Shown piece by piece: positions 1-64,000 of a stretch of DNA of 64,000 nucleotides (its first letter is position 1; the number at the start of each line of letters is the position of its first letter). Location of the stretch: contig JADCBP010000005.1 in the NCBI GenBank assembly GCA_020253445.1, forward strand, positions 682,001 through 746,000. Reading direction: 5' to 3'. Below the pieces are notes generated by a model, which saw only the letters and a list, made by a program, of their open reading frames with translations, did no database searches and was not told where the DNA came from. The DNA is from Methylobacterium sp. GTDB lineage: Bacteria; Pseudomonadota; Alphaproteobacteria; Rhizobiales; Beijerinckiaceae. The translations under genes and the position numbers were made by a program.

Positions 1-1628
1 GCGATGACGAGGCCGACCATGATGCACTGGATGACCACGAATGGCACCGCGCCCCAGTAGATCTGCCCGGTTGTCACCGGCTCCATCGACTTGCCGGTCA
101 CCTTGTCGGTGTAGGGCAGCTTCGGTGCCACGGATCGCAGATAGAAGAGCGCGAAGCCGAAGGGCGGATGCATGAAGCTCGTCTGCATGTTCACCGCGAG
201 GATGACACCGAACCAGATCAGGTCGATCCCCAGCTTCTCCGCCGGCGGGCCGAGCAACGGCACGACGATGAAGGCGAGCTCGAAGAAGTCGAGGAAGAAG
301 GCGAGCAGGAAGACCATCACGTTCACGACGATCAGGAAGCCCGTCTGGCCACCCGGCAGCGAGATCAGCAGATCCTCCACCCAGCGATGGCCGTTCACCC
401 CGTAGAAGGTGAGCGAGAACACGCGCGCGCCGACCAGGATGAACACCACGAAAGCCGAGAGCTTCGCGGTGGAATCCAGCGCCTGGCTCATCAGGCTGAG
501 GTTCAGGCGGCGCTTGGCCAGAGCGATGATCATGGCACCGGCGGCACCCATCGCGCCACCTTCCGTCGGGGTTGCGAGCCCGATGAAGATGGTGCCGAGC
601 ACGAGGAAGATGAGGCCCAGCGGCGGCATCAGCACCACGATGACCTCGGTCGCCAGACGCGAGAGCAGGTTCAGCTTCAACGCCTTGTTCGCCACCGCGA
701 TCGCGTAGGCCACGATCATGGCCGCAAACCCGGCGATGATGCCTTCTGACCCCTTCTGCACATAGCCGACGAGCAGGTTGGACTTCCAGAAGGCGAGGCC
801 GAAGGTCAACAGCGCCACCACGGCCAGCGAGGTCACGCCGCCGCCGAGAGTCCGCGCCTCGCTCGGCAAGGCCGGGCAGGATTTCGGATAGAGGACCGAC
901 ATCAGGAACACGTAGCCGGCATAGAGGCAGGCCAGCACGATGCCCGGGATGAAGGCGCCCTCATACATGTCACCCACCGAACGGCCGAGCTGGTCGGCCA
1001 TGACGATGAGAACGAGCGAGGGCGGGATGATCTGCGCCAGCGTGCCGGAGGCCGCGATGACGCCCGAGGCGAGACGGCGATCATAGCCGTAGCGCAGCAT
1101 GATCGGCAGCGAGATCAGGCCCATCGAGATGACCGAGGCCGCGACAACGCCCGTGGTGGCCGCGAGCAGCGCGCCCACGAAGATGACCGCATAGGCAAGG
1201 CCGCCGCGGATCGGGCCGAAGAGCTGGCCGATCGTGTCCAGCAGGTCTTCCGCCATGCCCGAGCGCTCAAGGATGAGACCCATGAAGGTGAAGAACGGGA
1301 TCGCGAGCAGCACGTCGTTGTTCATCGTGCCATAAACGCGTTCCGGCAGGGCCTGCAGGAAGTTGGGCACGAAGAGGCCCATCTCGATGCCCACCACGGC
1401 GTAGAAGAGGCCGCAGGCGGCGAGCGCGAAGGCCACGGGGTAGCCCAGCAGCAGGAAGATCACCAGCGAGGTGAACATGATGGGCGCCATGTAATACTCG
1501 ACCCATCCGAGGAAACCCGGCTTTTTCACCACGGGCAAGCCAGAGGCAAGAGCGGGGTCGGAAAGGAGCAGCGCCACGATTGCCACGGCGATCAGCGCGC
1601 CCGCGATACGAACAAAGCGATTGAACAT
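1..1628 (-). CDS. dctM: TRAP transporter large permease (DctM), C-terminus beyond window
   Basis: Large membrane subunit of a tripartite ATP-independent periplasmic transporter, which forms the ion-coupled channel for an organic acid delivered by a periplasmic binding protein. The frame opens at an ATG at 1628 and is still open at base 1, so more than 540 residues are present and the C-terminus is missing. The translation is a series of long hydrophobic segments with the DctM hallmarks 'LLAIPFFTFMG', 'TGVVAASVISMG' and 'ATPTEGGAMGA'. The length already exceeds the usual ~430-residue DctM and fits the longer mannitol/chloroaromatic (FcbT3-like) class. It lies 17 bp downstream of dctQ on the same strand, so the two are surely cotranscribed. 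No binding-protein gene precedes dctQ; a binding protein of matching class lies alone at 45.4-46.5 kb. Confidence 0.93.
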   Translation of the reverse strand, partial: MFNRFVRIAGALIAVAIVALLLSDPALASGLPVVKKPGFLGWVEYYMAPIMFTSLVIFLLLGYPVAFALAACGLFYAVVGIEMGLFVPNFLQALPERVYGTMNNDVLLAIPFFTFMGLILERSGMAEDLLDTIGQLFGPIRGGLAYAVIFVGALLAATTGVVAASVISMGLISLPIMLRYGYDRRLASGVIAASGTLAQIIPPSLVLIVMADQLGRSVGDMYEGAFIPGIVLACLYAGYVFLMSVLYPKSCPALPSEARTLGGGVTSLAVVALLTFGLAFWKSNLLVGYVQKGSEGIIAGFAAMIVAYAIAVANKALKLNLLSRLATEVIVVLMPPLGLIFLVLGTIFIGLATPTEGGAMGAAGAMIIALAKRRLNLSLMSQALDSTAKLSAFVVFILVGARVFSLTFYGVNGHRWVEDLLISLPGGQTGFLIVVNVMVFLLAFFLDFFELAFIVVPLLGPPAEKLGIDLIWFGVILAVNMQTSFMHPPFGFALFYLRSVAPKLPYTDKVTGKSMEPVTTGQIYWGAVPFVVIQCIMVGLVI

Positions 1629-1645
1629 GGGACTGATCCTGACCG

Positions 1646-2248
1646 TTACTTCTTGACGATGCCGGCTTCTTCGGCGGCCTTCAGCAGGCGCTCGGCTTCG
1701 GCTTCCGCCGCAGCACCATGGCCCACCACCGCGTGCACATCCTCAAGGTCGCCGCGGATGATGGCGACGCGCTTGATGAGTTCCGAGAAGGCCTGCAGCA
1801 GCAGCAGCGCGAAGCCGAGCGGCACGAGGATCTTCGCCGGCCAGACCGTGAGGCCGCCGGCATTCATCGATTGCTCGTTGATCTGGAACGAACGCAGGAA
1901 GAACGGCCAGCCGTGCCAGATCATGATCCAGCAGAAGGGGATCAGGAAAAAGACATGGCCGAAAACATCGATCCAGTCGCGTGTGCGCTTGGCGAAATGG
2001 CTGGTCACCACATCGATGCGGATATGCTCGTTTTTCAGGAAGGTATAGGCCGCACCCAGCATGAACACGGCGCCGAACAGATACCACTGGGCTTCCAGCC
2101 AGGCATTCGACGAGACGTTGAACAACTTGCGGACCACTGCATTGACGGTGGAAATAACCACGGCGGCGAGGATCGCCCATTTGATGACCTGGCCGACGCG
2201 CGTGTTCAACGCATCGATGATCCCACTGATTTTCAGAAGATTTTGCAC
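1646..2248 (-). CDS. dctQ: TRAP transporter small permease (DctQ)
   Basis: Small four-helix membrane subunit that pairs with DctM. The 200-residue product starts at a GTG preceded by a good AGGGAGAAGG ribosome-binding site. It shows the DctQ pattern: an N-terminal helix ('WAILAAVVISTVNAVVRKLF'), the conserved 'WLEAQWYLFGAVFMLGAAYTFLKNE' region (only part needed for recognition), 'HIRIDVV', and two further helices. The C-terminal ~35 residues are charged and Ala/Glu-rich, a soluble tail found in the mannitol/chloroaromatic (FcbT2-like) type. It is the first gene of the dctQM unit, with about 290 bp of non-coding DNA upstream. The substrate cannot be read from the sequence. Confidence 0.93.
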   Translation of the reverse strand: MQNLLKISGIIDALNTRVGQVIKWAILAAVVISTVNAVVRKLFNVSSNAWLEAQWYLFGAVFMLGAAYTFLKNEHIRIDVVTSHFAKRTRDWIDVFGHVFFLIPFCWIMIWHGWPFFLRSFQINEQSMNAGGLTVWPAKILVPLGFALLLLQAFSELIKRVAIIRGDLEDVHAVVGHGAAAEAEAERLLKAAEEAGIVKK

Positions 2249-2542
2249 GCCCTTCTCCCTTCGGACCTGTCCCGCGCGTTGCTTCGCGCGGCATCTTCAT
2301 CTTTGCTCTGGCTGCATCTTGAGAAAGCTGCGGCCACTTCTTTCGTGACTTTTGCGTGGTGCTCCGCATCACGCGCCGGACCATGAATGGCCGGAGCTAT
2401 TCGCATGGCAGATGGCCCGCCCCCGCACAACCGCCCCTCTCCTGCGGTTTCGGCATGCGCTCCCTGCGCCCCCGGTATGGTGGACAAGGTGCTAACGCAG
2501 CGCGTTGTGCCTGACAAGCGCCTTCGTCCTCCGCGCACAGGC

Positions 2543-3445
2543 TCAGGCGGGCGGGCCTGCCGCGCGTTCGCCGCGCCGGCGCACGCGCTCCCGGTGGATC
2601 ATGTAGACGCCGCTCGCGAGGATGAGCATCAGCCCCGCCATCGCCACAGGGCTCGGCACATCGCCGAACATCAGGAAACCGACAATCACCGCCCAGACGA
2701 TCACGCTGTAGCGGAAGGGCGCGACGGCTGAGAGATCGGCCTCGCGATGCGCCTCGATGATCGCGTAATTGCCGATGAGGACCAGCACGGCCGCCGCCGC
2801 CAACGCCATCAGAATGTCGGGCGGAACGGGTTTCCAGACACCCTCCTGCAAGGTGAGAATGGCACCGGCCACCAGCGTGCCGCAGGAGGCCGCCAGCGTC
2901 AGCATCAGGCTGGGCAAATGGTCCGGCATCCACCGCGTGAGGGTATCGCGCAGGGCAATCAGCACGGTGCAGCCGAATACCATCGCCACGGCCCAGATCG
3001 GCACGACGCGCCCCTCGGGTCGCAGCACCAGCAGAATGCCGATGAATCCGACCGTGATCGCGCTCCAGCGGCGCCAGCCCACCTTCTCGCCCAGGAACAG
3101 CGTCGAAGCCGCCGTGATGAAGAACGGCGCGAGCATGGTGATGGCGATCGCTTCCGCAAGCCCGATGCCCGCCAGCGCGCCGATATAGAGCGTGGCGATG
3201 ACGCCCTCGAGGCCCGCTCGCATCAGCGCGAATCGGCTGACCGCATGGCGAAGATCGCTGAAGCGGCGTGTGATGAACACGACGATCACCAGAGCCGAGA
3301 GGCTGAACAGGCCACGGATGATCAGCGCCTGCCCGGTATCTAGCATGGTCCGGGCATATTTCATGAAGGCATCATTGCCGGTGAAAACCAGCATGGCCAG
3401 CATCATCGCGAGAATGCTGCTGAGGTTGGTGTGGCTGTGCGGCAT
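2543..3445 (-). CDS. DMT-superfamily EamA-type transporter
   Basis: Inner-membrane drug/metabolite transporter family protein of 300 residues with ten predicted helices in two EamA repeats. The second repeat begins near 'LGEKVGWRRWSAITVGFIG', and the signature 'ALRDTLTRW' sits in the central loop. The start is placed at the ATG at 3445 (MPHSHTNLSS), preceded by GGGAAAG. The frame stays open 37 codons further upstream, but that part is Pro/Arg-rich and unlike a transporter N-terminus. The C-terminus is basic ('HRERVRRRG'). Homologues export or import amino acids and other metabolites; nothing here points to a substrate. The gene is divergent from the chemoreceptor gene at 3703. Confidence 0.9.
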   Translation of the reverse strand: MPHSHTNLSSILAMMLAMLVFTGNDAFMKYARTMLDTGQALIIRGLFSLSALVIVVFITRRFSDLRHAVSRFALMRAGLEGVIATLYIGALAGIGLAEAIAITMLAPFFITAASTLFLGEKVGWRRWSAITVGFIGILLVLRPEGRVVPIWAVAMVFGCTVLIALRDTLTRWMPDHLPSLMLTLAASCGTLVAGAILTLQEGVWKPVPPDILMALAAAAVLVLIGNYAIIEAHREADLSAVAPFRYSVIVWAVIVGFLMFGDVPSPVAMAGLMLILASGVYMIHRERVRRRGERAAGPPA

Positions 3446-3702
3446 CTTTCCCGGCCGATCTCGAACGACGCCGCCCGGAAGGCGGTCTGGTGCAGGGAAG
3501 CCCTCGAGGGCCCAGCGCGAGGTGCCTGTGGTAGCGGATGCATTCCTGCAGGGCAATCAAGAGAGGATTGAGCCGATGGCGGCCTCTGGCTTTAACCCCG
3601 GCTTAAACTGCGGCAATTATAATAAAAAGATCGCCAGTTCATGCAGAAGGCAACGTTTGAGGCGAGGCGGAACCTCCCAACTTCCTGTTCGAGAGCCTGT
3701 GC

Positions 3703-5466
3703 ATGACCTCCGGATTACGTCTTTTCTCCCGACGCAATTCGCCGCCTGCGGCGCTCCCTGATGCCATTGACACGGCACTCCCCGGCGAGCGGGTGACGGC
3801 AGCGAAATCTGCCGATGCTGCCATGATGCCTGCACTGGACCTTTTCGAGGAGGATATCCTTCGCCTCTCCGGTGACCTGTCGCGCGAGAGCAGCGATGCC
3901 TCCGCGCTACTCGGGCAGAGCATCACACGACTTGATGCGGTGAAGACGGCCATCGATCGTCTGCGCCATCACAGTGAATCCGTCAGCGACCAGGTCGCGG
4001 GTGTCACGCAATCGACCGATCTTTTGGCGGGAGCTGCCAGCGAGATCGTCGGCACCATCGAGCAGGTCCATCGCTGCAGCGCCTCCGCGCAGAACCGCGC
4101 CGAAGCCTCCTCGCGCGATTTCCAGAGCCTCGGCGAAGCGGTCCAGGAGATCGGCAACCAGCTGAGCGCCATCGGCGAGATCGCCTCCCGCACCAACCTG
4201 CTGGCGCTCAATGCCACCATCGAGGCGGCACGCGCCGGCGAGGCCGGTCGTGGCTTCTCGGTCGTGGCACAGGAGGTGAAGGCCTTGTCCGTCGCATCCG
4301 CGCAGGCCGTTTCCGCCATCCGCGATCGCATGGGGGCACTGGAAGCCGTGACCCGGCGCGCCATTGCCGGGATGGCCGGCATTTCCGCCGATATCGCCGA
4401 CCTCGCCCCGATCTGCGCTGGCATTTCCGATGCCGTGCAGGAGCAGCGCACGACCATCGAGAGCCTGCGCCAGCAGATGGAAAGCGCGCAGGTCGCGGTG
4501 GAGGGCGTTGCCCGCGAGGTCAGCTCCATCGCCGATGTCGCCGCTGAAGCGCGACAGAACAGCCTTGATGCGAACGAGATCAGCCGCCAGGCCGCGGGCG
4601 AAGCCTCGCAGCTCGGCCGCCGTGTCGTGACGGTGCTGCGCTCGATGCCGATCGCCAATCGCCGGCGGCATGAGCGCTTTCCCATCGATCTCGCGCTGCG
4701 CATTCGCAATGGTGTCGCCACGCTCAGCGCTCACAGCTTCGATGTCAGCGAAGGCGGCATGCTCATCCGCCGGATTGAAGGTTTCGCGCCCGTCATCGGC
4801 ACGGTTCTGGATGTCGAGGCGACGCGCCTTGGCGCCATGCGTCTCAGGGTGGTGAATGTCTCGTCCCTTGGCATTCATTGCGCCTTCGCCGATCCGCCCG
4901 CGACGCTCCTGGAAGCGATCAGCCGCGAGATCGGAGCGTTCCGGGAAGTCCACCAGCCGCTTGTCGAGCGTGCGGTGAATTTCGCGGCAGAGATCACCCA
5001 GGCCTTCGAGCGCGCACTGACATCCGGCAAGCTCAGCATGCCGAACCTGTTCGATGTGAATTACCGGCCCATCGCCGGAACGGATCCCGTGCAATACGAG
5101 ACGCAATATCTCTCCTGCTTCGATGCCGAATTGCCGCCCATTCTTGAAAAAGCGCTGGCCGCCGACAGCCAGATGGTTTTCGCGCTGGCGATCGACCGCA
5201 ACGGCTACATTCCGGTGCATAACCGCAAGTTCAGCCAGCCGCAGCGGCCGGGTGATCGCGCCTGGAACATCGCGAATTGCCGCAACCGCCGGATTTTCGA
5301 CGATCGTGCCGGCCTTCTGGCCGCGCGTGTCATCGGCGATTCCCTGATCCAGACCTACAATCGGGATATGGGCAATGGCGCGGTCGTGCAGATGAAGGAA
5401 GTGGATGCGCCCATCCGCATCCGCGGCCAGCATTGGGGCGGCGTGCGGATGGCCTATCGCCTCTGA
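3703..5466 (+). CDS. Soluble methyl-accepting chemotaxis protein with PilZ domain
   Basis: A 587-residue chemoreceptor with no transmembrane helix, so a cytoplasmic receptor. A helical region (about residues 45-310) contains the conserved hairpin tip '[20 protein letters not shown]' around residue 160, which contacts CheA and CheW. It is followed by a PilZ domain at about 318-420 with both c-di-GMP-binding motifs intact: RRHER (RxxxR) and DVSEGG (D/NxSxxG). The C-terminal ~130 residues carry the Cache-like motif set '[14 protein letters not shown]', '[10 protein letters not shown]', '[11 protein letters not shown]', known from other alphaproteobacterial chemoreceptors. This order suggests a receptor integrating c-di-GMP with a small-molecule or redox signal (inference). 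No other chemotaxis gene lies nearby. Its TGA abuts the moaA stop codon on the opposite strand with no spacer. Confidence 0.92.
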
Positions 5467-6495
5467 TCAGCCGCCGGTCATGCTCATGTGACGGCCCACG
5501 GCCGGAATGTTCGTCTTCCGGTCAATCACGAAATCATGCCCCTTGGGCTTGCGGGAAATCGCCGCCTCGATCGCGCGCATGAGCGCGTCATCACTCTCGC
5601 TTTGCCGCAAGGGCTTGCGCAGGTCAGCGGCATCTTCCTGGCCGAGGCACATGAAGAGCGTGCCGGTGCAGGTGAGGCGCACGCGGTTGCAGCTCTCGCA
5701 GAAATTATGCGTGAGCGGCGTGATGAAGCCGATGCGCCCGCCCGTTTCCTTCGCGGTGAAATAGCGGGCCGGGCCCCCGGTGCGGTGGCTCGATTCCTCG
5801 AGCGTGAGGTGATCCATCAGGCCCGCGCGCATCTGGCTCAGCGGGAGGTATTGATCGGCACGATGGCCATCGACCTCGCCCAGCGGCATCACCTCGATGA
5901 AGGTGATATCCATGCCGCGCCCATGCGCCCAGCGGATCATGGGCAGGAATTCATCCTCGTTGAAATCCTTCAGCGCCACCGCGTTGATCTTCACCTTGAG
6001 GCCGGCCTCCTGGGCGGCATCAATGCCCGCAAGCACCTTGTCGAGCGCGCCCCAGCGGGTAATGGCGCGGAATTTCTCGGCATCGAGCGTGTCGAGCGAG
6101 ACATTGATGCGCTTCACGCCATATTCGGCGAGTTCACGCGAGAAGCGCTGGAGCTGCGAGCCATTCGTGGTGAGGGTGAGTTCCTGCAATGCGCCCGAAT
6201 CGAGATGGCGCGAGAGCGAGCGGAAGAGGGTCATGATGTCCCGCCGCACGAGGGGCTCGCCGCCGGTGATGCGCAGCTTCCGCACGCCGCGCCGCACGAA
6301 AGCGGAGCAGAGGCGATCGAGTTCCTCAAGCGTCAGAAGATCCTGCTTGGGCAGGAAGCTCATATGCTCGCTCATGCAATAGACACAGCGGAAATCGCAA
6401 CGATCCGTCACCGAAACGCGCAGATACTCGATGCCGCGACCGAATGGATCGACCAGTTCAAAAGCCGGGGCAGGGGATTTCTCGGGCGTGGTCAT
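5467..6495 (-). CDS. moaA: GTP 3',8-cyclase MoaA (molybdenum cofactor biosynthesis)
   Basis: Radical SAM enzyme that converts GTP to 3',8-cyclo-7,8-dihydro-GTP, the first step of molybdopterin synthesis, in the cytoplasm. The N-terminal [4Fe-4S] cluster motif CxxxCxxC is at residues 33-40 (CDFRCVYC), followed by '[11 protein letters not shown]' and 'TLTTNGSQL'. The C-terminal cluster motif is '[11 protein letters not shown]' plus a later Cys, and the protein ends in the conserved Gly-Gly (MSMTGG) needed for activity. I chose the ATG at 6495 (MTTPEKSP), giving 342 residues, the usual family length. The open frame runs about 41 codons further upstream through an 18-bp tandem repeat, which is unlikely to be coding. 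It is divergent from the DUF971 gene at 6701. Confidence 0.96.
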
Positions 6496-6575
6496 GAACC
6501 AGAACTCATCCTCTGGCGGGTTGCGGTCAGTCCGCTCCCTTCCTATCTGTCCATAAACTGCCGCGTCCATCGGCT

Positions 6576-6622
6576 TTGGCAAGAGGCGATTTGTTGGCAA
6601 GAGGCGATGTGTTGGCAAGAGC
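6576..6622. repeat. 18-bp tandem repeat, about 2.6 copies
   Basis: The unit TTGGCAAGAGGCGATTTG occurs at 6576-6593, again with one mismatch at 6594-6611, and as a partial third copy at 6612-6622. It lies in the divergent intergenic region between moaA and the DUF971 gene and probably arose by slippage. Its position suggests it is part of, or close to, the promoters of both genes. Confidence 0.9.
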
Positions 6623-6700
6623 TTTTCTGTGCCCTAACTCGACGTCGCGCCTCTCGCCGAAGCCAAGTGCGAGATTGCTTGAAACCACAAGGCCTCCGAG

Positions 6701-7084
6701 ATGACCGACAACACAGCCTGGCCCACCGAGCTGCGCGTCGCGCAGGATCGCAAATCGCTGATCGTCGCCTTCGATGACGGATATTCCGGAACAATTTCGG
6801 CCGAATTGCTGCGCGTGCGCTCGCCTTCGGCAGAAGTGCAGGGGCATTCGCCCTCCGAGCGCAAGACCGTGCCCGGCAAGATCCACGTGATGATCCTCGG
6901 CGTCGAGCCCGTGGGAAACTACGCCATCCGCATCCGTTTCGATGACATGCATGACAGCGGCATCTATGGCTGGCCGCTTCTGCGCCACTTCGCAAGCCAG
7001 GGCGAGGCCGTCATGGCGGAATACGAGGCGGAACTTTCCGAGAAGGGCCTGAGCCGCGAGCCGAAGTTCCCGCCTCGTCGCTGA
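6701..7084 (+). CDS. DUF971 domain protein
   Basis: A 127-residue cytoplasmic protein that matches the DUF971 family (gamma-butyrobetaine hydroxylase N-terminal-like fold) over its length: 'WPTELRVAQDRKSLIVAFDDG', 'ISAELLRVRSPSAEVQGH', and the signature 'YAIRIRFDDMHDSGIYGW'. In hydroxylases this domain binds zinc, but the stand-alone protein has no established role. It is often found beside molybdenum-cofactor genes in alphaproteobacteria, and here it is divergent from moaA, so a link to Mo or Fe-S cofactor metabolism is a reasonable guess. Start ATG at 6701; no close alternative. Confidence 0.9.
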   Translation: MTDNTAWPTELRVAQDRKSLIVAFDDGYSGTISAELLRVRSPSAEVQGHSPSERKTVPGKIHVMILGVEPVGNYAIRIRFDDMHDSGIYGWPLLRHFASQGEAVMAEYEAELSEKGLSREPKFPPRR

Positions 7085-7119
7085 AGGAAGAGGGGCTGAA
7101 ACAAAAGGGCCGGTCCCGC

Positions 7120-7177
7120 AAGGACAGGCCCCTCAAGGACAGGCCCCTCAAGAACAGGCCCCTCAAGAACAGGCCCC
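7120..7177. repeat. 15-bp tandem repeat, about 3.9 copies
   Basis: Four consecutive copies of a 15-bp unit, AAGGACAGGCCCCTC (copies 1 and 2) and AAGAACAGGCCCC(TC) (copies 3 and 4), fill most of the 116 bp between the convergent DUF971 and L,D-transpeptidase genes. The G-to-A change shared by the last two copies suggests two duplication steps. Confidence 0.93.
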
Positions 7178-7200
7178 GAAATCGGCTGCGGCGCTCGCGC

Positions 7201-7773
7201 TCAGCGCAGCACGACCACGCGGGTGCCGACGCGGACGCGCTCGTAGAGATCGATCACATCGGAATTGAGCATGCGGATGCAGCCCGACGACACCGCCTGT
7301 CCGATCGTCTCCGGCTCGTTCGAGCCGTGGATGCGGTAGAGCGAGGTGCCGAGATAGAGCGCGCGGGCGCCCATCGGGTTGCCCTCGCCACCGGGCATGA
7401 AGCGCGGCAGATCAGGGCGCCGCCGCAGCATCTGGGCCGGCGGAGTCCAGGACGGCCACTCAGCCTTGCGGGTGATGGTCTTGGTGCCAGCCCACGAGAA
7501 GCCGGGGCGGCCCACGCCCACGCCATATTTCATGGCGCGGCCATTCGGCAACACGAGGTAGAGGCGCTTCTCGTTCGTATCCACCACGATGGTGCCCGGC
7601 GCATGGCGACCCTTATACTCCACCTCCTGGCGGGGAATGGGCGAGGCAAAGAAACGGACATCATCCGCCATATGGAGCGGCTGGCGGGTCACGGGGTCTA
7701 TTTCGGCAGAGGCATGCGACAAGGTCGAAAGACCGGCGAGACCGGCAAGGACAAGCGAGCGGATGAGGCGCAT
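7201..7773 (-). CDS. L,D-transpeptidase (YkuD domain)
   Basis: Periplasmic enzyme that forms meso-DAP cross-links in peptidoglycan or attaches proteins to it. The 190-residue product has a Sec signal peptide (MRLIRSLVLAGLAG...ASA) and one YkuD domain. The catalytic motif HxnSSGCIRM is present, with His149 and the nucleophile Cys165. Upstream 'DTNEKRLYLVLPNGRAMKY' matches the domain start, and 'PGGEGNPMGARALYLG' the conserved middle. The ATG at 7773 is chosen because GGGAG precedes it and the signal peptide follows directly; the frame extends 14 codons upstream without a site. It faces the DUF971 gene across the 15-bp repeat array. Confidence 0.94.
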   Translation of the reverse strand: MRLIRSLVLAGLAGLSTLSHASAEIDPVTRQPLHMADDVRFFASPIPRQEVEYKGRHAPGTIVVDTNEKRLYLVLPNGRAMKYGVGVGRPGFSWAGTKTITRKAEWPSWTPPAQMLRRRPDLPRFMPGGEGNPMGARALYLGTSLYRIHGSNEPETIGQAVSSGCIRMLNSDVIDLYERVRVGTRVVVLR

Positions 7774-8026
7774 GGGCCAACTCCCGAAGATTCGGCACTG
7801 GAAAAGATGCATCAAGGCTGCTCTATGCCGAGCTAACGGTCAACAAGGCAAGTCCCCTCACGGAAGCGTGAGCACGCGTAAGCCGATGGCGCGCAAGCCG
7901 CAGCGGCTGTGTTGTATTTTTGCGACGATGGTCGACGCCCCTGCAAGAGTGTCTTGCACGGCCGGCAAGCTTCCCCGCACCCTGCGCTTGACGGGCGCCG
8001 TCCTTCTCGCGTATCCCCCGAAGATC

Positions 8027-8101
8027 GGGCGCGTAGCTCAGCGGGAGAGCATTCGCTTCACACGCGAAGGGTCACAGGTTCAATCCCTGTCGCGCCCACC
8101 A
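8027..8101 (+). tRNA. tRNA-Val(CAC)
   Basis: The 75-nt sequence folds as a complete tRNA. The acceptor stem is GGGCGCG (8027-8033) paired with CGCGCCC (8091-8097), the anticodon stem is TTCGC/GCGAA, and the loop TTCACAC gives anticodon CAC at 8059-8061. The T-loop is GGTTCAATCC, and the 3' end is ACCA, so CCA is encoded in the gene. Confidence 0.97.
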
Positions 8102-8738
8102 TTCGGCGAGGTTTCTGGGCAAGGTTTCTGGGCAGTCCTGGATTTCGGCAATCCCGGATTTCGGCGCTGATACAAAAGGCTTGGAAAAGCTTCTTGTCAG
8201 TTGAACGGCCACAGGTGCCGGAATCTGCTTCTTCCAAGCTTCCATCTTCAGGTTTTGCGGCTGTTTTTGGCGAGCTTTCCGGTCATCGCCCCGGCGAAAC
8301 GCGAAACGGCCCGAGTTTCTTCGGCGGCTTCGCGCGGTCCAAGCACGACCCTTCTCAGTGGGATCGGCGCTTGTGAGGAGGGTTCCTGCATGTGGTCGCT
8401 GTTTTGGCGCGCGGATGCCGCCGCATGCCCCTCCATGAACAGCATCTCGAACGACATACCGGTCAACCCGTTTCGGAAGCGGGTGCACCTCGCTTTCACC
8501 GCATGCTGATCCGCAACGAGCAGGGCAAGGGACGCAGGTCGGCGTTTGATGCGGTCCGGGTCACCTTCCTCATGCCGGATGGAACCTGAGCGGCGCGATT
8601 GTAAACCGGCAAAGTAGATGTCTTGAACCTGTCACGCGAATGCGCTTTAAACTGCTTTGATGAGAAAAACGGTCGCCTGAACGACCGACGGGGAAGCAGC
8701 GGAACCGGCGTCGGCGCCGCAGGAATGAGGCGGGACAC
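8102..8738. other. 637-bp region without a confident gene
   Basis: Between the tRNA and the ABC operon no frame has recognisable protein similarity. A 39-codon frame starts at an ATG at 8390 behind a strong GAGGAGG site (ends 8509), and another frame ends at 8589; both lack any family pattern. An 8-bp inverted repeat (GCTTGGAA near 8179, TTCCAAGC near 8232) could form a hairpin downstream of the tRNA. The last 60 bp should hold the promoter and leader of the operon starting at 8739. Confidence 0.5.
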
Positions 8739-9782
8739 ATGGCGGCCGTTGAATTGCGGAGCGTCACCAAGCTATGGGGCGAGACGCGCGCGGTCGATGG
8801 CATCAGCTTTCGTGTCGAGCCCGGCCATCTCGTCGCGCTGCTCGGGCCCTCCGGCTGCGGCAAGTCCACGACACTGCGCTTGATCGCCGGGCTTGAGGAA
8901 GCCAGCGAAGGTGTAATCCACATTGCCGGTCGCGACGTCACGCATGCTCCACCGGCGAACCGGGGGATCGCCATGGTTTTCCAGAACTATGCGCTGTTTC
9001 CCCATCTGACCGTGGCCGAGAACATCATCTTCGGTTTGCGCGTGCGCGCGCTCGACAAGGCGGAGCGCGATGCGCGGCTCCAGGAGGCGGCGGCGATCCT
9101 CGGCCTCGGAAAGCTGCTGGAGCGCAAGCCCTCGCAATTATCCGGAGGGCAGCAGCAGCGCGTGGCTTTGGGCCGCGCGATCGTGGCTCGAGCCCCTGTC
9201 TGCCTGATGGATGAGCCGCTCTCCAATCTCGATGCCCAGTTGCGCGTCGAGATGCGCCGCGAAATCCGCGATCTCCAGCGTCGGCTCGGGATCACCATGG
9301 TCTATGTCACGCATGATCAGGTCGAGGCCATGACCATGGCCGATCAGGTGATCCTGATGCGCGAGGGGAGGATTGAGCAGGATGGCTCGCCCGCCGACCT
9401 CTATGAACGGCCCGAGACCATCTTCGTCGCCCGCTTCGTCGGCGCGCCGCCCATGAACGTCACTCCGCTCGCGGGGCTCGCGGCGGCGGAGCAGGCATGG
9501 CCGGCGCCGCCGGATAGCCTCCCGCGTGAGCGCGCAGCTTTGGGTGTGCGCGCCGAACACCTCGATATCGGGGAGGGCGGCCTGCCCGCCGATATCGTGG
9601 CGGTGGAATATCTCGGCGCAGAGACGCTCGTCGAAGCGAGCATCGGCACGCAGCACGTCATCGCTCGGCGCCCGGGCAAGATCGCCGCGCGGCAGGGCGA
9701 GCGCATCGGGCTGCATGTTCCCGAAGGGGCCGCCCACTGGTTTGATGTATCGAGCGGCCGGCGTGTGTCCGGCCCGTCGTGA
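8739..9782 (+). CDS. ugpC: ABC transporter ATP-binding protein, UgpC/MalK type
   Basis: Cytoplasmic ATPase that powers the importer encoded by the next three genes. All nucleotide-binding motifs are intact: Walker A GPSGCGKST near residue 39, Q-loop 'VFQNYALFPHLTV', signature LSGGQQQR, Walker B 'CLMDEPLSNLD' and the H-loop 'VYVTHD'. The last ~110 residues form the TOBE-type regulatory domain ('LGVRAEHLDIGEGGLPADI'). The length of 347 residues is normal for carbohydrate- or glycerol-3-phosphate-type (CUT1) ATPases. The ATG follows GAGGCGGG. It is the first gene of a five-gene plus-strand operon. The Ugp name reflects family resemblance, not a proven substrate. Confidence 0.9.
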   Translation: MAAVELRSVTKLWGETRAVDGISFRVEPGHLVALLGPSGCGKSTTLRLIAGLEEASEGVIHIAGRDVTHAPPANRGIAMVFQNYALFPHLTVAENIIFGLRVRALDKAERDARLQEAAAILGLGKLLERKPSQLSGGQQQRVALGRAIVARAPVCLMDEPLSNLDAQLRVEMRREIRDLQRRLGITMVYVTHDQVEAMTMADQVILMREGRIEQDGSPADLYERPETIFVARFVGAPPMNVTPLAGLAAAEQAWPAPPDSLPRERAALGVRAEHLDIGEGGLPADIVAVEYLGAETLVEASIGTQHVIARRPGKIAARQGERIGLHVPEGAAHWFDVSSGRRVSGPS

Positions 9783-9836
9783 AATGAAGCAAACGGCTCC
9801 GCACGGAAGCGGCGGCCATGGAAAGGGGAGGTTGAC

Positions 9837-11141
9837 ATGACAAAGCATGGTCAGACGAGCCGGCGCGAATTGCTGGCGGGTGGCGTGGCCTTGGCCGGCA
9901 TGGCTGCAGCGGGGCCGGCGATGGCGCAGGCTGCGGAAGTTTCGTTCTTCTATCCGGTGGCGGTGGGTGGTCCGATCACCAAGCTGATCGACAGCTATGC
10001 CGCGGATTTCGAGAAGGAAAACCCGAATATCAAGGTCCGCCCGATCTATGCGGGCACCTATCAGGAGACGATCGTCAAGGCGCTGACCGCCCACAAGAGC
10101 GGCACCCCGCCGGTCACGTCGGTCCTGCTCTCCACCGACATGTTCACGCTGATCGACGAGGATGCGATCGTTCCCTTCGACGAATTCATCTCCACCGATG
10201 CGGATCGCGAGTGGCTCAAGAGCTTCTTCCCGGCCTTCATGGAAAACAGCCAGACCGGCGGCAAGACCTGGGGTATCCCCTTCCAGCGCTCCACGGTGGT
10301 GCTCTACTGGAACAAGGAGATGTTCCGCGAGGCCGGGCTTGACCCGGAGAAGGCGCCGCAGAACTGGGCCGAGCAGGTCGAATTCGCGCAGAAGCTGACC
10401 AAGCGCGACGCATCCGGCGCGGTCACGCAATGGGGTATGCAGATCCCGTCCTCGGGCTTCCCCTACTGGCTGTTCCAGGGGCTTTCGACGCAGGCTGGCG
10501 CCATCCTTGCCAATTCCGCGGGCAACCGCACCGATTTCACCAATCCGGCCGTGCTCGAGGCGCTGCAATACTGGATCGACCTCGCGCAGAAGCACAGGGT
10601 CCACCCGACCGGAATCGTGGAATGGGGCACCACGCCGCGTGACTTTTTCGAGCGCAAGGTCGCGATGATGTGGACCACGACCGGCAACCTCACCAATGTG
10701 CGAAGCAATGCCCGCTTCCCGTTCGGCGTGGCCATGCTGCCCGCAGGCAAGCGCCGGGGCAGCCCGACGGGCGGCGGCAATTTCTACATTTCCAAAAAGG
10801 CTGCCCGCGCGCAGCAGGAGGCGGCCTTCCGCTTCATCCGGTGGATCACCACGCCGGAGCGTGCGGCGCAATGGGGCATCGACACCGGCTATGTCGCAGT
10901 GTCGCCTGCCGCCTATGAGACCCCGGCGATGAAGGCCTACGCGGCCGATTTCCCGGCCGCACTCGTGGCGCGCGATCAGCTCCCCCATGCTGTCGCGGAG
11001 TTCTCGACCCATGAGAACCAGCGCGTGACCAAGGCCTTCAACGACGCCCTGCAGGCCGCGATTCTCGGCACCAAGCCACCGGCACAAGCCCTTGCCGAGG
11101 CGCAGGCCGAGGCAGAGCGCATCCTGCGGCCCTACCGCTGA
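9837..11141 (+). CDS. ugpB: ABC transporter substrate-binding protein, UgpB-like
   Basis: Periplasmic extracellular solute-binding protein (family 1) of 434 residues, delivering the substrate to the permeases that follow. The N-terminus carries a twin-arginine-type leader, SRRELLAGGVALAG..., ending near AMA-QA, so export may be by Tat. Family features are 'IDSYAADFEKENPNIKVRPIYAG', 'WGIPFQRSTVVLYWNKEMF' and 'FERKVAMMWTTTGNL', which resemble the glycerol-3-phosphate-binding UgpB group. It starts at an ATG behind GGGGAGG and ends 16 bp before the first permease. Position and order support an Ugp-like role, but a related polyol phosphate or sugar could be the ligand. Confidence 0.88.
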   Translation: MTKHGQTSRRELLAGGVALAGMAAAGPAMAQAAEVSFFYPVAVGGPITKLIDSYAADFEKENPNIKVRPIYAGTYQETIVKALTAHKSGTPPVTSVLLSTDMFTLIDEDAIVPFDEFISTDADREWLKSFFPAFMENSQTGGKTWGIPFQRSTVVLYWNKEMFREAGLDPEKAPQNWAEQVEFAQKLTKRDASGAVTQWGMQIPSSGFPYWLFQGLSTQAGAILANSAGNRTDFTNPAVLEALQYWIDLAQKHRVHPTGIVEWGTTPRDFFERKVAMMWTTTGNLTNVRSNARFPFGVAMLPAGKRRGSPTGGGNFYISKKAARAQQEAAFRFIRWITTPERAAQWGIDTGYVAVSPAAYETPAMKAYAADFPAALVARDQLPHAVAEFSTHENQRVTKAFNDALQAAILGTKPPAQALAEAQAEAERILRPYR

Positions 11142-11157
11142 TCATCAGGTTCGCCGG

Positions 11158-12036
11158 ATGACCGCATATCAGCGCGCGACCGTGCATGGCTGGCTGCTTC
11201 TGCTGCCGGCCATGAGCTGTCTCGCGTTGTTCACCCATTGGCCGGCAGTGGCGTCGATCATCGACAGTTTCTACTCGACGCCGCGTCCCCGTCGGCCGTC
11301 CCGGTTCATCGGGCTCGAGAATTACGAGGCGATGATCGCTGATCCGATCTTCTGGCGGGCGCTCGTCAACAATTTCTGGTTCGCGGTCGGCACCATTCCG
11401 CTTTCGATCGGGCTCGCCATCCTGATGGCGATCTGGGTGAATGACCGGATCAAGGGCCAGGCCTGGGTGCGGATGGCCTATTTCACGCCCACCATCCTGC
11501 CGATGATCGCGGTTGCGAATATCTGGCTGTTCTTCTTCACGCCCCAATACGGGCTGATCGAGCAGGTCGTGCAGTTCTTTGGCGGCTCTGCCACGAACTG
11601 GCTCGGCTCCGGCGATACCGCTCTCTTCGCTGTCATCGTGGTGGCGGTCTGGAAGGAGGCGGGCTTCTTCATGATCTTCTACCTTGCAGCCTTGCAGGGG
11701 ATTTCCCCAAGCCTCGGGGAGGCGGCCGCGATCGAGGGGGCCTCGCGCTGGTATTACTTCCGGCGCGTGCTCTTTCCGCTCCTCATGCCGACGACGCTTT
11801 TCGTGCTTATCAATGCCATGATCAACGCCTTTCGCATGGTTGACCATATCGTCGTCATGACGAGGGGTGGCCCGGACAATGCGACCATGCTTCTGCTTTT
11901 CTACATCTACCAGGTCGGCTTCAGCTTCTGGGATACGGGCTATGCCGCGACGCTGACCTGCGTGCTGCTGGCGATCCTCGCGATCATCGCCTTTGTTCAA
12001 TATGGCTGGCTCGAGCGACGGATTCATTATCGATGA
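11158..12036 (+). CDS. ugpA: ABC transporter permease, UgpA/MalF type
   Basis: Inner-membrane subunit with six helices, 292 residues from the ATG at 11158 (MTAYQRATVHGWLLLLPAM). The open frame begins 22 codons upstream inside the end of the binding-protein gene, but the ATG at 11158 gives the typical N-terminus. The coupling EAA motif that contacts the ATPase is 'EAAAIEGASRWYYFRRVLFPLLMP'-like near residues 190-215 (key residues E-A-A, G, and the Pro following the helix). It overlaps the next gene by 4 bp (ATGA), indicating translational coupling. Confidence 0.92.
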   Translation: MTAYQRATVHGWLLLLPAMSCLALFTHWPAVASIIDSFYSTPRPRRPSRFIGLENYEAMIADPIFWRALVNNFWFAVGTIPLSIGLAILMAIWVNDRIKGQAWVRMAYFTPTILPMIAVANIWLFFFTPQYGLIEQVVQFFGGSATNWLGSGDTALFAVIVVAVWKEAGFFMIFYLAALQGISPSLGEAAAIEGASRWYYFRRVLFPLLMPTTLFVLINAMINAFRMVDHIVVMTRGGPDNATMLLLFYIYQVGFSFWDTGYAATLTCVLLAILAIIAFVQYGWLERRIHYR

Positions 12037-12896
12037 GCGCAGCCCCCAAACCCGGAGCGGTGCCCGCGAGGCGCGACCCCTATGCGCCGCGTGGGCGCGC
12101 ACTGACGCTCGAATCCGCAGGCGCGATCCTGCTCGCGATCCTGTGGGTGTTGCCGCTTGCCTATGCGGTGTGGGCCGCGATCCACCCCTCGGAATACACC
12201 ACGCGCTTTGAACTTTTCGCTCCGCTGACCCTCGACAACTTCACCCGGGCCTGGGCGGCAGCACCCTTCGCACGCTATTTCGTGAACACCTTCCTTCTGG
12301 TGACCTTCATCCTCGCCTTCCAGCTCGTCCTCGGCACGCTCGCGGCCTATGCTTTGGCGCGGCAGGATTTCTGGGGGCGGGATGTCGCTTTCGCGCTGAT
12401 CCTCGCGCAGCTCATGATCATGCCCGACGCGCTGATCGTCGAGAATTACCGCACCATGACGCGGCTGGGGCTGGTCGATACCATTCCCGCCATCGCGCTG
12501 CCCTATATCGCGTCGGCCTTTGGCATCTTCCTCCTGCGCCAGACCTTCAAGACCGTGCCCAAGGAACTGGATGATGCCGCGCGCGTGGAGGGTGCCAGCC
12601 CGCTTCAGGTGCTGATGAAGGTCTATGTGCCGCTCGCCCGCCCCACCTACATCGCCTATGGCCTTGTCTCGGTCAGCTACCACTGGAACAATTTCCTCTG
12701 GCCGCTCATCATCACGAACTCTGTGGAGTCTCGGCCCCTCACGGTCGGGCTGCAGATTTTCTCGTCGCCCGATCAGGGGGTCGACTGGGCTGTGATCTGC
12801 GCGGCGACGCTCATGACCTCCGCCCCGTTGCTGATCGCCTTCCTCCTCTTCCAGCGCCAGTTCGTGCAGAGCTTCATGCGCGCCGGCATTCGCTGA
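12033..12896 (+). CDS. ugpE: ABC transporter permease, UgpE/MalG type
   Basis: Second inner-membrane subunit of the importer, 287 residues with six helices. The EAA-type motif is 'ELDDAARVEGASPLQVL', followed by 'VYVPLARPTYIAY'. The first ~25 residues are a basic cytoplasmic tail (PARRDPYAPRGRAL), somewhat longer than usual. It begins inside the stop codon of ugpA (ATGA) and is followed after 23 bp by the phosphodiesterase gene, so all five genes probably form one message. Confidence 0.92.
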   Translation: MSAAPKPGAVPARRDPYAPRGRALTLESAGAILLAILWVLPLAYAVWAAIHPSEYTTRFELFAPLTLDNFTRAWAAAPFARYFVNTFLLVTFILAFQLVLGTLAAYALARQDFWGRDVAFALILAQLMIMPDALIVENYRTMTRLGLVDTIPAIALPYIASAFGIFLLRQTFKTVPKELDDAARVEGASPLQVLMKVYVPLARPTYIAYGLVSVSYHWNNFLWPLIITNSVESRPLTVGLQIFSSPDQGVDWAVICAATLMTSAPLLIAFLLFQRQFVQSFMRAGIR

Positions 12897-12919
12897 ACCA
12901 TCCTTATCGGGGTCCGCCG

Positions 12920-13756
12920 ATGAACCTGATCACCTGGAACGTGCAATGGTGCCTCGGCGCGGATGGCGTGCTCGATCCGGCGCGCATCGTGGACCATGCA
13001 CGCGCCATGGCCGATTTCGACGTGCTTTGCCTTCAGGAAGTGGCGGATAACTTCCCCGAGCTGAACGAAACCCCGAGGGGCGACCAGTTCCGCAAGTTCG
13101 CCGATTTGCTTCCGGGCTTCCAGGCCATCGAGGGCGTGGCGCTGGAGACGCGCGACGCGGAAGGACGGCCCAAGCGCTTCGGCAACATGATTCTCACGCG
13201 CTTGCCGGTGATCCAGGTTTTGCGTCACACGCTGCCCTGGGGCGCGCGCGAGAACCGCAACATGCCGCGCGGATTGCTGGAAGTCATCGTCGATGGCCCG
13301 TTCGGACCGTTGCGGGTGATGACCACCCATCTCGAGTATTCGCACCCCGATCTGCGCCGCCCGCAGATCGAGGCCATCCGCTCGATCCATGAACAGGCGG
13401 CCGCCCGCGCCGCCGCACCGCGAGAGGACGGCCCGCACACCTATCGTCGCACCGCCCAGCCGGCCTCCGCGATCCTCTGCGGCGATTTCAACATGCTGCC
13501 GGACGACCCCATGAAGCATGCCCTTGAGGCGACTTTCGCAAGCTCCGCGCCGGCCTTCGTCGATGGCTGGACTCACCTCAACGGATCAACTCCGCATCCG
13601 ATGTCAGCTTGCGTGCAGCAGCCCAGCTACGCTTCGCCCCATTGCTGCGACTATGTCTTTGTGACGGACGACATGCTGCCGCGGCTCGCCATGGTCAGTT
13701 ATGATGCCGAAACCCGGGCCTCCGACCACCAGCCTGTGCTCGCCCGCTTCGCCTGA
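12920..13756 (+). CDS. Endonuclease/exonuclease/phosphatase (EEP) family hydrolase
   Basis: A 278-residue metal-dependent phosphoesterase of the fold shared by ExoIII, DNase I and sphingomyelinases. Active-site motifs occur in order: TWNVQW (Asn, metal), LQEV (Glu, metal), 'TTHLEY' (His), GDFN (Asp/Asn) and the terminal SDHQPV (Asp-His pair). There is no signal peptide, so it acts in the cytoplasm. It is the last gene of the Ugp-like ABC operon, 23 bp after ugpE. That context suggests it hydrolyses a phosphodiester brought in by the transporter, such as a glycerophosphodiester, rather than acting on DNA. This is inference; the family is functionally very broad. Confidence 0.87.
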   Translation: MNLITWNVQWCLGADGVLDPARIVDHARAMADFDVLCLQEVADNFPELNETPRGDQFRKFADLLPGFQAIEGVALETRDAEGRPKRFGNMILTRLPVIQVLRHTLPWGARENRNMPRGLLEVIVDGPFGPLRVMTTHLEYSHPDLRRPQIEAIRSIHEQAAARAAAPREDGPHTYRRTAQPASAILCGDFNMLPDDPMKHALEATFASSAPAFVDGWTHLNGSTPHPMSACVQQPSYASPHCCDYVFVTDDMLPRLAMVSYDAETRASDHQPVLARFA

Positions 13757-13978
13757 TGCGGTAATTTATCGCGGGTGCCGTCGCGCACCAAAAGCCGGGA
13801 ATGCCTCCGGACGAGGCGAGGCAATACCGCGGGCCCAACCATCGAAGCGGCCCGATTGTGTTTTGCCGGCAGATCACCGTCCCGGAGCAATTCCGGCGAG
13901 CATGCCAGGTGGGCCTGGCCAAGGAATACAGCCTTTGCGCATCTGGCGAGCGCCCCCCGCAGCCGCTCAGTGTCGCAA

Positions 13979-14479
13979 TCAGCGCCCGGCAGTTTGTGTT
14001 GCCGTGGCGCCGCGCGGGCCATTCAGCTGCAGGAGACGAAAATTCAGCAGAGCAGCAATGGTCACCCATGCCAGATAGGGAACCAGCAGAAGCGCCGCCA
14101 GCGCGCTGAATGGATAAAATGCCACAAGAACCATGACGATCATGGCCCAAAGGCAGATCACCTCGATCATCGCCCAATCCAGACGCTTCAACCCGAAGAA
14201 CAGGAATGACCACGCCGCATTCACAAGCAGGTGGAGCGCGTAAAGGACCAGGGCTGGCCAAGCCGACAGCCCGGCAGCCTCCCAAACAAGCCAGCCTGAG
14301 ACAGCGATCGCGCAGAACAACACGGACCACACGATCGGAAACGCCCAATTGGGAGGTGTCCAGCTTGGTTTGCGCAGGTTCGCATACCACAGATCCGGGC
14401 GAAAAAACGCGCCACTGGAAGCAGCGGCAAAGTTCAGCAAGAGAAACACGCCCAGAGCAGATATCGAGGACAGGGCCAA
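13979..14479 (-). CDS. tspO: TspO/MBR family tryptophan-rich sensory protein
   Basis: Five-helix membrane protein that binds porphyrins, cholesterol-like lipids or benzodiazepine-type ligands and, in related alphaproteobacteria, modulates tetrapyrrole-dependent gene expression. Diagnostic motifs are 'RPDLWYANLRKPSWTPPNWAF', 'PIVWSVLF', 'NAAWSFLFFGLKR' and the closing 'PYLAWVTIAALLNF'. The frame is open far upstream, but that part is not TspO-like. A TTG at 14479, preceded by GGAAGGAG with 6-nt spacing, gives 166 residues, the normal length, so I use it. A possible oddity is the use of TTG. Neighbours are unrelated transport operons. Confidence 0.92.
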   Translation of the reverse strand: MALSSISALGVFLLLNFAAASSGAFFRPDLWYANLRKPSWTPPNWAFPIVWSVLFCAIAVSGWLVWEAAGLSAWPALVLYALHLLVNAAWSFLFFGLKRLDWAMIEVICLWAMIVMVLVAFYPFSALAALLLVPYLAWVTIAALLNFRLLQLNGPRGATATQTAGR

Positions 14480-14961
14480 ATTCGCTCCTTCCGATTGTGT
14501 CCGTTCGAAAAACAGACCTGTGCTCAGATTGCACGCCCTGTTCAGGCACTGAACACAGCGGGAGAGGCCGATCATATAGTGGAAGATGGCGATTTCGAAC
14601 AGGCCCGATCGTATGCCTTCAATCGTTGCCGATTGTGCTGACCGGATGCGGCAGCCGGCAAGTTGGAGCATTTTCCGATCCATCGGATACCGTTTGGTCG
14701 AAGAAAACGCGATCAAACAATCAGGAATGAGAGCGGACCGCCTCTTTCAATCAGATCGGAGTCCGCTCTGGGGTCGAGAATTCGTTCAGGACGAGCGCGG
14801 CAACAGCGGATATGCACCATCGCCGCGAGGCGGATGATCTCGAGGCTCGTTTTGAACGAGCGAAAGATGCCGGCATGACAGATCCCGCCCGGCCAGCGGC
14901 CCTCCCTGCCAGCCAATAGCCGGTTTTCCTCTGACAATGCTCAACCTTCAGGGGGCCAGCA
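14480..14961. other. 482-bp intergenic region, no gene seen
   Basis: The region between the ABC ATPase stop codon and tspO is visibly less GC-rich than the flanks and holds no frame with family-like sequence. Short frames exist on both strands but have no ribosome-binding sites or codon bias. The tspO promoter should be here. I see no convincing terminator for the upstream ABC operon. Confidence 0.5.
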
Positions 14962-16068
14962 TCACGCCGCGAGGAACAGGGCGCGGGAATGGTCGAGGTC
15001 TACCGCAATCGGCGCGCCTGTTGGCAGTGGCGCATTGCCGGCCTGATGCGGCACATCGACAAGCACCTCATTCGCGCCGATCGCCACGCCATAGCGCAAG
15101 GATGCGCCGAGGAACTCGACATGGGTGATGCGGCCATCAAGGCGCGTCATGCCCGGTGCCTTCGGCGCATCATGCGGGGCGATGCGCGCATTCTGCGGCC
15201 GGAAGACGAGTTTTGCGCCCGGCTGCACATTCTCCTTCGCCGGGAAGGGCAGCCGGCCGCCGCCAGTAATCGCGAATTCCGCACCAGCCGTTTCGGCGGT
15301 GCCATCGAGGATGTTCGCCGTGCCGAGGAAGTTCGCGACGAAGAGGTTCGCCGGCCGATCATAAAGCGCCATCGGCGTGCCGACCTGCTGCACCACACCG
15401 TCGTTCATCACGGCGATGCGGTCGCAGATGGTGTTCGCCTCTTCCTGATCATGCGTCACGAAGATCGTGGTGATGCCCAGTTCCTGCTGCAGATCGCGCA
15501 ATTCGCGGCGCACCTGCACGCGCATCTTCGCATCAAGGTTCGAGAGCGGCTCATCGAGCAGCAGAACCTTCGGCCGCACCGCGATGGTGCGGGCAAGCGC
15601 CACGCGCTGCTGCTGGCCGCCGGAGAGTTGCGAGGGCTTGCGATCCTTGAGGTGCTTCAGGTTCACGAGATCGAGCGCCTGATCGACGCGGGCGGCGATC
15701 TTGACCTTCGGGAGTTTCCGCTCCTCGAGACCGAAGGCAACGTTCTTCGCAACACTCATATGCGGCCAGAGCGCGTAGGACTGGAAGACCATGCCCACAT
15801 CGCGCTTCCACGGCGGGAGGCTCGAAATATCCTGTCCGCCCACCATCACACGCCCGGTTTGCGCGATGTTGAAGCCGGCGATGAGGCGCAGAAGCGTCGT
15901 CTTCCCGCAACCCGAGGGGCCGAGGAAGGCGAAGAACTCGCCCGGCTCGATCTTGAGGTTCACGTCCTTCAGCACGTGGGTCGCGCCATAGGAAAGGTTG
16001 ACGCCGGCAACGTCGATCCCCGCAGCATTGCGGCGGATTTCCGCGCCGAGATCCGAGGTGATGCTCAT
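14962..16068 (-). CDS. ABC transporter ATP-binding protein, FbpC/PotA type
   Basis: Cytoplasmic ATPase of 368 residues for the importer whose permease and binding protein lie just upstream. Motifs: Walker A GPSGCGKTT near residue 50, Q-loop 'VFQSYALWPHMSV', signature LSGGQQQR, Walker B 'LLLDEPLSNLD' and switch 'VTHDQEE'. A TOBE domain follows ('KLVFRPQNARIAPHDAP'). The start is the ATG at 16068 (MSITSDLG) behind GGGAG; the frame stays open for another ~185 codons antisense-like through the permease gene and is not coding there. It belongs to the family serving Fe3+, thiamine, putrescine or aminoethylphosphonate importers, so the substrate is undetermined. It is the last gene of a sigma-54-type operon. 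Confidence 0.9.
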   Translation of the reverse strand: MSITSDLGAEIRRNAAGIDVAGVNLSYGATHVLKDVNLKIEPGEFFAFLGPSGCGKTTLLRLIAGFNIAQTGRVMVGGQDISSLPPWKRDVGMVFQSYALWPHMSVAKNVAFGLEERKLPKVKIAARVDQALDLVNLKHLKDRKPSQLSGGQQQRVALARTIAVRPKVLLLDEPLSNLDAKMRVQVRRELRDLQQELGITTIFVTHDQEEANTICDRIAVMNDGVVQQVGTPMALYDRPANLFVANFLGTANILDGTAETAGAEFAITGGGRLPFPAKENVQPGAKLVFRPQNARIAPHDAPKAPGMTRLDGRITHVEFLGASLRYGVAIGANEVLVDVPHQAGNAPLPTGAPIAVDLDHSRALFLAA

Positions 16069-16094
16069 CAGAATTGCTCCCGAATTGAAAAGAA

Positions 16095-17834
16095 TCAGCT
16101 CCCCGCCCTGGTGGAGCGGTCGCGCTCCGCAAGCAACTGGGACAGGTAGGTGGAGATGCCGACGATCAGCACGGCGATGATGCCCAGGGCCGCGCCCGCG
16201 CCACGCCCGGCGGGTGATTGCATGAAGACGTAGAGGCCATAGGCGAGGGGGGCGTCGGAGGTGTTCTGCACCAGCATCATCGTCGCGGAGAGTTCCACGG
16301 ACGCCGTGGCGAAGCTCGTGACGAAGCCCGCGAGAATGCCGCCGGTCATCAAAGGCACCATGATCTTGCGAATGGTCGAAGCCTTGTTCGCACCGAGATT
16401 TTCGGCGGCCTCCTCCAGCGAGACGCTGATCTGCTGCATCGCCGCCATGCAGGCCCGCAGCGCATAGGGCAGGCGGCGCACGGCGAGCGCGATCACGATG
16501 ATGATCCAGAGGCTCGTGACCGATTGGCCCGAGGGCAGGCTCACCCCATAATAGGCGCGAAGATAGCCGATGCCGAGCACCACGCCGGGCACGGCCAATG
16601 CCGCGCTCGCGAGGTAATCCAGCCATTGCCGGCCCGGCACCTTGGTGCGCAGCACGATGTAGGAGATCGCCGTGCCGATGATGATGCCGATGAAACCGGC
16701 GATCGTGGCATAAAGCAGCGTGTTCCAGATGTATTGGCCGCTTTCCAGCACCACGCGGGTGTAATGGGCGGTGGTATAGCCGTCGGGGAGCACGCTGAAG
16801 GACCAGACGGTCGAGAAGGAGAGCAGCAGCAGGCCGAGATGGGGGGCCAGCACCAGCGCGAGGATCAGCCCGATCGTGCCCCAGGCCATCACGAGATCGA
16901 GCCCGCCGATGGGCCGCTTCGCAAGGCCGCCACCGCCTCGCTGCACGGTCGCGTAATCGCGGTTGCGCATGGTCGAGGTCGCGATGAACAGCGAGAGCAC
17001 CGAGAAGACGATCAGCACGACCGAGATCACATAGCCCATCGGATCTTTGAGGCCGATCGAGGTGATGCGCAGATAGGCCTGCGGCGCGAGCATGTCCTTC
17101 ACGTTCAGCAGGAGCGGTGTCGCGAGGTCATCGAAGACCTTGATGAAGACCAGGCTCGCGCCCGCCACATAGCCGGGCATGGCGAGCGGAAACACGATGC
17201 GCCGGAAGAGCCGGCCGCCGGAGCAGCCCAGATTCTGGGCGGCTTCCTCCATCGAGCGGTCGATGTTGCGCAGCGAGGCCGTGAGATTGATGAGAATGAA
17301 CGGGAAATAGTGCACGCTCTGCACGAAGATCACGCCGTTCAGCCCCTCCATGAACGGGATGTTGATCCCGAACCAGTCACCCAGCAGCAGGTTCACCGAG
17401 CCGTTGCGGCCGAAGAACAACTGCATCGCGACGGCACCCGCAAAGGGCGGCATGATCAGCGGAATGACGCCAAGCGTCTGAATGATCGCCGCGCCACGGA
17501 ACTCGAAGCGTGTCGTGAAATAGGCGAGCGGCAAGGCGAAGATGGTTGCCCAGACCACGGACATCGCCGAGACATAGAGTGAATTGGCAAACGAGCGCAG
17601 GAACATCTCGTTACGCGCGAAATCCGCGAAATTCACCAGCGTGAAGGCACCGCTATTCGGGTCCTGGAAGGCAACGAGGATCACCATCGCCACAGGGATG
17701 AGCAGGAACAGGGCGAGGAAGGCGACAATCGCGCCGATCGTCAGCCATTGGCCGGGTGTGGCAACGGCCTGCCGCGCGGCGGGGGCAGCCTTTTCGCTGG
17801 AGAAACCGGTCGCGACCGTCATGGGCGGGTCCAT
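16095..17834 (-). CDS. ABC transporter permease, fused FbpB/ThiP type
   Basis: Inner-membrane permease of 579 residues, about twice the usual size because two homologous six-helix halves are fused, as in FbpB and ThiP. Both halves have the EAA coupling motif: 'SMEEAAQNLGCSGGRLFRRI' around residue 205 and 'SLEEAAENLGANKASTIRKI' around residue 470. The two motifs are clearly related to each other. The N-terminus is cytoplasmic and Ala-rich. Two nearby ATGs (17834 and 17822) are possible starts, and neither has a strong ribosome-binding site. It lies 26 bp before the ATPase gene and 127 bp after the binding-protein gene. Confidence 0.92.
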   Translation of the reverse strand: MDPPMTVATGFSSEKAAPAARQAVATPGQWLTIGAIVAFLALFLLIPVAMVILVAFQDPNSGAFTLVNFADFARNEMFLRSFANSLYVSAMSVVWATIFALPLAYFTTRFEFRGAAIIQTLGVIPLIMPPFAGAVAMQLFFGRNGSVNLLLGDWFGINIPFMEGLNGVIFVQSVHYFPFILINLTASLRNIDRSMEEAAQNLGCSGGRLFRRIVFPLAMPGYVAGASLVFIKVFDDLATPLLLNVKDMLAPQAYLRITSIGLKDPMGYVISVVLIVFSVLSLFIATSTMRNRDYATVQRGGGGLAKRPIGGLDLVMAWGTIGLILALVLAPHLGLLLLSFSTVWSFSVLPDGYTTAHYTRVVLESGQYIWNTLLYATIAGFIGIIIGTAISYIVLRTKVPGRQWLDYLASAALAVPGVVLGIGYLRAYYGVSLPSGQSVTSLWIIIVIALAVRRLPYALRACMAAMQQISVSLEEAAENLGANKASTIRKIMVPLMTGGILAGFVTSFATASVELSATMMLVQNTSDAPLAYGLYVFMQSPAGRGAGAALGIIAVLIVGISTYLSQLLAERDRSTRAGS

Positions 17835-17961
17835 TTTTCATCAGGCGCACGGCACCGGGCCTCGCGCGGGGGAGACTGAACCTGGACGAATGAGTTCGGG
17901 GTAAGTCCCGGCGGCAAGGAGAGCTTGCCGCCGGGGGCTCGTCCGGAGAGCCGCGGGAACC

Positions 17962-19299
17962 TCAGCGGGCGAGTTTCACGGCTTCCTCGGCCTTGGCTTT
18001 CGCCTTGGCATAGTTCTCCTTGGAGAAGGCAGCCCAGCGGCGCTCGAACTCGGCCTGGCGGGTCTTCGCATCGGCGCCGCCACGGAAGGCGCCGACAATC
18101 TCGGTGTCGCTGCTCGCCTGCGATTCCGTGATCGGCACGGCGCTGACAAGCTTGCGCGCCTCGTCCAGCGCGGCCCTGGCCTGCGGATTGGCTTTCTTCG
18201 CAAGCAGGCCCTCGGCCTCGTGCATCAGCTTCGTCACGGCTTTCAGGTCCGCGAGCTGGAAGGTGATCATCTGGTCGAAGAGCGTGTCGACCACCGCCGT
18301 GCGGCGCTCCGACTTGTCCACGTCGAAATGCAGCATCTTCTGGAAGTTCGCATCCTTGAAGGGGTTGGGGAAGCCCGGAGGCGCCTTCGCATAGGTCTCG
18401 GGGTTGACCGGCAGGCGGCGGATGGTGGGTTCGAGCAGCACTTCCTGCCCGGCGGGGGAGAGCAGGAACTCGATGAAGGCTTCCGCGCCCGCCCGGTTCG
18501 GCGCGCCGGCGATGATGCCGACATTCGCCGGGACCACGGTCGTGACGCTGGGATAGACGAATTTCACCGGAAAGCCCGCGCCCTGCGCCGAGAAGGCGAA
18601 GAAATCGATGACGATGCCGATGCCGACCTGGCCGGAATTCACCGCATCCGGCACGCCGAACGAACGTTCGGCAATAGTATTGAAGTTGCCGGCCATGGCC
18701 TTGATCGTGGCCCAGCCCTTCTCCCAGCCCTCACCCTGAAGGATCGTCTCCAGCGTGAGATGCGTCGTGCCCGAGCGGGCGGGCGAGGCGATGGACACAT
18801 GGTCATGGTAGACGGGCCTGGCGAGATCCGACCATTCCTTCGGCTCGGGGATGCGGTTCGCGCGCAGATAGCGCTCGTTCCACATGATGCCGTAGCCCGA
18901 GGCCGCGAAGCCGAAATAGAACCCATCCGGATCGTTGATCGGATAGGAGCCGACCTTCGCCGGAATGCCTTTCACCTTGAGGTCGTATTTCTGCAGCAGG
19001 TTCTTGCCCTTCAGCACCTCGAAGGCATCAGGAGCCGAGGCCCAGAACAGGTCGCTCTGCGGGTTGGAACGGGTCTCCTCGACGAATTTCACGCCCGCAT
19101 TGGTGTTGCGGTTCTGCACTTCGAGGGTGAGACCCGGATTGGCCTTCTCGAAGGCTTTCTTGATCGGGTCGGTCACGTCCTTCGAGAAAGAGGTGACGAC
19201 GGTCACCTTGCCCGACGGCGCCTGTGCGAAGGCAGGGCCTGCCCCTACCAGCACGACGCTGGCAGCAAGGGCATGGAGCCAGTGGCGACGGTTCAACAT
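17962..19299 (-). CDS. ABC transporter substrate-binding protein (transport component)
   Basis: Periplasmic binding protein of 445 residues. The signal peptide is MLNRRHWLHALAASVVLVGAG...AFA. The mature part has the FbpA/AfuA-like pattern 'VTVVTSFSKDVTDPIKKAFEKA', 'FWASAPDAFEVLKGKNLL', 'ASGYGIMWNERYL' and 'SPARSGTTHLTLETIL'. The C-terminal ~110 residues form a charged helical extension (KAKAKAEEAVKLAR) not found in short iron-binding proteins. The ATG at 19299 follows GGGAG. It is the first gene of the importer operon and has a -24/-12 promoter about 65 bp upstream. It is a paralogue of the PgtC-like protein at 22792-24174, sharing the FWASAPDAFEVL and SRSGTTHL-type motifs, which implies a common ligand class. 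Confidence 0.9.
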   Translation of the reverse strand: MLNRRHWLHALAASVVLVGAGPAFAQAPSGKVTVVTSFSKDVTDPIKKAFEKANPGLTLEVQNRNTNAGVKFVEETRSNPQSDLFWASAPDAFEVLKGKNLLQKYDLKVKGIPAKVGSYPINDPDGFYFGFAASGYGIMWNERYLRANRIPEPKEWSDLARPVYHDHVSIASPARSGTTHLTLETILQGEGWEKGWATIKAMAGNFNTIAERSFGVPDAVNSGQVGIGIVIDFFAFSAQGAGFPVKFVYPSVTTVVPANVGIIAGAPNRAGAEAFIEFLLSPAGQEVLLEPTIRRLPVNPETYAKAPPGFPNPFKDANFQKMLHFDVDKSERRTAVVDTLFDQMITFQLADLKAVTKLMHEAEGLLAKKANPQARAALDEARKLVSAVPITESQASSDTEIVGAFRGGADAKTRQAEFERRWAAFSKENYAKAKAKAEEAVKLAR

Positions 19300-19365
19300 G
19301 GGTGTTTCTCCCTTCCGTGGAATGGTCTTTTGCCGCCGGTTCCATGCCTGCGGACGTCGAGGGGC

Positions 19366-19381
19366 TGCACCCGCCATGCCA
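19366..19381 (-). promoter_or_regulatory. Sigma-54 (-24/-12) promoter of the ABC importer operon
   Basis: On the minus strand the sequence is TGGCATGGCGGGTGCA. It matches the RpoN consensus TGGCAYG-N4-TTGCW at all but one position (G for T at the start of the -12 block) and has the invariant GG-N10-GC spacing. Transcription would begin near 19355, leaving a leader of about 55 nt before the ATG at 19299. The adjacent gene upstream encodes a GAFTGA-containing sigma-54 activator, which strongly supports the call. Confidence 0.75.
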
Positions 19382-19443
19382 AGAGGGCGCGGCGGGAAAA
19401 GGCGCGGAAATGCAAGGACTTCTTGCGGTCGCGAAGGAAAATG

Positions 19444-19498
19444 CGCGTTACCGTTCTTACCCATGGGCCTGAATTCCGCGGGTCGCGCGGGTAACGCG
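19444..19498. promoter_or_regulatory. Inverted repeat, candidate activator binding site
   Basis: A perfect 9-bp inverted repeat, CGCGTTACC (19444-19452) and GGTAACGCG (19490-19498), lies 63 to 130 bp upstream of the -24/-12 promoter. This is where sigma-54 activators normally bind. A smaller palindrome, GCAAG-N5-CTTGC, is at 19412-19426, closer to the promoter. Assignment to the PgtA-like regulator is inference from position. Confidence 0.5.
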
Positions 19499-19508
19499 AG
19501 GCGCCTTC

Positions 19509-20849
19509 TCAGGTCTCCTGCGCCTCCTCCGGGCGACCCAGGCCATGGGCGCGCAGCTTGAGGTAGAGCGTCTTGCGCGTGATCTCGAGTCGGCGTGCGA
19601 TTTCCTCATAGGTCCCGCCTTCGGCGAGCGCGGCGATGAGTTCGCGCTTCTCATGCGCGGCCATGCGCGCTTCGAGGCTTGCGCCATGCTCGCGGGCGCT
19701 GGCCTGCGCCACCGGGCCGGGGCCGAGGGGCGGGAAGCCAAGCGCCGCCCGCTCGGCCGCATTGCGGAGTTCGCGGATATTGCCCGGCCAATCATGCGCG
19801 AGAAGGCTCCCGAGATCGCCTTCGGGCGGGAGCGGACGGCGCAGGCGGGCTGCCGCTTCTGCCACGAAATGCCGGAAGAGCAGCAGCACATCCTCGCCGC
19901 GCAGGCGCAAGGGCGGCGATTCAATCGGCAGGACAGCAAGCCGATAGACCAGATCTTCGCGGAACTGCCCGATTCTCGCGAGGGCCGCGAGATCGGCCTT
20001 GGTTGCGGCGATCACCCGGAGATCGACGGGGATTTCCTTTCCCCCGCCGAGGCGTTCCAGCCGCCTTTCCTGAAGCACGCGCAGCAGCCTTGTCTGCGCA
20101 TCCATGGGCATGCTCTCGATCTCGTCGAGGAACAGCGTGCCCTGATGTGCCTGCTCGATTCGGCCGATCCGTCGGTCCTTCGCTCCCGTGAAGGCGCCGG
20201 GCTCGTGGCCGAAAAGCTCGGATTCAATGAGGGTCGCGGGAAGCGCCGCGCAATTGATCGCCACGAAAGGCCCGCGCGCCCGGGGACCGAGATCATGCAG
20301 CGCGCGCGCAACCAGTTCCTTGCCCGTGCCCGTCTCGCCATGGATCAGCACCGTGCTGTCCACCTCCGCCAGCGCCAGCACGATCTCGCGCATCCGCCTG
20401 ATAGCCGCGGATTGCCCGAGGATGCGCTGCTCGATGGCCCGGCTCTGGATGTTCCCGGCCATGCGGCGATGATCGAGCACAAGGCCGCGCAAGCTGCTCG
20501 CGCGGCGCAGCAGTTCCAGCACATAGGCCGGGTCGGCAGGCTTCTCGACGAAATCATGCGCACCCTGCCGCATGGCAGAGACCGCCATCGGCACATCGGC
20601 ATGGCCTGAAATGAGGATGACCGGGATATCCGGGTCGATGGCTTTCACCTCCGAAAGCACGGCGAAACCGTCCCGCGCGGGCATGCGCACATCGGTGACG
20701 ACCACGATATCCGCCTCGCGCTTGAGGTGTTCGCGCGCGGCCATCAGCGAGGCGCAGGGCTCCACCGCATAACCGCCGAGGCGGAAAGTTTCGGCGAGCG
20801 CCTCCAGCACTTCCTCGTCATCGTCGATCAGCACAATCGTGCTCGGCAT
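19509..20849 (-). CDS. pgtA: NtrC-family sigma-54 response regulator, PgtA/DctD-like
   Basis: DNA-binding response regulator of 446 residues, activated by phosphorylation and working with RNA polymerase sigma-54. The receiver domain (1-120) has the acidic pocket LIDDDEE and phospho-acceptor Asp53 (VTDVRMP). The AAA+ domain has Walker A GETGTGKE at 171-178, the sigma-54 contact loop GAFTGA at 218-223 and Walker B 'TLFLDEIESM'. A Fis-type helix-turn-helix closes the protein ('YEEIARRLEITRKTLYLKL'). The ATG at 20849 is chosen because GGAG precedes it by 6 nt; a TTG 12 nt upstream is also in frame. It lies 26 bp after the sensor kinase gene. The likely target is the -24/-12 promoter at 19366-19381 immediately downstream. 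Confidence 0.93.
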   Translation of the reverse strand: MPSTIVLIDDDEEVLEALAETFRLGGYAVEPCASLMAAREHLKREADIVVVTDVRMPARDGFAVLSEVKAIDPDIPVILISGHADVPMAVSAMRQGAHDFVEKPADPAYVLELLRRASSLRGLVLDHRRMAGNIQSRAIEQRILGQSAAIRRMREIVLALAEVDSTVLIHGETGTGKELVARALHDLGPRARGPFVAINCAALPATLIESELFGHEPGAFTGAKDRRIGRIEQAHQGTLFLDEIESMPMDAQTRLLRVLQERRLERLGGGKEIPVDLRVIAATKADLAALARIGQFREDLVYRLAVLPIESPPLRLRGEDVLLLFRHFVAEAAARLRRPLPPEGDLGSLLAHDWPGNIRELRNAAERAALGFPPLGPGPVAQASAREHGASLEARMAAHEKRELIAALAEGGTYEEIARRLEITRKTLYLKLRAHGLGRPEEAQET

Positions 20850-20875
20850 TCTCGTCTCCAAGTCAGGCTTTCCGG

Positions 20876-22795
20876 TCAGTTTTCAGGCACTGCGCGCAGT
20901 TCCAGCGCGAAATGCGCACCGCGTTCGGCCGGCAGCAGGCGAAGCGCGCCGCCGAAATCGCGAATGATGCTGAAGGAGATCGTGAGCCCCAGACCCACGC
21001 CCTCGCCGGGCGGTTTCGAGGTCACGAAGGGGTCGAAAATCGTGGCGCGCACCGCTTCCGGCACGCCGGGACCGTTATCCAGCACCTCGATCCGCACGAG
21101 GTTGTTGCGTGGCTCGGCGCGGATGGTGATCACCGGCTCCGGCGTGCCCGCCAGCGCATCCAGCGCATTGGCGAGGAGGTTCACGAAAACCTGTTCGAGC
21201 CGGATATCCTCGGCCTCGACCATGAGGCCTTCGGGAATGTCGCGTTCGAGGCGCGTATCGCTCTCCCGCAGGCGGCTTTGAAGGATAAGCACCGCGCCTT
21301 CCACCACCTCGTTGAGGTGCACGGGGCGCAAGGCGAGGTCCGGCCTGCGCGCGAAACGCCGGAGATGTCCAACGACATGCGCGGCACGCGCGGTCAGGTC
21401 CTGCACCTTCTTCAGCGCGTGCCTCACGCCGTCCGTATCGCCGCGCTCCTGCAGCAGGCTTGCATTGTAGGCATGCGAGCGGATGGCGTTGAGCGGCTGG
21501 TTGAGTTCATGCGCGATACCCGCCGAGAGGTGCCCCAACGCCGCGAGCTTCGCGGATTGAACAAGGTCACTCTGCGCGCGGCGGAATCCCTCCATGGCGC
21601 GGGCCATGTCACTGAGTTCATCGCGGCCGGAAATCTCGATGGGCGGCGGAATGCGCCCGTCACCCAGCATGCGCGCGGCATCCGCGAGGTGGCGGATGCG
21701 CCGGATGAGGTTCGAGCGCACATAGAAAATCCCCACGCCCAGCGAGGCCACCACGGCGGCAATGCCCACAAGCAGCAGCAGGTTGCGGCCGAGTGCGATC
21801 GCCGCTTCCGCGCTGCGCCGCGTCTCCCCCGCCTGAAGCGAGGCGCGCGAGACCATCCCGGCAATCTCGCCATCGAAGGCGCCGACCAAGGTGCGGTTTT
21901 CTGCCAGCAGCAGCGCGAGCTTCCGCTGCTGCGCGAGTTCCAGCCGCCGCAGCGCGGGGAGACCATTCTCGGCGGTCGAAAGTTCCACGAGACGCTGCAC
22001 GATCTGCCGAAGCGTGAGGGTATCCTGCGCTTCCTCCAGTGGCGGCACCTGCTGGCCGATGAGATCGACCGCTTCCGCCAGGAAATGACTGTCGAGGGTC
22101 AGCTGTTCGAGGCTGTCCACCGCCGCGATGCGGCTGATGAGGCCGATCGCGAGGTTGGCATGCGAGGAGAGCTGCAAAATCGCCTCGGCCTTGCGGATCT
22201 GACGGCGGATTTCCGCCACCTGCCGGGCATCAACGCGCGCCCTCGTTTCGAGTTCCTCGAGCTGCCCCTGCACGATGATGCGCGCATCATCGACGAGCGG
22301 CTCGGCTTCCTCCACGAAATCCGAGTGCAGGCTGCGGACCTCGCGCAGCAGCGTCTCGTTCTGCCGCCGCATGGTGAGGGCGGCGAGGGTTTCGGCGCGG
22401 ATGGCATCGAGGTTTTCCTCAAGATCGTCGATCAGCCGGCCCATTCCCTCCGGTGCCGTGGCGCGCTCGCGCGAGACGAGCTGGCGCAGGGCGCCGGCGC
22501 GTTCACGCAGGCGGTTGCCGATCTCCTCCACCTCCGCGCTGCTCTCGGCGCGGGAAAGCAGCGGCGCACCGGCGGTGATCGCACCGCCCAATTGTGCGAG
22601 TTGCCCCGCCGAGATGACCACCGGCAACTGTCCTTCGCCGATCGTGCGGATCGAGCCGCTGACGCGCTCGAAGGCGAGCCACGAAATCACCCCGGCGAGC
22701 ACCGCGAACAGCGCCGAGAGCCCGAAGGCAAGGCCCAGCCTGCCGCCGATGCCGAGGCGCGCGCGCGGAGTTTCCGGCAACAGGCTCTCACTCAT
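20876..22795 (-). CDS. pgtB: Sensor histidine kinase, PgtB-like
   Basis: Membrane sensor kinase of 639 residues. Two transmembrane helices (about 20-45 and 333-357) bracket a periplasmic domain of nearly 290 mostly helical residues. A HAMP linker follows, then a DHp domain with the phospho-acceptor motif GIAHELNQPLNAI (His near 430) and an HATPase domain with N box 'NLLANALDAL', G1 DNGPGVP and G2 GVGLGL. The large helical periplasmic region and the neighbourhood resemble Salmonella PgtB, which senses through the periplasmic protein PgtC. Its start codon overlaps the stop of the pgtC-like gene (ATGA), so the two proteins are translationally coupled. Confidence 0.92.
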   Translation of the reverse strand: MSESLLPETPRARLGIGGRLGLAFGLSALFAVLAGVISWLAFERVSGSIRTIGEGQLPVVISAGQLAQLGGAITAGAPLLSRAESSAEVEEIGNRLRERAGALRQLVSRERATAPEGMGRLIDDLEENLDAIRAETLAALTMRRQNETLLREVRSLHSDFVEEAEPLVDDARIIVQGQLEELETRARVDARQVAEIRRQIRKAEAILQLSSHANLAIGLISRIAAVDSLEQLTLDSHFLAEAVDLIGQQVPPLEEAQDTLTLRQIVQRLVELSTAENGLPALRRLELAQQRKLALLLAENRTLVGAFDGEIAGMVSRASLQAGETRRSAEAAIALGRNLLLLVGIAAVVASLGVGIFYVRSNLIRRIRHLADAARMLGDGRIPPPIEISGRDELSDMARAMEGFRRAQSDLVQSAKLAALGHLSAGIAHELNQPLNAIRSHAYNASLLQERGDTDGVRHALKKVQDLTARAAHVVGHLRRFARRPDLALRPVHLNEVVEGAVLILQSRLRESDTRLERDIPEGLMVEAEDIRLEQVFVNLLANALDALAGTPEPVITIRAEPRNNLVRIEVLDNGPGVPEAVRATIFDPFVTSKPPGEGVGLGLTISFSIIRDFGGALRLLPAERGAHFALELRAVPEN

Positions 22796-24174
22796 GGCCG
22801 TGCGCTCCCCGCCTCCGGGTTGAGCCGCCGCGCGAGCGCTTCCAGGCGCGCTTCTGCCGTCGCGAGGCTCGCTTCCGCCCCCTGCCGGATGCGTTCGACC
22901 AGGGCAGCCTGAACCGGTGGCGGCGGCACGCCACGTGGCACGCGCTTCAGTTCGGTCGAGGCTGGATCATTTTCCAATGCAGCGAGAGCTTCCGGCAAGC
23001 TCGCGGCGAGATCACCCACAGCCTGCCATTCTCGGGCCAGCGCGGCATCGGCATGCGCCTTCTCGCGGATCTCCGCATGGAGGCGCCAGAATTTCTGCAG
23101 GCGCACGATCCGCTCGGTGATGAGTTCGTCGAACAGGATGTTCACGAGTTCGTAGCGCCGGCCTGACTTTGCGGCATCGAACACGAAGCCGGACTGACCG
23201 GCTTCCGCCAGCGCGAAAAGGTCCTCGCGATCGGGCGCCGCCATGCCCGATGCGACCGGGTGCCGGTTGATGCGCGGCTCGGTGAGCAGCCTCTGCCCCG
23301 CCTCGGAGAGCACGAAAGCCGCGAAACGCCGCGCGCCCTCGGGGTTTCGCGCGGTGGAGAGCACGGCGATGCTCGCGGGCAGGAAGACATTCTCCGCCGG
23401 ATAGGCGAAACCGAGATCATCCGTGCCCGAACGGCCCAGAAAATCAATCGACAGTCCAACAGCGAAACGCCCCTGCGCCACGCCGCTCGGCACGGAGAAG
23501 GAGCGGGCCGTCACCGTCGCGAGATTGCCGGCGAGCCGCTGCCAGATCTCCCAGCCTTTCCGCCAGCCATAAAGCTGCAGCACCGTCTCGACCATGAGAT
23601 GCGTCGTGCCGGAGCGCGAGGGCGCGGACATGGCGATGAGCCCGCGATAACGCGGATCGGTGAGGTCCGCGATGGCCCTGGGCGGCGCGAGGCCCGCGCG
23701 CGTGAGGCTCGGCTGATGCCACATCATGCCGTAGCCCGAGACTGAGAAGCCCCGGAACATGCCATCCGGCGCATCGACGGGAAACCCGCCGATCCGGGGT
23801 GAGACCGGGCGCAGGCCGGCTGGAATCGGCAGCAACTTGCCGGCCTCGCGCAGAACCTCGAAAGCATCGGGTGCCGAGGCCCAGAACACATCTGCCTCGA
23901 AGCGCCCGCCCGCCACCATGGCAATGGCCGCAGTGGTCTTCCGGTTCATGATGCGAAGGCGAAAATCCGATTCCCTCGCCTCGAAGGCCCGGCGGAACGG
24001 CTCGTAGAGCGAAGCGGGGAAGGATGTGATCACCACCACCTCCTCGCGCGCGAACCCCGGCCTTGTGAGCGCCAGCAGCAGGCTCAAGAGCAGCAGGGGG
24101 CGGAGAAGGAGGAGCGCTCTCATGCGCGCGATTGAGGCGGATTTGCCGGAGCCATGCAAGCTTTGCCGGCTCAT
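22792..24174 (-). CDS. pgtC: PgtC-like periplasmic binding protein (sensory component)
   Basis: Periplasmic protein of about 460 residues (443 from an in-frame ATG at 24123). It has a hydrophobic signal segment rich in Leu ending near TRPGFA, and a binding-protein fold: 'VVVITSFPASLYEPFRRAFEAR', 'FWASAPDAFEVLREAGKLL', 'SVSGYGMMWHQPSL', 'APSRSGTTHLMVETVL'. These segments align with the transport binding protein at 17962-19299, so the two are paralogues. Being encoded directly before the kinase and overlapping it by 4 bp (ATGA), it most likely presents a ligand to the kinase, as proposed for PgtC, rather than feeding a permease. It also overlaps the end of pbpC (ATGA at 24171-24174), which is why I keep the upstream ATG. 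Confidence 0.86.
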   Translation of the reverse strand: MSRQSLHGSGKSASIARMRALLLLRPLLLLSLLLALTRPGFAREEVVVITSFPASLYEPFRRAFEARESDFRLRIMNRKTTAAIAMVAGGRFEADVFWASAPDAFEVLREAGKLLPIPAGLRPVSPRIGGFPVDAPDGMFRGFSVSGYGMMWHQPSLTRAGLAPPRAIADLTDPRYRGLIAMSAPSRSGTTHLMVETVLQLYGWRKGWEIWQRLAGNLATVTARSFSVPSGVAQGRFAVGLSIDFLGRSGTDDLGFAYPAENVFLPASIAVLSTARNPEGARRFAAFVLSEAGQRLLTEPRINRHPVASGMAAPDREDLFALAEAGQSGFVFDAAKSGRRYELVNILFDELITERIVRLQKFWRLHAEIREKAHADAALAREWQAVGDLAASLPEALAALENDPASTELKRVPRGVPPPPVQAALVERIRQGAEASLATAEARLEALARRLNPEAGSARP

Positions 24175-26261
24175 TCCACGCGGATGCTCACACGTCGCGT
24201 TTCACCGAGGCGGTCGATCACCGCGATCTCGGCGAAACCCCGCCCGGGCGCGGGCAGGGAAATGGAGCGGCGCATCTGGCTTTCGGAAGCCGGAACACCA
24301 TTCAGCAGCAGGGTGAAGGGCGGCGAACCGCCCTGCAACTTCACCATCAGGGCTGCTTCCGTGCCGTCCCGCAGGCTGTCGCTGTCGAGTCTCGCGCCAT
24401 CCGGCGGGTAGGCGATCTGAAGGGCCGGTTTCGTCGCGGCGGAAATGGTCTTGGCGACATCCTGCCGGAGATGCCGCAGGGGCGGTGGCAGGGCCGAGGT
24501 GCGCGCCACGATCGCCTCTGGCGGGCGGGGTGGAATGCCGGGCTGCAATCCCGCGCGCTGGAACGCTTCGAAGAGGATCGGCGCCGCACTGCGCCGGCCG
24601 ACTAGGCCCGGGACCGGCGCGTTATCCGCCCGGCCCACCCACACGCCGATGGCGTGGCGCCTGTCGAATCCAACCGCGAAAGCATCGCGATAGCCGAAGG
24701 AGGTGCCGGTCTTGAAGGCGATGCGCCCCGGCGGGCCATTGTCGGGCGGTGGCGCACCGAGCAGAATATCCGCGACATACCAGCTCGCGACCGGGCTCGC
24801 GAGCGTGACGATGGCGGGCGTATCCTCCGGCTGCTCGCGGGCCAGGACGAGTTCGCCCCCGCGCCCGATGGCGGCGGTCAGCACCGTGAGGTCCTCCAGC
24901 GAAATTCCCAATCCGCCCAGAGCGATGGCGAGACCGGGGCTGGTCTCGTCCGGCATGAGGAGGCGCACGCCGCTCTGGCGGATTCGGCTCAGGAATTTCT
25001 GTGGCCCCAGGGCATTCAGCAGTTCCACCGCCGGCAGGTTGAGGGATTGCTGAAGCGCTGAGCGCGCGGTCACCAGCCCCTGGAATCCGGTTTCGAAATT
25101 CTCCGGCGCATAAAGGCCGAAGCGCAAAGCGCGATCCTCCAGCAGGGTTTCGGGGTGGGCGATCCCCTCGTCGAAGGCAAACGCATAGACGAAGGGCTTC
25201 AGCGCCGAACCGGGCGAGCGCACCGCGCGCGTCAGATCGATGCCGCCGGCGCGCGCCGCGTCGAAATAATCCGCGCCACCCACGGCTGCGCGGAGTTCTC
25301 CACTCGCGAGATCGATGGCGACAAGGGCCACCGAGACATTGGGGCCGAAGGGCTCGGCCCGCTCGCGGGCGAGTTGTTCGAGGCTCACCTGCAGCGCGCG
25401 ATCATAGGTCGTGACGATGCGGCGCTGATCCGGGTTCGACGCCGCCAGCGCCTCCGCCCGATGCGCGGCATGGCGCGGAAAGGCACGCCGCAGGGTGGGG
25501 ACGGGTTCATCCGTGCCGCGCGCCAGATCCGCTTCGGGCAGGATCCTGGCCTCGCGGATGCGGTTCAGCACGCGCTCGCGCGCGGCAGTCGCGGCCTCCG
25601 GGAAGCGATCCGGGCGGCGCGTTTCCGGTGCCTGTGGCAGCGCCACGAGCAAGGCAGCTTCCGCCATCGAAAGGCGCTTCGGCTCGCGGCCGAACCAGCC
25701 GAGGGTTGCGGCGCGAATGCCCTCCACATTGCCGCCAAAGGGCGCAAGGGCCAGATAAAGCTCGAGGATTTCGCGCTTGGAGAAGCGCCGCTCCAGCTCG
25801 ATCGCGCGCAAGGCCTGCCGGGCCTTCGCGCCCAGGGATCGCGCCTCACGCGGCTCCAGCAGGCGCGCGACCTGCATCGTCAGTGTCGAACCCCCGGAGA
25901 CGACGCGACCATTGCGGGCCATCTGCAAGCCCGCACGGAGAAGTGCCAAAGGGTCCACACCGGCATGCCGGTAGAAGCGCCGGTCCTCATAGGCCACGAG
26001 CATCTCGATATAGCGCGGATCGACCTCGTCGAGGCTCACGGGCATTCGCCAGCGGCCATCGGCCATCATGAAGGGGCGCAGGAGCTGCCCCTCGCGATCG
26101 AGCACGACGGTGGAGCGCTCTGCGGCGCGCGTCATGTCGAGTTTCGGCAATTGCCGGATCGCGAGTTCCAGCGCCCCCCAGCCGATCAGCGGCAGGGCAA
26201 GGATTGTTGCGGCGGCAAGCCGCCAGTTTTTCCTTGCCCGGAGCCGATCAAGCAAGGCCAT
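24171..26261 (-). CDS. pbpC: Penicillin-binding protein 1C (bifunctional glycosyltransferase/transpeptidase)
   Basis: Inner-membrane class A PBP of 696 residues. After one N-terminal helix comes the GT51 glycosyltransferase domain ('VAYEDRRFYRHAGVDPLAL', 'GGSTLTMQVARLLEP'). The transpeptidase domain has SPGSALKPF (SxxK, near residue 350), the SxN motif in 'QSLNLPAVE', and KTGTSFGYRDAF (near 515). The C-terminus is the BiPBP_C domain typical of PBP1C. It directly follows the alpha-2-macroglobulin gene with no spacer, the classical yfaS-pbpC pairing. In that pairing PBP1C is thought to repair peptidoglycan where the macroglobulin has trapped an attacking protease. It overlaps the next gene by 4 bp. 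Confidence 0.95.
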   Translation of the reverse strand: MALLDRLRARKNWRLAAATILALPLIGWGALELAIRQLPKLDMTRAAERSTVVLDREGQLLRPFMMADGRWRMPVSLDEVDPRYIEMLVAYEDRRFYRHAGVDPLALLRAGLQMARNGRVVSGGSTLTMQVARLLEPREARSLGAKARQALRAIELERRFSKREILELYLALAPFGGNVEGIRAATLGWFGREPKRLSMAEAALLVALPQAPETRRPDRFPEAATAARERVLNRIREARILPEADLARGTDEPVPTLRRAFPRHAAHRAEALAASNPDQRRIVTTYDRALQVSLEQLARERAEPFGPNVSVALVAIDLASGELRAAVGGADYFDAARAGGIDLTRAVRSPGSALKPFVYAFAFDEGIAHPETLLEDRALRFGLYAPENFETGFQGLVTARSALQQSLNLPAVELLNALGPQKFLSRIRQSGVRLLMPDETSPGLAIALGGLGISLEDLTVLTAAIGRGGELVLAREQPEDTPAIVTLASPVASWYVADILLGAPPPDNGPPGRIAFKTGTSFGYRDAFAVGFDRRHAIGVWVGRADNAPVPGLVGRRSAAPILFEAFQRAGLQPGIPPRPPEAIVARTSALPPPLRHLRQDVAKTISAATKPALQIAYPPDGARLDSDSLRDGTEAALMVKLQGGSPPFTLLLNGVPASESQMRRSISLPAPGRGFAEIAVIDRLGETRRVSIRVE

Positions 26262-29200
26262 TCACGGCCTCGCGGCATTTGTGAACGGCGCGATCTCAGC
26301 TTCACCGAAGCCGGTGCGGCCGAAATTCTCGGGCGCATACATGTCCTCGATGATGGCGGCCGGGTGGGTATAGGTGCCCGGCGTCACGGCACGCACCACA
26401 TAGGCCAGCGTGAGGGCCGGGCGCCTGTCGTTCGGCGTGTAGTCCAGCGCCGCGACGAAACGATCATCGCGCGCTTCCGAGTTCTCGGGGCTGAACAATT
26501 CGCCCAGGAAGGCGAAACCTTCCGTGTTTGCTGCCCCACCGATCGCCGCGTTCTCGATCTCGAGGCCAGCGGGCAGGGGATCGACCACGAGCAGGCGCGC
26601 CTGCCGCTTGAGATGGTCCTTGAGCGAGAGTTTCACGATATAGCGCTCGTTCTGGCGGAACTGGTCGGGCCGGATTTCCTGCCCCTTCAGCGTGAAATAG
26701 CGCCGCTCGATGCCATAACCCTTCTCGATCGGGGGTTCGGGCCTGAGCGGAATGCCCGATACGTTGAGAATCACGCGCATATCCGCGCCGCTCTCGTTTC
26801 TCAGCGACAGCGGCTTCCGGTCGAGCGCCGCGCTCGTGAGCGACCGATGGAACGGCCCGCGACGGCTCTGGCCATCGACTTCAAGCGTGAAGGCCTCCAT
26901 CTCCTTCTGCAGGGCCTGCGCGGCGAGCAGCAAGAAGCTCTGCTCCTGTGTGGAGAGGGAGCGGCGGCGGCCGCGCATCTCCTCGAGGCTGGCCGAAATG
27001 CGCTGCGCCAGGGCCCTGTCACCCTCGCTCTCGCCGATCAGCGCGAGAATCCCCGCGCCATCGCGCAGTTTCGAGCCGTAATCCGATCGATAGCCCTCGG
27101 TCTCGCTCAGAGCCGTGAAGGCCTGCCCGGCGGCAGCAAAGGCGGTGTTCGCGCGGGCGCGATCACCGAGAGAGGCCAGCGCGGCCGCAATCTGCGCCCT
27201 GGCGAGCGGGGAGGGGAAGGCGTTGAGCCTGTTATCCGCAAGATAGCGCAGGTCACCCATCACCGGGCGGCCATTGCGCGCCAGGACATAGAGCGCATAG
27301 GCCGTGCCGGCGGCTTCCTCGGCGCGCACCTCGCCGGCATTCACCACCTGGTTCCGCAGGCGATCCAGCGCAAGAGCGAAGGCACTGGCCGGCACCGCGA
27401 AGTTGCGCTCGCGGGCGCGCGTCAGGAAATCCGCGACGTAGGCATCGAGCCAGAGATCGTTGCCGCCGATGCTCCAGAGCCCGAAGGAGCCAGAGCCGGA
27501 TTGCCGCGCAAGCACGCGCTCGATCGCATCGTTGATGCGGCCATCCAGCGAACCATCCAGCGCCAGATTTTCCTGGGTCGCCAGACGATTCACATAGAGC
27601 AGCGGCATGGCCCGCGAGGTGATCTGCTCGGTGCAGCCATAGGGGTAGCGATCAAGGCTCGCCAGCAATCCCGCCGCATCCAGCGCGGTGTAGGGCGAGG
27701 CGGAAACGCCGACCGAACCGGAGCCCGGCACCATTTCGCTCAGCAGGTCGCGCGAGATTTCCAGCGTCTGCCCGCCGGGGATAGGCCGCGCGATGCGATT
27801 GACCACACTTGGCGCGGAGGATTTCACCGGCAGGCGAAGCGTTTGCACAAGGTCAAGCCCGCCGCCGGCGAAGGTGAGTTCGATCTCGGCCATGCCGAGG
27901 CCCGCGCCGGTGAGCGGCAGCACGAGATCGGTCTTCCTGCCTTTCTCGATGCGGATGTTCTGCCAGGCCGGGTCGAACGTGGCGGTGACGGGACCCTTCA
28001 GGTTCACGTCGAGCTTGTAGGTGCCGGTTTCGGCTTCAATCGGGTTGATCTCGATATGAAGTTTCGAGCGATCCCCCAGCGCGAGGAAGCGCGGAATCGT
28101 CGCCTGCACCACCACGGGATCGCGGATCGTGACATCCGTGGAAGCTTCACCGGTGCGGCTCTTCGACCAGACCACGGCCATTACCTTCACCGAGCCGTTG
28201 AAGGCGGGGATGTCGAAGGTGACGTTCGCGGTGCCGTCCGGCCCGATCTTCACCACGCCGGAGAAGCGCGCGAGCGGCTCCTGCGTCGGCCTCTCGCCCA
28301 CGAGCGGAGCCGCGCCATCGCCGCCCGATCGGATCGCGCCGCGCGTGCCCTGCATGCCGTCGATCAGCGCGCCATAGAGGTCGCGGATTTCGCCCGCGAG
28401 TTGCCGCTGGCCGAAGAAATGCGCGGTGGCGTTCGGCGGCTGGTAGCGCGTGAGGTTGAGGATGCCGTTATCGACAGCCGCGACCGTGACGAAGGCTTCC
28501 TCGCCGGCCGGAATGTTCCCGACCCTGATCGGCAGGCTCAGCGTGCCGCGCGGGCGGATGAGTGGCGGCGCGCCGAGATCGAGCGCGAGCTTGCGCTGCT
28601 CCGCGCCGATGGAGAACCACGAGAGGCCCAGCGCGCGGCCGGGCATGCGCTTCTGCCGGGCATCAAGCGGGCGATGCGCGAGCGCGACGAGATAGGCGCC
28701 GGGCCCCCAATCCGCCGAGACTTTCAGCCGGATATTCGTGCCTTCCGCGGGCAGATCCACCGTTTCGAGATGCGCCAGTCGATCGGAGATCACCGCGATC
28801 GTCGCCTTGCCGGCCGCGCGCGGGGTGAGGCGGATATTCATCGTGTCGCCATCGGCATAGGCCGCTCGATCGAGCACGACATCGAGCAGATCGGGCGTGT
28901 CCGCCCTGGCTTCCGCCACATGGCCGATGGTGAAATCGAAGGCGGTTTCGGCCGTCTCCGAACCCACACTCCGCACCTCGATGCGATGCTTGCCCCAGCC
29001 GACCTGCGCCGAGATTTCAGCCAGATCCGTTTCGCTGGTCGCAAGATCACCATCCGCCACGCGGCGGGTGGTGGAGATCGCCTCATAGGTCCAGCGGCCC
29101 TCCTTGAAGAACCATTGGTAGGTTTTCGTGATGCGCGAGAGCTGCCATTTGAGTCCGGTGCGCGCAAGGCGCTTGCCCTGTCCGGTGGCGAGGATGATAC

Positions 29201-31535
29201 CGAATTTCGCCGTGCCGCCGGCCTGCATTTCCTCCGGGTTGAAAAGCGGCTTCACGCCGATCGCCACGCCTTTCGGCAGGATGGGCAGGACAAGGTTGCG
29301 CGTGACGCCGCGCCCGCCATTCTCGTTGGCGGTGAGGATGAACTCTGCCTCCAGCGGCAGGCTGGTTTCCGGCTCGATGACGGGGATGACGAGCTTCGCC
29401 TTGCCCCGCGCATCGGAGCGGGCCGTCTCCTCGATCGGGGTGCGCACGGGCTCCACCGGCTCATCCGCGAGGCCCACCTTGAAGCCCGCAAAGCCGGGGA
29501 TGGCGCTCTCCTTCGCCACGCGGAGGAGGGTTTCGCCGGTGACCGCGAGATCCGCGCCCGGCGCGCCGTAGAGAAAGCGGATATCGGCCTCGATCTCGGC
29601 ATTCTGCCCGGATTGCAGCACGGGTGCCGCGGCCTTCAGCGTCAGTTCGAGCCGCTCCGGCACGTAATCCTCGACGAGGAAGGTCGTCTCGCCGATCGCC
29701 GGGCGCTTGGGGTCCGAGAAGACCTGCGCGCGCCAGGTGCCAATCGCCGCATTCGAGAGCAGCGGCACGGAGAGCGCGCGACCGCCCGCACCCTGATCCG
29801 CCACCAGCGCGCGGCGATATTCCATGCCGTCCGGGCGCTTGATCACCATGGTCAGCGGCAGGCCGGAAACAGTTGCGCCGCGTGAATCGCGCAGCAGCGT
29901 CGTGAGATATACCGTCTCGCCCGGCCGATAGACCCCGCGCTCGGCATAGGTGAAAGCATCGAGGCCCACCGGCGCGATGCGGCCTCTCACGCCGCGATCC
30001 GTGAGATCGAAGGCGGTCTGGCTCAGGTCAAGGAAGCCGTAATCACCGGCGATTTCCGCCGTCACGAGGCCGGGCTGCAACCCGCCCGTGCCGCGCGAGA
30101 GGCCCGCCTCGAATTTCGCGACGCCTTGCGCGTTGCTGCGCGCCACGGCCAGAACTTCGTTGTTCTTGGCAATGAGCCGCAACTCGGCATTGGCCACCGG
30201 CCCGGCATTGGCCAGCGAGCGCATCAGCACGGTCAGACCATCGCCGCCCGAAAAGGCGGTGAGGCCGAGATCCGACACCACGAACCACTGGGTCGCGAGT
30301 GTTTCGTAATCCTCAGCCCCATCGCCTTCGGAGGAGGCATTGCCCTGGCGAAATTCGCCGGGCCTGGCCACCAGCAGATAGATGCCGGTCTTCAGCTCAC
30401 CCACCGCTTCCTGCACGGGGAAGGCGGTCGTCACGTCCTTGTTGAGTTCGCTTGTCACACCCATCGTGCCGGACCAGACCTGCTGTCCGGTCTTCTCGAT
30501 GATCTCGCGCATCCGGTAGGGCTCGATCGCGTCAAGGAAGCCACCATCGCGCACGGCCGAGACGAGGTTGCGATCGCCGATCCGCAGGATCTTCACGCCG
30601 AGTTGCGTGGTATTGACGGAGATGACGGGAATGCCCTGCTGGCCGGTTTTCGGCAGCACATAGGCTCGGCCCGAACCGCGCGCGGAGGGTTTCCGGTCCC
30701 GCACATAGATGTCGTAATCGGCGTTCCTCAGCAGGTTCTCGCCGGGAATCGTCGAGGGAATGCCGGCGCGCAGCACGATGCCGTAGCGCTCGCCATGGCG
30801 CAGGCCCTCGACGCAGATCTGACTATCCTCGGCCTCCACCGCGAAATCGCCGCGCCCGGTGATCGCGACGAACGGCGCGAAATCCACGCGGCCCCGCGCC
30901 AGAGGCTCGGAGAAGGTGAAGCAGGCACGCGGATTGGCGGAATCGGAGTCCACTTCGTTGCTGGTGAGGCGGAAGCCGCGTGCTTCACGCAAGGTTTCAT
31001 AAGCCTGGCGCACCTCGTCCCTGGGTTCGGCCTCGTGGCTGAGGCGATAGGCCGTCAATGCCGGGCGCCACATCTCGCGCCATTCGAATACCTGACCGAG
31101 GAGATGGAGCGAGGCTGCCTCCTCCGGTCGCGTCGGGCTGCGCTGGTAGGCGAGATAGGCGGCGGCGAGGGCACGCTCCTGCATCTCGTAACGCTCGCGC
31201 CAGTCGCGCGGGTTCAGGGCCTTCGCCGCACGGGCGAGAAGCCGCCAGGCGCCGGGGTTGCGCGGGGCGAGCACCACCGCCTGATTGGCGAGAGGCAGGG
31301 CGGCACGGGCATTGTCGCGGCCGAGCGCGGCATTTCCCTCGCGCAGAAGGCGGGCGATGTCGGCATTGGCGGGCGGGCTCACCTCGCGGCGCAGGCGTTC
31401 TTCCGCCTGTGCCGCCTGCGCGGCGAGGTCATCACGGGTGAAGGCCTTCTGTGGCGCCTGCGCCTGGGCTGGCAGGGCCAGAAACGCCAGAAGAGCCGCC
31501 AGCACGGACCAGCGGGTTGCTGCTTGCGAGACCAT
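26262..31535 (-). CDS. yfaS: Bacterial alpha-2-macroglobulin (YfaS-like)
   Basis: A 1757-residue periplasmic protease inhibitor of the alpha-2-macroglobulin family. It has a Sec signal peptide (to about AQA, residue 26), a TPR-like helical region (about 40-190), a string of macroglobulin beta domains, and the thioester motif YGCTEQ with Cys1301 and Gln1304 intact, so covalent trapping of proteases is possible. The thioester domain ('NDLWLDAYVADFLTRAR') and the receptor-like C-terminal domain follow. No lipobox Cys follows the signal peptide, unlike E. coli YfaS, which is a lipoprotein. The ATG follows GGGGGAGG. It is the first gene of a minus-strand run that includes pbpC and the pgtCBA-like genes. 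Confidence 0.95.
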   Translation of the reverse strand: MVSQAATRWSVLAALLAFLALPAQAQAPQKAFTRDDLAAQAAQAEERLRREVSPPANADIARLLREGNAALGRDNARAALPLANQAVVLAPRNPGAWRLLARAAKALNPRDWRERYEMQERALAAAYLAYQRSPTRPEEAASLHLLGQVFEWREMWRPALTAYRLSHEAEPRDEVRQAYETLREARGFRLTSNEVDSDSANPRACFTFSEPLARGRVDFAPFVAITGRGDFAVEAEDSQICVEGLRHGERYGIVLRAGIPSTIPGENLLRNADYDIYVRDRKPSARGSGRAYVLPKTGQQGIPVISVNTTQLGVKILRIGDRNLVSAVRDGGFLDAIEPYRMREIIEKTGQQVWSGTMGVTSELNKDVTTAFPVQEAVGELKTGIYLLVARPGEFRQGNASSEGDGAEDYETLATQWFVVSDLGLTAFSGGDGLTVLMRSLANAGPVANAELRLIAKNNEVLAVARSNAQGVAKFEAGLSRGTGGLQPGLVTAEIAGDYGFLDLSQTAFDLTDRGVRGRIAPVGLDAFTYAERGVYRPGETVYLTTLLRDSRGATVSGLPLTMVIKRPDGMEYRRALVADQGAGGRALSVPLLSNAAIGTWRAQVFSDPKRPAIGETTFLVEDYVPERLELTLKAAAPVLQSGQNAEIEADIRFLYGAPGADLAVTGETLLRVAKESAIPGFAGFKVGLADEPVEPVRTPIEETARSDARGKAKLVIPVIEPETSLPLEAEFILTANENGGRGVTRNLVLPILPKGVAIGVKPLFNPEEMQAGGTAKFGIILATGQGKRLARTGLKWQLSRITKTYQWFFKEGRWTYEAISTTRRVADGDLATSETDLAEISAQVGWGKHRIEVRSVGSETAETAFDFTIGHVAEARADTPDLLDVVLDRAAYADGDTMNIRLTPRAAGKATIAVISDRLAHLETVDLPAEGTNIRLKVSADWGPGAYLVALAHRPLDARQKRMPGRALGLSWFSIGAEQRKLALDLGAPPLIRPRGTLSLPIRVGNIPAGEEAFVTVAAVDNGILNLTRYQPPNATAHFFGQRQLAGEIRDLYGALIDGMQGTRGAIRSGGDGAAPLVGERPTQEPLARFSGVVKIGPDGTANVTFDIPAFNGSVKVMAVVWSKSRTGEASTDVTIRDPVVVQATIPRFLALGDRSKLHIEINPIEAETGTYKLDVNLKGPVTATFDPAWQNIRIEKGRKTDLVLPLTGAGLGMAEIELTFAGGGLDLVQTLRLPVKSSAPSVVNRIARPIPGGQTLEISRDLLSEMVPGSGSVGVSASPYTALDAAGLLASLDRYPYGCTEQITSRAMPLLYVNRLATQENLALDGSLDGRINDAIERVLARQSGSGSFGLWSIGGNDLWLDAYVADFLTRARERNFAVPASAFALALDRLRNQVVNAGEVRAEEAAGTAYALYVLARNGRPVMGDLRYLADNRLNAFPSPLARAQIAAALASLGDRARANTAFAAAGQAFTALSETEGYRSDYGSKLRDGAGILALIGESEGDRALAQRISASLEEMRGRRRSLSTQEQSFLLLAAQALQKEMEAFTLEVDGQSRRGPFHRSLTSAALDRKPLSLRNESGADMRVILNVSGIPLRPEPPIEKGYGIERRYFTLKGQEIRPDQFRQNERYIVKLSLKDHLKRQARLLVVDPLPAGLEIENAAIGGAANTEGFAFLGELFSPENSEARDDRFVAALDYTPNDRRPALTLAYVVRAVTPGTYTHPAAIIEDMYAPENFGRTGFGEAEIAPFTNAARP

Positions 31536-31658
31536 GGAATCCTCCCCCGAGGAATTGGATGCCTCACCCTATCACCCAGGGGCGGGCGCGCAATGCAGGG
31601 CTTGCGGGGGAGGACCCGCCGCTTCATGCTGACAAAAAGCCAGCTCGGAGGGCGGAAG

Positions 31659-33026
31659 GTGGGGAAAAACACAAATACCGGCCGGATTGCCGGCTTCCTT
31701 CTCATGCTGGGCCTTGGATGTGCCGGGCCGGCTTTTCCCCAGGCATCGCCGAACGCCAACGCGCCGAGGGTCGATCCCGCGCAGGCAGCGGCCGCCAGGG
31801 CTTTCGAAGCTCTCGATCTCGCGGAGCGCCGCGCCATCCAGCGCGATCTCATTTGGGCCGCGAAATTCACCGGCGCGGCGACGGGCGAATTCGGACCCCT
31901 GACCTTCGCCGCGGTAAAGCGCTTCGAGGCAGAGCTGAAGCGCCCGCAGGATGGCATTCTTGCGCCCGAGGAGCGGCGCCTGCTGACGGAATTCGCCAAT
32001 ATCGGCCGCAAGGCCCTCGATTTCGTGATCGAGACCGATCCGGCCTCGAAGATGCGCATCGGCGTGCCGCGCGAGATCCTGAAGAAGCGATCGACTGGCC
32101 CCGCCGGCCTCTCCCGCTGGCAGGATGTGGCGGATCTCGTGACGCTCGATCTCGGCCTCGGCAAGCCGGAGGATACGCTGGAGAACCTGTTCGAGCGCGG
32201 CACCAGCGCGAGTGTCGTGGGCCGCAAGATCACTTACAAGCTGCTGCGGCCCGATTTTTTCGTAATTTCCGGCGAAACGCAGACGGGCAGGTTCTATCGC
32301 CGGCTGGAAAAGGGGCCGGATGGCAGCTTGCGCGGCTTCGCCATCGGCTTCGACAAGCGCCTCTCGCCCGAATTCGATCATCTCGTCATCGCCATCGCTT
32401 CTACCTTCGAGGCGATGCCGGGCGCGCCCATTGCCTCCTTCGCTTTGGCTCCGGGCTCTTCCGCACCGAACACCGCCGCCACGCGGCCCATCGCACCGGA
32501 GGCGAAGCGCGTGAGCGCGGTGGAAATCGCGCCTGGAAAGTTCATCACCGCCGCGAGCGCCGCGATATGCAGGAGCCTCACGCTGGGAAGCGCGCCCGTC
32601 ACCATCGAGAAGCGCGGCGATGCCCTGCTCCTGCTCGCGATCACCCGAGAGGGTGGCAAGCCACTGGCGCTCGCCGCGAATCCCGGGAGCGAGGCGATCC
32701 TCCTCCAGCGCGATCGCAACGGCGCGCTGCAGACGGCGAATGCCCTGCTGAGCGGCGGGCTTGCGGAAGCGCCGCTTCAGTCCGGTGGCGTTGGTGCCGC
32801 CCTGCTGGATCGCGCCGGGCGGCTGGTGGGGCTCGTGGTGGAGGAGCCTCGGCTCGTCACGCAGGTCGCGGGCGTGGTTCCCGCGAGCCGCTATCGCTAT
32901 GCCGATGCAAAGGCGCTCGCGGATTTCGCGGGCCTCACCCCTGCCCCAGCCGCCACGCCCCGGGCGATGAGCGCGGTTGCGGCGGAAGCGGGGCGTTCGG
33001 TGGTCAGCCTCGCTTGCGGCGAGTGA
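31659..33026 (+). CDS. Secreted peptidoglycan-binding-like protein with degenerate trypsin-like domain
   Basis: A 455-residue exported protein starting at GTG 31659 (GGAGG site 7 nt upstream, then a KNTNTGRIAGFLLMLGLG signal segment); an in-frame ATG at 31626 is the alternative. Residues about 45-110 look like a peptidoglycan-binding domain 1 ('RRAIQRDLIWAAKFTG', 'GEFGPLTFAAVKRFEA'). The C-terminal ~180 residues resemble a trypsin-like serine protease, but the catalytic residues appear lost. The expected TAAH is ITAAS, and the expected GxSGGP is GGVGAALLD. It is therefore probably a non-catalytic binding protein (inference). Divergent from the macroglobulin gene; its TGA abuts the gph stop codon. 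Confidence 0.8.
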   Translation: MGKNTNTGRIAGFLLMLGLGCAGPAFPQASPNANAPRVDPAQAAAARAFEALDLAERRAIQRDLIWAAKFTGAATGEFGPLTFAAVKRFEAELKRPQDGILAPEERRLLTEFANIGRKALDFVIETDPASKMRIGVPREILKKRSTGPAGLSRWQDVADLVTLDLGLGKPEDTLENLFERGTSASVVGRKITYKLLRPDFFVISGETQTGRFYRRLEKGPDGSLRGFAIGFDKRLSPEFDHLVIAIASTFEAMPGAPIASFALAPGSSAPNTAATRPIAPEAKRVSAVEIAPGKFITAASAAICRSLTLGSAPVTIEKRGDALLLLAITREGGKPLALAANPGSEAILLQRDRNGALQTANALLSGGLAEAPLQSGGVGAALLDRAGRLVGLVVEEPRLVTQVAGVVPASRYRYADAKALADFAGLTPAPAATPRAMSAVAAEAGRSVVSLACGE

Positions 33027-33692
33027 TCAGGACAGCAGGCTGTCCACGGCCTCGTCCAGCGCATTGAAATGGTGGATCAGCCGGTCGGGCGCGAGTTCCG
33101 CCATGGGGACATTGGTGTAACCGAAGCTGACGCCGATGGTCGGCACCCCGAGATTGCGCGCGGTTTCAAGGTCCGTGATGCTGTCGCCCACCATGATCGC
33201 GCGCTCCTTCGTGCCGCCGCAGGCGCGGATCGTTTCGGCCAGCACGCGCGGGTCGGGCTTGAAGAACGGGAAGGTCTCGCGGCCGACGATCGCGCGGAAG
33301 CGGTTCTTCACGCCCAGCGCTTCCACGAGGGCCAATGAGTGCCGCTCCGGCTTGTTCGTGCAGATCGCGAGCGTGAAACCCTTCATGGCAAGGCGATCGA
33401 GTGCTGCTTCCACGCCATCGAAAAGGTGGCTCTCCTCTGCGATGCGGTCGAGATAGATCGGCAGGAATTCCGCGAAGAGCTGCTCGAGCTTCGCGGGGAG
33501 CAGGGGCATGCCGGAAGCCTTGAAGCCCCGCTCGATCAGGGCTTTCGCGCCGGCACCGACGAGTTCACGCGCTTTCGCGGTGGGAAGCGCGGGCAAGCCC
33601 TCGCGGGTGAGCAGGATGTTCAGCGTCGCCATGATATCGGGCGCGGTCTCGGCCAGCGTGCCATCGAGATCGAAAACCAGCGTGCCGCGCAT
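33027..33692 (-). CDS. gph: Phosphoglycolate phosphatase (HAD family)
   Basis: Cytoplasmic HAD-superfamily phosphatase of 221 residues that dephosphorylates 2-phosphoglycolate from oxidative DNA repair or photorespiration-like metabolism. Motif I is FDLDGTLAET (nucleophile and acid Asp), motif II is ICTNKPE, Lys is in 'FFKPDPRVL' and motif IV is GDSITDLETARNLG. The helical cap between residues 20 and 80 is the Gph type. The ATG at 33692 (MRGTLVFDLDG) follows AGGAAGG; the frame extends 39 codons upstream with no family similarity. A pyrophosphatase or related HAD function cannot be excluded. Confidence 0.9.
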   Translation of the reverse strand: MRGTLVFDLDGTLAETAPDIMATLNILLTREGLPALPTAKARELVGAGAKALIERGFKASGMPLLPAKLEQLFAEFLPIYLDRIAEESHLFDGVEAALDRLAMKGFTLAICTNKPERHSLALVEALGVKNRFRAIVGRETFPFFKPDPRVLAETIRACGGTKERAIMVGDSITDLETARNLGVPTIGVSFGYTNVPMAELAPDRLIHHFNALDEAVDSLLS

Positions 33693-33829
33693 CGGGGCGA
33701 ACCTTCCTGTCGTGAAAAAGCCGATCGGGCCGGGGCGGATTTTCCGCAGGCGATCGGTTAGCGTTCCGTAGCGGAGAGAGGCGATTCGCTTCAAGTGGAC
33801 GTTCGTCATCCGGTTACGGGGAGGGGATC

Positions 33830-34195
33830 ATGCTCCATCGCAGCCTTTTGCCTGTCATGGTCGTTCTGGCATGCGTCGGGTCTGTCCGGGCCGAGAATTT
33901 CATGTTCGCGCCAGCCCCGCACCAGGAATTGAACCGCATCTTCCGGGTCGATCGCGCCACCGGCGAGATGGGGGCCTGCAACTACGCGATCAAGGACGAG
34001 AATTCGGTTGGCCTCACCCTCTGCTACCCGGCCGGCGAGGGGGCGAAGGCCGGCGAGGCCGGAGATTACGCGCTCGTGCCCTCGAACCACCGGGCGGAGG
34101 CCGGCATCTATCGCGTCAATCGCCGAACGGGGGATGTCAGCGTCTGCTTCGTGCGCGGCGATCAGGAAGTCGTCTGCACACCTCCGGCGCGATGA
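33830..34195 (+). CDS. Small secreted protein with internal repeat
   Basis: A 121-residue exported protein of unknown function. The signal peptide is MLHRSLLPVMVVLACVGSVRA. The mature part contains two related segments, 'IFRVDRATGEMGACNY...LCYP' and 'IYRVNRRTGDVSVCFV...VCTP', each with two Cys residues. It may thus be a duplicated small beta-type unit with one disulfide per repeat (inference). The ATG at 33830 follows GGGGAGGGG. It is divergent from gph. Confidence 0.78.
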   Translation: MLHRSLLPVMVVLACVGSVRAENFMFAPAPHQELNRIFRVDRATGEMGACNYAIKDENSVGLTLCYPAGEGAKAGEAGDYALVPSNHRAEAGIYRVNRRTGDVSVCFVRGDQEVVCTPPAR

Positions 34196-34400
34196 TCGGC
34201 CGGGCAAGGTGCCGGTGCGGCCTCTGTTCCGCCGCATATCTCGCTTCCCATCAGGGGGTTGTCGTCCTCGCCGGAAGGCCGTAAGGGCGAGGCTGAAGGT
34301 TTTGTGGCGCAAGGCGCCTGTTTTTCTGCCAGCCTGGCGTTGATCAGGCTTCGAACAATCCCGGCCTGACTGAGCCAGGCCAGCAAGAGACGGGTGGTCC

Positions 34401-34964
34401 ATGATCGGTTTTTCTCGCGCGTTTTCCGTTCGCGCCCTTGCGCTGGCTGGCGCCCTTGCGCTGGCTGGCGCGCTGGTGATGTCTGGCGCGGCCTTCGCGC
34501 AGACGGCTCCGGCTCCCGCCGCGCCCCAGCCACCGCCGGCCAACTTCCCGGCTTCGCATATCGCGATCGCGGCCGAGGTGCTGAAGACCTCCGGCCTGAT
34601 GCGCACCTTCGAGGCCAGCACGCCGAATGTCGTGCAGATGCTGCGCGCCAACGTGAGCCGGACGCGCCCGGAACTCGTTCGTCAGATCGAGGAATCTCTC
34701 AAGGTCGTCGAAGGCAAGATGATCGAAATGACCAATGATGGCCTGAAGGGTGCTGCCGGCTACCTCGCCAGCCGCATGACCGAGGCGGAACTGAAGGAAG
34801 TGAACACCTTCCTCACGAGCCCCGTCGGCAGGAAATATGTCGAGACGCTTCCCGCCTTCATGGAAGACATCTTGCCCTATCTCGAGCAGTGGACGCAGGT
34901 GGTGGGCCAGGAAGCCATGGTGATCTTCCGCGCCGAGATGGCGAAGCGCGGCGCCCCGCTCTGA
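34401..34964 (+). CDS. DUF2059 domain secreted protein
   Basis: A 187-residue exported, mostly helical protein. The signal region is unusually long and Ala/Leu-rich because an 18-bp in-frame tandem duplication (34432-34467) repeats ALALAG. After a Pro/Ala linker, residues 50-180 match DUF2059: 'VLKTSGLMRTFEAS', 'GYLASRMTEAELKEVNTFLTSPVGRKYVETLP'. The function of the family is unknown; many members are periplasmic. It stands alone ahead of gor. Confidence 0.85.
   Translation: MIGFSRAFSVRALALAGALALAGALVMSGAAFAQTAPAPAAPQPPPANFPASHIAIAAEVLKTSGLMRTFEASTPNVVQMLRANVSRTRPELVRQIEESLKVVEGKMIEMTNDGLKGAAGYLASRMTEAELKEVNTFLTSPVGRKYVETLPAFMEDILPYLEQWTQVVGQEAMVIFRAEMAKRGAPL
34432..34467. repeat. 18-bp in-frame tandem duplication in a signal peptide
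   Basis: GCGCCCTTGCGCTGGCTG is present twice, perfectly, at 34432-34449 and 34450-34467. It lengthens the hydrophobic core of the DUF2059 protein's signal peptide by six residues without changing frame. Confidence 0.92.
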
Positions 34965-35074
34965 TCGGTCCTCACGCGATTGTGTGATGTGGCGCGGGTG
35001 AAAGCCATCCGCGCCGTTTTTATGTCGGTTGTCGCGGCTGGGCTTGCCGCGTCGAGAACGGGTCGGGGGCGGTT

Positions 35075-36463
35075 ATGGAATTCGACGTCGATCTCTTCGT
35101 CATCGGGGGTGGTTCGGGCGGCGTTCGCGCGGCACGGATCGCGGCAGGCCATGGCGCAAGGGTGATGCTCGCGGAAGAATTCCGCATGGGCGGCACCTGC
35201 GTCATCCGCGGCTGCGTGCCGAAGAAGCTCTATGTGCTTGCCGGCCGCTTCGCCCGTGATTTCCGCGAGGCCAGGGGCTTCGGCTGGCAGGTTGGCGAAA
35301 CCTCCCATGACTGGAATGCGCTGGTTTCGGCCAAGGAGGCCGAGATCACCCGCCTTGAAGGCCTCTATGCCAAGGGGCAGGCGAGCGCGGGCGTCACCGT
35401 GGTGAAATCCCGCGCGGTGCTCGAGGGCCCGCACGAGGTTCGGATCGTCAACGAGAACCGCGTCGTGCATGCGCGGAACATTCTCCTCGCCACCGGCGGA
35501 AGGCCCAATCTCGATCACGGCCTGCCGGGCATCGAGCATGTCGTGACCTCTGATGAAGTCTTTGACCTTAAGGAATTTCCCAGGCGCATTCTCATTGCTG
35601 GCGGCGGCTATATCGCTCTGGAATTCGCCGGCATCTTCCGCGATCTCGGCGCGGAAGTGGCCGTAATCTACCGTGGCGAGAAGCCCCTGCGCGGCTTCGA
35701 TGTAGACCTCCGCGATGGCCTGATCGACGCCTATTCCAAAGCGGGCATCCGCTTCCTGTTCAAAGATACCTTCATCCGCATCGAGAAGACGGCAGAGGGC
35801 CTCATCGGCCATACCAGGGCCGGCGAGAAACTCGCGGCCGACCAGATCCTTTTCGCCATCGGCCGCGCGCCGAATGTGGAAGGCCTTGGCCTCGAAAAGG
35901 CGGGGGTCGCGCTCGGCAAGGATGGGGCGATCGCGGTTGATTCCGCCTCGCGCACGAATCTGTCGCACATCTTCGCGGTGGGAGACGTGACGAACCGCGT
36001 GAACCTCACGCCCGTGGCCATCCGCGAGGGGCACGCCGTGGCCGATAGCCTGTTCGGGGGTCCGAAGGGCATCCAGCCCTGGCAGGTCGATCACTCGAAC
36101 ATCCCCACGGCGGTGTTCACAACACCGGAACTGGGAACCGTGGGCCTCACGGAAGCGGATGCGCGCGCGGCTTTCCCGGTTGTCGATCTCTACAAAACCT
36201 CGTTCCGCGCCATGAAGGCGACACTCTCCGGCGCGGATGACCGTGTGATGATGAAGCTGCTCGTCAATCCCGAGACCGACCGAATCCTCGGCTGCCACAT
36301 CCTCGGCGAGGGCGCGGCCGAGATGATCCAGCTCGTGGGCATCGCGGTGAAGATGGGCGCGACCAAGCGCGATTTCGATTCCACCATGGCGCTTCACCCC
36401 AGCGCGGCCGAGGAACTGGTGACCATGCGCACGCGCACAGCGCGTTTCGAGCGCGCAAGCTGA
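35075..36463 (+). CDS. gor: Glutathione-disulfide reductase
   Basis: Cytoplasmic FAD- and NADPH-dependent enzyme of 462 residues that reduces oxidised glutathione. FAD-binding 'VIGGGSGGVRAARIAAGHGA' is at the N-terminus, followed by the redox-active disulfide in GGTCVIRGCVPKK. The NADPH-binding GGGYIALEFAG segment is near residue 175, and the second FAD motif 'HIFAVGDVTNRVNLTPVA' near 300. The dimer-interface catalytic 'ALHPSAAEELVTMR' carries the His-Pro that activates the thiol. The last codons and stop (ERAS) are part of a 29-bp tandem repeat, so the C-terminus was probably reshaped recently. Confidence 0.95.
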   Translation: MEFDVDLFVIGGGSGGVRAARIAAGHGARVMLAEEFRMGGTCVIRGCVPKKLYVLAGRFARDFREARGFGWQVGETSHDWNALVSAKEAEITRLEGLYAKGQASAGVTVVKSRAVLEGPHEVRIVNENRVVHARNILLATGGRPNLDHGLPGIEHVVTSDEVFDLKEFPRRILIAGGGYIALEFAGIFRDLGAEVAVIYRGEKPLRGFDVDLRDGLIDAYSKAGIRFLFKDTFIRIEKTAEGLIGHTRAGEKLAADQILFAIGRAPNVEGLGLEKAGVALGKDGAIAVDSASRTNLSHIFAVGDVTNRVNLTPVAIREGHAVADSLFGGPKGIQPWQVDHSNIPTAVFTTPELGTVGLTEADARAAFPVVDLYKTSFRAMKATLSGADDRVMMKLLVNPETDRILGCHILGEGAAEMIQLVGIAVKMGATKRDFDSTMALHPSAAEELVTMRTRTARFERAS

Positions 36464-36513
36464 CAGACCCGCGTTTCGAGCGCGCAAGCTGACAGACCCG
36501 CGTTTCGAGCGCG
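36441..36513. repeat. 29-bp tandem repeat spanning the gor stop codon, about 2.5 copies
   Basis: The unit begins CGCGTTTCGAGCGCGCAAGC and includes the TGA stop. It starts at 36441, 36470 and 36499, the third copy being partial. Because the period is not a multiple of three and the stop is inside the unit, only the first copy is translated. The extra copies occupy the gap before the DAHP synthase gene. Confidence 0.93.
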
Positions 36514-36633
36514 ATGAGGCACAAGACGCGTCGAGCGGGCCAAAAGGCATTTCCTCTCGCCATAACGGGCATTTGCGGTTAAAGAGCCTCTCCGTCCTCG
36601 GGGGAGGGCGATCTTTCGAAACAAGGTGCTGTT

Positions 36634-38046
36634 ATGACCTCGCATCCGCTCGATCCCGTTGCAAGGAAGCCCTGGACCCCGACGTCCTGGCGCTCTTTCC
36701 CGATCGCGCAGGTTCCAAGCTATCCGGATACTGCCCTTCTGGAAGCAACCGAGAAGCAGCTCCGGAGCTTTCCTCCGCTGGTTTTCGCGGGCGAGGCGCG
36801 CAAGCTCAAGCGGGCGTTGGCCAAGGTCGCGGCCGGCGAGGCCTTCCTGCTGCAGGGCGGGGATTGTGCCGAGAGCTTCGCGGAGCATTCGGCGAACCAC
36901 ATCCGCGATTTCTTTCGTGTTTTCCTGCAGATGGCGGTGGTTCTCACCTATGCCGGCTCCTCACCGGTGGTGAAGGTCGGCCGCGTCGCGGGCCAATTCG
37001 CGAAGCCGCGTTCCTCGCCGGTCGAGAAGCATGACGGCGTGGAACTGCCGAGTTATCGCGGCGACATCATCAACGGCATCGAATTCACGCCCGAAGCGCG
37101 CATCCCCGATCCGCGCCGGCAGGTGGAGGCCTATCGCCAGTCGGCCGCCACGCTGAACCTCATCCGCGCTTTCGCGACCGGCGGTTATGCCAGCCTCGAC
37201 AACGCCCAGAAATGGGTGCTCGATTTCGTGCAGAACAGTCCGGCCTCGCATCGTTATCTCGATCTCATCGGGCGCATCACCGAAGCGCTGCAATTCATGC
37301 GCGCCATCGGCATCAATTCCGAGACACACCCGGAAATGCGCCTGACCGAGTTCTACACCAGCCACGAGGCGCTGCTGCTCGGCTATGAAGAGGCGATGAC
37401 CCGCGAGGATTCGACCCATCCCGGCGATCATGTCGCGACTTCCGGCCACATGCTCTGGATCGGCGATCGCACGCGCCAGCCGGACCATGCGCATGTCGAG
37501 TTCTTCCGCGGCATCCTCAACCCGATCGGCCTCAAATGCGGCCCCTCGCTCACGCCGGACGGCCTGCTCGAGCTGATCGACATCCTGAACCCGGATAACG
37601 AGGCGGGCCGCCTCACGCTCATCTGCCGCTTCGGCTCGGACAAGGTGGGCAATCATCTGCCGGATCTGATCCGCGCGGTGAAGCGCGAGGGCAGGAACGT
37701 TGTCTGGTCCTGCGACCCGATGCATGGCAACACCATCTCGCTCGGCGCCTACAAGACCCGGCCCTTCGATCGCATCACGCAGGAAGTGAAGAGCTTCTTC
37801 CAGATCCACCGATCCGAGGGCACCTATGCCGGCGGCATCCACCTCGAAATGACCGGCAAGAACGTCACGGAATGCACCGGGGGTGCCAAGACCGTGACCA
37901 ACGAGATGATCGCCGACCGCTATGACACCTTCTGCGATCCGCGCCTCAACGCGGAGCAGGCGATCGAGCTCGCCTTCATGGTCGCGGACCTGATCAAGAA
38001 GGAAAAGAGCGAATTGGGCACGCTGGTGCCGGCCGCTGCGGAGTAA
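36634..38046 (+). CDS. aroG: 3-deoxy-7-phosphoheptulonate synthase, class II
   Basis: First enzyme of the shikimate pathway, condensing phosphoenolpyruvate with erythrose 4-phosphate; cytoplasmic. The 470-residue protein is of the plant-like class II type: '[11 protein letters not shown]' (metal Cys), '[14 protein letters not shown]', '[12 protein letters not shown]', '[19 protein letters not shown]' and '[15 protein letters not shown]'. The start at 36634 gives the normal N-terminus ([14 protein letters not shown]). It is followed by a strong terminator at 38074-38100, so it is probably monocistronic. Confidence 0.96.
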
Positions 38047-38073
38047 AGCTCCCTTTCCGCCAATGACAGAGGA

Positions 38074-38100
38074 GGGCGGGTCTTCTGACCCGCCCTTCTT
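38074..38100 (+). terminator. Rho-independent terminator of the DAHP synthase gene
   Basis: GGGCGGGTC (38074-38082) pairs with GACCCGCCC (38087-38095) around a TTCT loop, and TTCTT follows. It lies 28 bp after the stop codon. Confidence 0.85.
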
Positions 38101-38227
38101 AATGCCTTGTTTCCCATGTTTTGCCTTCGTGGCGGAGTGTTTCCCGCGCCACGGGATTGCCGCGATTTCGAGAGGTTTTCTTAAGGTTTCGGCAGGAAAC
38201 CTGACGTTCTCAGAACGGGGAACGGTC

Positions 38228-38527
38228 ATGCGTTATCATCTCTCTGCCGTGGGCGCCGGCTTTGCCGCGGCGCTCGTTGTTCTCTTCCACACGCCATCCT
38301 ATGCTGCTCAGGGCCGCAACGCCGCCGCGGCCGCGGGCCTCGCCGTGGGTGCCGCCGGCTTGTACATGCTCATGCAAGGGCGATCCCAGGCCGAGCCGAT
38401 CGTCGAGGAAGAGGTGATCGTCGAACGCCGTCGCCCGCGTTATGTCCCGACCTGCCACCTGGAACGCAGGAAGGTGTGGCTGGACGATGAAACCTACACC
38501 TATCGCCGCGTCGAGGTGTGCGAGTAA
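38228..38527 (+). CDS. Small exported protein of unknown function
   Basis: A 99-residue product with an N-terminal signal or anchor (YHLSAVGAGFAAALVVLFHTP, cleaved near YAA) and a second Ala/Gly-rich hydrophobic stretch. The tail has the pattern CHLERRKVW...YTYRRVEVCE, with a Cys pair about 22 residues apart. The same tail pattern (CTLRKQQVW...FQRVQIC) ends the protein at 38665-39123, so the two are likely distant paralogues. The ATG at 38228 follows a GGGGAACGG site. Confidence 0.75.
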   Translation: MRYHLSAVGAGFAAALVVLFHTPSYAAQGRNAAAAAGLAVGAAGLYMLMQGRSQAEPIVEEEVIVERRRPRYVPTCHLERRKVWLDDETYTYRRVEVCE

Positions 38528-38539
38528 CCGCTCCCCCGG

Positions 38540-38573
38540 AACCTGAACGGCAGGCAACAATGCCGTTCAGGTT
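38540..38573. terminator. Strong hairpin after the small exported protein gene
   Basis: A perfect 13-bp inverted repeat, AACCTGAACGGCA (38540-38552) and TGCCGTTCAGGTT (38561-38573), with an 8-nt loop. No T-run follows, so it is either a weak terminator or an RNA-stabilising hairpin. Confidence 0.6.
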
Positions 38574-38664
38574 GGGGCCAAGGTTAAGGCCGTAATCTTC
38601 GCAGCATGAAGACCGGATGCGAGCGGATCGCGTTCGCCAGGTCTTCCGGTTCGGAGACAGAGCC

Positions 38665-39123
38665 ATGAAGGCATCGATTCCCTTCGGCAAGAAGATTGCC
38701 GCCGTCGCGTTCGCCGCCCTCGCGATGGGCGCTGGCCTCACGATGAATGCCGGCGAGGCAGAGGCCCGCAACGGCCGCAAGGGTGCGCTGATCGCGGCGG
38801 GTATTCTTGGTGCTCTGGCTGTGGGTGCCATCGCCGCCCAGGCGAACGAGACACGTCACGGCGGCCATTATGTCGATGACGTTGAAACTTTCGACGACAT
38901 CCATGCCCCCGCCTATCATCGGCAGCGCAGCTTCTTCCGGCATCCTGAGCAGTATCATCCCGTTTACCATCCCTATCGGGGGCATGGCTATCGGCACCAT
39001 CGCCGCTATCATGGCTATTCGGAGACGGGCTATGCCTATCGCGGGCCGGTCTGCACGCTGAGGAAGCAGCAGGTCTGGGATGGCTATGGCTGGCGCTTCC
39101 AGCGGGTGCAGATCTGCCGCTGA
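38665..39123 (+). CDS. His/Tyr-rich small exported protein
   Basis: A 152-residue protein with a signal peptide (FGKKIAAVAFAALAMGAGLT...AEA), a Gly/Ala hydrophobic segment, and a middle part dense in His, Tyr and Arg ('YHPVYHPYRGHGYRHHRRYH'). It ends with the Cys-pair tail CTLRKQQVWDGYGWRFQRVQIC shared in pattern with the protein at 38228. The His-rich region could bind metal ions (inference). Function is unknown. Confidence 0.78.
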   Translation: MKASIPFGKKIAAVAFAALAMGAGLTMNAGEAEARNGRKGALIAAGILGALAVGAIAAQANETRHGGHYVDDVETFDDIHAPAYHRQRSFFRHPEQYHPVYHPYRGHGYRHHRRYHGYSETGYAYRGPVCTLRKQQVWDGYGWRFQRVQICR

Positions 39124-39147
39124 CGCCGCGATCAGCCGCAAAAACAG

Positions 39148-39178
39148 AAAGCCCGGCTCATCGAGCCGGGCTTTTTAT
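39148..39178. terminator. Bidirectional terminator
   Basis: AAAGCCCGGCTC (39148-39159) pairs with GAGCCGGGCTTT (39163-39174), followed by TTTAT on the plus strand. The reverse strand also ends in T-rich sequence. It serves both the His-rich protein gene and the converging outer-membrane protein gene. Confidence 0.88.
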
Positions 39179-39206
39179 GTGATCGCCGTGGGGGCCCGGC
39201 GATCCG

Positions 39207-40025
39207 TCAGAACTTCACGCCACCGCCCATCCGTGCCGTGTTGATGCTGACTTCGGGCCGTAGCCCGCCGGAGGCAAACTGGATATACTGCCATTCCGCG
39301 CGTAGGAAGGCGTTCGAGAACAGGTTCATGTCCACGCCCGCGCCAACCGTGCCGCCATAGGCGATTCCGCGCCGGCCGAGCGAGCCGGCGAAGGTGCCGC
39401 TGGCGGGCGGTGGCGCGCTGGTATCGTCGCGCGTCCATGAACCTGTCGTGCTCGTGCGGCCATCGATGTTGCCGAACGCGATACCGGCCGTGAGATAGGG
39501 CATGAAATATCCGGCAGCCCAGCCCACGCGGCCGCGAAGGGTGCTCCATTCCCGCACCCTGGCCCTGGCGGTTGTCGTGCTGGTCACCGTTTCCGTCACG
39601 GTGCCCGTAACGCGAGAGAGACCGTAAGGGCCCGCTGTGGTGGAAGAATTGAAGGAAGAGCGCGTATAATCGACTTCGAACCCCAGCACCACGTCGTCCC
39701 AGAGAGTGTTGACGCCGGCGAAGCCCCCGAAGGCGGCCTCGGCCTGGTTGGTCTTCCGCAGGTTGATCGTGCTCTCGAGCAGATCGGTATAGGTCGAATT
39801 CGGCAGCGCCTCGCGCGCGAGGCTGCCCCGCAGCGTCGACGCATCCATCTGCGCGCTGGAATAGCCGACATAGCCGCCTGCATAGGCGCCGGCCCAATCG
39901 ATGCCGTCGCTTCTTTGCAACGAATCCTTTGCATAGGCACCGCGCAGGTAGTCGGCCGCCTGGCTCGCGCCGGTGCCCGCGAGGGCGGCGATCGTGAGGC
40001 TCCCGAGCAGAAGACGAACCGACAT
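39207..40025 (-). CDS. Outer-membrane beta-barrel protein, Omp25/Omp31-like
   Basis: A 272-residue outer-membrane protein. The signal peptide is MSVRLLLGSLTIAALAGTGASQA, followed by ADYLRGAY. The body shows an eight-strand barrel pattern: 'WAGAYAGGYVGYSS', 'AAFGGFAGVNTLWDDVVLGFEVDY', 'LRGRVGWAAGYFMPYLTAGIAFG', 'GAGVDMNLFSNAFLRAEWQYIQF'. It ends in Phe, the barrel-assembly signal. Ser/Thr-rich loops are exposed. Related rhizobial proteins are abundant structural components; no specific role is visible. Confidence 0.88.
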   Translation of the reverse strand: MSVRLLLGSLTIAALAGTGASQAADYLRGAYAKDSLQRSDGIDWAGAYAGGYVGYSSAQMDASTLRGSLAREALPNSTYTDLLESTINLRKTNQAEAAFGGFAGVNTLWDDVVLGFEVDYTRSSFNSSTTAGPYGLSRVTGTVTETVTSTTTARARVREWSTLRGRVGWAAGYFMPYLTAGIAFGNIDGRTSTTGSWTRDDTSAPPPASGTFAGSLGRRGIAYGGTVGAGVDMNLFSNAFLRAEWQYIQFASGGLRPEVSINTARMGGGVKF

Positions 40026-40232
40026 GACTGCACTCCTTTAACCCGGCCACCCTTGATGGAACCTGCCATTCCGGCACGAGGCAGGGGGCGCCAGCACCTG
40101 GAGAATAAAAAAGTAACCTTACTGCCCCGTTAAGTGCTTCCTGTGCGTCAAGCCCCGATTTGGAACGCTCCCGCAGGGCTGTCGCCAACCCCACGATTGT
40201 CAGGGCAGGCGGAGGGGATTACATGCGAAGCC

Positions 40233-41975
40233 ATGAACTCCGCTCCTGCCCGCCGCTCCCTCGCGCTAGCCCAGTTGAACCCCGTGCTCGGCGATGTCGC
40301 CGGCAATCTCTCGCGGGCGCGGGAGGCACGCGCGAAGGCCGCGCTTGCGGGCGCGGATGTCGTGATGTTCCCGGAATTGTTCCTCATCGGCTATCCGCCC
40401 GAAGATCTCGTGCTGAAACCGGCCGTGCAGGATGCCTGCCGGCAGGCGCTCGATGAACTCGCCCGCGACACCGCCGATGGCGGCCCCGCCGTGCTGATCG
40501 GCCTGCCCTGGAAAGAGGGCGACAGGCTCTTCAATGCGATCGCCGCGCTCGACCGGGGGCGGATTACCGGCGTGCGCTTCAAGGTCGACCTGCCGAATTA
40601 CGGTGTGTTCGACGAGAAACGCCTGTTCGATTCCGGCCCCATGCCCGGCCCGCTGCCGTTGCGCGGCCTGCGCCTCGGCCTGCCGATCTGCGAGGATATC
40701 TGGAGGGCTGAGGTGGTCGAATGCCTCTCCGAGACCGGCGCGGAAATCCTGCTCGTGCCCAATGGCTCGCCCTATCGGCGCGGCGTGGTGGATGAGCGCA
40801 TGAATGTCGCGGTCGCGCGCGTGGCCGAGAGCGGGCTCGCGCTGGTCTATCTCAACCAGGTCGGCGGGCAGGATGAGCTTTTCTTCGATGGCGCGAGTTT
40901 CGGGCTCAATCCCGGCGGCGCGCTGGCTTTCCAGATGCCCGGTTTTTACGAAGAATTGCAGATCGTCACGCTGGAGCAGGGCGCTTCGGGCTGGCGCATC
41001 GCCGAAGGGCCGAAAGCCTTGCTCGAAGAGCAGGACAAGTCGGATTATGCCGCCTGCATGCTGGGCCTGCGCGATTATGTCGAGAAGAATCGCTTCGCGA
41101 GCGTGGTGCTTGGCCTTTCCGGCGGAGTCGATTCCGCGATCTGCGCGGCCCTCGCGGCGGATGCGCTCGGGCCGGATCGCGTGCATGCCGTGATGCTGCC
41201 CTACCGCTACACGTCCGAAGACAGCCTGAAGGACGCCAAGGATTGCGCATCCGCGCTTTCGATCCGCTACGATATCCTGCCCATCGCCAGCGCGGTGGAG
41301 GGGCTGGAAGCAGCCTTGTCGCCGCTTTTCGCGGGCACGAAGCGTGACATCACGGAAGAGAATCTGCAGTCCCGCGTGCGCGGAACGATTCTCATGTCGA
41401 TTTCCAACAAGTTCGGGCCGATGGTCGTGACCACCGGCAACAAGAGCGAGATGAGCGTGGGTTACGCCACGCTCTATGGCGACATGAATGGCGGCTTCAA
41501 CCCGATCAAGGATCTTTACAAGATGGAAGTCTATCGCCTCGCGGCCCTGCGCAATCGCTGGAAGCCGCAGGGCGCCAGGGGGCCCGATGGCGTGGTGATT
41601 CCCGAGAACATCCTCACCAAGGCCCCCACCGCCGAACTGCGCGAGAATCAGAAGGATCAGGATTCGCTGCCGCCCTATCCCGTGCTGGACGATATTCTCG
41701 AATGCCTCGTGGAGCGCGAGATGCGACTGCCCGAAATCGTTGCGCGCGGGCATGAGCGGGCGACCGTCGAGCGCATCGAGCATTTGCTGGCCATCGCCGA
41801 ATACAAGCGCCGGCAATCCGCCCCCGGCGTGAAGGTGACGCGCAAGAATTTCGGCCGCGACCGACGCTACCCCATCGTCAACCGCTTCCGCGACCGCTCC
41901 GAAGGGGCCTATGTGCCGGATGCGGCAATTCAGCCCGAGCCGATGAAGAATCTGGGGGAGGCCTATGATGGGTGA
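40233..41975 (+). CDS. nadE: Glutamine-dependent NAD+ synthase
   Basis: Cytoplasmic enzyme for the last step of NAD synthesis, 580 residues. The N-terminal nitrilase-type glutaminase domain has the Glu-Lys-Cys triad in 'MFPELFLIGYPPEDL', 'FKVDLPNYGVFDEKR' and 'PICEDIW'. The C-terminal synthetase domain has the ATP pyrophosphatase motif LGLSGGVDSA, then 'MPYRYTSEDSL' and 'TGNKSEMSVGYATLYGDM'. The ATG at 40233 gives the standard start; a GGAGGGG about 15 nt upstream is rather far away. The gene overlaps gltX by 8 to 11 bp, so both are cotranscribed. Confidence 0.95.
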   Translation: MNSAPARRSLALAQLNPVLGDVAGNLSRAREARAKAALAGADVVMFPELFLIGYPPEDLVLKPAVQDACRQALDELARDTADGGPAVLIGLPWKEGDRLFNAIAALDRGRITGVRFKVDLPNYGVFDEKRLFDSGPMPGPLPLRGLRLGLPICEDIWRAEVVECLSETGAEILLVPNGSPYRRGVVDERMNVAVARVAESGLALVYLNQVGGQDELFFDGASFGLNPGGALAFQMPGFYEELQIVTLEQGASGWRIAEGPKALLEEQDKSDYAACMLGLRDYVEKNRFASVVLGLSGGVDSAICAALAADALGPDRVHAVMLPYRYTSEDSLKDAKDCASALSIRYDILPIASAVEGLEAALSPLFAGTKRDITEENLQSRVRGTILMSISNKFGPMVVTTGNKSEMSVGYATLYGDMNGGFNPIKDLYKMEVYRLAALRNRWKPQGARGPDGVVIPENILTKAPTAELRENQKDQDSLPPYPVLDDILECLVEREMRLPEIVARGHERATVERIEHLLAIAEYKRRQSAPGVKVTRKNFGRDRRYPIVNRFRDRSEGAYVPDAAIQPEPMKNLGEAYDG

Positions 41976-43329
41976 GCCCGTTTTTCGTTTCGCCCCTTCT
42001 CCCACGGGCTACCTGCATATCGGCAATGCCCGCACCGCCCTCTGGAACGCGCTTCTGGCGCGGAAAAGCGGCGGCACCTTCCTGCTGCGCTTCGACGATA
42101 CCGATGCCGACCGCTCGAAGCCGGAATATGCCGCGGGAATTCTGGAGGACCTCGCCTGGCTCGGCATTCCGCCGGACCGGATCGAGCGGCAATCGGATCG
42201 CGCGGCTCGCTATGCGGCGGTGCTCGAGGATTTCAAGGCGCGGGGCCTGGTCTATCCGGCCTACGAGACGGCCGAGGAACTCGACCGCAAGCGCAAGCGC
42301 CAGCAGGCGCGGGGTCTCCCGCCGGTTTATGATCGCGCGGCACTTCTGCTCACCGAAGCCGAACGCGCAAAGCTGGAGGCCGAGGGGCGCCAGCCGCATT
42401 GGCGCTTCAGGCTCTCCGGCGACACCGTTCGCTGGCAGGATGGCGTGCGCGGCGAATGCCATATCGAGACGGCTTCGCTCTCCGACCCCATTCTCGCGCG
42501 CGCCGATGGGCAGGTGCTCTACACCTTCGCCAGCGTGATCGACGACGCGGATTTCGGCATCTCCGATGTGCTGCGCGGCGAGGATCACGTCGCCAATACC
42601 GCGGTGCAGATCGAGCTGTTCGGCGCGCTGGGTGCGAACCTGCCGCGGTTCGCGCATCACAACCTGATCGCCTCGGCCAATGGCGAGGAGATGTCGAAGC
42701 GCACCGGCGCGCTCTCGCTGCGCTCCTTCCGCGCGGAAGGCGTGGACCCGCTGGCGGTCGCCATCGTCGCGACACTCACCGGAACCTCCGAACCGATCCA
42801 CCCGCTGGAAGGGTTGGCGGCGCTGGCAGAGCTTCTCGACCTGTCGAAGTTTTCCCGCGCGCTCACGAAATTCGATCCGTCGGAAATCACCGATCTCTCG
42901 GTCAAGCTGCTGCATGCCAGGCCCTTCGCGGCGCTTCGGGAGCCGCTCGCTGCCCTGGGTATTTCGGGCCCGAAGGCCGAGGCGTTCTGGACGGCGATCC
43001 ACGGGAATATCAGCCGGCTGGAGGAAACGTGCGAATGGTGGGGCCTGCTGATGCAGCCCCAGAACTTCGCCGTGGCCGAGACGGATTTTCTTGCCGAATG
43101 CGCCAAATTGCTGCCCGCCGAGCCGCTGGGGCCCGAAAGCTGGAGCCAGTGGGTGGCTGCGATTCAGGCGAGGACCGGACGGAAGGGCAAGGCGCTGTTC
43201 ATGCCCTTGCGCCTCGCGCTCACGGGGCGCGAGCAGGGGCCGGAATTGAAGGCCGTGCTGGCCCTCTTAGGGCGGGCTGAGGCTCTGGCGCGTTTGGTGC
43301 CGGCGCAACGACGCGCACCTGCCGCCTGA
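41968..43329 (+). CDS. gltX: Glutamate--tRNA ligase
   Basis: Class I aminoacyl-tRNA synthetase of about 453 residues. The HIGH motif appears as YLHIGNARTA, 'LLRFDDTDADRSKPEY' follows, and the KMSKS loop is EMSKRTG. The anticodon-binding domain covers the last ~150 residues ('KALFMPLRLALTGREQGPEL'). Two ATGs (41965 and 41968) follow GGGGGAGG; the second has better spacing. Alphaproteobacteria often have two GltX proteins, one charging tRNA-Gln for later amidation; which one this is cannot be told here. Its last 110 bp overlap the DUF2865 gene on the other strand. Confidence 0.94.
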   Translation: MGEPVFRFAPSPTGYLHIGNARTALWNALLARKSGGTFLLRFDDTDADRSKPEYAAGILEDLAWLGIPPDRIERQSDRAARYAAVLEDFKARGLVYPAYETAEELDRKRKRQQARGLPPVYDRAALLLTEAERAKLEAEGRQPHWRFRLSGDTVRWQDGVRGECHIETASLSDPILARADGQVLYTFASVIDDADFGISDVLRGEDHVANTAVQIELFGALGANLPRFAHHNLIASANGEEMSKRTGALSLRSFRAEGVDPLAVAIVATLTGTSEPIHPLEGLAALAELLDLSKFSRALTKFDPSEITDLSVKLLHARPFAALREPLAALGISGPKAEAFWTAIHGNISRLEETCEWWGLLMQPQNFAVAETDFLAECAKLLPAEPLGPESWSQWVAAIQARTGRKGKALFMPLRLALTGREQGPELKAVLALLGRAEALARLVPAQRRAPAA

Positions 43330-44473
43330 CGCCGTCTGCTCCCACCACTTCCTGAATCTGCCCCTGCACGCCATTCAGCACACGTTCGTTGCCAAGACGA
43401 GGCCCGATACCGGCGGAGGCGCTGCCGGCCGTGGGAATGGCGCTTTCGGGAACCGGGGCAGGCTCTTCTGCGGCTCGCGCAGGAGCAGGGGCAGGCTGGT
43501 TGCGCTGCTGGCCGCGCGCATTCGCCTGCTGGCGTTGCGGAGCCGCGCCACGCAATTCCCTGGGGCGAGACATGGCCTCGGCCTGCTCGCGGGATACGAC
43601 GAGGTCGCCTTTCCGCGCTTCCACGTAATCCTCCTGCCCCCTCGCGAGTTGCGCGACGGTGTAGCCCGGCGGCCGGCAGAAGCAGGCATTGTCTCGGCTC
43701 TCGCGAAACTTGAGCGCGAAGGGGAACGCCGTATAGGCCTGCCCTTCCCGCGTCGCGGCGGTCTCGATCTCGGCCCCGAGGCGCATATACATCACCACGG
43801 TCTCGGCGGCGGGGCAGAGCGCCTGGCAGACCTGGCCATGCTCGTCGCGCGCCGTCAGGCCTTCGAAGTTCACGGGGAAGAAGAAGCCATCGCAGGTGCG
43901 CACGCAAATGGGGGTGCGGCCGCCGAGGCGGGCCTTTTCCTTCAGCTCGTCCTCAAGCGCGGCATCGATTTCGGAGAAGCTCTCCCGACGCTGATCGACG
44001 GTCGCATTGGAGCCGAAGAAACGCTCGAAAATGCCGGTTTGCGGCTGGGCATAGATCACGCCGCGCTGTTGGGGCTGGGCACCGTCGCAGCCATAGCGCT
44101 GATAGGCGGCGAGAAGTTGCGCCCGGCGCGGCGCATTCGCGTCCATCGGCTCCGCCTGCCGAAGGCGCGCCTCCATCTGTTGCGCCTGCGCCCGCAGGGG
44201 CGCGCAGACCGGCGGAGGGCCACCGAAACCGAAGAAGCCGCGGTCGTCGCAATTGTTCGCGCGGATCGCATTGCGGATATTCGCGATCTCGACGCGCAGG
44301 CGCGCGGCTTCTCGCGGATTGCCGCCGATCGTATCTTGCCCGAGATTGGCGATCTCGGCCCGGATCGTGCTGCACATCGCCGGCTGGGCATGCGCTGCGC
44401 CGGCAAGGGCTGCCGCGAACAAGCCCGAAAGCACGAGACCCATGCTCCGGAAAAGGAAAATGCTCTTGCGCAT
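43220..44473 (-). CDS. DUF2865 domain secreted protein
   Basis: A 417-residue exported protein of unknown function. The signal peptide is MRKSIFLFRSMGLVLSGLF...AHA (ATG 44473; an ATG at 44518 is also in frame). Residues about 30-280 are Cys-containing and match DUF2865: 'RAEIANLGQDTIGGNPREAARL', 'TPICVRTCDGFFFPVNF', 'CQALCPAAETVVMYMR', 'CFCRPPGYTVAQLA'. The C-terminal third is low-complexity, rich in Pro, Ala, Gln and Arg. It runs 110 bp into the antisense of gltX, where it encodes the Pro/Ala-rich tail. Confidence 0.87.
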   Translation of the reverse strand: MRKSIFLFRSMGLVLSGLFAAALAGAAHAQPAMCSTIRAEIANLGQDTIGGNPREAARLRVEIANIRNAIRANNCDDRGFFGFGGPPPVCAPLRAQAQQMEARLRQAEPMDANAPRRAQLLAAYQRYGCDGAQPQQRGVIYAQPQTGIFERFFGSNATVDQRRESFSEIDAALEDELKEKARLGGRTPICVRTCDGFFFPVNFEGLTARDEHGQVCQALCPAAETVVMYMRLGAEIETAATREGQAYTAFPFALKFRESRDNACFCRPPGYTVAQLARGQEDYVEARKGDLVVSREQAEAMSRPRELRGAAPQRQQANARGQQRNQPAPAPARAAEEPAPVPESAIPTAGSASAGIGPRLGNERVLNGVQGQIQEVVGADGVRRQVRVVAPAPNAPEPQPALRGPARPSIPAPARAP

Positions 44474-44632
44474 CGAGCCCGCGGCCTTCGAGATCGGCTT
44501 TTGCCGTATGAATTCCATCCAACAAATTTTTTAAGGCCTGATTGTGCAGCGAGCAAGGCAGGCCGTCGCGATTCTGCATGTCAAAACCAGATAAAGCCCG
44601 AAAAGAGCGACGATCGGGCGCGGTATCCGGCT

Positions 44633-45151
44633 TCAGGCCTCCTCTTCGCGGTCCATGCTGCTGGCGTTCAGCCGGCCCATGAGCTGAGCCAGAACCCGAT
44701 CGAGCACCGCGAGATCCTCCGGCCGGATATCCTGGGTGAGATCGCGGGCGAAGCTGCGCGCCAGCGGCACGATCTCGGCATAGATCGACTGGCCGTCCGG
44801 TGTCATCGCGAGAAAGGCCTCGCGCATGTCCTGATCGTTCGGCCTGCGCGCAAGGAGTTGGCGCTTCTCGAGCGTCGAGACGGCGCGGCTGACCGTGGTC
44901 TTGTGCATGCGCGAATGTTGGCCGATTTCGCGGGCGGTCATCTCGTTGAACTGGCCGAGGGTCGCGAGGATGCGCCATTCGGGAATCGAGATGCCGAACC
45001 GCTCGCCATAGACGCGCGCGAGGCTGTGGCTGACGAGCGTCGCCAGCACGTTCAACCGGTAGGGCAGGAAACCTTCCAGTTCCAGCACGTCGCTCTCCGT
45101 CATCGCCGGATTGCGCTTCTCCAAGAGGGAATCCATCGTGCGAGCCTTCAT
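44633..45151 (-). CDS. MarR-family transcriptional regulator
   Basis: A 172-residue winged-helix repressor (MarR fold), normally a dimer that releases DNA when it binds a phenolic or aromatic ligand. The wHTH is 'EWRILATLGQFNEMTAREIGQHSRMHKTTVSRAV', and the wing 'LLARRPNDQDMREAFLAMTPDGQ'. An in-frame ATG at 45136 is an alternative start. It lies downstream of the TRAP binding-protein gene on the same strand, near the aromatic-acid cluster at 46.7-51.3 kb, which it probably controls (inference). Confidence 0.9.
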   Translation of the reverse strand: MKARTMDSLLEKRNPAMTESDVLELEGFLPYRLNVLATLVSHSLARVYGERFGISIPEWRILATLGQFNEMTAREIGQHSRMHKTTVSRAVSTLEKRQLLARRPNDQDMREAFLAMTPDGQSIYAEIVPLARSFARDLTQDIRPEDLAVLDRVLAQLMGRLNASSMDREEEA

Positions 45152-45365
45152 CGCCGGGGCAGGGCATCAAGACGCCAACCCGGGTATCCTTTTGGCACCG
45201 TTTCCCGCGCGACACAACGCAAAACCTGTTAACCCTTTGTAAGAAAAAGGATTATGGTCTCATCCTGGCCAGCCCGCCTTAAACTTGAGCCCAGTGCCGA
45301 ATGTTCAAGCACCCCATGGGCCTTCCTGCCCACGGCTTGATCAATGTCGACATTCCGGGCGCGGC

Positions 45366-46457
45366 TCAGCCGCGCTCCCGTTGGCGTATGTTGATGGTGT
45401 CGTACGAGTATTCGCCAATCTTCCACCAGGGCATCACCTCGCCGAGATAGGCATTGACACTGTCGAGGCCCTTCGCAAAGAGCGGATTTTGCGCCGCATA
45501 TTCGGCAAAGACAACCTTGGCTGCGTCAAATGCGGCATCCACCACCGGAAGCGGGAAGGCGCGAAGTTCCGTGCCGCGCGAGACAAGACGCTTCAGCGCC
45601 GGCGCATTCACCGAATCGTATTTGGCGAGCATCCAGTTGTTGGCGCTCTCGCAGGCCTGCATGAGGATCGCCTGATAATGCTTCGGCAGGCGGTTCCACT
45701 GTTCCAGGTTCACGCAGAGGTGCAGCATGGCGCCGCCCTCCCAGAAACCGGGATAGTAGTAGTATTTCGCCACCTTGTTGAAGCCGAGCTTCTCATCGTC
45801 ATGGGGGCCGACGAACTCCACGGCATCCAGAGTGCCTTTCTCGAGGGCGGGATAGATGTCGCCCGGCGCGATCTGCTGTGGCACCACGCCGATGCGCGCC
45901 AGGACGGCCCCGCCGGTGCCGCCGATGCGGAACTTCAGCCCCTTGAGATCCTCCAGCGAGGTGATTTCCTTGCGGAACCAGCCGCCCATCTGTGTGCCGG
46001 AATTGCCGGCGGGGAAGGAGATGGCGTTGAACTTCGCGAGCGCTTCGTTGACGATCTTGTCACCGCCGCCGAAATGCCACCAGCTGTGCTGCTGGCGCGC
46101 ATTGGGGCCAAAAGGCAGGCCGGTGCCGAGGCCGAGGGTCGGGTCCTTGCCCACGTAGAAATAGGTCGGGGTGTGGCAGCATTCTATGGCGCCGGAGGTC
46201 ACCGCGTCCAGCGCCTGCAGGCCCGGCACGATTTCGCCCGCCGAGAAGGCCTGGATCTGGAACCTGCCGTCCGTCGCTTCGCCCACGAGCTTGGCCAGTT
46301 GCTGGGCGGTGCCGAAAATCGTGTCGAGCTGCCGGGGGAAGCTCGAGGTCAAGCGCCATTTCACTTCTGGCATCGCCTGCGCGATGGCCGGCTTTGCGAG
46401 GCTTGTCGCCATCGCGCCCCCGGCAAGGCCCGAAAGCAGCATGTCCCTGCGCCGCAT
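45366..46457 (-). CDS. dctP: TRAP transporter substrate-binding protein (DctP/TakP class)
   Basis: Periplasmic solute receptor of 363 residues for a TRAP transporter. A twin-arginine-type leader MRRRDMLLSGLAGGAMATSL precedes 'EVKWRLTSSFPRQLDTIFGTAQQLAKLV'. Family motifs are 'GAIECCHTPTYFYVGKDP', 'FRIGGTGGAVLARIG' and 'DAVEFVGPHDDEKLGFNKVAKYYYYPGFWEGG', matching the TakP/FcbT1 group that binds keto acids, lactate or aromatic acids. The ATG at 46457 follows GGGAG with 7-nt spacing. No permease genes adjoin it; dctQM of the matching class are at 1-2248. It is divergent from the FAH-family gene and probably part of the aromatic-acid regulon. Confidence 0.9.
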   Translation of the reverse strand: MRRRDMLLSGLAGGAMATSLAKPAIAQAMPEVKWRLTSSFPRQLDTIFGTAQQLAKLVGEATDGRFQIQAFSAGEIVPGLQALDAVTSGAIECCHTPTYFYVGKDPTLGLGTGLPFGPNARQQHSWWHFGGGDKIVNEALAKFNAISFPAGNSGTQMGGWFRKEITSLEDLKGLKFRIGGTGGAVLARIGVVPQQIAPGDIYPALEKGTLDAVEFVGPHDDEKLGFNKVAKYYYYPGFWEGGAMLHLCVNLEQWNRLPKHYQAILMQACESANNWMLAKYDSVNAPALKRLVSRGTELRAFPLPVVDAAFDAAKVVFAEYAAQNPLFAKGLDSVNAYLGEVMPWWKIGEYSYDTINIRQRERG

Positions 46458-46493
46458 GGTCGTCTCCCGCCTCTGCAAAAAATAGTTGCGGAC

Positions 46494-46505
46494 GAAACTT
46501 GTTTC
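46494..46505. promoter_or_regulatory. Small palindrome in the divergent dctP/FAH region
   Basis: GAAACTTGTTTC has perfect 5-bp arms around TT and lies 37 bp upstream of the dctP start codon. Its position in a divergent promoter region makes it a candidate operator for the nearby MarR regulator; the evidence is positional only. Confidence 0.3.
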
Positions 46506-46706
46506 CCGTTCAATCCGCCTTATGGTTCACATCGAACAGGATTGCACAGGGCATCCGCCGCGTCACGTGCTTCAAGCTGGCCATGGTCATTTTTGCAGGT
46601 TCTTTTGCATGAGAAAATCCGTCCTTGCCCTTCCCGCCCGCCTTGGGCCGGGCCATGATCGCGCCAGCACAGCCGCGTCGTTGCTGTGCGAGGGAAGGAA
46701 TGCCGC

Positions 46707-47717
46707 ATGAAACTCGCCTCGTTGAAATCCGGCCGCGACGGTCGCCTGGTCGTCGTCTCGAACGATCTCACCCGCGCGACGGACGCGACCCACATCGCGC
46801 CGACCCTGCAGGCCGCGCTCGATCGCTGGGAATTGTTCTCCGGCGCGCTGTCCGATCTCGCGGAAGGGTTGGCGCATGGCTCTGTGCCCGCCTTCCGCTT
46901 CCATGAGCATGATTGCGCAAGCCCGCTTCCCCGCGCCTACCAATGGGTGGATGGCTCGGCTTACGTGAACCATGTCGAACTCGTGCGGAAGGCGCGCGGG
47001 GCGGAGCTTCCGGAGAGCTTCTGGACCGACCCGATGATGTATCAGGGCACATCCGACGCCAATATCGGCCCGCGTGACGCCGTTCGCGTCGCCTCGCTGG
47101 ACCATGGCGTCGATTGCGAGGCGGAAATCGCCGTCATCACGGGCGATGTGCCTCTGGGCGCGACCCGCGAGCAGGGCCTCGCCGCCATCCGGCTGGTGAT
47201 GCTCGTAAACGATGTCTCGCTGCGCAATCTCATCCCGGCAGAACTCGCGAAAGGCTTCGGATTCCTGCAATCGAAGCCGCCGAGCGCCTTCTCGCCGGTC
47301 GCCGTCACGCCCGATGAACTGGGCGATGCCTGGAGGGATGGCAAGCTGCACCTGCCGCTGATGACCGCCATCAATGGCCATGCCTTCGGCCAGCCGGAGG
47401 CAGGCGAGGAAATGACCTTCGATTTCGGCACGCTGATCGCCCATGCCGCGAAAACAAGACCGCTTTCCGCCGGCACGATCGTCGGCTCCGGCACGGTGTC
47501 GAACCGCGATCCCGATGGTTCGCCGGGGCGGCCGGTGGGGGAGGGCGGGCGCGGCTATTCCTGCATCGCCGAATTGCGCATGGTCGAGACCATCCGCCAG
47601 GGCAAGCCGAAGACGCCGTTCCTCGGCTTCGGCGACACGGTGCGCATCGAGATGCGCGACCGGAAGGGCCACTCGATCTTCGGCGCCATCGAAAATCGCA
47701 TCGAGCCGGCCGTTTAA
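46707..47717 (+). CDS. Fumarylacetoacetate hydrolase (FAH) family protein
   Basis: Cytoplasmic metal-dependent C-C hydrolase or isomerase of 336 residues. The start at 46707 follows AGGGAAGGAA. The catalytic domain contains 'DHGVDCEAEIAVITGDVP' (metal-binding Glu residues), 'LVNDVSLRN', 'GFGFLQSKPPSAFSPVAVTP', 'AGTIVGSGTVSNRDP' and 'FGDTVRIEM'. Such enzymes cleave fumarylpyruvate, fumarylacetoacetate or acylpyruvates at the end of gentisate or homogentisate pathways. It is 9 bp before the MBL-fold gene and in line with the FAD monooxygenase, which supports a role in aromatic breakdown. Confidence 0.9.
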   Translation: MKLASLKSGRDGRLVVVSNDLTRATDATHIAPTLQAALDRWELFSGALSDLAEGLAHGSVPAFRFHEHDCASPLPRAYQWVDGSAYVNHVELVRKARGAELPESFWTDPMMYQGTSDANIGPRDAVRVASLDHGVDCEAEIAVITGDVPLGATREQGLAAIRLVMLVNDVSLRNLIPAELAKGFGFLQSKPPSAFSPVAVTPDELGDAWRDGKLHLPLMTAINGHAFGQPEAGEEMTFDFGTLIAHAAKTRPLSAGTIVGSGTVSNRDPDGSPGRPVGEGGRGYSCIAELRMVETIRQGKPKTPFLGFGDTVRIEMRDRKGHSIFGAIENRIEPAV

Positions 47718-47726
47718 GGAGGACCT

Positions 47727-48683
47727 GTGAGCACGCCTGCATTCGCATCCGTCAACGACATGGCGGAAAAGACGATCACCTTCGCCGAGATCGGCAAGGA
47801 CCTCTATGCCTTCACCGCCGAGGGCGACCCCAATACCGGCGTCATCATCGGCGATGACGGCGTGCTGATCGTCGATGCGCAGGCGACGCCCGCGATGGCG
47901 CGAGGCGTGATCGAGCGGGTGCGCTCGGTGACGGACAAGCCGATCACCCATGTGCTGCTCTCGCATTACCACGCGGTGCGCGTGCTCGGCGCCTCGGCCT
48001 ACACCAACGCCAAGATGATCCTCGCCTCGGATGCCACGCGCGATCTCATCGTCGAGCGCGGCGAGCAGGATATGGCGAGCGAGATCGGGCGTTTTCCGCG
48101 CCTTTTCCGGGGGCAGGAGACCATTCCCGGCCTCACCTGGCCAAGCGTCACCTTCGCCACCGAGATGAGCGTGTGGCTGGGCAAGCGCGAGGTGCGCATC
48201 CGCCATCTCGGGCGGGGACATACGGCGGGCGATACCATCGCCTGGGTGCCGGATGCCGGCGTCATGTTCTCGGGCGATCTCGTGGAGTATAAATCCGCCT
48301 GCTATTGCGGCGACGCGCATTTCGCGGATTGGCCTGAGACGCTCACGAAACTCGCCGCTTACGATCCTGTCGCGCTCGTGCCGGGGCGTGGCGATGCGCT
48401 CATCGGTCGCGAGAAGGTGAAGGCGGCCATCGCCGGCACCACGGATTTCCTTCAAGCGCTCTTTGGCACGGTGCAGCAGGCCGTGGCGCGCGGGGATGAC
48501 CTGAAAACCGCCTACAAGGCCGTGCGCGCGGCGATGGACGGGCCCTTCGGCGCCTATGCCATCTACGAGCATTGCCTGCCGTTCAATGTCTCCCGCGCCT
48601 ACGATGAAGCGCGCGGCATCGCGCATCCCGAGATCTGGACCGCCGAGCGCGACCGCGCGATGTGGGCCGCCTTGCAGGGGTGA
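47727..48683 (+). CDS. MBL-fold protein with altered metal-binding motif
   Basis: A 318-residue metallo-beta-lactamase-fold protein starting at GTG 47727 behind a consensus AGGAGG. The fold landmarks are present: 'GVIIGDDGVLIVDAQATP', 'HLGRGHTAGDTIAWVP' and 'VMFSGDLVEY'. The usual HxHxDH motif reads HYHAVR, so the second-site Asp and His are missing and at most one metal ion could bind normally. It sits between the FAH-family gene and, beyond the toxin-antitoxin pair, the FAD monooxygenase. A hydrolase acting on a ring-cleavage or thioester intermediate is possible; the exact reaction is unknown. Confidence 0.88.
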   Translation: MSTPAFASVNDMAEKTITFAEIGKDLYAFTAEGDPNTGVIIGDDGVLIVDAQATPAMARGVIERVRSVTDKPITHVLLSHYHAVRVLGASAYTNAKMILASDATRDLIVERGEQDMASEIGRFPRLFRGQETIPGLTWPSVTFATEMSVWLGKREVRIRHLGRGHTAGDTIAWVPDAGVMFSGDLVEYKSACYCGDAHFADWPETLTKLAAYDPVALVPGRGDALIGREKVKAAIAGTTDFLQALFGTVQQAVARGDDLKTAYKAVRAAMDGPFGAYAIYEHCLPFNVSRAYDEARGIAHPEIWTAERDRAMWAALQG

Positions 48684-48685
48684 GG

Positions 48686-48967
48686 CTATGCGGCGCGCGG
48701 GCGAATGGTCGAATAATCATGCGAGGCCTCGGCCTTCGACAGATCATGCGCCGTCTGCAGGTTCAGCCAGAACTGCGCCGTCGTGCCAAAGAAGCGGGAC
48801 AGCCGCAGAGCGGTATCGGCGGTCACGTCGCGCTCCTCGCGCAGGATATCGCTTATGCGATTTCCCGGCACGCCAATGGCAGCCCCGAGTTGCCGCGCAC
48901 TCATGCCGAGTGGGACAAGGAACTCCTCCTTCAGAATTTCACCGGGATGGCAGTGATAAAAAGCCAT
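48686..48967 (-). CDS. higA: HigA-type antitoxin
   Basis: A 93-residue XRE-family HTH protein of the HigA type: 'HPGEILKEEFLVPLGMSARQLGAAIGVPGNRISDILRE', then 'ALRLSRFFGTTAQFWLNLQTAHDL', the standard HigA C-terminal pattern. It neutralises the HigB toxin and represses the operon. It lies 14 bp downstream of higB, and its stop codon is 2 bp from that of the converging MBL-fold gene. Confidence 0.94.
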   Translation of the reverse strand: MAFYHCHPGEILKEEFLVPLGMSARQLGAAIGVPGNRISDILREERDVTADTALRLSRFFGTTAQFWLNLQTAHDLSKAEASHDYSTIRPRAA

Positions 48968-48981
48968 GTTCTTCTGTCCCT

Positions 48982-49266
48982 CTAGTGGTAATCGGTGATT
49001 TCAACCTCGTCCGCACCGCCATCGCGCCAGATGAAGCACAGTCTGTATTGATCGTTGATCCGCAGGCTGTGCTGCCCGAGACGGTCTCCCTTCAGCGCCT
49101 CAAGCCGGTTACCTGGCGGCATACGCAAATCCTCCAGGGTGCTGGCCGCAGCGAGAAGGTTGAGCTTCAGGATGACCTTCTTCTCGATGGCGACGAGTGC
49201 GGTCGGGCAGCGGCCACCCTCTCGAACATAAGCCCGCAAAGCTTTGTCTCTGAACGAACGGATCAT
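48982..49266 (-). CDS. higB: HigB-type (RelE-fold) toxin
   Basis: A 94-residue ribosome-dependent mRNA interferase. The pattern is typical: 'MIRSFRDKALRAYVREG', 'KLNLLAAASTLEDLRMPPGNRLEALKGDRLGQHSLRINDQYRLCFIW' and the closing EVEITDYH, in which the His is catalytic. The toxin gene precedes the antitoxin gene, the order expected for higBA. An AGGAG site lies 6 nt before the ATG, inside one arm of the upstream inverted repeat. Confidence 0.94.
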   Translation of the reverse strand: MIRSFRDKALRAYVREGGRCPTALVAIEKKVILKLNLLAAASTLEDLRMPPGNRLEALKGDRLGQHSLRINDQYRLCFIWRDGGADEVEITDYH

Positions 49267-49274
49267 AAAATTCT

Positions 49275-49345
49275 CCTGTCGAAGAACCTGATTTCAGTTG
49301 TTTCATCGCAGTGCTCCTTGAATTCAGTTTCTCAGGTTCGACAGG
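49275..49345 (-). promoter_or_regulatory. Inverted repeat upstream of higBA, candidate operator
   Basis: CCTGTCGAAGAACCTGA (49275-49291) and TCAGGTTCGACAGG (49332-49345) are inverted copies of each other apart from a 3-nt insertion. The proximal arm overlaps the higB ribosome-binding region. Its position matches an autoregulatory HigA operator; alternatively the arms could pair in RNA and sequester the site. Confidence 0.5.
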
Positions 49346-49433
49346 TTCATCAGGCACAGGTGAGAAGCGCGATACATGAAACGTATCGCGTATCATCGTT
49401 CAAGTCAAGCTTGCCCTGCCTTGGTCTTTCCCC

Positions 49434-51062
49434 ATGAACCAGCCCTATGCCACCTTCCGCTACACTCCCTCACCGGACCAGACGCGCGCCACGCCCGCGC
49501 GGCACAAGGTGGCGATCATCGGCGCGGGGCCGGTGGGGCTGAGCCTCGCGATCGACCTCGCTTTGCGCGGCCATGCGCCGGTGCTGCTCGATGATTCCGA
49601 CCGCATCGGCGAGGGGAGCCGAGCAATCTGCTTTGCCAAGAAGACTTTGGAGATCTTCGATCGTCTCGGCGTTGCGGCGCCCTTGGTGGCGGAGGGGATC
49701 AGCTGGAAAAAGGGCAAGGTTTTCCAGCGTGATGCACTGCTCTACACCTTCGATCTCCTGCCCGAGGACGGGCACAAGATGCCGGCCTTCATCAACATCC
49801 AGCAATTCGTGGTGGAGAAGGCTCTGGTGGATCGGGCGGTGGAGGTCGGCGTCGATCTGCGCTGGAAGAACCGCGTCTCCGGCCTTGAGCCGCAGAATGA
49901 CGGCGTGCGGCTCATGATCGAGACGCCGGATGGCGAATATCGCCTCCATGCCGATCATGTCGTGGCCTGCGACGGCGCGCGATCGCCCGCCCGCGCGATG
50001 CTCGGGCTCGATTTTCCCGGCGAAATCTTCGAGGAACAATTCCTCATTGCCGATGTGAAGATGGAGGGCGATTTCCCCACCGAGCGCTGGTTCTGGTTCG
50101 ATCCGCCCTTCCATCCCGGCGGATCGGCTTTGCTGCATCGCCAGCCCGACAATATCTGGCGGATCGACCTGCAACTTCCGGCCACGGCAGATGCCAATAT
50201 CGAGAAGCAGCCGGAGCGCGTGCGCCCGCGCATCGAGGCCATGCTGAAAGCATTTTCAAGCGAAGTGGCGCCCGGTTCGCGTGAAGGAAATGCGTTCACG
50301 AGAGACAGCCACTCGGATTTCTCCCTCGAATGGGTATCGATCTATCGGTTCCGCTGTCTGCGGCTGGAGCGCTTCCGCCACGGCCGCGTGATCTTCGCGG
50401 GCGATGCCGCGCATCAGGTCTCGCCGTTCGGTGCACGCGGGGCCAATTCCGGCATCCAGGATGCGGAAAACCTCGCCTGGAAACTCGCGGCCGTGCTCGA
50501 TGGCGACAGCCCCGAAAGCCTGCTCGACACCTATGATCTCGAACGCGGCGAGGCGGCCGACGAGAACATTGCCCATTCCACCCGCTCCACGGATTTCATC
50601 GCCCCGCAGAGCGAGGCAGAGCGGCTTCTGCGCGATGCCGCCCTGGCGCTCGCCACCAACCACGGATTTGCCAAGCGCATGGTGAATTCCGGCCGGCTTT
50701 CCATGCCCACGGCCTATGCGGAAAGCCCGCTTTCCACCGCCGATCTTGGCGAATGGGAGCGCGGTCCCGCGCCGGGTGCTCCGATCCCCGATTCGCCGTT
50801 CGAGGGGGCCTACCTTAGCGAGCGTCTCGGGCGCGATTTCACGCTGCTCGCGGCGGATGAGGCCACGGCACGGCTTGCGCCGCCGGGCGTGGCGGTGCTT
50901 GTCGCAAACGAGGCGGTGGCCGAGCGCTTCGCGCTGTCACCCGGCAGTGGCTATCTCATCCGACCCGATGGCCATGTCGCGGCGCGTTTCCACCATGCCG
51001 AGAAGGGCGCGATCCGCGCGGCCCTGCGCCGGGCGCGTGGCAAGGCGGGGGAGGCGGCGTGA
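49434..51062 (+). CDS. FAD-dependent aromatic monooxygenase (MhpA/PHBH-like)
   Basis: A 542-residue group A flavoprotein hydroxylase. The FAD-binding Rossmann motif is 'VAIIGAGPVGLSLAIDLALRG' near residue 26, the DG motif is 'HVVACDGARSPAR' and the GD motif 'VIFAGDAAHQVSPFGARGANSGIQD'. The C-terminal thioredoxin-like extension ('GRDFTLLAADEATARLAPPG') is as in MhpA. It likely hydroxylates a phenolic acid using NAD(P)H and O2. It overlaps the DUF2783 gene by 1 bp. The higBA pair separates it from the FAH and MBL genes, with which it most likely forms one pathway. Confidence 0.9.
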   Translation: MNQPYATFRYTPSPDQTRATPARHKVAIIGAGPVGLSLAIDLALRGHAPVLLDDSDRIGEGSRAICFAKKTLEIFDRLGVAAPLVAEGISWKKGKVFQRDALLYTFDLLPEDGHKMPAFINIQQFVVEKALVDRAVEVGVDLRWKNRVSGLEPQNDGVRLMIETPDGEYRLHADHVVACDGARSPARAMLGLDFPGEIFEEQFLIADVKMEGDFPTERWFWFDPPFHPGGSALLHRQPDNIWRIDLQLPATADANIEKQPERVRPRIEAMLKAFSSEVAPGSREGNAFTRDSHSDFSLEWVSIYRFRCLRLERFRHGRVIFAGDAAHQVSPFGARGANSGIQDAENLAWKLAAVLDGDSPESLLDTYDLERGEAADENIAHSTRSTDFIAPQSEAERLLRDAALALATNHGFAKRMVNSGRLSMPTAYAESPLSTADLGEWERGPAPGAPIPDSPFEGAYLSERLGRDFTLLAADEATARLAPPGVAVLVANEAVAERFALSPGSGYLIRPDGHVAARFHHAEKGAIRAALRRARGKAGEAA

Positions 51063-51265
51063 TGGCGGAACTCGTCACCGAAAACCGCTTCGGCGATCCT
51101 GATCGCGCCTTTCGCCGGCTCATCGAGGCACGGCGCGGGCTCTCGCCGGTTGAAGCGGCGGCGCTCGATGCCCGCCTCGTGCTGCTGCTCGCGAACCATA
51201 TCGGCGATGACCGGGTGCTCGAACAGGCCATCGCCGCCGCGAAGGCCGCGATGAAGGCCGATTGA
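51062..51265 (+). CDS. DUF2783 small protein
   Basis: A 67-residue acidic helical protein ('NRFGDPDRAFRRLIEARRGLSPVEAAALDARLVLLLANHIGDD') matching DUF2783, which is typically found beside flavin monooxygenases of this type. The ATG at 51062 overlaps the monooxygenase stop codon by one base; a GTG one codon upstream is also possible. The tight coupling suggests a partner or stabiliser of the monooxygenase (inference). Confidence 0.85.
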   Translation: MAELVTENRFGDPDRAFRRLIEARRGLSPVEAAALDARLVLLLANHIGDDRVLEQAIAAAKAAMKAD

Positions 51266-51347
51266 AATCCGGGACTTTCATCCGCATCTCTCCTGCGAGC
51301 CAGAACGGCTGCGAGCCGGAACGGCTGTATTCGACCGGGAGATGCCC

Positions 51348-51851
51348 ATGATCCGCTTCCTTGCCGCATTCACGCTGGCCGGCCTCACCGCTTTGCCCGC
51401 TGCCGCGCAAAGCCCCGATCTCATTTTCAAGAAATCGACCGTGTTCCGGCTGCTGACATGGGACGACAAGCTTGCGACCTATGCGATCGACGATCCGGAT
51501 ATCGAGGGCGTGGCTTGCCATTATACCGTGCCAGAGAAGGGCGGCGTGGCGGGTGGCCTTGGCCTTGCCGAGGAGGTGTCGGATATTTCGCTCGCCTGCC
51601 GGCAGATCGGGCCGATCAGGTTCAAGGTGAAGACCGGGCAGGGCGAGGTGATGTTCCGGCAGTCGCGATCGCTGCTCTTCAAGCGGATGCAGATCGTGCG
51701 CGGCTGCGATGCCAAGCGCAACGTGCTGGTTTATCTCGTCTATTCCGACAAGCTGATCGATGGCAGCCCGAAGAATTCCACGTCCACGGTGCCGATCATG
51801 CCCTGGGGGCAGGCCGAGGCGCCGCGCTGCGCGGACTGGATCAAGGACTGA
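51348..51851 (+). CDS. creA: CreA family periplasmic protein
   Basis: A 167-residue exported protein of the conserved CreA family, function unknown. The signal peptide is MIRFLAAFTLAGLTALPAAA, and family motifs are 'FKKSTVFRLLTWDDKLATYAIDDPDIEGVACHYT', 'GLAEEVSDISLACRQIGPI' and 'NVLVYLVYSDKLIDGSPKNSTSTVPIMPW'. An ATG two codons upstream (51342) touches the GGGAG site, so the ATG at 51348 with 6-nt spacing is preferred. Confidence 0.92.
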   Translation: MIRFLAAFTLAGLTALPAAAQSPDLIFKKSTVFRLLTWDDKLATYAIDDPDIEGVACHYTVPEKGGVAGGLGLAEEVSDISLACRQIGPIRFKVKTGQGEVMFRQSRSLLFKRMQIVRGCDAKRNVLVYLVYSDKLIDGSPKNSTSTVPIMPWGQAEAPRCADWIKD

Positions 51852-51860
51852 AAAACAGAA

Positions 51861-51883
51861 AAAGCCGGCGCAAGCCGGCCTTG
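51861..51883. terminator. Hairpin terminator between convergent genes
   Basis: GCCGGC (51864-51869) and GCCGGC (51874-51879) pair around GCAA, with A/T flanks that extend the stem. On the minus strand it is followed by TTTTTC, so it terminates the gene at 51906-52223 well, and creA more weakly. Confidence 0.75.
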
Positions 51884-51905
51884 TCGAATCAATGATGGGC
51901 GACGC

Positions 51906-52223
51906 TCATTCGCGGCAGGAAATCAGGAAGCTGTCGACCGGATTCCGCGCCGTGCCAGCCGTGCCGGTGATCTCGTCCGGCGAGAGCTTGCGATAGGCGA
52001 GGGCCGCCTTGAAGCCCTTCGATTCGCACCAGGCATCCGCGACGATCCGACCGCAATCGCCCTTGCTGGCAAGGCAATCCTGCGTGCCATAGCCATCTGA
52101 TCCGGCGATGACGAAATCGCGCGGCTTCGGCCGGGCCTCGCTCTCGCTGCCGGAACCGGCTGCGATGGCGACCGCGACAGCCATCATGCCGAGGCAGGCG
52201 AAAATGCTCAAGCGCTTGCGCAA
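51906..52223 (-). CDS. Small secreted Cys-containing protein
   Basis: A 105-residue exported protein of unknown function. The start is a TTG at 52223, 8 nt after AGGGG, giving a basic start and the signal segment RLSIFACLGMMAVAVAIAAG. The mature part has four Cys residues ('GTQDCLASKGDCGRIVADAWCESKGF', then SFLISCRE at the end) that could form two disulfides. The frame extends 10 codons further upstream to another TTG. It converges on creA across the terminator. Confidence 0.72.
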   Translation of the reverse strand: MRKRLSIFACLGMMAVAVAIAAGSGSESEARPKPRDFVIAGSDGYGTQDCLASKGDCGRIVADAWCESKGFKAALAYRKLSPDEITGTAGTARNPVDSFLISCRE

Positions 52224-52598
52224 GATCTGACCCCTTGCCGGAAAACGACTCAACCCAAGATAGACAAACTGAACCCCAAGACGTTAAGGCCCCGTTAACG
52301 GCTGAGACCTTTGTCCGCCAAGCCCGCGCAGCTCATGGGAGCCTTGCGTTCGCCGCATTGCAGCAAAGTGCGGGCTTCCGTGTCCCGGCCCAGCAGCGGC
52401 TTGACCGAAAAGGCTGTTTCAGGCATGAACCTTGCCATGAAACGAGCAACTTTCGCGATTTTTGCGATTATTTGTGGCCAGTAGCCCCCGGCGCTGGCCT
52501 CGTCTCGTTTACCTCCTTCACCTGAAGGTTCACGAACAGGAAGCCAGCGCCGGCGGCGCCTGCTGCAGGCTGGTCTTTGGCTGGCCGGGTGAGGGGAT
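52224..52598. other. 375-bp cysS leader region, no gene
   Basis: No frame here looks coding. The first part should hold the divergent promoters, with lower GC around 52440-52475. The last 110 bp contain the large hairpin listed separately, then a GGTGAGGGG site directly before the cysS start. Confidence 0.55.
52488..52553 (+). promoter_or_regulatory. Nested hairpin in the cysS leader
   Basis: A perfect 11-bp inverted repeat, CCGGCGCTGGC (52488-52498) and GCCAGCGCCGG (52543-52553), encloses a second palindrome, CCTTCA-CC-TGAAGG (52515-52528). The structure ends 45 nt before the cysS ATG. It could control transcription elongation or translation of cysS, but no T-box motif is visible. Confidence 0.4.
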
Positions 52599-54386
52599 AT
52601 GACGGCTCAATTGCGGCTCTACAACACGCTGACGCGGAAGAAGGAACCCTTCACTCCGCTCGATCCTTCCTGCGTGCGCATGTATGTCTGCGGCCCCACG
52701 GTTTATGATTTCGCCCATATCGGGAATGCGCGCCCGGTGATCGTGTTCGACGTGCTGTTCCGCCTGCTGCGGCACATCTACGGCGCGGAGAATGTCATCT
52801 ACACCCGCAACATCACGGATGTGGATGACAAGATCAATGAACGCGCCGTGCGGGATTATCCGGATCTTCCGCTGAACAAGGCGATCCGCAAGGTCACGGA
52901 AGGCACGAACGCGCAATTCCAGGCGGATGTTAAGGCTCTGGGTTGCCTGATGCCCGAGGATGTCAATCTCCCCGGAAAAAGAGAAGTCTTCTTTCAGCCG
53001 CGCGCCACCGCACACATCAACGACATGGTGAAAGTAATCAACGCCCTGTTGAAGAAGGATCACGCTTATGTCGCCAGGGGCTCTGAGGGTGATGAAATTC
53101 TGTTCTCGGTCGACTCAATGCGTGATTACGGAAAGCTTTCAGGTCGAAAACTGGAGGAGCAGCAGGCTGGAGCTCGGGTCACTGTTGAAGCGCACAAGAA
53201 AAATCCGGCGGATTTTGTTCTTTGGAAACAATCAGGTGAGCGAGAGCCCGGATGGAAACGCAAATTCGTTCCTAAGCCACGACAGGGCTACGAGGCAGAG
53301 TTCACAATGTCCGAAACGAACAGGAGCGAGCTAGGCCGAAATTCTCCGCAAATAACAATTTTCGGCCGCCCCGGCTGGCATATCGAATGCTCGGCCATGT
53401 CGATGGCGACGCTGCTGGAGCCTTTCGGCGGCGGCCTTTCCTGCGATGACCCGCTGAAAAACACCTTTGATATCCATGGTGGCGGCATCGACCTCGTGTT
53501 CCCGCATCACGAGAACGAGATCGCGCAATCCTGCTGCGCCTTCGGCAGCGAGCGCATGGCGCAGATCTGGATGCATAACGGGTTTTTGCAGGTGGAAGGG
53601 CAGAAAATGTCCAAAAGCCTCGGGAATTTCCGCACCATCCGCGAGGTGCTCAACGATTGGCCGGGGGAAGTGGTGCGCCTTGCGATGCTCAAGACGCATT
53701 ATCGGCAACCGATTGATTGGACAGTTGCTAATCTTCAATCTGCGTGGAGTGAGTACCTTACGCTCAGAAATGTATCAGCAAACTATTTTGCGACTGAGCC
53801 TGACCGACAGTTTCTGGAAATACTATCTGACGACCTGAATACTCATGAGGCGCTTGGTCGGTTGCTGGAACTTTCACGCGAAGCAAAAAATGGCAACATC
53901 AAAGCTGGCGGAGCGCTTCGCGCTGGTTTTGAAATGCTCGGACTAGGGAAAGATATCCCGAGAGGCTCGATTGTTTTGCTGCCCCCGGATGATCCAGAAA
54001 TAATAGCTAGCGGTTTGGGCAACAGAACCCCCGATAAAGTTTTCAAGGATTGGCTCGGGATTGTTTTGAAAAACGATCCGATTGGACGCTTGAGCGCGTT
54101 GATCCGCCAAAACGTCTGGACCATCGATGTTTCGCAACAGATCGCGATATTCGAGGAGTTTGCCAAGAATATTGATCCCAACGTTGTTGTCGGCGATCTC
54201 GAACCGTTGACTGAAAAGATACCCCAGATCAACTCCCTCATCTCCGCCCGCCTCGCCGCCCGGGCGGCTAAAGATTGGAAAAAATCAGACGAAATTCGTG
54301 ACCAACTCTCGAGAATGGGTATCCAATTGAAGGACGGCAAGGACGAGGCCGGCAATCCGGTGACGACATGGGAGGTGAAGCGATGA
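52599..54386 (+). CDS. cysS: Cysteine--tRNA ligase, long mosaic form
   Basis: Class I synthetase that charges tRNA-Cys. The HIGH-type motif is [10 protein letters not shown], with zinc-ligand Cys in '[10 protein letters not shown]' and '[10 protein letters not shown]' and His in [14 protein letters not shown] is near residue 336. At 595 residues it is about 130 longer than typical CysRS. The extra sequence is an insert near residues 225-250 ('[20 protein letters not shown]') and a longer C-terminal region after residue 450. Base use alternates sharply: 52599-52930 and 53360-53705 are GC-rich like the neighbours, while about 52930-53360 and 53706-54240 are clearly AT-richer with rare codons. 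The gene thus looks mosaic, probably through recombination with a foreign allele. Confidence 0.93.
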
Positions 54387-54403
54387 GCGCGGTGCTTCTC
54401 AAC

Positions 54404-54496
54404 CGTCATGGCCGGACTTGTTCCGGCCATCCACGTCTTTCTTGTTCGTGTCATCCCTTCCAGTCGTGGATGCCCGGGCCAGGCCCGGGCATGACG
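54404..54496. repeat. REP-like two-hairpin intergenic element
   Basis: An imperfect palindrome bounded by CGTCATGGCCGG and CCCGGGCATGACG, with CATCCACG and CGTGGATG facing inward. Each arm is itself a hairpin (GGCCGG/CCGGCC and GCCCGGGCC/GGCCCGGGC). This arrangement is characteristic of a high-copy intergenic repeat in Bradyrhizobium, Methylobacterium and relatives. It fills the gap between cysS and cimA. Confidence 0.85.
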
Positions 54497-54516
54497 CGGC
54501 GGGCAGGGGGTGCCGC

Positions 54517-56142
54517 ATGACCCGGCTTTCCCCGGCCAAGGTACGCCTCTTCCTGTTCGACACCACCCTGCGTGATGGCGCGCAGACCACGGGCGTGGAT
54601 TTCTCGCTCGCCGACAAGCGGAAAATCGCCGAAATGCTCGACAAGCTCGGCATCGACTATATCGAGGGCGGTTATCCCGGTGCCAATCCGGTGGATACGA
54701 AGTTCTTCGAGAAGCCCCCGCAAACGCGCGCCACTTTCACCGCCTTCGGGATGACCAAGCGCGCGGGCGTTTCCGCCTCGAATGATCCGGGCTTGCAGGC
54801 GCTCGTGCAGGCCGGCGGCAAGGCGATCTGTTTCGTGGCGAAATCCTGGGATTACCACGTGGAATTCGCGCTTGGAGCCACGCTCGCGGAAAACCTCGCG
54901 GGGCTCGCCGAGAGCGTGAAGGCCGCGCTCGTGGCGGGCAAGGAGGCGCTCGTCGATTGCGAGCATTTCTTCGATGGCTTCAAGGCCAACCGCGCCTATG
55001 CGCTGGATTGCGTGCGAACCGCGCATGAGGCCGGGGCGCGCTGGGTGGTGCTTTGCGATACCAATGGCGGCACCTTGCCCCATGAAGTCGAGGCCATCGT
55101 CGGCGCGGTGGTGAAGGCTGTCCCCGGCGTGCGGCTCGGCATCCACGCGCATGATGATACGGGGCAGGCGGTGGCGAACAGCCTCGCGGCCGTGCGCGCC
55201 GGGGCGCGGCAGATCCAGGGCACGCTGAACGGCCTCGGCGAACGCTGCGGCAATGCCAATCTCTGCACCATCATCCCCACGCTGAAGCTGAAGGCGGATT
55301 TCGCGGAAAAATTCGAGATCGGCGTGACGGATGCGGCCTTGGCCACGCTCTCGGCCGTCTCCCGCGGCTTCGATGAATTGCTGAACCGCGTGCCCAACCG
55401 GCAGGCACCCTATGTCGGCGCCTCGGCCTTCGCGACGAAGGCGGGCATCCACGCTTCAGCGCTGATCAAGGACCCCAGGACCTACGAGCATGTGCAGCCG
55501 GAAAAGCTGGGCAATCGCCGTCTCGTGCTCGTTTCCACCCAGGCCGGCCGCTCGAATGTGCTGGCGGAACTCGAACGCCTCGGCGTGATGGTCGGCAAGG
55601 ATGACAGCCGGGTGAACCGCATTCTCGACGAGGTGAAGGAACGCGAGGCGCTCGGTTATTCCTATGAGGGGGCGGATGCGAGCTTCTATGTGCTCGCGCA
55701 GCGCCTGCTCGGCCGCGTGCCGGAATTCTTCAAGGTCGAGCGCTTCAAGGTGAATGTCGAGCGCCGCTACAACGCGAAAGGCGATCTCGTCACCTTCTCC
55801 GAGGCCATCGTGAAGGTGCGGATCGGTGAAACAAGCCGCATCTCGGCGGCGGAAGGCGATGGCCCTGTCAATGCGCTCGACAAGGCGCTGCGGAAGGACC
55901 TCGGGCGATACCAGAGCCATATCAAGGGCTTGAAGCTCGTGGATTTCAAGGTCCGCATCTTTCAGGGCGGCACGGATGCCGTGACGCGGGTGCTGATCGA
56001 TTCGACCGACGAGACCGGCGAAAGCTGGACGACCGTGGGCGTGAGCGCGAACATCATCGACGCCTCGTTCCAGGCATTGACGGATTCGGTGGTCTACAAG
56101 CTGCTGCGCATGCACATGGCGGGCACGCTGCCGGCAGAGTGA
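54517..56142 (+). CDS. cimA: (R)-citramalate synthase
   Basis: Cytoplasmic enzyme of 541 residues, condensing pyruvate and acetyl-CoA to citramalate in the threonine-independent route to isoleucine. The DRE-TIM catalytic motif is 'LFDTTLRDGAQTTGVDFS', metal ligands are in 'GIHAHDDTGQAVANS' and 'GLGERCGNANL', and the C-terminal LeuA-type regulatory domain follows ('NVERRYNAKGDLVTFSEAIVKV'). The sequence 'GGYPGANPVD' distinguishes CimA from isopropylmalate synthase. The ATG at 54517 starts just after the REP-like element. Confidence 0.94.
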   Translation: MTRLSPAKVRLFLFDTTLRDGAQTTGVDFSLADKRKIAEMLDKLGIDYIEGGYPGANPVDTKFFEKPPQTRATFTAFGMTKRAGVSASNDPGLQALVQAGGKAICFVAKSWDYHVEFALGATLAENLAGLAESVKAALVAGKEALVDCEHFFDGFKANRAYALDCVRTAHEAGARWVVLCDTNGGTLPHEVEAIVGAVVKAVPGVRLGIHAHDDTGQAVANSLAAVRAGARQIQGTLNGLGERCGNANLCTIIPTLKLKADFAEKFEIGVTDAALATLSAVSRGFDELLNRVPNRQAPYVGASAFATKAGIHASALIKDPRTYEHVQPEKLGNRRLVLVSTQAGRSNVLAELERLGVMVGKDDSRVNRILDEVKEREALGYSYEGADASFYVLAQRLLGRVPEFFKVERFKVNVERRYNAKGDLVTFSEAIVKVRIGETSRISAAEGDGPVNALDKALRKDLGRYQSHIKGLKLVDFKVRIFQGGTDAVTRVLIDSTDETGESWTTVGVSANIIDASFQALTDSVVYKLLRMHMAGTLPAE

Positions 56143-56187
56143 AAGGGGGGCTTCGCTCCCTTTGCTTCCGATGCCGCCAGGCGTGGT

Positions 56188-56529
56188 TCAATCCACGAAG
56201 CGGATGGTCTTGTCCTTGCAGAGATCCTGTTCGGTCGGCTCGAATTCCGCCTCATCCGCAAACGATGCCGAGATGGTGAAGACGCAGCCGTTGCGCGGGC
56301 GGAACTTGAAGCTTTGCCGCTTGGCTGGCTCCAGCGCCTTCTTCAGCGTGCCGACCTTCTCACCCTTGGCCGAGGTGATTTCGAGCCCGGTGACGGCGAC
56401 GCTGCGGCCGTTGACCACGAGCGCCTCGCTTGCATTCTTCGGCGCCGCGCGCGAGCCCTGCGCCATCGCGCTGCCTGCCGCAAGAACCGAACACCCGGCC
56501 AGAGCGGCCATCAAAACTTTGGAACGCAT
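56188..56529 (-). CDS. Small exported protein of unknown function
   Basis: A 113-residue product with a signal peptide (RSKVLMAALAGCSVLAAGSAMA) and a soluble domain with the pattern 'ALVVNGRSVAVTGLEITSAKGEKVGTLKKALEP' and 'CVFTISASFADEAEFEPTEQDLCKDKTIRFVD', likely a small beta-sandwich with one disulfide. Similar tiny exported proteins are common in Hyphomicrobiales. The ATG at 56529 follows GGGGA; the open frame runs far upstream but only this part is protein-like. Confidence 0.75.
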   Translation of the reverse strand: MRSKVLMAALAGCSVLAAGSAMAQGSRAAPKNASEALVVNGRSVAVTGLEITSAKGEKVGTLKKALEPAKRQSFKFRPRNGCVFTISASFADEAEFEPTEQDLCKDKTIRFVD

Positions 56530-56624
56530 GCGGAAATCCCCATTCAATGCACCTGTCGGACAGAGCATTCGCCTGAATTGATGAGAAATCAAGAGATCGC
56601 GCGAAAGGATTTGTTCATGAAGGT

Positions 56625-57197
56625 CTATTCGGCGAGCTTTGCACGCAGTTGGTCGATTTCCTGCAACATCGGAATGATCTCTTCCACGCGCTCCGCGATC
56701 TGGTAGCGGACCTCGAGGCCGGCGCGGATGAACGCCGTCTCGCGCATATGGGCGAAGAGAACCATCAGCGGCTTCCAGAAGCCGGCAATGTTTGCAAGCA
56801 GAATCGGCTTCTCGTGCTGGCCGAGCTGGCTCCAGGTGAGCTGTTCGACCAGTTCCTCCAGCGTGCCGATGCCGCCCGGGAGGGCGACGAAGGCATCCGC
56901 CTTCTCGAACATCAGCATCTTCCGATCGTGCATGTTGCGGGTGACGTGCATTTCCTGCGCGCCTTCGAGCATCATCTCGCGCGCCTTCAGGAAATCCGGA
57001 ATGATGCCGGTGACATGGCCGCCATGCCGCAGGACCGAGCGCGCCACGGCACCCATCAGGCCGTGGCTGCCCCCGCCATAGACCAAGCCGAGGTCGTGTT
57101 CCGCCATGAGGCGGCCGAGCGTTTCCGCTGCTGCCAGGAATCGCGGATCGGTGCCGTTGCCCGAGCCGCAGAACACGCAAATGGATCGAATCGCCAT
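56625..57197 (-). CDS. LOG family (TIGR00730) Rossmann-fold protein
   Basis: A 190-residue cytoplasmic protein of the Lonely Guy family. The hallmark PGGxGTxxE is ALPGGIGTLEEL, preceded by 'ICVFCGSGNGTDPRF', 'LVYGGGSHGLMGAVA' and 'MHDRKMLMFEKADAFVA'. Members hydrolyse cytokinin riboside 5'-monophosphates or AMP to release the base; the bacterial physiological role is mostly unclear. The ATG at 57197 gives the normal N-terminus. It is divergent from the ABC exporter gene. Confidence 0.92.
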   Translation of the reverse strand: MAIRSICVFCGSGNGTDPRFLAAAETLGRLMAEHDLGLVYGGGSHGLMGAVARSVLRHGGHVTGIIPDFLKAREMMLEGAQEMHVTRNMHDRKMLMFEKADAFVALPGGIGTLEELVEQLTWSQLGQHEKPILLANIAGFWKPLMVLFAHMRETAFIRAGLEVRYQIAERVEEIIPMLQEIDQLRAKLAE

Positions 57198-57385
57198 GCA
57201 TTGATTCCGCCCGTTTTTCGGCAAAGTCGCAAGGGGCGGGAGCGGGAAAATCCTTCTCCGGGGCATGACAAGCCGGCGCGCCGTGCCTATCTTGGAGGAG
57301 TCGCGGCGAATGGCCGCCCTTCTGGTGTCCGGTCCGGGTTTGCCGGTTCTTTGCGGACTTCCGTTTCGAACAGGATTTCGGTCGC

Positions 57386-59284
57386 GTGTCGAGCCCGTCC
57401 CCGTCTTTGTCCGCCCGCGAGGGCGAGGCCTCCCTGCTTTCCACCATCCGCAGGCTCTGGCCCTTCCTCTGGCCGCATGAGCGGCCCGATCTTCAGCGCA
57501 CCATCGGCCTGTCGCTGGCGCTGATCCTGGTCGCCAAGGGCTTCACGGTCATGATGCCCTATACGTTCAAATGGGCGACGGATGCGCTGGTGGCGGCCTC
57601 GGGCGGCAGAAGCGACGAGGTCGGCAGCCTTGGCTGGCTCATCGCCGCGCCGGTTCTGGCGACCGTGCTCTATGGCGCCGTGCGAATCCTGATGGTGATC
57701 TTCACGCAGCTGCGCGAAGGCCTTTTCGCGAAGGTCGCGATGAACGCCGTGCGCCAGCTGGCGCTGCGCACCTTCGCGCATATGCACCGGCTCTCGCTGC
57801 GCTTTCATCTCGAGCGCAAGACCGGCGGGCTGACCCGCGTGCTCGAGCGCGGCCGTGACGGGATCGAAGAACTCACGCGCATGACGCTGATGACGCTCAT
57901 CCCCACCATCGTGGAATTCGCGCTGGTGATCGGCGTCTTCGCGATCGAGTTCGACTGGCGCTACGTTGTCACCGTGCTGGTGATGATCGTGATCTATCTC
58001 TGGTTCACGGTGAAGGCCACGCAATGGCGCATGGAAATCCGCCGCCGCATGAACGAGAGCGACACCGACGCCAACGCGAAAGCGGTGGATTCACTCCTGA
58101 ATTTCGAGACCGTGAAGTATTTCGGCGCCGAAGAACGCGAGCGTGGCCGCTATGATCGCAGCCTTGCCCGATATGAGCGCGCCTCGGTGAAGACCTATAC
58201 CTCGCTCGCCGTTCTCAATACCGGCCAGGCGGTGATCTTCACGCTCGCGCTGACGCTCTGCATGGCGATGTCCGCTGCCGATGTGGCGGCCGGCAAGAAC
58301 TCCGTCGGCCATTTCGTGATGATCAACGCGCTGATGATCCAGCTCTACCAGCCTCTGAACTTCATGGGCATGGTCTATCGCGAGATCAAGCAGGCGATCA
58401 TCGACATCGAGAAGATGTTCGACATCCTGAACAGGAATGCGGAGGTGGAGGATCGCCCGGATGCAAAGCCGCTCACGGTGAAGGAAGGGCGCATCCGCTT
58501 CGAGGATGTGAAGTTCCACTATGTGCCCGAGCGGTCGATCCTGAAGGGGGTGTCCTTCGAGGTGCCGCCGGGGCAGACGGTGGCGATTGTCGGGCCTTCG
58601 GGAGCGGGAAAATCCACGCTCTCGCGCCTGCTCTTCCGATTCTACGATGTGATCGAGGGACGCATCACCATCGACGGCCAGGATATCCGCGAGGTAACGC
58701 AGGTTTCCCTGCGGGATTCCATCGGCATTGTCCCGCAGGATACGGTGCTCTTCAACGACACCATCGCCTACAATATCGGCTATGGTCGGCATGACGCCGA
58801 CAAGGCCGAGATCGAGAAGGCCGCGAGCCTCGCGCAGATCGATCCGTTCATCCGGCAATTGCCGGAGGGCTACGAATCACAGGTGGGCGAGCGCGGACTG
58901 AAACTCTCGGGCGGCGAGAAGCAGCGCGTGGCGATCGCGCGGACCATTCTCAAGGGGCCGCCGATCCTCGTGCTGGACGAGGCGACCTCCGCGCTCGACA
59001 GCTACACCGAGAAGGAAATCCAGGATGCGCTGGAGCGTGTCTCGCGCGGGCGGTCCACGCTGGTCATCGCCCATCGGCTCTCGACGGTGGTGAATGCCGA
59101 CAAGATCATCGTGCTTGACAAGGGCGTGATCGCCGAAAGCGGCACGCATGAAGAGCTGCTCGCGAAGGGCGGCCTCTATGCCGGCATGTGGAATCGCCAG
59201 CGCGAGGTGGACCTCGCCCGCGAGACCCTGAAGCGTGCGGCGGAAACCGAAGAACCAAGCCTGCGCACTTCGATTCAGGCATAA
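57386..59284 (+). CDS. Atm1/HMT1-type ABC exporter (fused membrane and ATPase domains)
   Basis: Inner-membrane half-exporter of 632 residues that works as a homodimer. Six helices span about residues 35-330, with the Atm1-like segments 'RKTGGLTRVLERGRDGIEEL' and 'DSLLNFETVKYFGAEERERGRYD'. The ATPase domain has Walker A GPSGAGKST, signature KLSGGEKQRVAIAR, Walker B 'ILVLDEATSALDS' and the H-loop AHRLS. Bacterial Atm1-type exporters move glutathione derivatives and metal-thiol complexes and protect against heavy metals; gor at 35 kb supplies the glutathione pathway. The start is a GTG at 57386. Confidence 0.93.
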   Translation: MSSPSPSLSAREGEASLLSTIRRLWPFLWPHERPDLQRTIGLSLALILVAKGFTVMMPYTFKWATDALVAASGGRSDEVGSLGWLIAAPVLATVLYGAVRILMVIFTQLREGLFAKVAMNAVRQLALRTFAHMHRLSLRFHLERKTGGLTRVLERGRDGIEELTRMTLMTLIPTIVEFALVIGVFAIEFDWRYVVTVLVMIVIYLWFTVKATQWRMEIRRRMNESDTDANAKAVDSLLNFETVKYFGAEERERGRYDRSLARYERASVKTYTSLAVLNTGQAVIFTLALTLCMAMSAADVAAGKNSVGHFVMINALMIQLYQPLNFMGMVYREIKQAIIDIEKMFDILNRNAEVEDRPDAKPLTVKEGRIRFEDVKFHYVPERSILKGVSFEVPPGQTVAIVGPSGAGKSTLSRLLFRFYDVIEGRITIDGQDIREVTQVSLRDSIGIVPQDTVLFNDTIAYNIGYGRHDADKAEIEKAASLAQIDPFIRQLPEGYESQVGERGLKLSGGEKQRVAIARTILKGPPILVLDEATSALDSYTEKEIQDALERVSRGRSTLVIAHRLSTVVNADKIIVLDKGVIAESGTHEELLAKGGLYAGMWNRQREVDLARETLKRAAETEEPSLRTSIQA

Positions 59285-59300
59285 GCCGCGTTCAGGCCAG

Positions 59301-59330
59301 AAAAGGGCTTGTGGATGCGCAACAAGCCCC
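59301..59330 (-). terminator. Terminator of the small minus-strand gene
   Basis: GGGCTTGT (59305-59312) pairs with ACAAGCCC (59322-59329). On the minus strand the hairpin is followed by TTTT (59301-59304), giving a standard terminator for the gene at 59358-59615. It may also act on the ABC exporter transcript. Confidence 0.65.
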
Positions 59331-59357
59331 GGTCTTCCACCAGAACATGGCCCCAAA

Positions 59358-59615
59358 TCAGTGCAAATGCATCGGCCCAGCGCGCTCTGCCTCGCGCTGC
59401 AGGCGCTTGCGGATGAAGGTTCGTGTATCCTGGTCGACCCGTTCCACCCATTCAGGGTGGTCCCGGCTCATGGCCTCCACGCAGAACGCGACGGGATCGG
59501 GTTCTGCCAGGATGAGACGCGCCGGGCTCTGGGCCGGGGCAAGCGCAAAACGATGGGTCCGCAACATCCGCAACGAACCGTAACCGATGCAGGCGATGCC
59601 AAGCGAATGGTCCAT
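59358..59615 (-). CDS. Small protein of unknown function
   Basis: An 85-residue product with a strong AGGGAGG site 6 nt before the ATG and a terminator downstream, so it is likely expressed. The sequence is basic and Pro-containing ('MLRTHRFALAPAQSPARLILAEPDPVAFCVEAM') with a charged helical C-terminus ('DQDTRTFIRKRLQREAERAG'). There is no signal peptide or membrane helix. I recognise no family. Confidence 0.65.
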   Translation of the reverse strand: MDHSLGIACIGYGSLRMLRTHRFALAPAQSPARLILAEPDPVAFCVEAMSRDHPEWVERVDQDTRTFIRKRLQREAERAGPMHLH

Positions 59616-59951
59616 GACAACCTCCCTGCCGGCCCATTCCGGGTCCCCGTTCGGGCGGAAAAGCCGGCCTCTTGCGGTGAATTCAGCGTAATGTTTTGAT
59701 ATTTTTCACCAATCTTCTTTGGCGATCTCAACTGATGGAAGCAGGATTCTTTGTCTTGTGCGTCAAACTAACACATCCTTCGGTTTTGACCATTGGGCAA
59801 AACGGTGCCCCGGCAAAGGTTTGCAGGAATTCTGAAGGCACTTGGCAGGCCTTTCCCCGCGCGCCCGCCGCATGTTAGGGAGCGGCGCGTTGATTGGCGG
59901 CCGCAGGGCTGTTCGGGCAGGGTCAGGCTGCCACATCAGGAAAGTTCGTTC
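59616..59951. other. 336-bp intergenic region upstream of psd
   Basis: No coding frame is convincing. The stretch 59690-59770 is AT-rich against a GC-rich background and is the most likely site of promoters for psd and the divergent small gene. A GGGAGCGGCG lies further upstream of the psd start, but I see no clear close ribosome-binding site. Confidence 0.5.
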
Positions 59952-60650
59952 ATGTCGATTGTCGCGTCCATTCGCAAACAGATCACCCCGATCCATCCCG
60001 AGGGCTTCCTTTTCGTGGCCGGGGCGGTTGTTCTCGCGCTGGCGGCGGATTGGCTTCTGCCGCGTGTGGGCTGGATCTTCTGGCTCTTGCCCCTGTTCGT
60101 CGCCTATTTCTTCCGCGACCCGAAGCGCGTGACGCCTTTGCGGGAAGGACTCGTCGTCTCGCCGGCCGATGGCCGCGTGAGCTTCGTGGGCCATGCCGTG
60201 CCGCCGCCCGAACTGGGCCTTGGCGACCAGCCGATGCTGATGATCTCGATCTTTCTCTCGGTCTTCGATGTGCACATCAACCGCGCGCCGGTTTCGGGCC
60301 GCATCCGCCGGATCGTCTACACGCCCGGCCTGTTCCTCAACGCCGATCTCGACAAGGCCTCGAAGGACAACGAGCGCAACAGCCTCGTGATCGAATCGTC
60401 CTCCGGCCTCATCGGCTGCGTGCAGATCGCCGGGCTCATCGCGCGGCGCATCCTCTGCTTCGTGAAGGAGGGCGAGGAGATCACCGCCGGCGCGCGCTTC
60501 GGCCTCATCCGCTTTGGTTCGCGCACGGATATCTACGTTTCGGCGGATGCGCGCGCGCTCGTCACCGAGGGCCAGCGCGCCATCGGCGGCGAGACGGTTC
60601 TGGTGGACCTCAAATCTAGCGAGCCGCAGCGCAACTTCCGGCTGGATTGA
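59952..60650 (+). CDS. psd: Phosphatidylserine decarboxylase, short alphaproteobacterial type
   Basis: Membrane-associated enzyme of 232 residues that makes phosphatidylethanolamine. Two N-terminal helices ('GFLFVAGAVVLALAADWLLP' and 'WIFWLLPLFVAYFFRDP') anchor it. The catalytic part has 'VSPADGRVSFVG', 'SVFDVHINRAPVSGRI', and the self-cleavage site in IRFGSRTD, where Ser190 becomes the pyruvoyl group. It is immediately upstream of pssA, the preceding step of the same pathway, and the two are surely coexpressed. Confidence 0.95.
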   Translation: MSIVASIRKQITPIHPEGFLFVAGAVVLALAADWLLPRVGWIFWLLPLFVAYFFRDPKRVTPLREGLVVSPADGRVSFVGHAVPPPELGLGDQPMLMISIFLSVFDVHINRAPVSGRIRRIVYTPGLFLNADLDKASKDNERNSLVIESSSGLIGCVQIAGLIARRILCFVKEGEEITAGARFGLIRFGSRTDIYVSADARALVTEGQRAIGGETVLVDLKSSEPQRNFRLD

Positions 60651-60661
60651 TCTGCCTTCAT

Positions 60662-60840
60662 CCGCCGCTTGCGGGGTGGCGTCAAAAAGACGAATCGTAA
60701 GGCGGCAGCGCGACAACCGAGAGAGTGATGGAAACGATCTTCCCGCCCGAAAGCCCGCCGCTTGCGGGGTGGCGTCAAAAAGACGAATCGTAAGGCGGCA
60801 GCGCGACAACCGAGAGAGTGATGGAAACGATCTTCCCGCC
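60662..60840. repeat. 86-bp direct duplication covering the pssA start region
   Basis: 60662-60747 and 60755-60840 are identical, with a period of 93 bp. The unit contains the GAGAGA ribosome-binding region, the GTGATG start and the first seven or eight codons of pssA. The first copy therefore carries a second, decoy initiation site. Confidence 0.96.
60728..60793 (+). CDS. Upstream minicistron created by the pssA duplication
   Basis: The first copy of the duplicated pssA start opens an ATG frame with the same ribosome-binding site as pssA. It encodes METIFPP, as in PssA, then ESPPLAGWRQKDES and a TAA at 60791-60793, 21 residues in all. The stop lies 24 bp before the real pssA start region. 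It is probably translated since its initiation site is identical; a function as a leader peptide for pssA is inference. Confidence 0.55.
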   Translation: METIFPPESPPLAGWRQKDES

Positions 60841-61636
60841 TTACGAGCCCGAGCCGACGCCGCCGCAGCGGCGGTTCCGGCCCGTGCCGATCCGGATGCT
60901 GATTCCCAACCTCGTGACGCTTCTGGCGCTCGCGGCCGGGCTGACGGCGGTGAAGTTCGCGCTGGAGGGCCGGTACGACATGGCCTCGATCTCCATCATG
61001 GTCGCCGCGGTGCTGGATGGGCTCGACGGGAGAATCGCCCGCGCCCTCGGCGGAACCTCGCGCTTTGGCGCGGAACTTGATTCGCTCGCGGATTTCGTGA
61101 GCTTTGGCTGCGCGCCCGCGCTCGTGCTCTACATGTGGGTGATGAAGGATGTGAAGACCGCAGGCTGGATCGCCGGGCTGGTTCTCGCCTTCGCGCAGGC
61201 CCTTCGCCTCGCGCGTTTCAACGTGATGATCGACAGCCCCGCGAAGCCGGAATGGCAGAAGGCGTTTGCGGTGGGCGTGCCCGCGCCTTCCGGCGCGATG
61301 ATGGCGCTTCTGCCGCTCAACCTGCATCTTGCGGGGGTGCCGAGCTTCGCGGGCGAATCAATCTTCGTGATGATCTGGACTGTTCTCACCGGCATCCTCG
61401 CGGTGAGCTGGCTGCCGACCTTTTCGGGCAAGGGGCTGAAGACACCGATTTCGCGCCAATGGGCGATTCCCCTGCTTCTTTTGGCGGGAATCGTGATTCT
61501 GCTACTGGTGAGCCACCCTTTCGAGACGGTTTCCGCGCTCACGCTGGCCTATGTCGCCTGCCTTCCGGTTTCCGCGCGCGCCTACCTGCGGCGCAAGCGG
61601 CAGGATGAGGCGCCTCACCTCGCCAATCCCGGCTGA
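60821..61636 (+). CDS. pssA: CDP-diacylglycerol--serine O-phosphatidyltransferase
   Basis: Integral membrane enzyme of 271 residues (272 if the GTG at 60818 is used) that makes phosphatidylserine from CDP-diacylglycerol and serine. The CDP-alcohol phosphotransferase motif is complete: DGLDGRIARALGGTSRFGAELDSLAD (key Asp, Gly, Arg and final Asp residues), near residues 67-92. About eight hydrophobic segments follow the basic, Pro-rich N-terminus. It supplies the substrate of Psd, encoded just upstream. Its start region is the second copy of an 86-bp duplication. Confidence 0.95.
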   Translation: METIFPPYEPEPTPPQRRFRPVPIRMLIPNLVTLLALAAGLTAVKFALEGRYDMASISIMVAAVLDGLDGRIARALGGTSRFGAELDSLADFVSFGCAPALVLYMWVMKDVKTAGWIAGLVLAFAQALRLARFNVMIDSPAKPEWQKAFAVGVPAPSGAMMALLPLNLHLAGVPSFAGESIFVMIWTVLTGILAVSWLPTFSGKGLKTPISRQWAIPLLLLAGIVILLLVSHPFETVSALTLAYVACLPVSARAYLRRKRQDEAPHLANPG

Positions 61637-62046
61637 AATCGGCCGCAAGGGGGTGGCCGGAAGGCCATTTGGCCCCCAGCGGGGGGTGCGCCGATATCCT
61701 GCTCCCGGCCGCGCGAACGCCGCGCGAAGGCGGCAAATCTGCTAACAACTTCTTAAGGACTCACGCCTTTCGGGCCGGTTGCCGGCCCGTGCCCCATGCC
61801 GGGCGTGGCGTTTGTGCAACATCGGTTTGAAAAGCCTTCCGCCGGGGCCTCTGACGGTGATTGCGCGGTTGAATGCAGGAGCAGGGTGAGTAAGGTGCGG
61901 CTTGCGACGGGAGGTTCTTGTCGCTGTCGCTTTTCATTGCCGGGGGGCCGGAAACGAAAAGCGTCGAATAGGGACACCAGGGTGAAGGCGGGCAACCGGC
62001 GACTTTCTGGAACTCCCGTGGTCTCGAAACTCTTTGGAGGTACACC
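61637..62046. other. 410-bp porin leader and promoter region
   Basis: No frame looks coding in this gap. A GGAGG at 62035-62039 stands before the porin ATG. Long leaders of this size are usual for abundant porins. I could not identify -35/-10 boxes with confidence. Confidence 0.55.
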
Positions 62047-63390
62047 ATGAAGCTCGTGAAGAGCCTTCTCCTCGGTTCGGCAGCTGGCCTCGTTGCCGTT
62101 GCCGGCGCCTCGGCCGCCGATCTCGGCGTGAAGAAGCCGACGGCTGTTGAATATGTGAAGACCTGCCCGCAATACGGCGCCGGCTTCTTCGTTGTTCCGG
62201 GCACCACGTCGTGCCTGAAGATCATCGGCCGCGTTCGCGCCGATTACATTTTGAATACCTTCGGTCGGAACACCGGGAGTGCTGGCGGCGTGTCGGGCCG
62301 CGCGAATGATCGTACGACCTTCCGCGTTCGCGGCTACTTCGGCTATGATCATCGCACCTCAACCGAATATGGTCTCCTGCGCACCTATGTCCGCGGCTTT
62401 ATCGGTCGTGACAATGCCAACGCCTACGCGCCGGTTATCGAGTATGCATTCATTCAGTTCGGTGGACTGACGGCTGGCCGTATCACCCCGGTCTTCGAGC
62501 ATGGCTACGCCAACCTGTATAACGGCTCGAATGCATTTGGTGGCTTCTCCGATATCTCCTACATCAACTCGCTGGGCTACACCTTCCAGTTCGGCGGTGG
62601 TTTCTCTGCCACTGTCGCGCTTGATTCGGCCAACGAGCGCGTTGTTGGAGTCGGCTACACCGGCAACCGCACGACTATCCCTGCCGGTGGCCCCGGTCCG
62701 GGCACTACCACCTCTGTGTTCCAAGGCACTGGCGCCCAGGGTGGCGCGCGGATGCCCGACATTGTCGCCTCGCTGGATTATGCTGGCGCTTGGGGTAGTG
62801 TGAAGTTGGCCGGTGCGCTGCACGAGGTCAACTCGGCAGCTTTGGGTGATCGCAGCTCCCTTCAGCCGGACGGTTCCATCCGTATCGACGCTGGCAACAG
62901 GACTTCGCAGAACAGGATTGGTTTTGCTGTCACTGCAGCGACCAAGATCAATCTTCCGATGATTTCGGCCGGCTCGAATGTCTGGCTGAACGGCACCTAC
63001 GCCGATGGTGCTATCAGCTATGCGGGCTTCGGTTCGACTGCTGTGATTGGCGGGGTCTCGAACACCTTCCAGGACGCTGTTGTGGTTGGTACGTCGCTTC
63101 GCTTGACGAGGGCCTGGGCGCTCGCGGGTGGTCTTGAAGTTTTTGCGACCCCGACCATTCGCGCCGGCCTCTATGGTACGTATGCCTCGATCGACCGTCA
63201 CGGTTCGGGTAACAATATCGATACCTACTCCGTTTGGGGTCAGGTTGCCTGGCTTCCAGTCTCTGGCTTCCAGATCGGTGGCGAAATCGGTTACGTCGGC
63301 GCTCGCTATGGCTCCGCCTTCGCTTCGACCAATGCTGGTCGCGCCAGGGATCATTGGACGGGTCGTCTCCGCTTCCAGCGCGACTTCTAA
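62047..63390 (+). CDS. Porin of the Omp2/Porin_2 family
   Basis: A 447-residue outer-membrane trimeric porin typical of Hyphomicrobiales. The signal peptide is MKLVKSLLLGSAAGLVAVAGASA. The family start 'KKPTAVEYVKTC', then 'GAGFFVVPGTTSCLKIIGRVR' with its Cys pair, and barrel strands such as 'FGGLTAGRITPVFEHGY' and 'DIVASLDYAGAWGSVKLAGALHEV' are clear. The C-terminal residue is Phe. Codon use in the loops is more T-rich than in neighbouring genes, as in many highly expressed or surface-variable porins. A strong terminator follows. Confidence 0.95.
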   Translation: MKLVKSLLLGSAAGLVAVAGASAADLGVKKPTAVEYVKTCPQYGAGFFVVPGTTSCLKIIGRVRADYILNTFGRNTGSAGGVSGRANDRTTFRVRGYFGYDHRTSTEYGLLRTYVRGFIGRDNANAYAPVIEYAFIQFGGLTAGRITPVFEHGYANLYNGSNAFGGFSDISYINSLGYTFQFGGGFSATVALDSANERVVGVGYTGNRTTIPAGGPGPGTTTSVFQGTGAQGGARMPDIVASLDYAGAWGSVKLAGALHEVNSAALGDRSSLQPDGSIRIDAGNRTSQNRIGFAVTAATKINLPMISAGSNVWLNGTYADGAISYAGFGSTAVIGGVSNTFQDAVVVGTSLRLTRAWALAGGLEVFATPTIRAGLYGTYASIDRHGSGNNIDTYSVWGQVAWLPVSGFQIGGEIGYVGARYGSAFASTNAGRARDHWTGRLRFQRDF

Positions 63391-63414
63391 TCTCTGCAAA
63401 GAGGTTTGGAATTG

Positions 63415-63444
63415 GACCCGGGGCGCAAGCTCCGGGTCTTTTTT
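63415..63444 (+). terminator. Rho-independent terminator of the porin gene
   Basis: GACCCGGGGC (63415-63424) pairs with GCTCCGGGTC (63429-63438) around GCAA and runs into a T-stretch to 63444. Confidence 0.9.
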
Positions 63445-63574
63445 ATGCCTCGGCTGGGCCGTTCTCCCGTTTGCCCGTCGTTCAGAATGTTGACGAAATC
63501 CTGAACCATGCCAGTTTCGCAAGCAGGCCACCTTTGGCGTGGCGCAGCGGCGCGTCTGTCGAGAGGTAAGCGGG

Positions 63575-64000
63575 ATGTCATCGCCCATCCGTTGGTTTTT
63601 CGGTCTGGTCCCGGTCTTCGTGCTGCTGATCGCAGCCGGATCGATGCGCCAATCCGGCATGGAGGCGGATCTGCGCGAGGGTGGCGAGATTGCGCTGAAG
63701 GCCGCGAAACTCGAATGGGCGAGTGTCACGCTGTCGGGCCGCGATGCGGTTCTCCGGGGCGAGGCCCCGGCGCCCGAGGCGCTTCCTGCGGCCATCGCGG
63801 CCGCCGGGCAGGTGGCGGGCATCCGCCTCGTCAACAACGCGATGACGCTGCTCCCGGAGCAGCAGCCCTTCACGACCATGATTACGAGGGAACTCGACCG
63901 CGTGGTGCTGGCCGGGTTCATTCCGCCGGGGCCGTTTCGCGACATGCTGATGGAGGCGGCCCGCAAGGCGTTTCCCGGCCTGCCGATCCACGATCAACTC
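63575..64000 (+). CDS. Envelope protein with N-terminal helix, cut by window edge
   Basis: The frame starts at an ATG at 63575 behind GAGAGG and remains open to the end of the window (142 residues). An N-terminal hydrophobic segment ('WFFGLVPVFVLLIAAGSM') is followed by a region with BON-like character ('IALKAAKLEWASVTLSGRDAVLRGEAPAPEALPAAIAAAGQVAGIRLVNNAM'). In rhizobia, proteins that start this way often continue into an OmpA-like peptidoglycan-binding domain, but that part is outside the window, so the assignment is tentative. Confidence 0.7.
   Translation, partial: MSSPIRWFFGLVPVFVLLIAAGSMRQSGMEADLREGGEIALKAAKLEWASVTLSGRDAVLRGEAPAPEALPAAIAAAGQVAGIRLVNNAMTLLPEQQPFTTMITRELDRVVLAGFIPPGPFRDMLMEAARKAFPGLPIHDQL

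Follow-up and report, generated by a model that had tools for sequence, protein, structure and literature searches.

Does the three-component sensor encoded at this locus control the ABC importer encoded beside it, and which ligand would the two systems recognize? The window, i.e., the whole stretch of 64,000 nt analyzed here, corresponds to positions 682001–746000 of its contig in a 3.28 Mb genome. Six of its minus-strand genes are considered here (table 1): the first three to be transcribed encode a binding protein, a kinase, and a response regulator, and the next three encode a further binding protein, a fused double permease, and an ATPase. An earlier note made from the sequence had placed these six genes at the same positions, and Pfam searches gave SBP_bac in the sensory and importer binding proteins alike, HAMP, HisKA, and HATPase in the kinase, and a receiver followed by a sigma-54 domain in the regulator. 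The GAFTGA motif, the Walker A and B motifs, the receiver, and the helix-turn-helix (HTH) are all present in the regulator, in agreement with its description as a GAFTGA-bearing sigma-54 activator. The successive gaps calculated from the coordinates are −4, 14, 209, 127, and 23 bp, the first being a 4-bp overlap of the sensory binding protein and kinase genes. As the 209-bp gap between regulator and importer is the longest of the block, a promoter was expected there. The ORF of the ATPase (14962–16626) is overlong, and its start was set at 16071 by homology. We placed the start of the importer binding protein gene at 19299 and not at the ATG at 19464, because the promoter and one operator-like site fall between the two.

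Table 1. Coordinates of the genes and candidate regulatory sites in the window, and of three PgtA genes used for comparison.
Feature	Position	Strand	Characteristics
Sensory binding protein, PgtC-like	22792–24174	−	460 aa; periplasmic binding protein fold and C-terminal helical extension
PgtB-like histidine kinase	20876–22795	−	HAMP, HisKA, HATPase
Response regulator, NtrC-type	19509–20861	−	receiver with DVRMP, intact Walker A/B, GAFTGA, HTH with RKTLYL
Operator-like site 1, CGTTACCCGCGCGACCCG	19479–19496	−	11/14 consensus positions
Operator-like site 2	19446–19463	+	13/14 consensus positions; inverted relative to site 1, at a distance of 33 bp
Candidate −24/−12 (sigma-54 type) promoter, TTGGCATGGCGGGTGCA	19366–19382	−	12/14 consensus positions, both dinucleotides in place
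Importer binding protein	17962–19299	−	445 aa; paralogue of the sensory binding protein
Fused double permease	16095–17834	−	two BPD_transp stretches in one protein (Pfam)
ABC ATPase with TOBE domain	14962–16071	−	Pfam
PgtA, E. coli	L145 11166–12413		
PgtA, Providencia	L149 11166–12413		
PgtA, Vibrio fluvialis	L146 11556–12821		

The candidate promoter starts 83 bp upstream of the importer start codon, both operator-like sites lie upstream of it, and rpoN is present in a single copy in the genome, with a score over the cut-off. We looked for the same arrangement at importer loci retrieved by a permease scan of 84,980 species genomes. Of 509 confirmed matches, the best 80 make up the named loci, a selection that favors close relatives, and the counts that follow apply to this scope. 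Promoters were called at 12 or more of 14 consensus positions with GG and GC in place. Of 89 loci considered, 79 were scored; the other ten lacked a complete importer receptor or had a short upstream sequence. A promoter was found in 31 of the 40 loci with a regulator gene directly upstream and in one of the 38 in which no regulator was found (Fisher test, 1.4e-12). The lone regulator-less locus with a promoter belongs to Devosia, with the sensor receptor and kinase genes downstream of the importer. Two loci counted as regulator-less (L104 and L125) have only about 250–300 bases before the importer gene, so that a regulator could lie off the contig; neither has a promoter. In L055, a GAFPGA regulator is encoded nearby on the opposite strand and the promoter is absent.

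Eight of the nine loci with a regulator and no promoter encode a regulator without GAFTGA: the motif is GAFIGA in L065 and missing in L113, L124, L131, L135, L139, L140, and L142; the ninth is L127. Counting GAFTNA (L052 and L078) as an intact motif, the promoter accompanies 31 of the 32 adjacent GAFT(G/N)A activators and none of the 45 other loci (77 loci, i.e., the 79 minus L054, which is not in the tree, and L119, whose regulator is off the contig). On the importer tree, ten independent contrasts of activator versus promoter gave nine in agreement, none against, and one tied (P = 0.0039). Among regulator-bearing loci alone, the independent GAFTGA contrasts number just three; in most pairings all three agree, but this number is too small to reach significance. 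A second set of eight plasmid loci, taken from 36 matching records and partly from genera of the first set, has the promoter in six of six loci with a GAFTGA regulator and in neither of the two without. One of these six is the Aminobacter locus, where some 11 kb separate the sensor cluster from the importer and the promoter and operators are nevertheless present. A chance promoter is ruled out by this co-variation of promoter and activator over the scored loci.

The operators were defined by consensus scoring; an expectation-maximization motif search yielded the coding sequence of the regulator's HTH. At 12 or more of 14 positions, TGTTACCnnnnTKACCCA (form A) occurs in 29 of the 32 GAFT(G/N)A loci, in none of eight regulator loci without the motif, and in none of 37 importer-only loci, the consensus having been read from the same loci in which it was counted; shuffled controls gave 0.1 of 32. 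Two copies (at least 11/14) spaced 31–34 bp are present in 22 of the 32. A palindromic form, TGGGTCAnnnnTGACCCA (form B), shows the reverse distribution: seven of the eight loci without GAFTGA, two of the 32 with it, and none of the 37. The plasmid loci and the enteric stretches played no part in the choice of form A, but the Providencia stretch did contribute to form B. The HTH signature RK-x-LYL is kept in 29 of 30 aligned regulators, L055 having RKSLYD. In the genome of the window, the operator count equaled that of its control, with no excess; the third site (C14:891624–891639, L153), near a TolC-like gene, is probably due to chance, the reversed control also giving three sites. Promoter and operators thus both track the activator over the importer loci, which gives strong comparative support to the proposal of the earlier note that the ABC importer is the regulated unit and, by the same comparison, to a control of the window's importer by the sensor.

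Which known system is this sensor related to? The order receptor–kinase–NtrC-type regulator (C-B-A) is that of the PgtCBA three-component system. The kinase has hydrophobic segments near residues 20–38 and 339–357, and the approximately 300 residues between them were taken as periplasmic. This part matches positions 4–397 of the PgtB model below the cut-off (E 5e-20, own-genome match), and it also matches the TorS model, again below the cut-off. The partner of TorS, TorT, is a periplasmic binding protein too, and the two matches fit a contact between receptor and kinase. As the scores miss the NCBIfam equivalog cut-offs for PgtB (226 of 1000 bits) and PgtA (274 of 650 bits), we consider the sensor of the six-gene block a homologous relative of PgtCBA and not an equivalog. 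The Salmonella and E. coli PgtCBA-PgtP systems share with it the C-B-A order, homologous receptor and kinase, and, as seen in an E. coli plasmid copy, a related HTH and the palindromic operator form between pgtP and pgtC. They differ in their target, there the MFS transporter PgtP. In the window, an ABC importer and not pgtP stands after the sensor genes. The locus is most likely, as judged from sequence, a non-equivalog PgtCBA homologue driving an ABC importer via sigma-54. Among the papers listed in our literature search, no title or abstract opening dealt with the coupling of a PgtCBA-type sensor to an ABC importer.

The pgt copies examined also lack the sigma-54 features. TGGGTCAnnnnTGACCCA is found in the stretch that separates pgtP from pgtC in E. 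coli (12/14) and Providencia (14/14), and between an MFS gene and a pgtC-like gene in Vibrio fluvialis (12/14); it could serve either divergent gene. Neither GAFTGA nor the Walker lysine is present in the PgtA proteins of these three, and the stretches, including that of E. coli, contain no −24/−12 site of at least 11 that faces pgtP. Both features argue against a working sigma-54 activator in these copies. The Providencia and Vibrio copies are nevertheless annotated as sigma-54 dependent. In the CFT073 stretch, pgt genes were looked for and none is present. GAFTGA and the −24/−12 promoter are jointly absent from the enteric pgtP system, Paracoccus, and Alcaligenaceae, and a relative of the window's own genus carries GAFIGA and likewise no promoter.

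The conservation of the neighborhood in relatives, on which the earlier note had staked its reading, was confirmed: the six-gene order recurs in many soil bacteria, over genera and classes. The block is whole in four relatives (G007, G003, G014, and G034) and split over contigs in two (G018 and G050); six (G001, G013, G015, G027, G028, and G058) have the importer without a sensor in the fetched stretch. Its distribution is patchy, with a sensory-receptor match of at least 47% identity in eight of 61 genomes, the window's own included. The nearest named relatives in the permease scan are Beijerinckiaceae/Hyphomicrobiales MAGs. Among the matches listed, the block was found in Bosea, Microvirga, Chelatococcus, Ancylobacter, Aureimonas, Pseudochrobactrum, Mesorhizobium, Sinorhizobium, and Azospirillum; Paracoccus and Alcaligenaceae carry it in a more divergent form. 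At two Devosia loci, the sensor genes are downstream of the importer. In Azospirillum brasilense (L147 15068–18427), aspartate decarboxylase and AspT antiporter genes separate the sensor cluster from the importer. The sensory receptor match of G010 contains an internal stop (L049 1404–2302), so that the copy or its assembly may be broken. In a close relative (L044 15448–16424, same genome as L067), the match to the ATPase is interrupted from residue 297 to residue 324, possibly by a deletion or an assembly fault. The sensory receptor of Aminobacter is annotated as a shorter gene with a small hypothetical gene after it (L163 5932–7263), an arrangement from which relatives differ. The sensory receptor gene shares 4 bp with the end of a gene for penicillin-binding protein 1C (window 22792–26261); the two genes also adjoin in G010 (L049), and no match to the penicillin-binding protein gene was found in L044–L047 or L050.

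The ligand class was approached through neighboring genes. Phosphatase genes lie 3′ of the ATPase gene in 18 of 39 sensor-linked loci versus one of 30 importer-only loci (window and best 80 of 509 loci; P = 7e-5, uncorrected for relatedness). We required a HAD and/or histidine phosphatase gene on the same strand within 3.5 kb of the ATPase gene. The queries were taken from sensor-linked loci, which favors that group, and 12 of the 42 importer-only rows, none with a match, were dropped as unscored or with little downstream sequence. Seven of the eight plasmid loci also have such genes 3′ of the importer. The phosphatases belong to two unrelated folds. Both HAD phosphatases tested score over the TIGR01449 phosphoglycolate phosphatase cut-off; the histidine phosphatases reach no named family over cut-off, the best name being alpha-ribazole phosphatase. 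No such gene follows the importer in the window or its clade, and the ligand is for this reason deduced from relatives. A pyruvate kinase gene follows the importer in Pseudochrobactrum and adjoins the pgt genes in Vibrio fluvialis. The known ligand of PgtC is given as 3-phosphoglycerate (PMC11077982). Phosphatases, pyruvate kinase neighbors, and PgtC homology together favor phosphorylated C2/C3 acids. By analogy with these relatives, we give about an even chance to a phosphorylated small acid of the phosphoglycerate, phosphoenolpyruvate, or phosphoglycolate type. In the window, three genes adjoin the importer (11092–13756, plus strand), two of them for ugp-like permeases and one of the endonuclease/exonuclease/phosphatase family, and matches to the same three lie upstream of the importer in Afipia (L132), which suggests an organophosphate neighborhood around the importer.

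A sugar phosphate or pyridoxal phosphate (PLP) in place of a phosphorylated acid is a serious if somewhat unlikely alternative. The best structural matches of the receptors are AfuA, VcA0625, and P5PA, and the ligands of the closest solved structures are sugar phosphates (G6P, F6P) or PLP; a PNPOx-family gene follows the importer in Paracoccus denitrificans, and the name alpha-ribazole phosphatase, even below cut-off, points the same way. The receptors share with those of AfuABC and P5PAB the Ser-Gly-Thr phosphate loop; however, the ring-binding His described there is Ile here (PMC4546632, PMC8427247), and Ile-Asp replaces the sugar-binding His-Asp in all 82 importer and all 43 sensory receptors. 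Kinship of the sensor with PgtC, and hence with a 3-phosphoglycerate receptor, also speaks for an acid. In addition, the AfuABC and P5PAB structures do not cover the C-terminal helical extension of the present receptors, and an adjoining three-component system is a feature of the present importer.

Do the two receptors recognize the same ligand? In a whole-genome search, the sensory and importer binding proteins are 37% identical (E 4e-70), the remaining four own-genome matches being at 23–30% (E 1e-15 or weaker), and FWASAPDAFEVL and the SGTTHL region are common to both. They are thus paralogues, as had been claimed. The further claim of a receptor duplicated into a transport and a sensing copy holds for the duplication itself; a local origin is ruled out by the receptor tree, in which the duplication is ancient. 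The position of enteric PgtC, on long branches, is not settled in this tree, and three outgroup rows do not group together. R-S-x-T, R-S-F/Y, and I-D are common to both receptors and three PgtC proteins, which speaks for the proposed ligand class. That one metabolite serves as cue and another is transported seems rather unlikely to us. Over 41 loci, divergence is indeed about 1.6 times faster in sensory than in importer receptors. Some columns differ as well: at position 252, 76 of 82 importers have V and 38 of 43 sensors have E, P, or D, and at N65/N67 most sensors have K/T. However, the phosphate-loop and I-D-F motifs are identical across the 82 importer and 43 sensory receptors, and in just one column do both sets show good conservation (90% and 85%) of different residues. 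The receptor distance matrices correlate (Mantel r 0.93), as expected for any linked genes. The importer receptor, a paralogue from an old duplication, probably binds the same kind of ligand as the sensor.

A 2-aminoethylphosphonate importer is improbable: PhnS2, PhnU2, and PhnT2 are the top named NCBIfam models for the three importer genes, but all fall under their curated cut-offs (111 of 393, 159 of 593, and 390 of 458 bits), and the downstream genes tested best match phosphoglycolate or histidine phosphatases, the phosphonatase models scoring far under their cut-offs. The annotation "iron ABC transporter permease" would point to an FbpA-type ferric-ion importer paired with an iron sensor. 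This reading is very improbable, and FbpA-type iron binding was rejected, since the Tyr-Tyr of FbpA (7w3w), which we take to be the iron ligands, aligns with Phe-Phe in 82 of 82 importer receptors and Phe-Leu in 42 of 43 sensory receptors, and phosphate-ester binders top the structure comparison.

With a phosphorylated small acid as the preferred ligand, the following circuit can be proposed. The acid would bind the periplasmic receptor (22792–24174), which would engage the kinase's periplasmic part. Phosphorylated by the kinase, the NtrC-type regulator would bind the two operators (19446–19496) and activate sigma-54 RNA polymerase at 19366–19382, and the ABC importer (14962–19299) would be made. 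We have good confidence in this circuit as a whole. Its genes, their homology and conservation, the promoter- and operator-like sites, rpoN, and the activator–promoter co-variation are read from DNA and protein sequences, from which we infer phosphotransfer order, receptor–kinase contact, and DNA binding by the regulator. Comparable receptors exist elsewhere. Among the fold matches of the receptors is 6lkg, titled "two-component system protein mediate signal transduction," which we take to be HptA. In the Staphylococcus aureus HptA-HptSR system, a separate receptor is likewise described as binding a phosphorylated sugar and signaling to a kinase, with, as a difference, the antiporter UhpT as target (PMC8774646). 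In Pseudomonas aeruginosa GltB-GtrS-GltR, a binding protein also feeds a kinase controlling a transport operon; according to the source, the importer's own receptor does both jobs there, whereas the window has two paralogues (PMC7927077).

None of the circuit's parts is new in itself; what is new is the proposed wiring, the pairing of receptors, and the finding that several lineages lack both GAFTGA and the sigma-54 promoter. We are evenly divided on a broader proposition, namely that this regulator family repeatedly switched between sigma-54-dependent and -independent forms, keeping a related operator and, in importer loci, the target, and that the alphaproteobacterial form would be a C2/C3-phospho-acid ABC importer with an ancient, co-inherited receptor pair. 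The permease of this widespread importer family is annotated as an iron permease; the analysis predicts how the family is regulated and which class of ligand it recognizes. Its receptor pairs, its loci with and without a sensor, and its activators with and without GAFTGA provide a natural comparison, which bears on how one receptor fold is split between signaling and transport.
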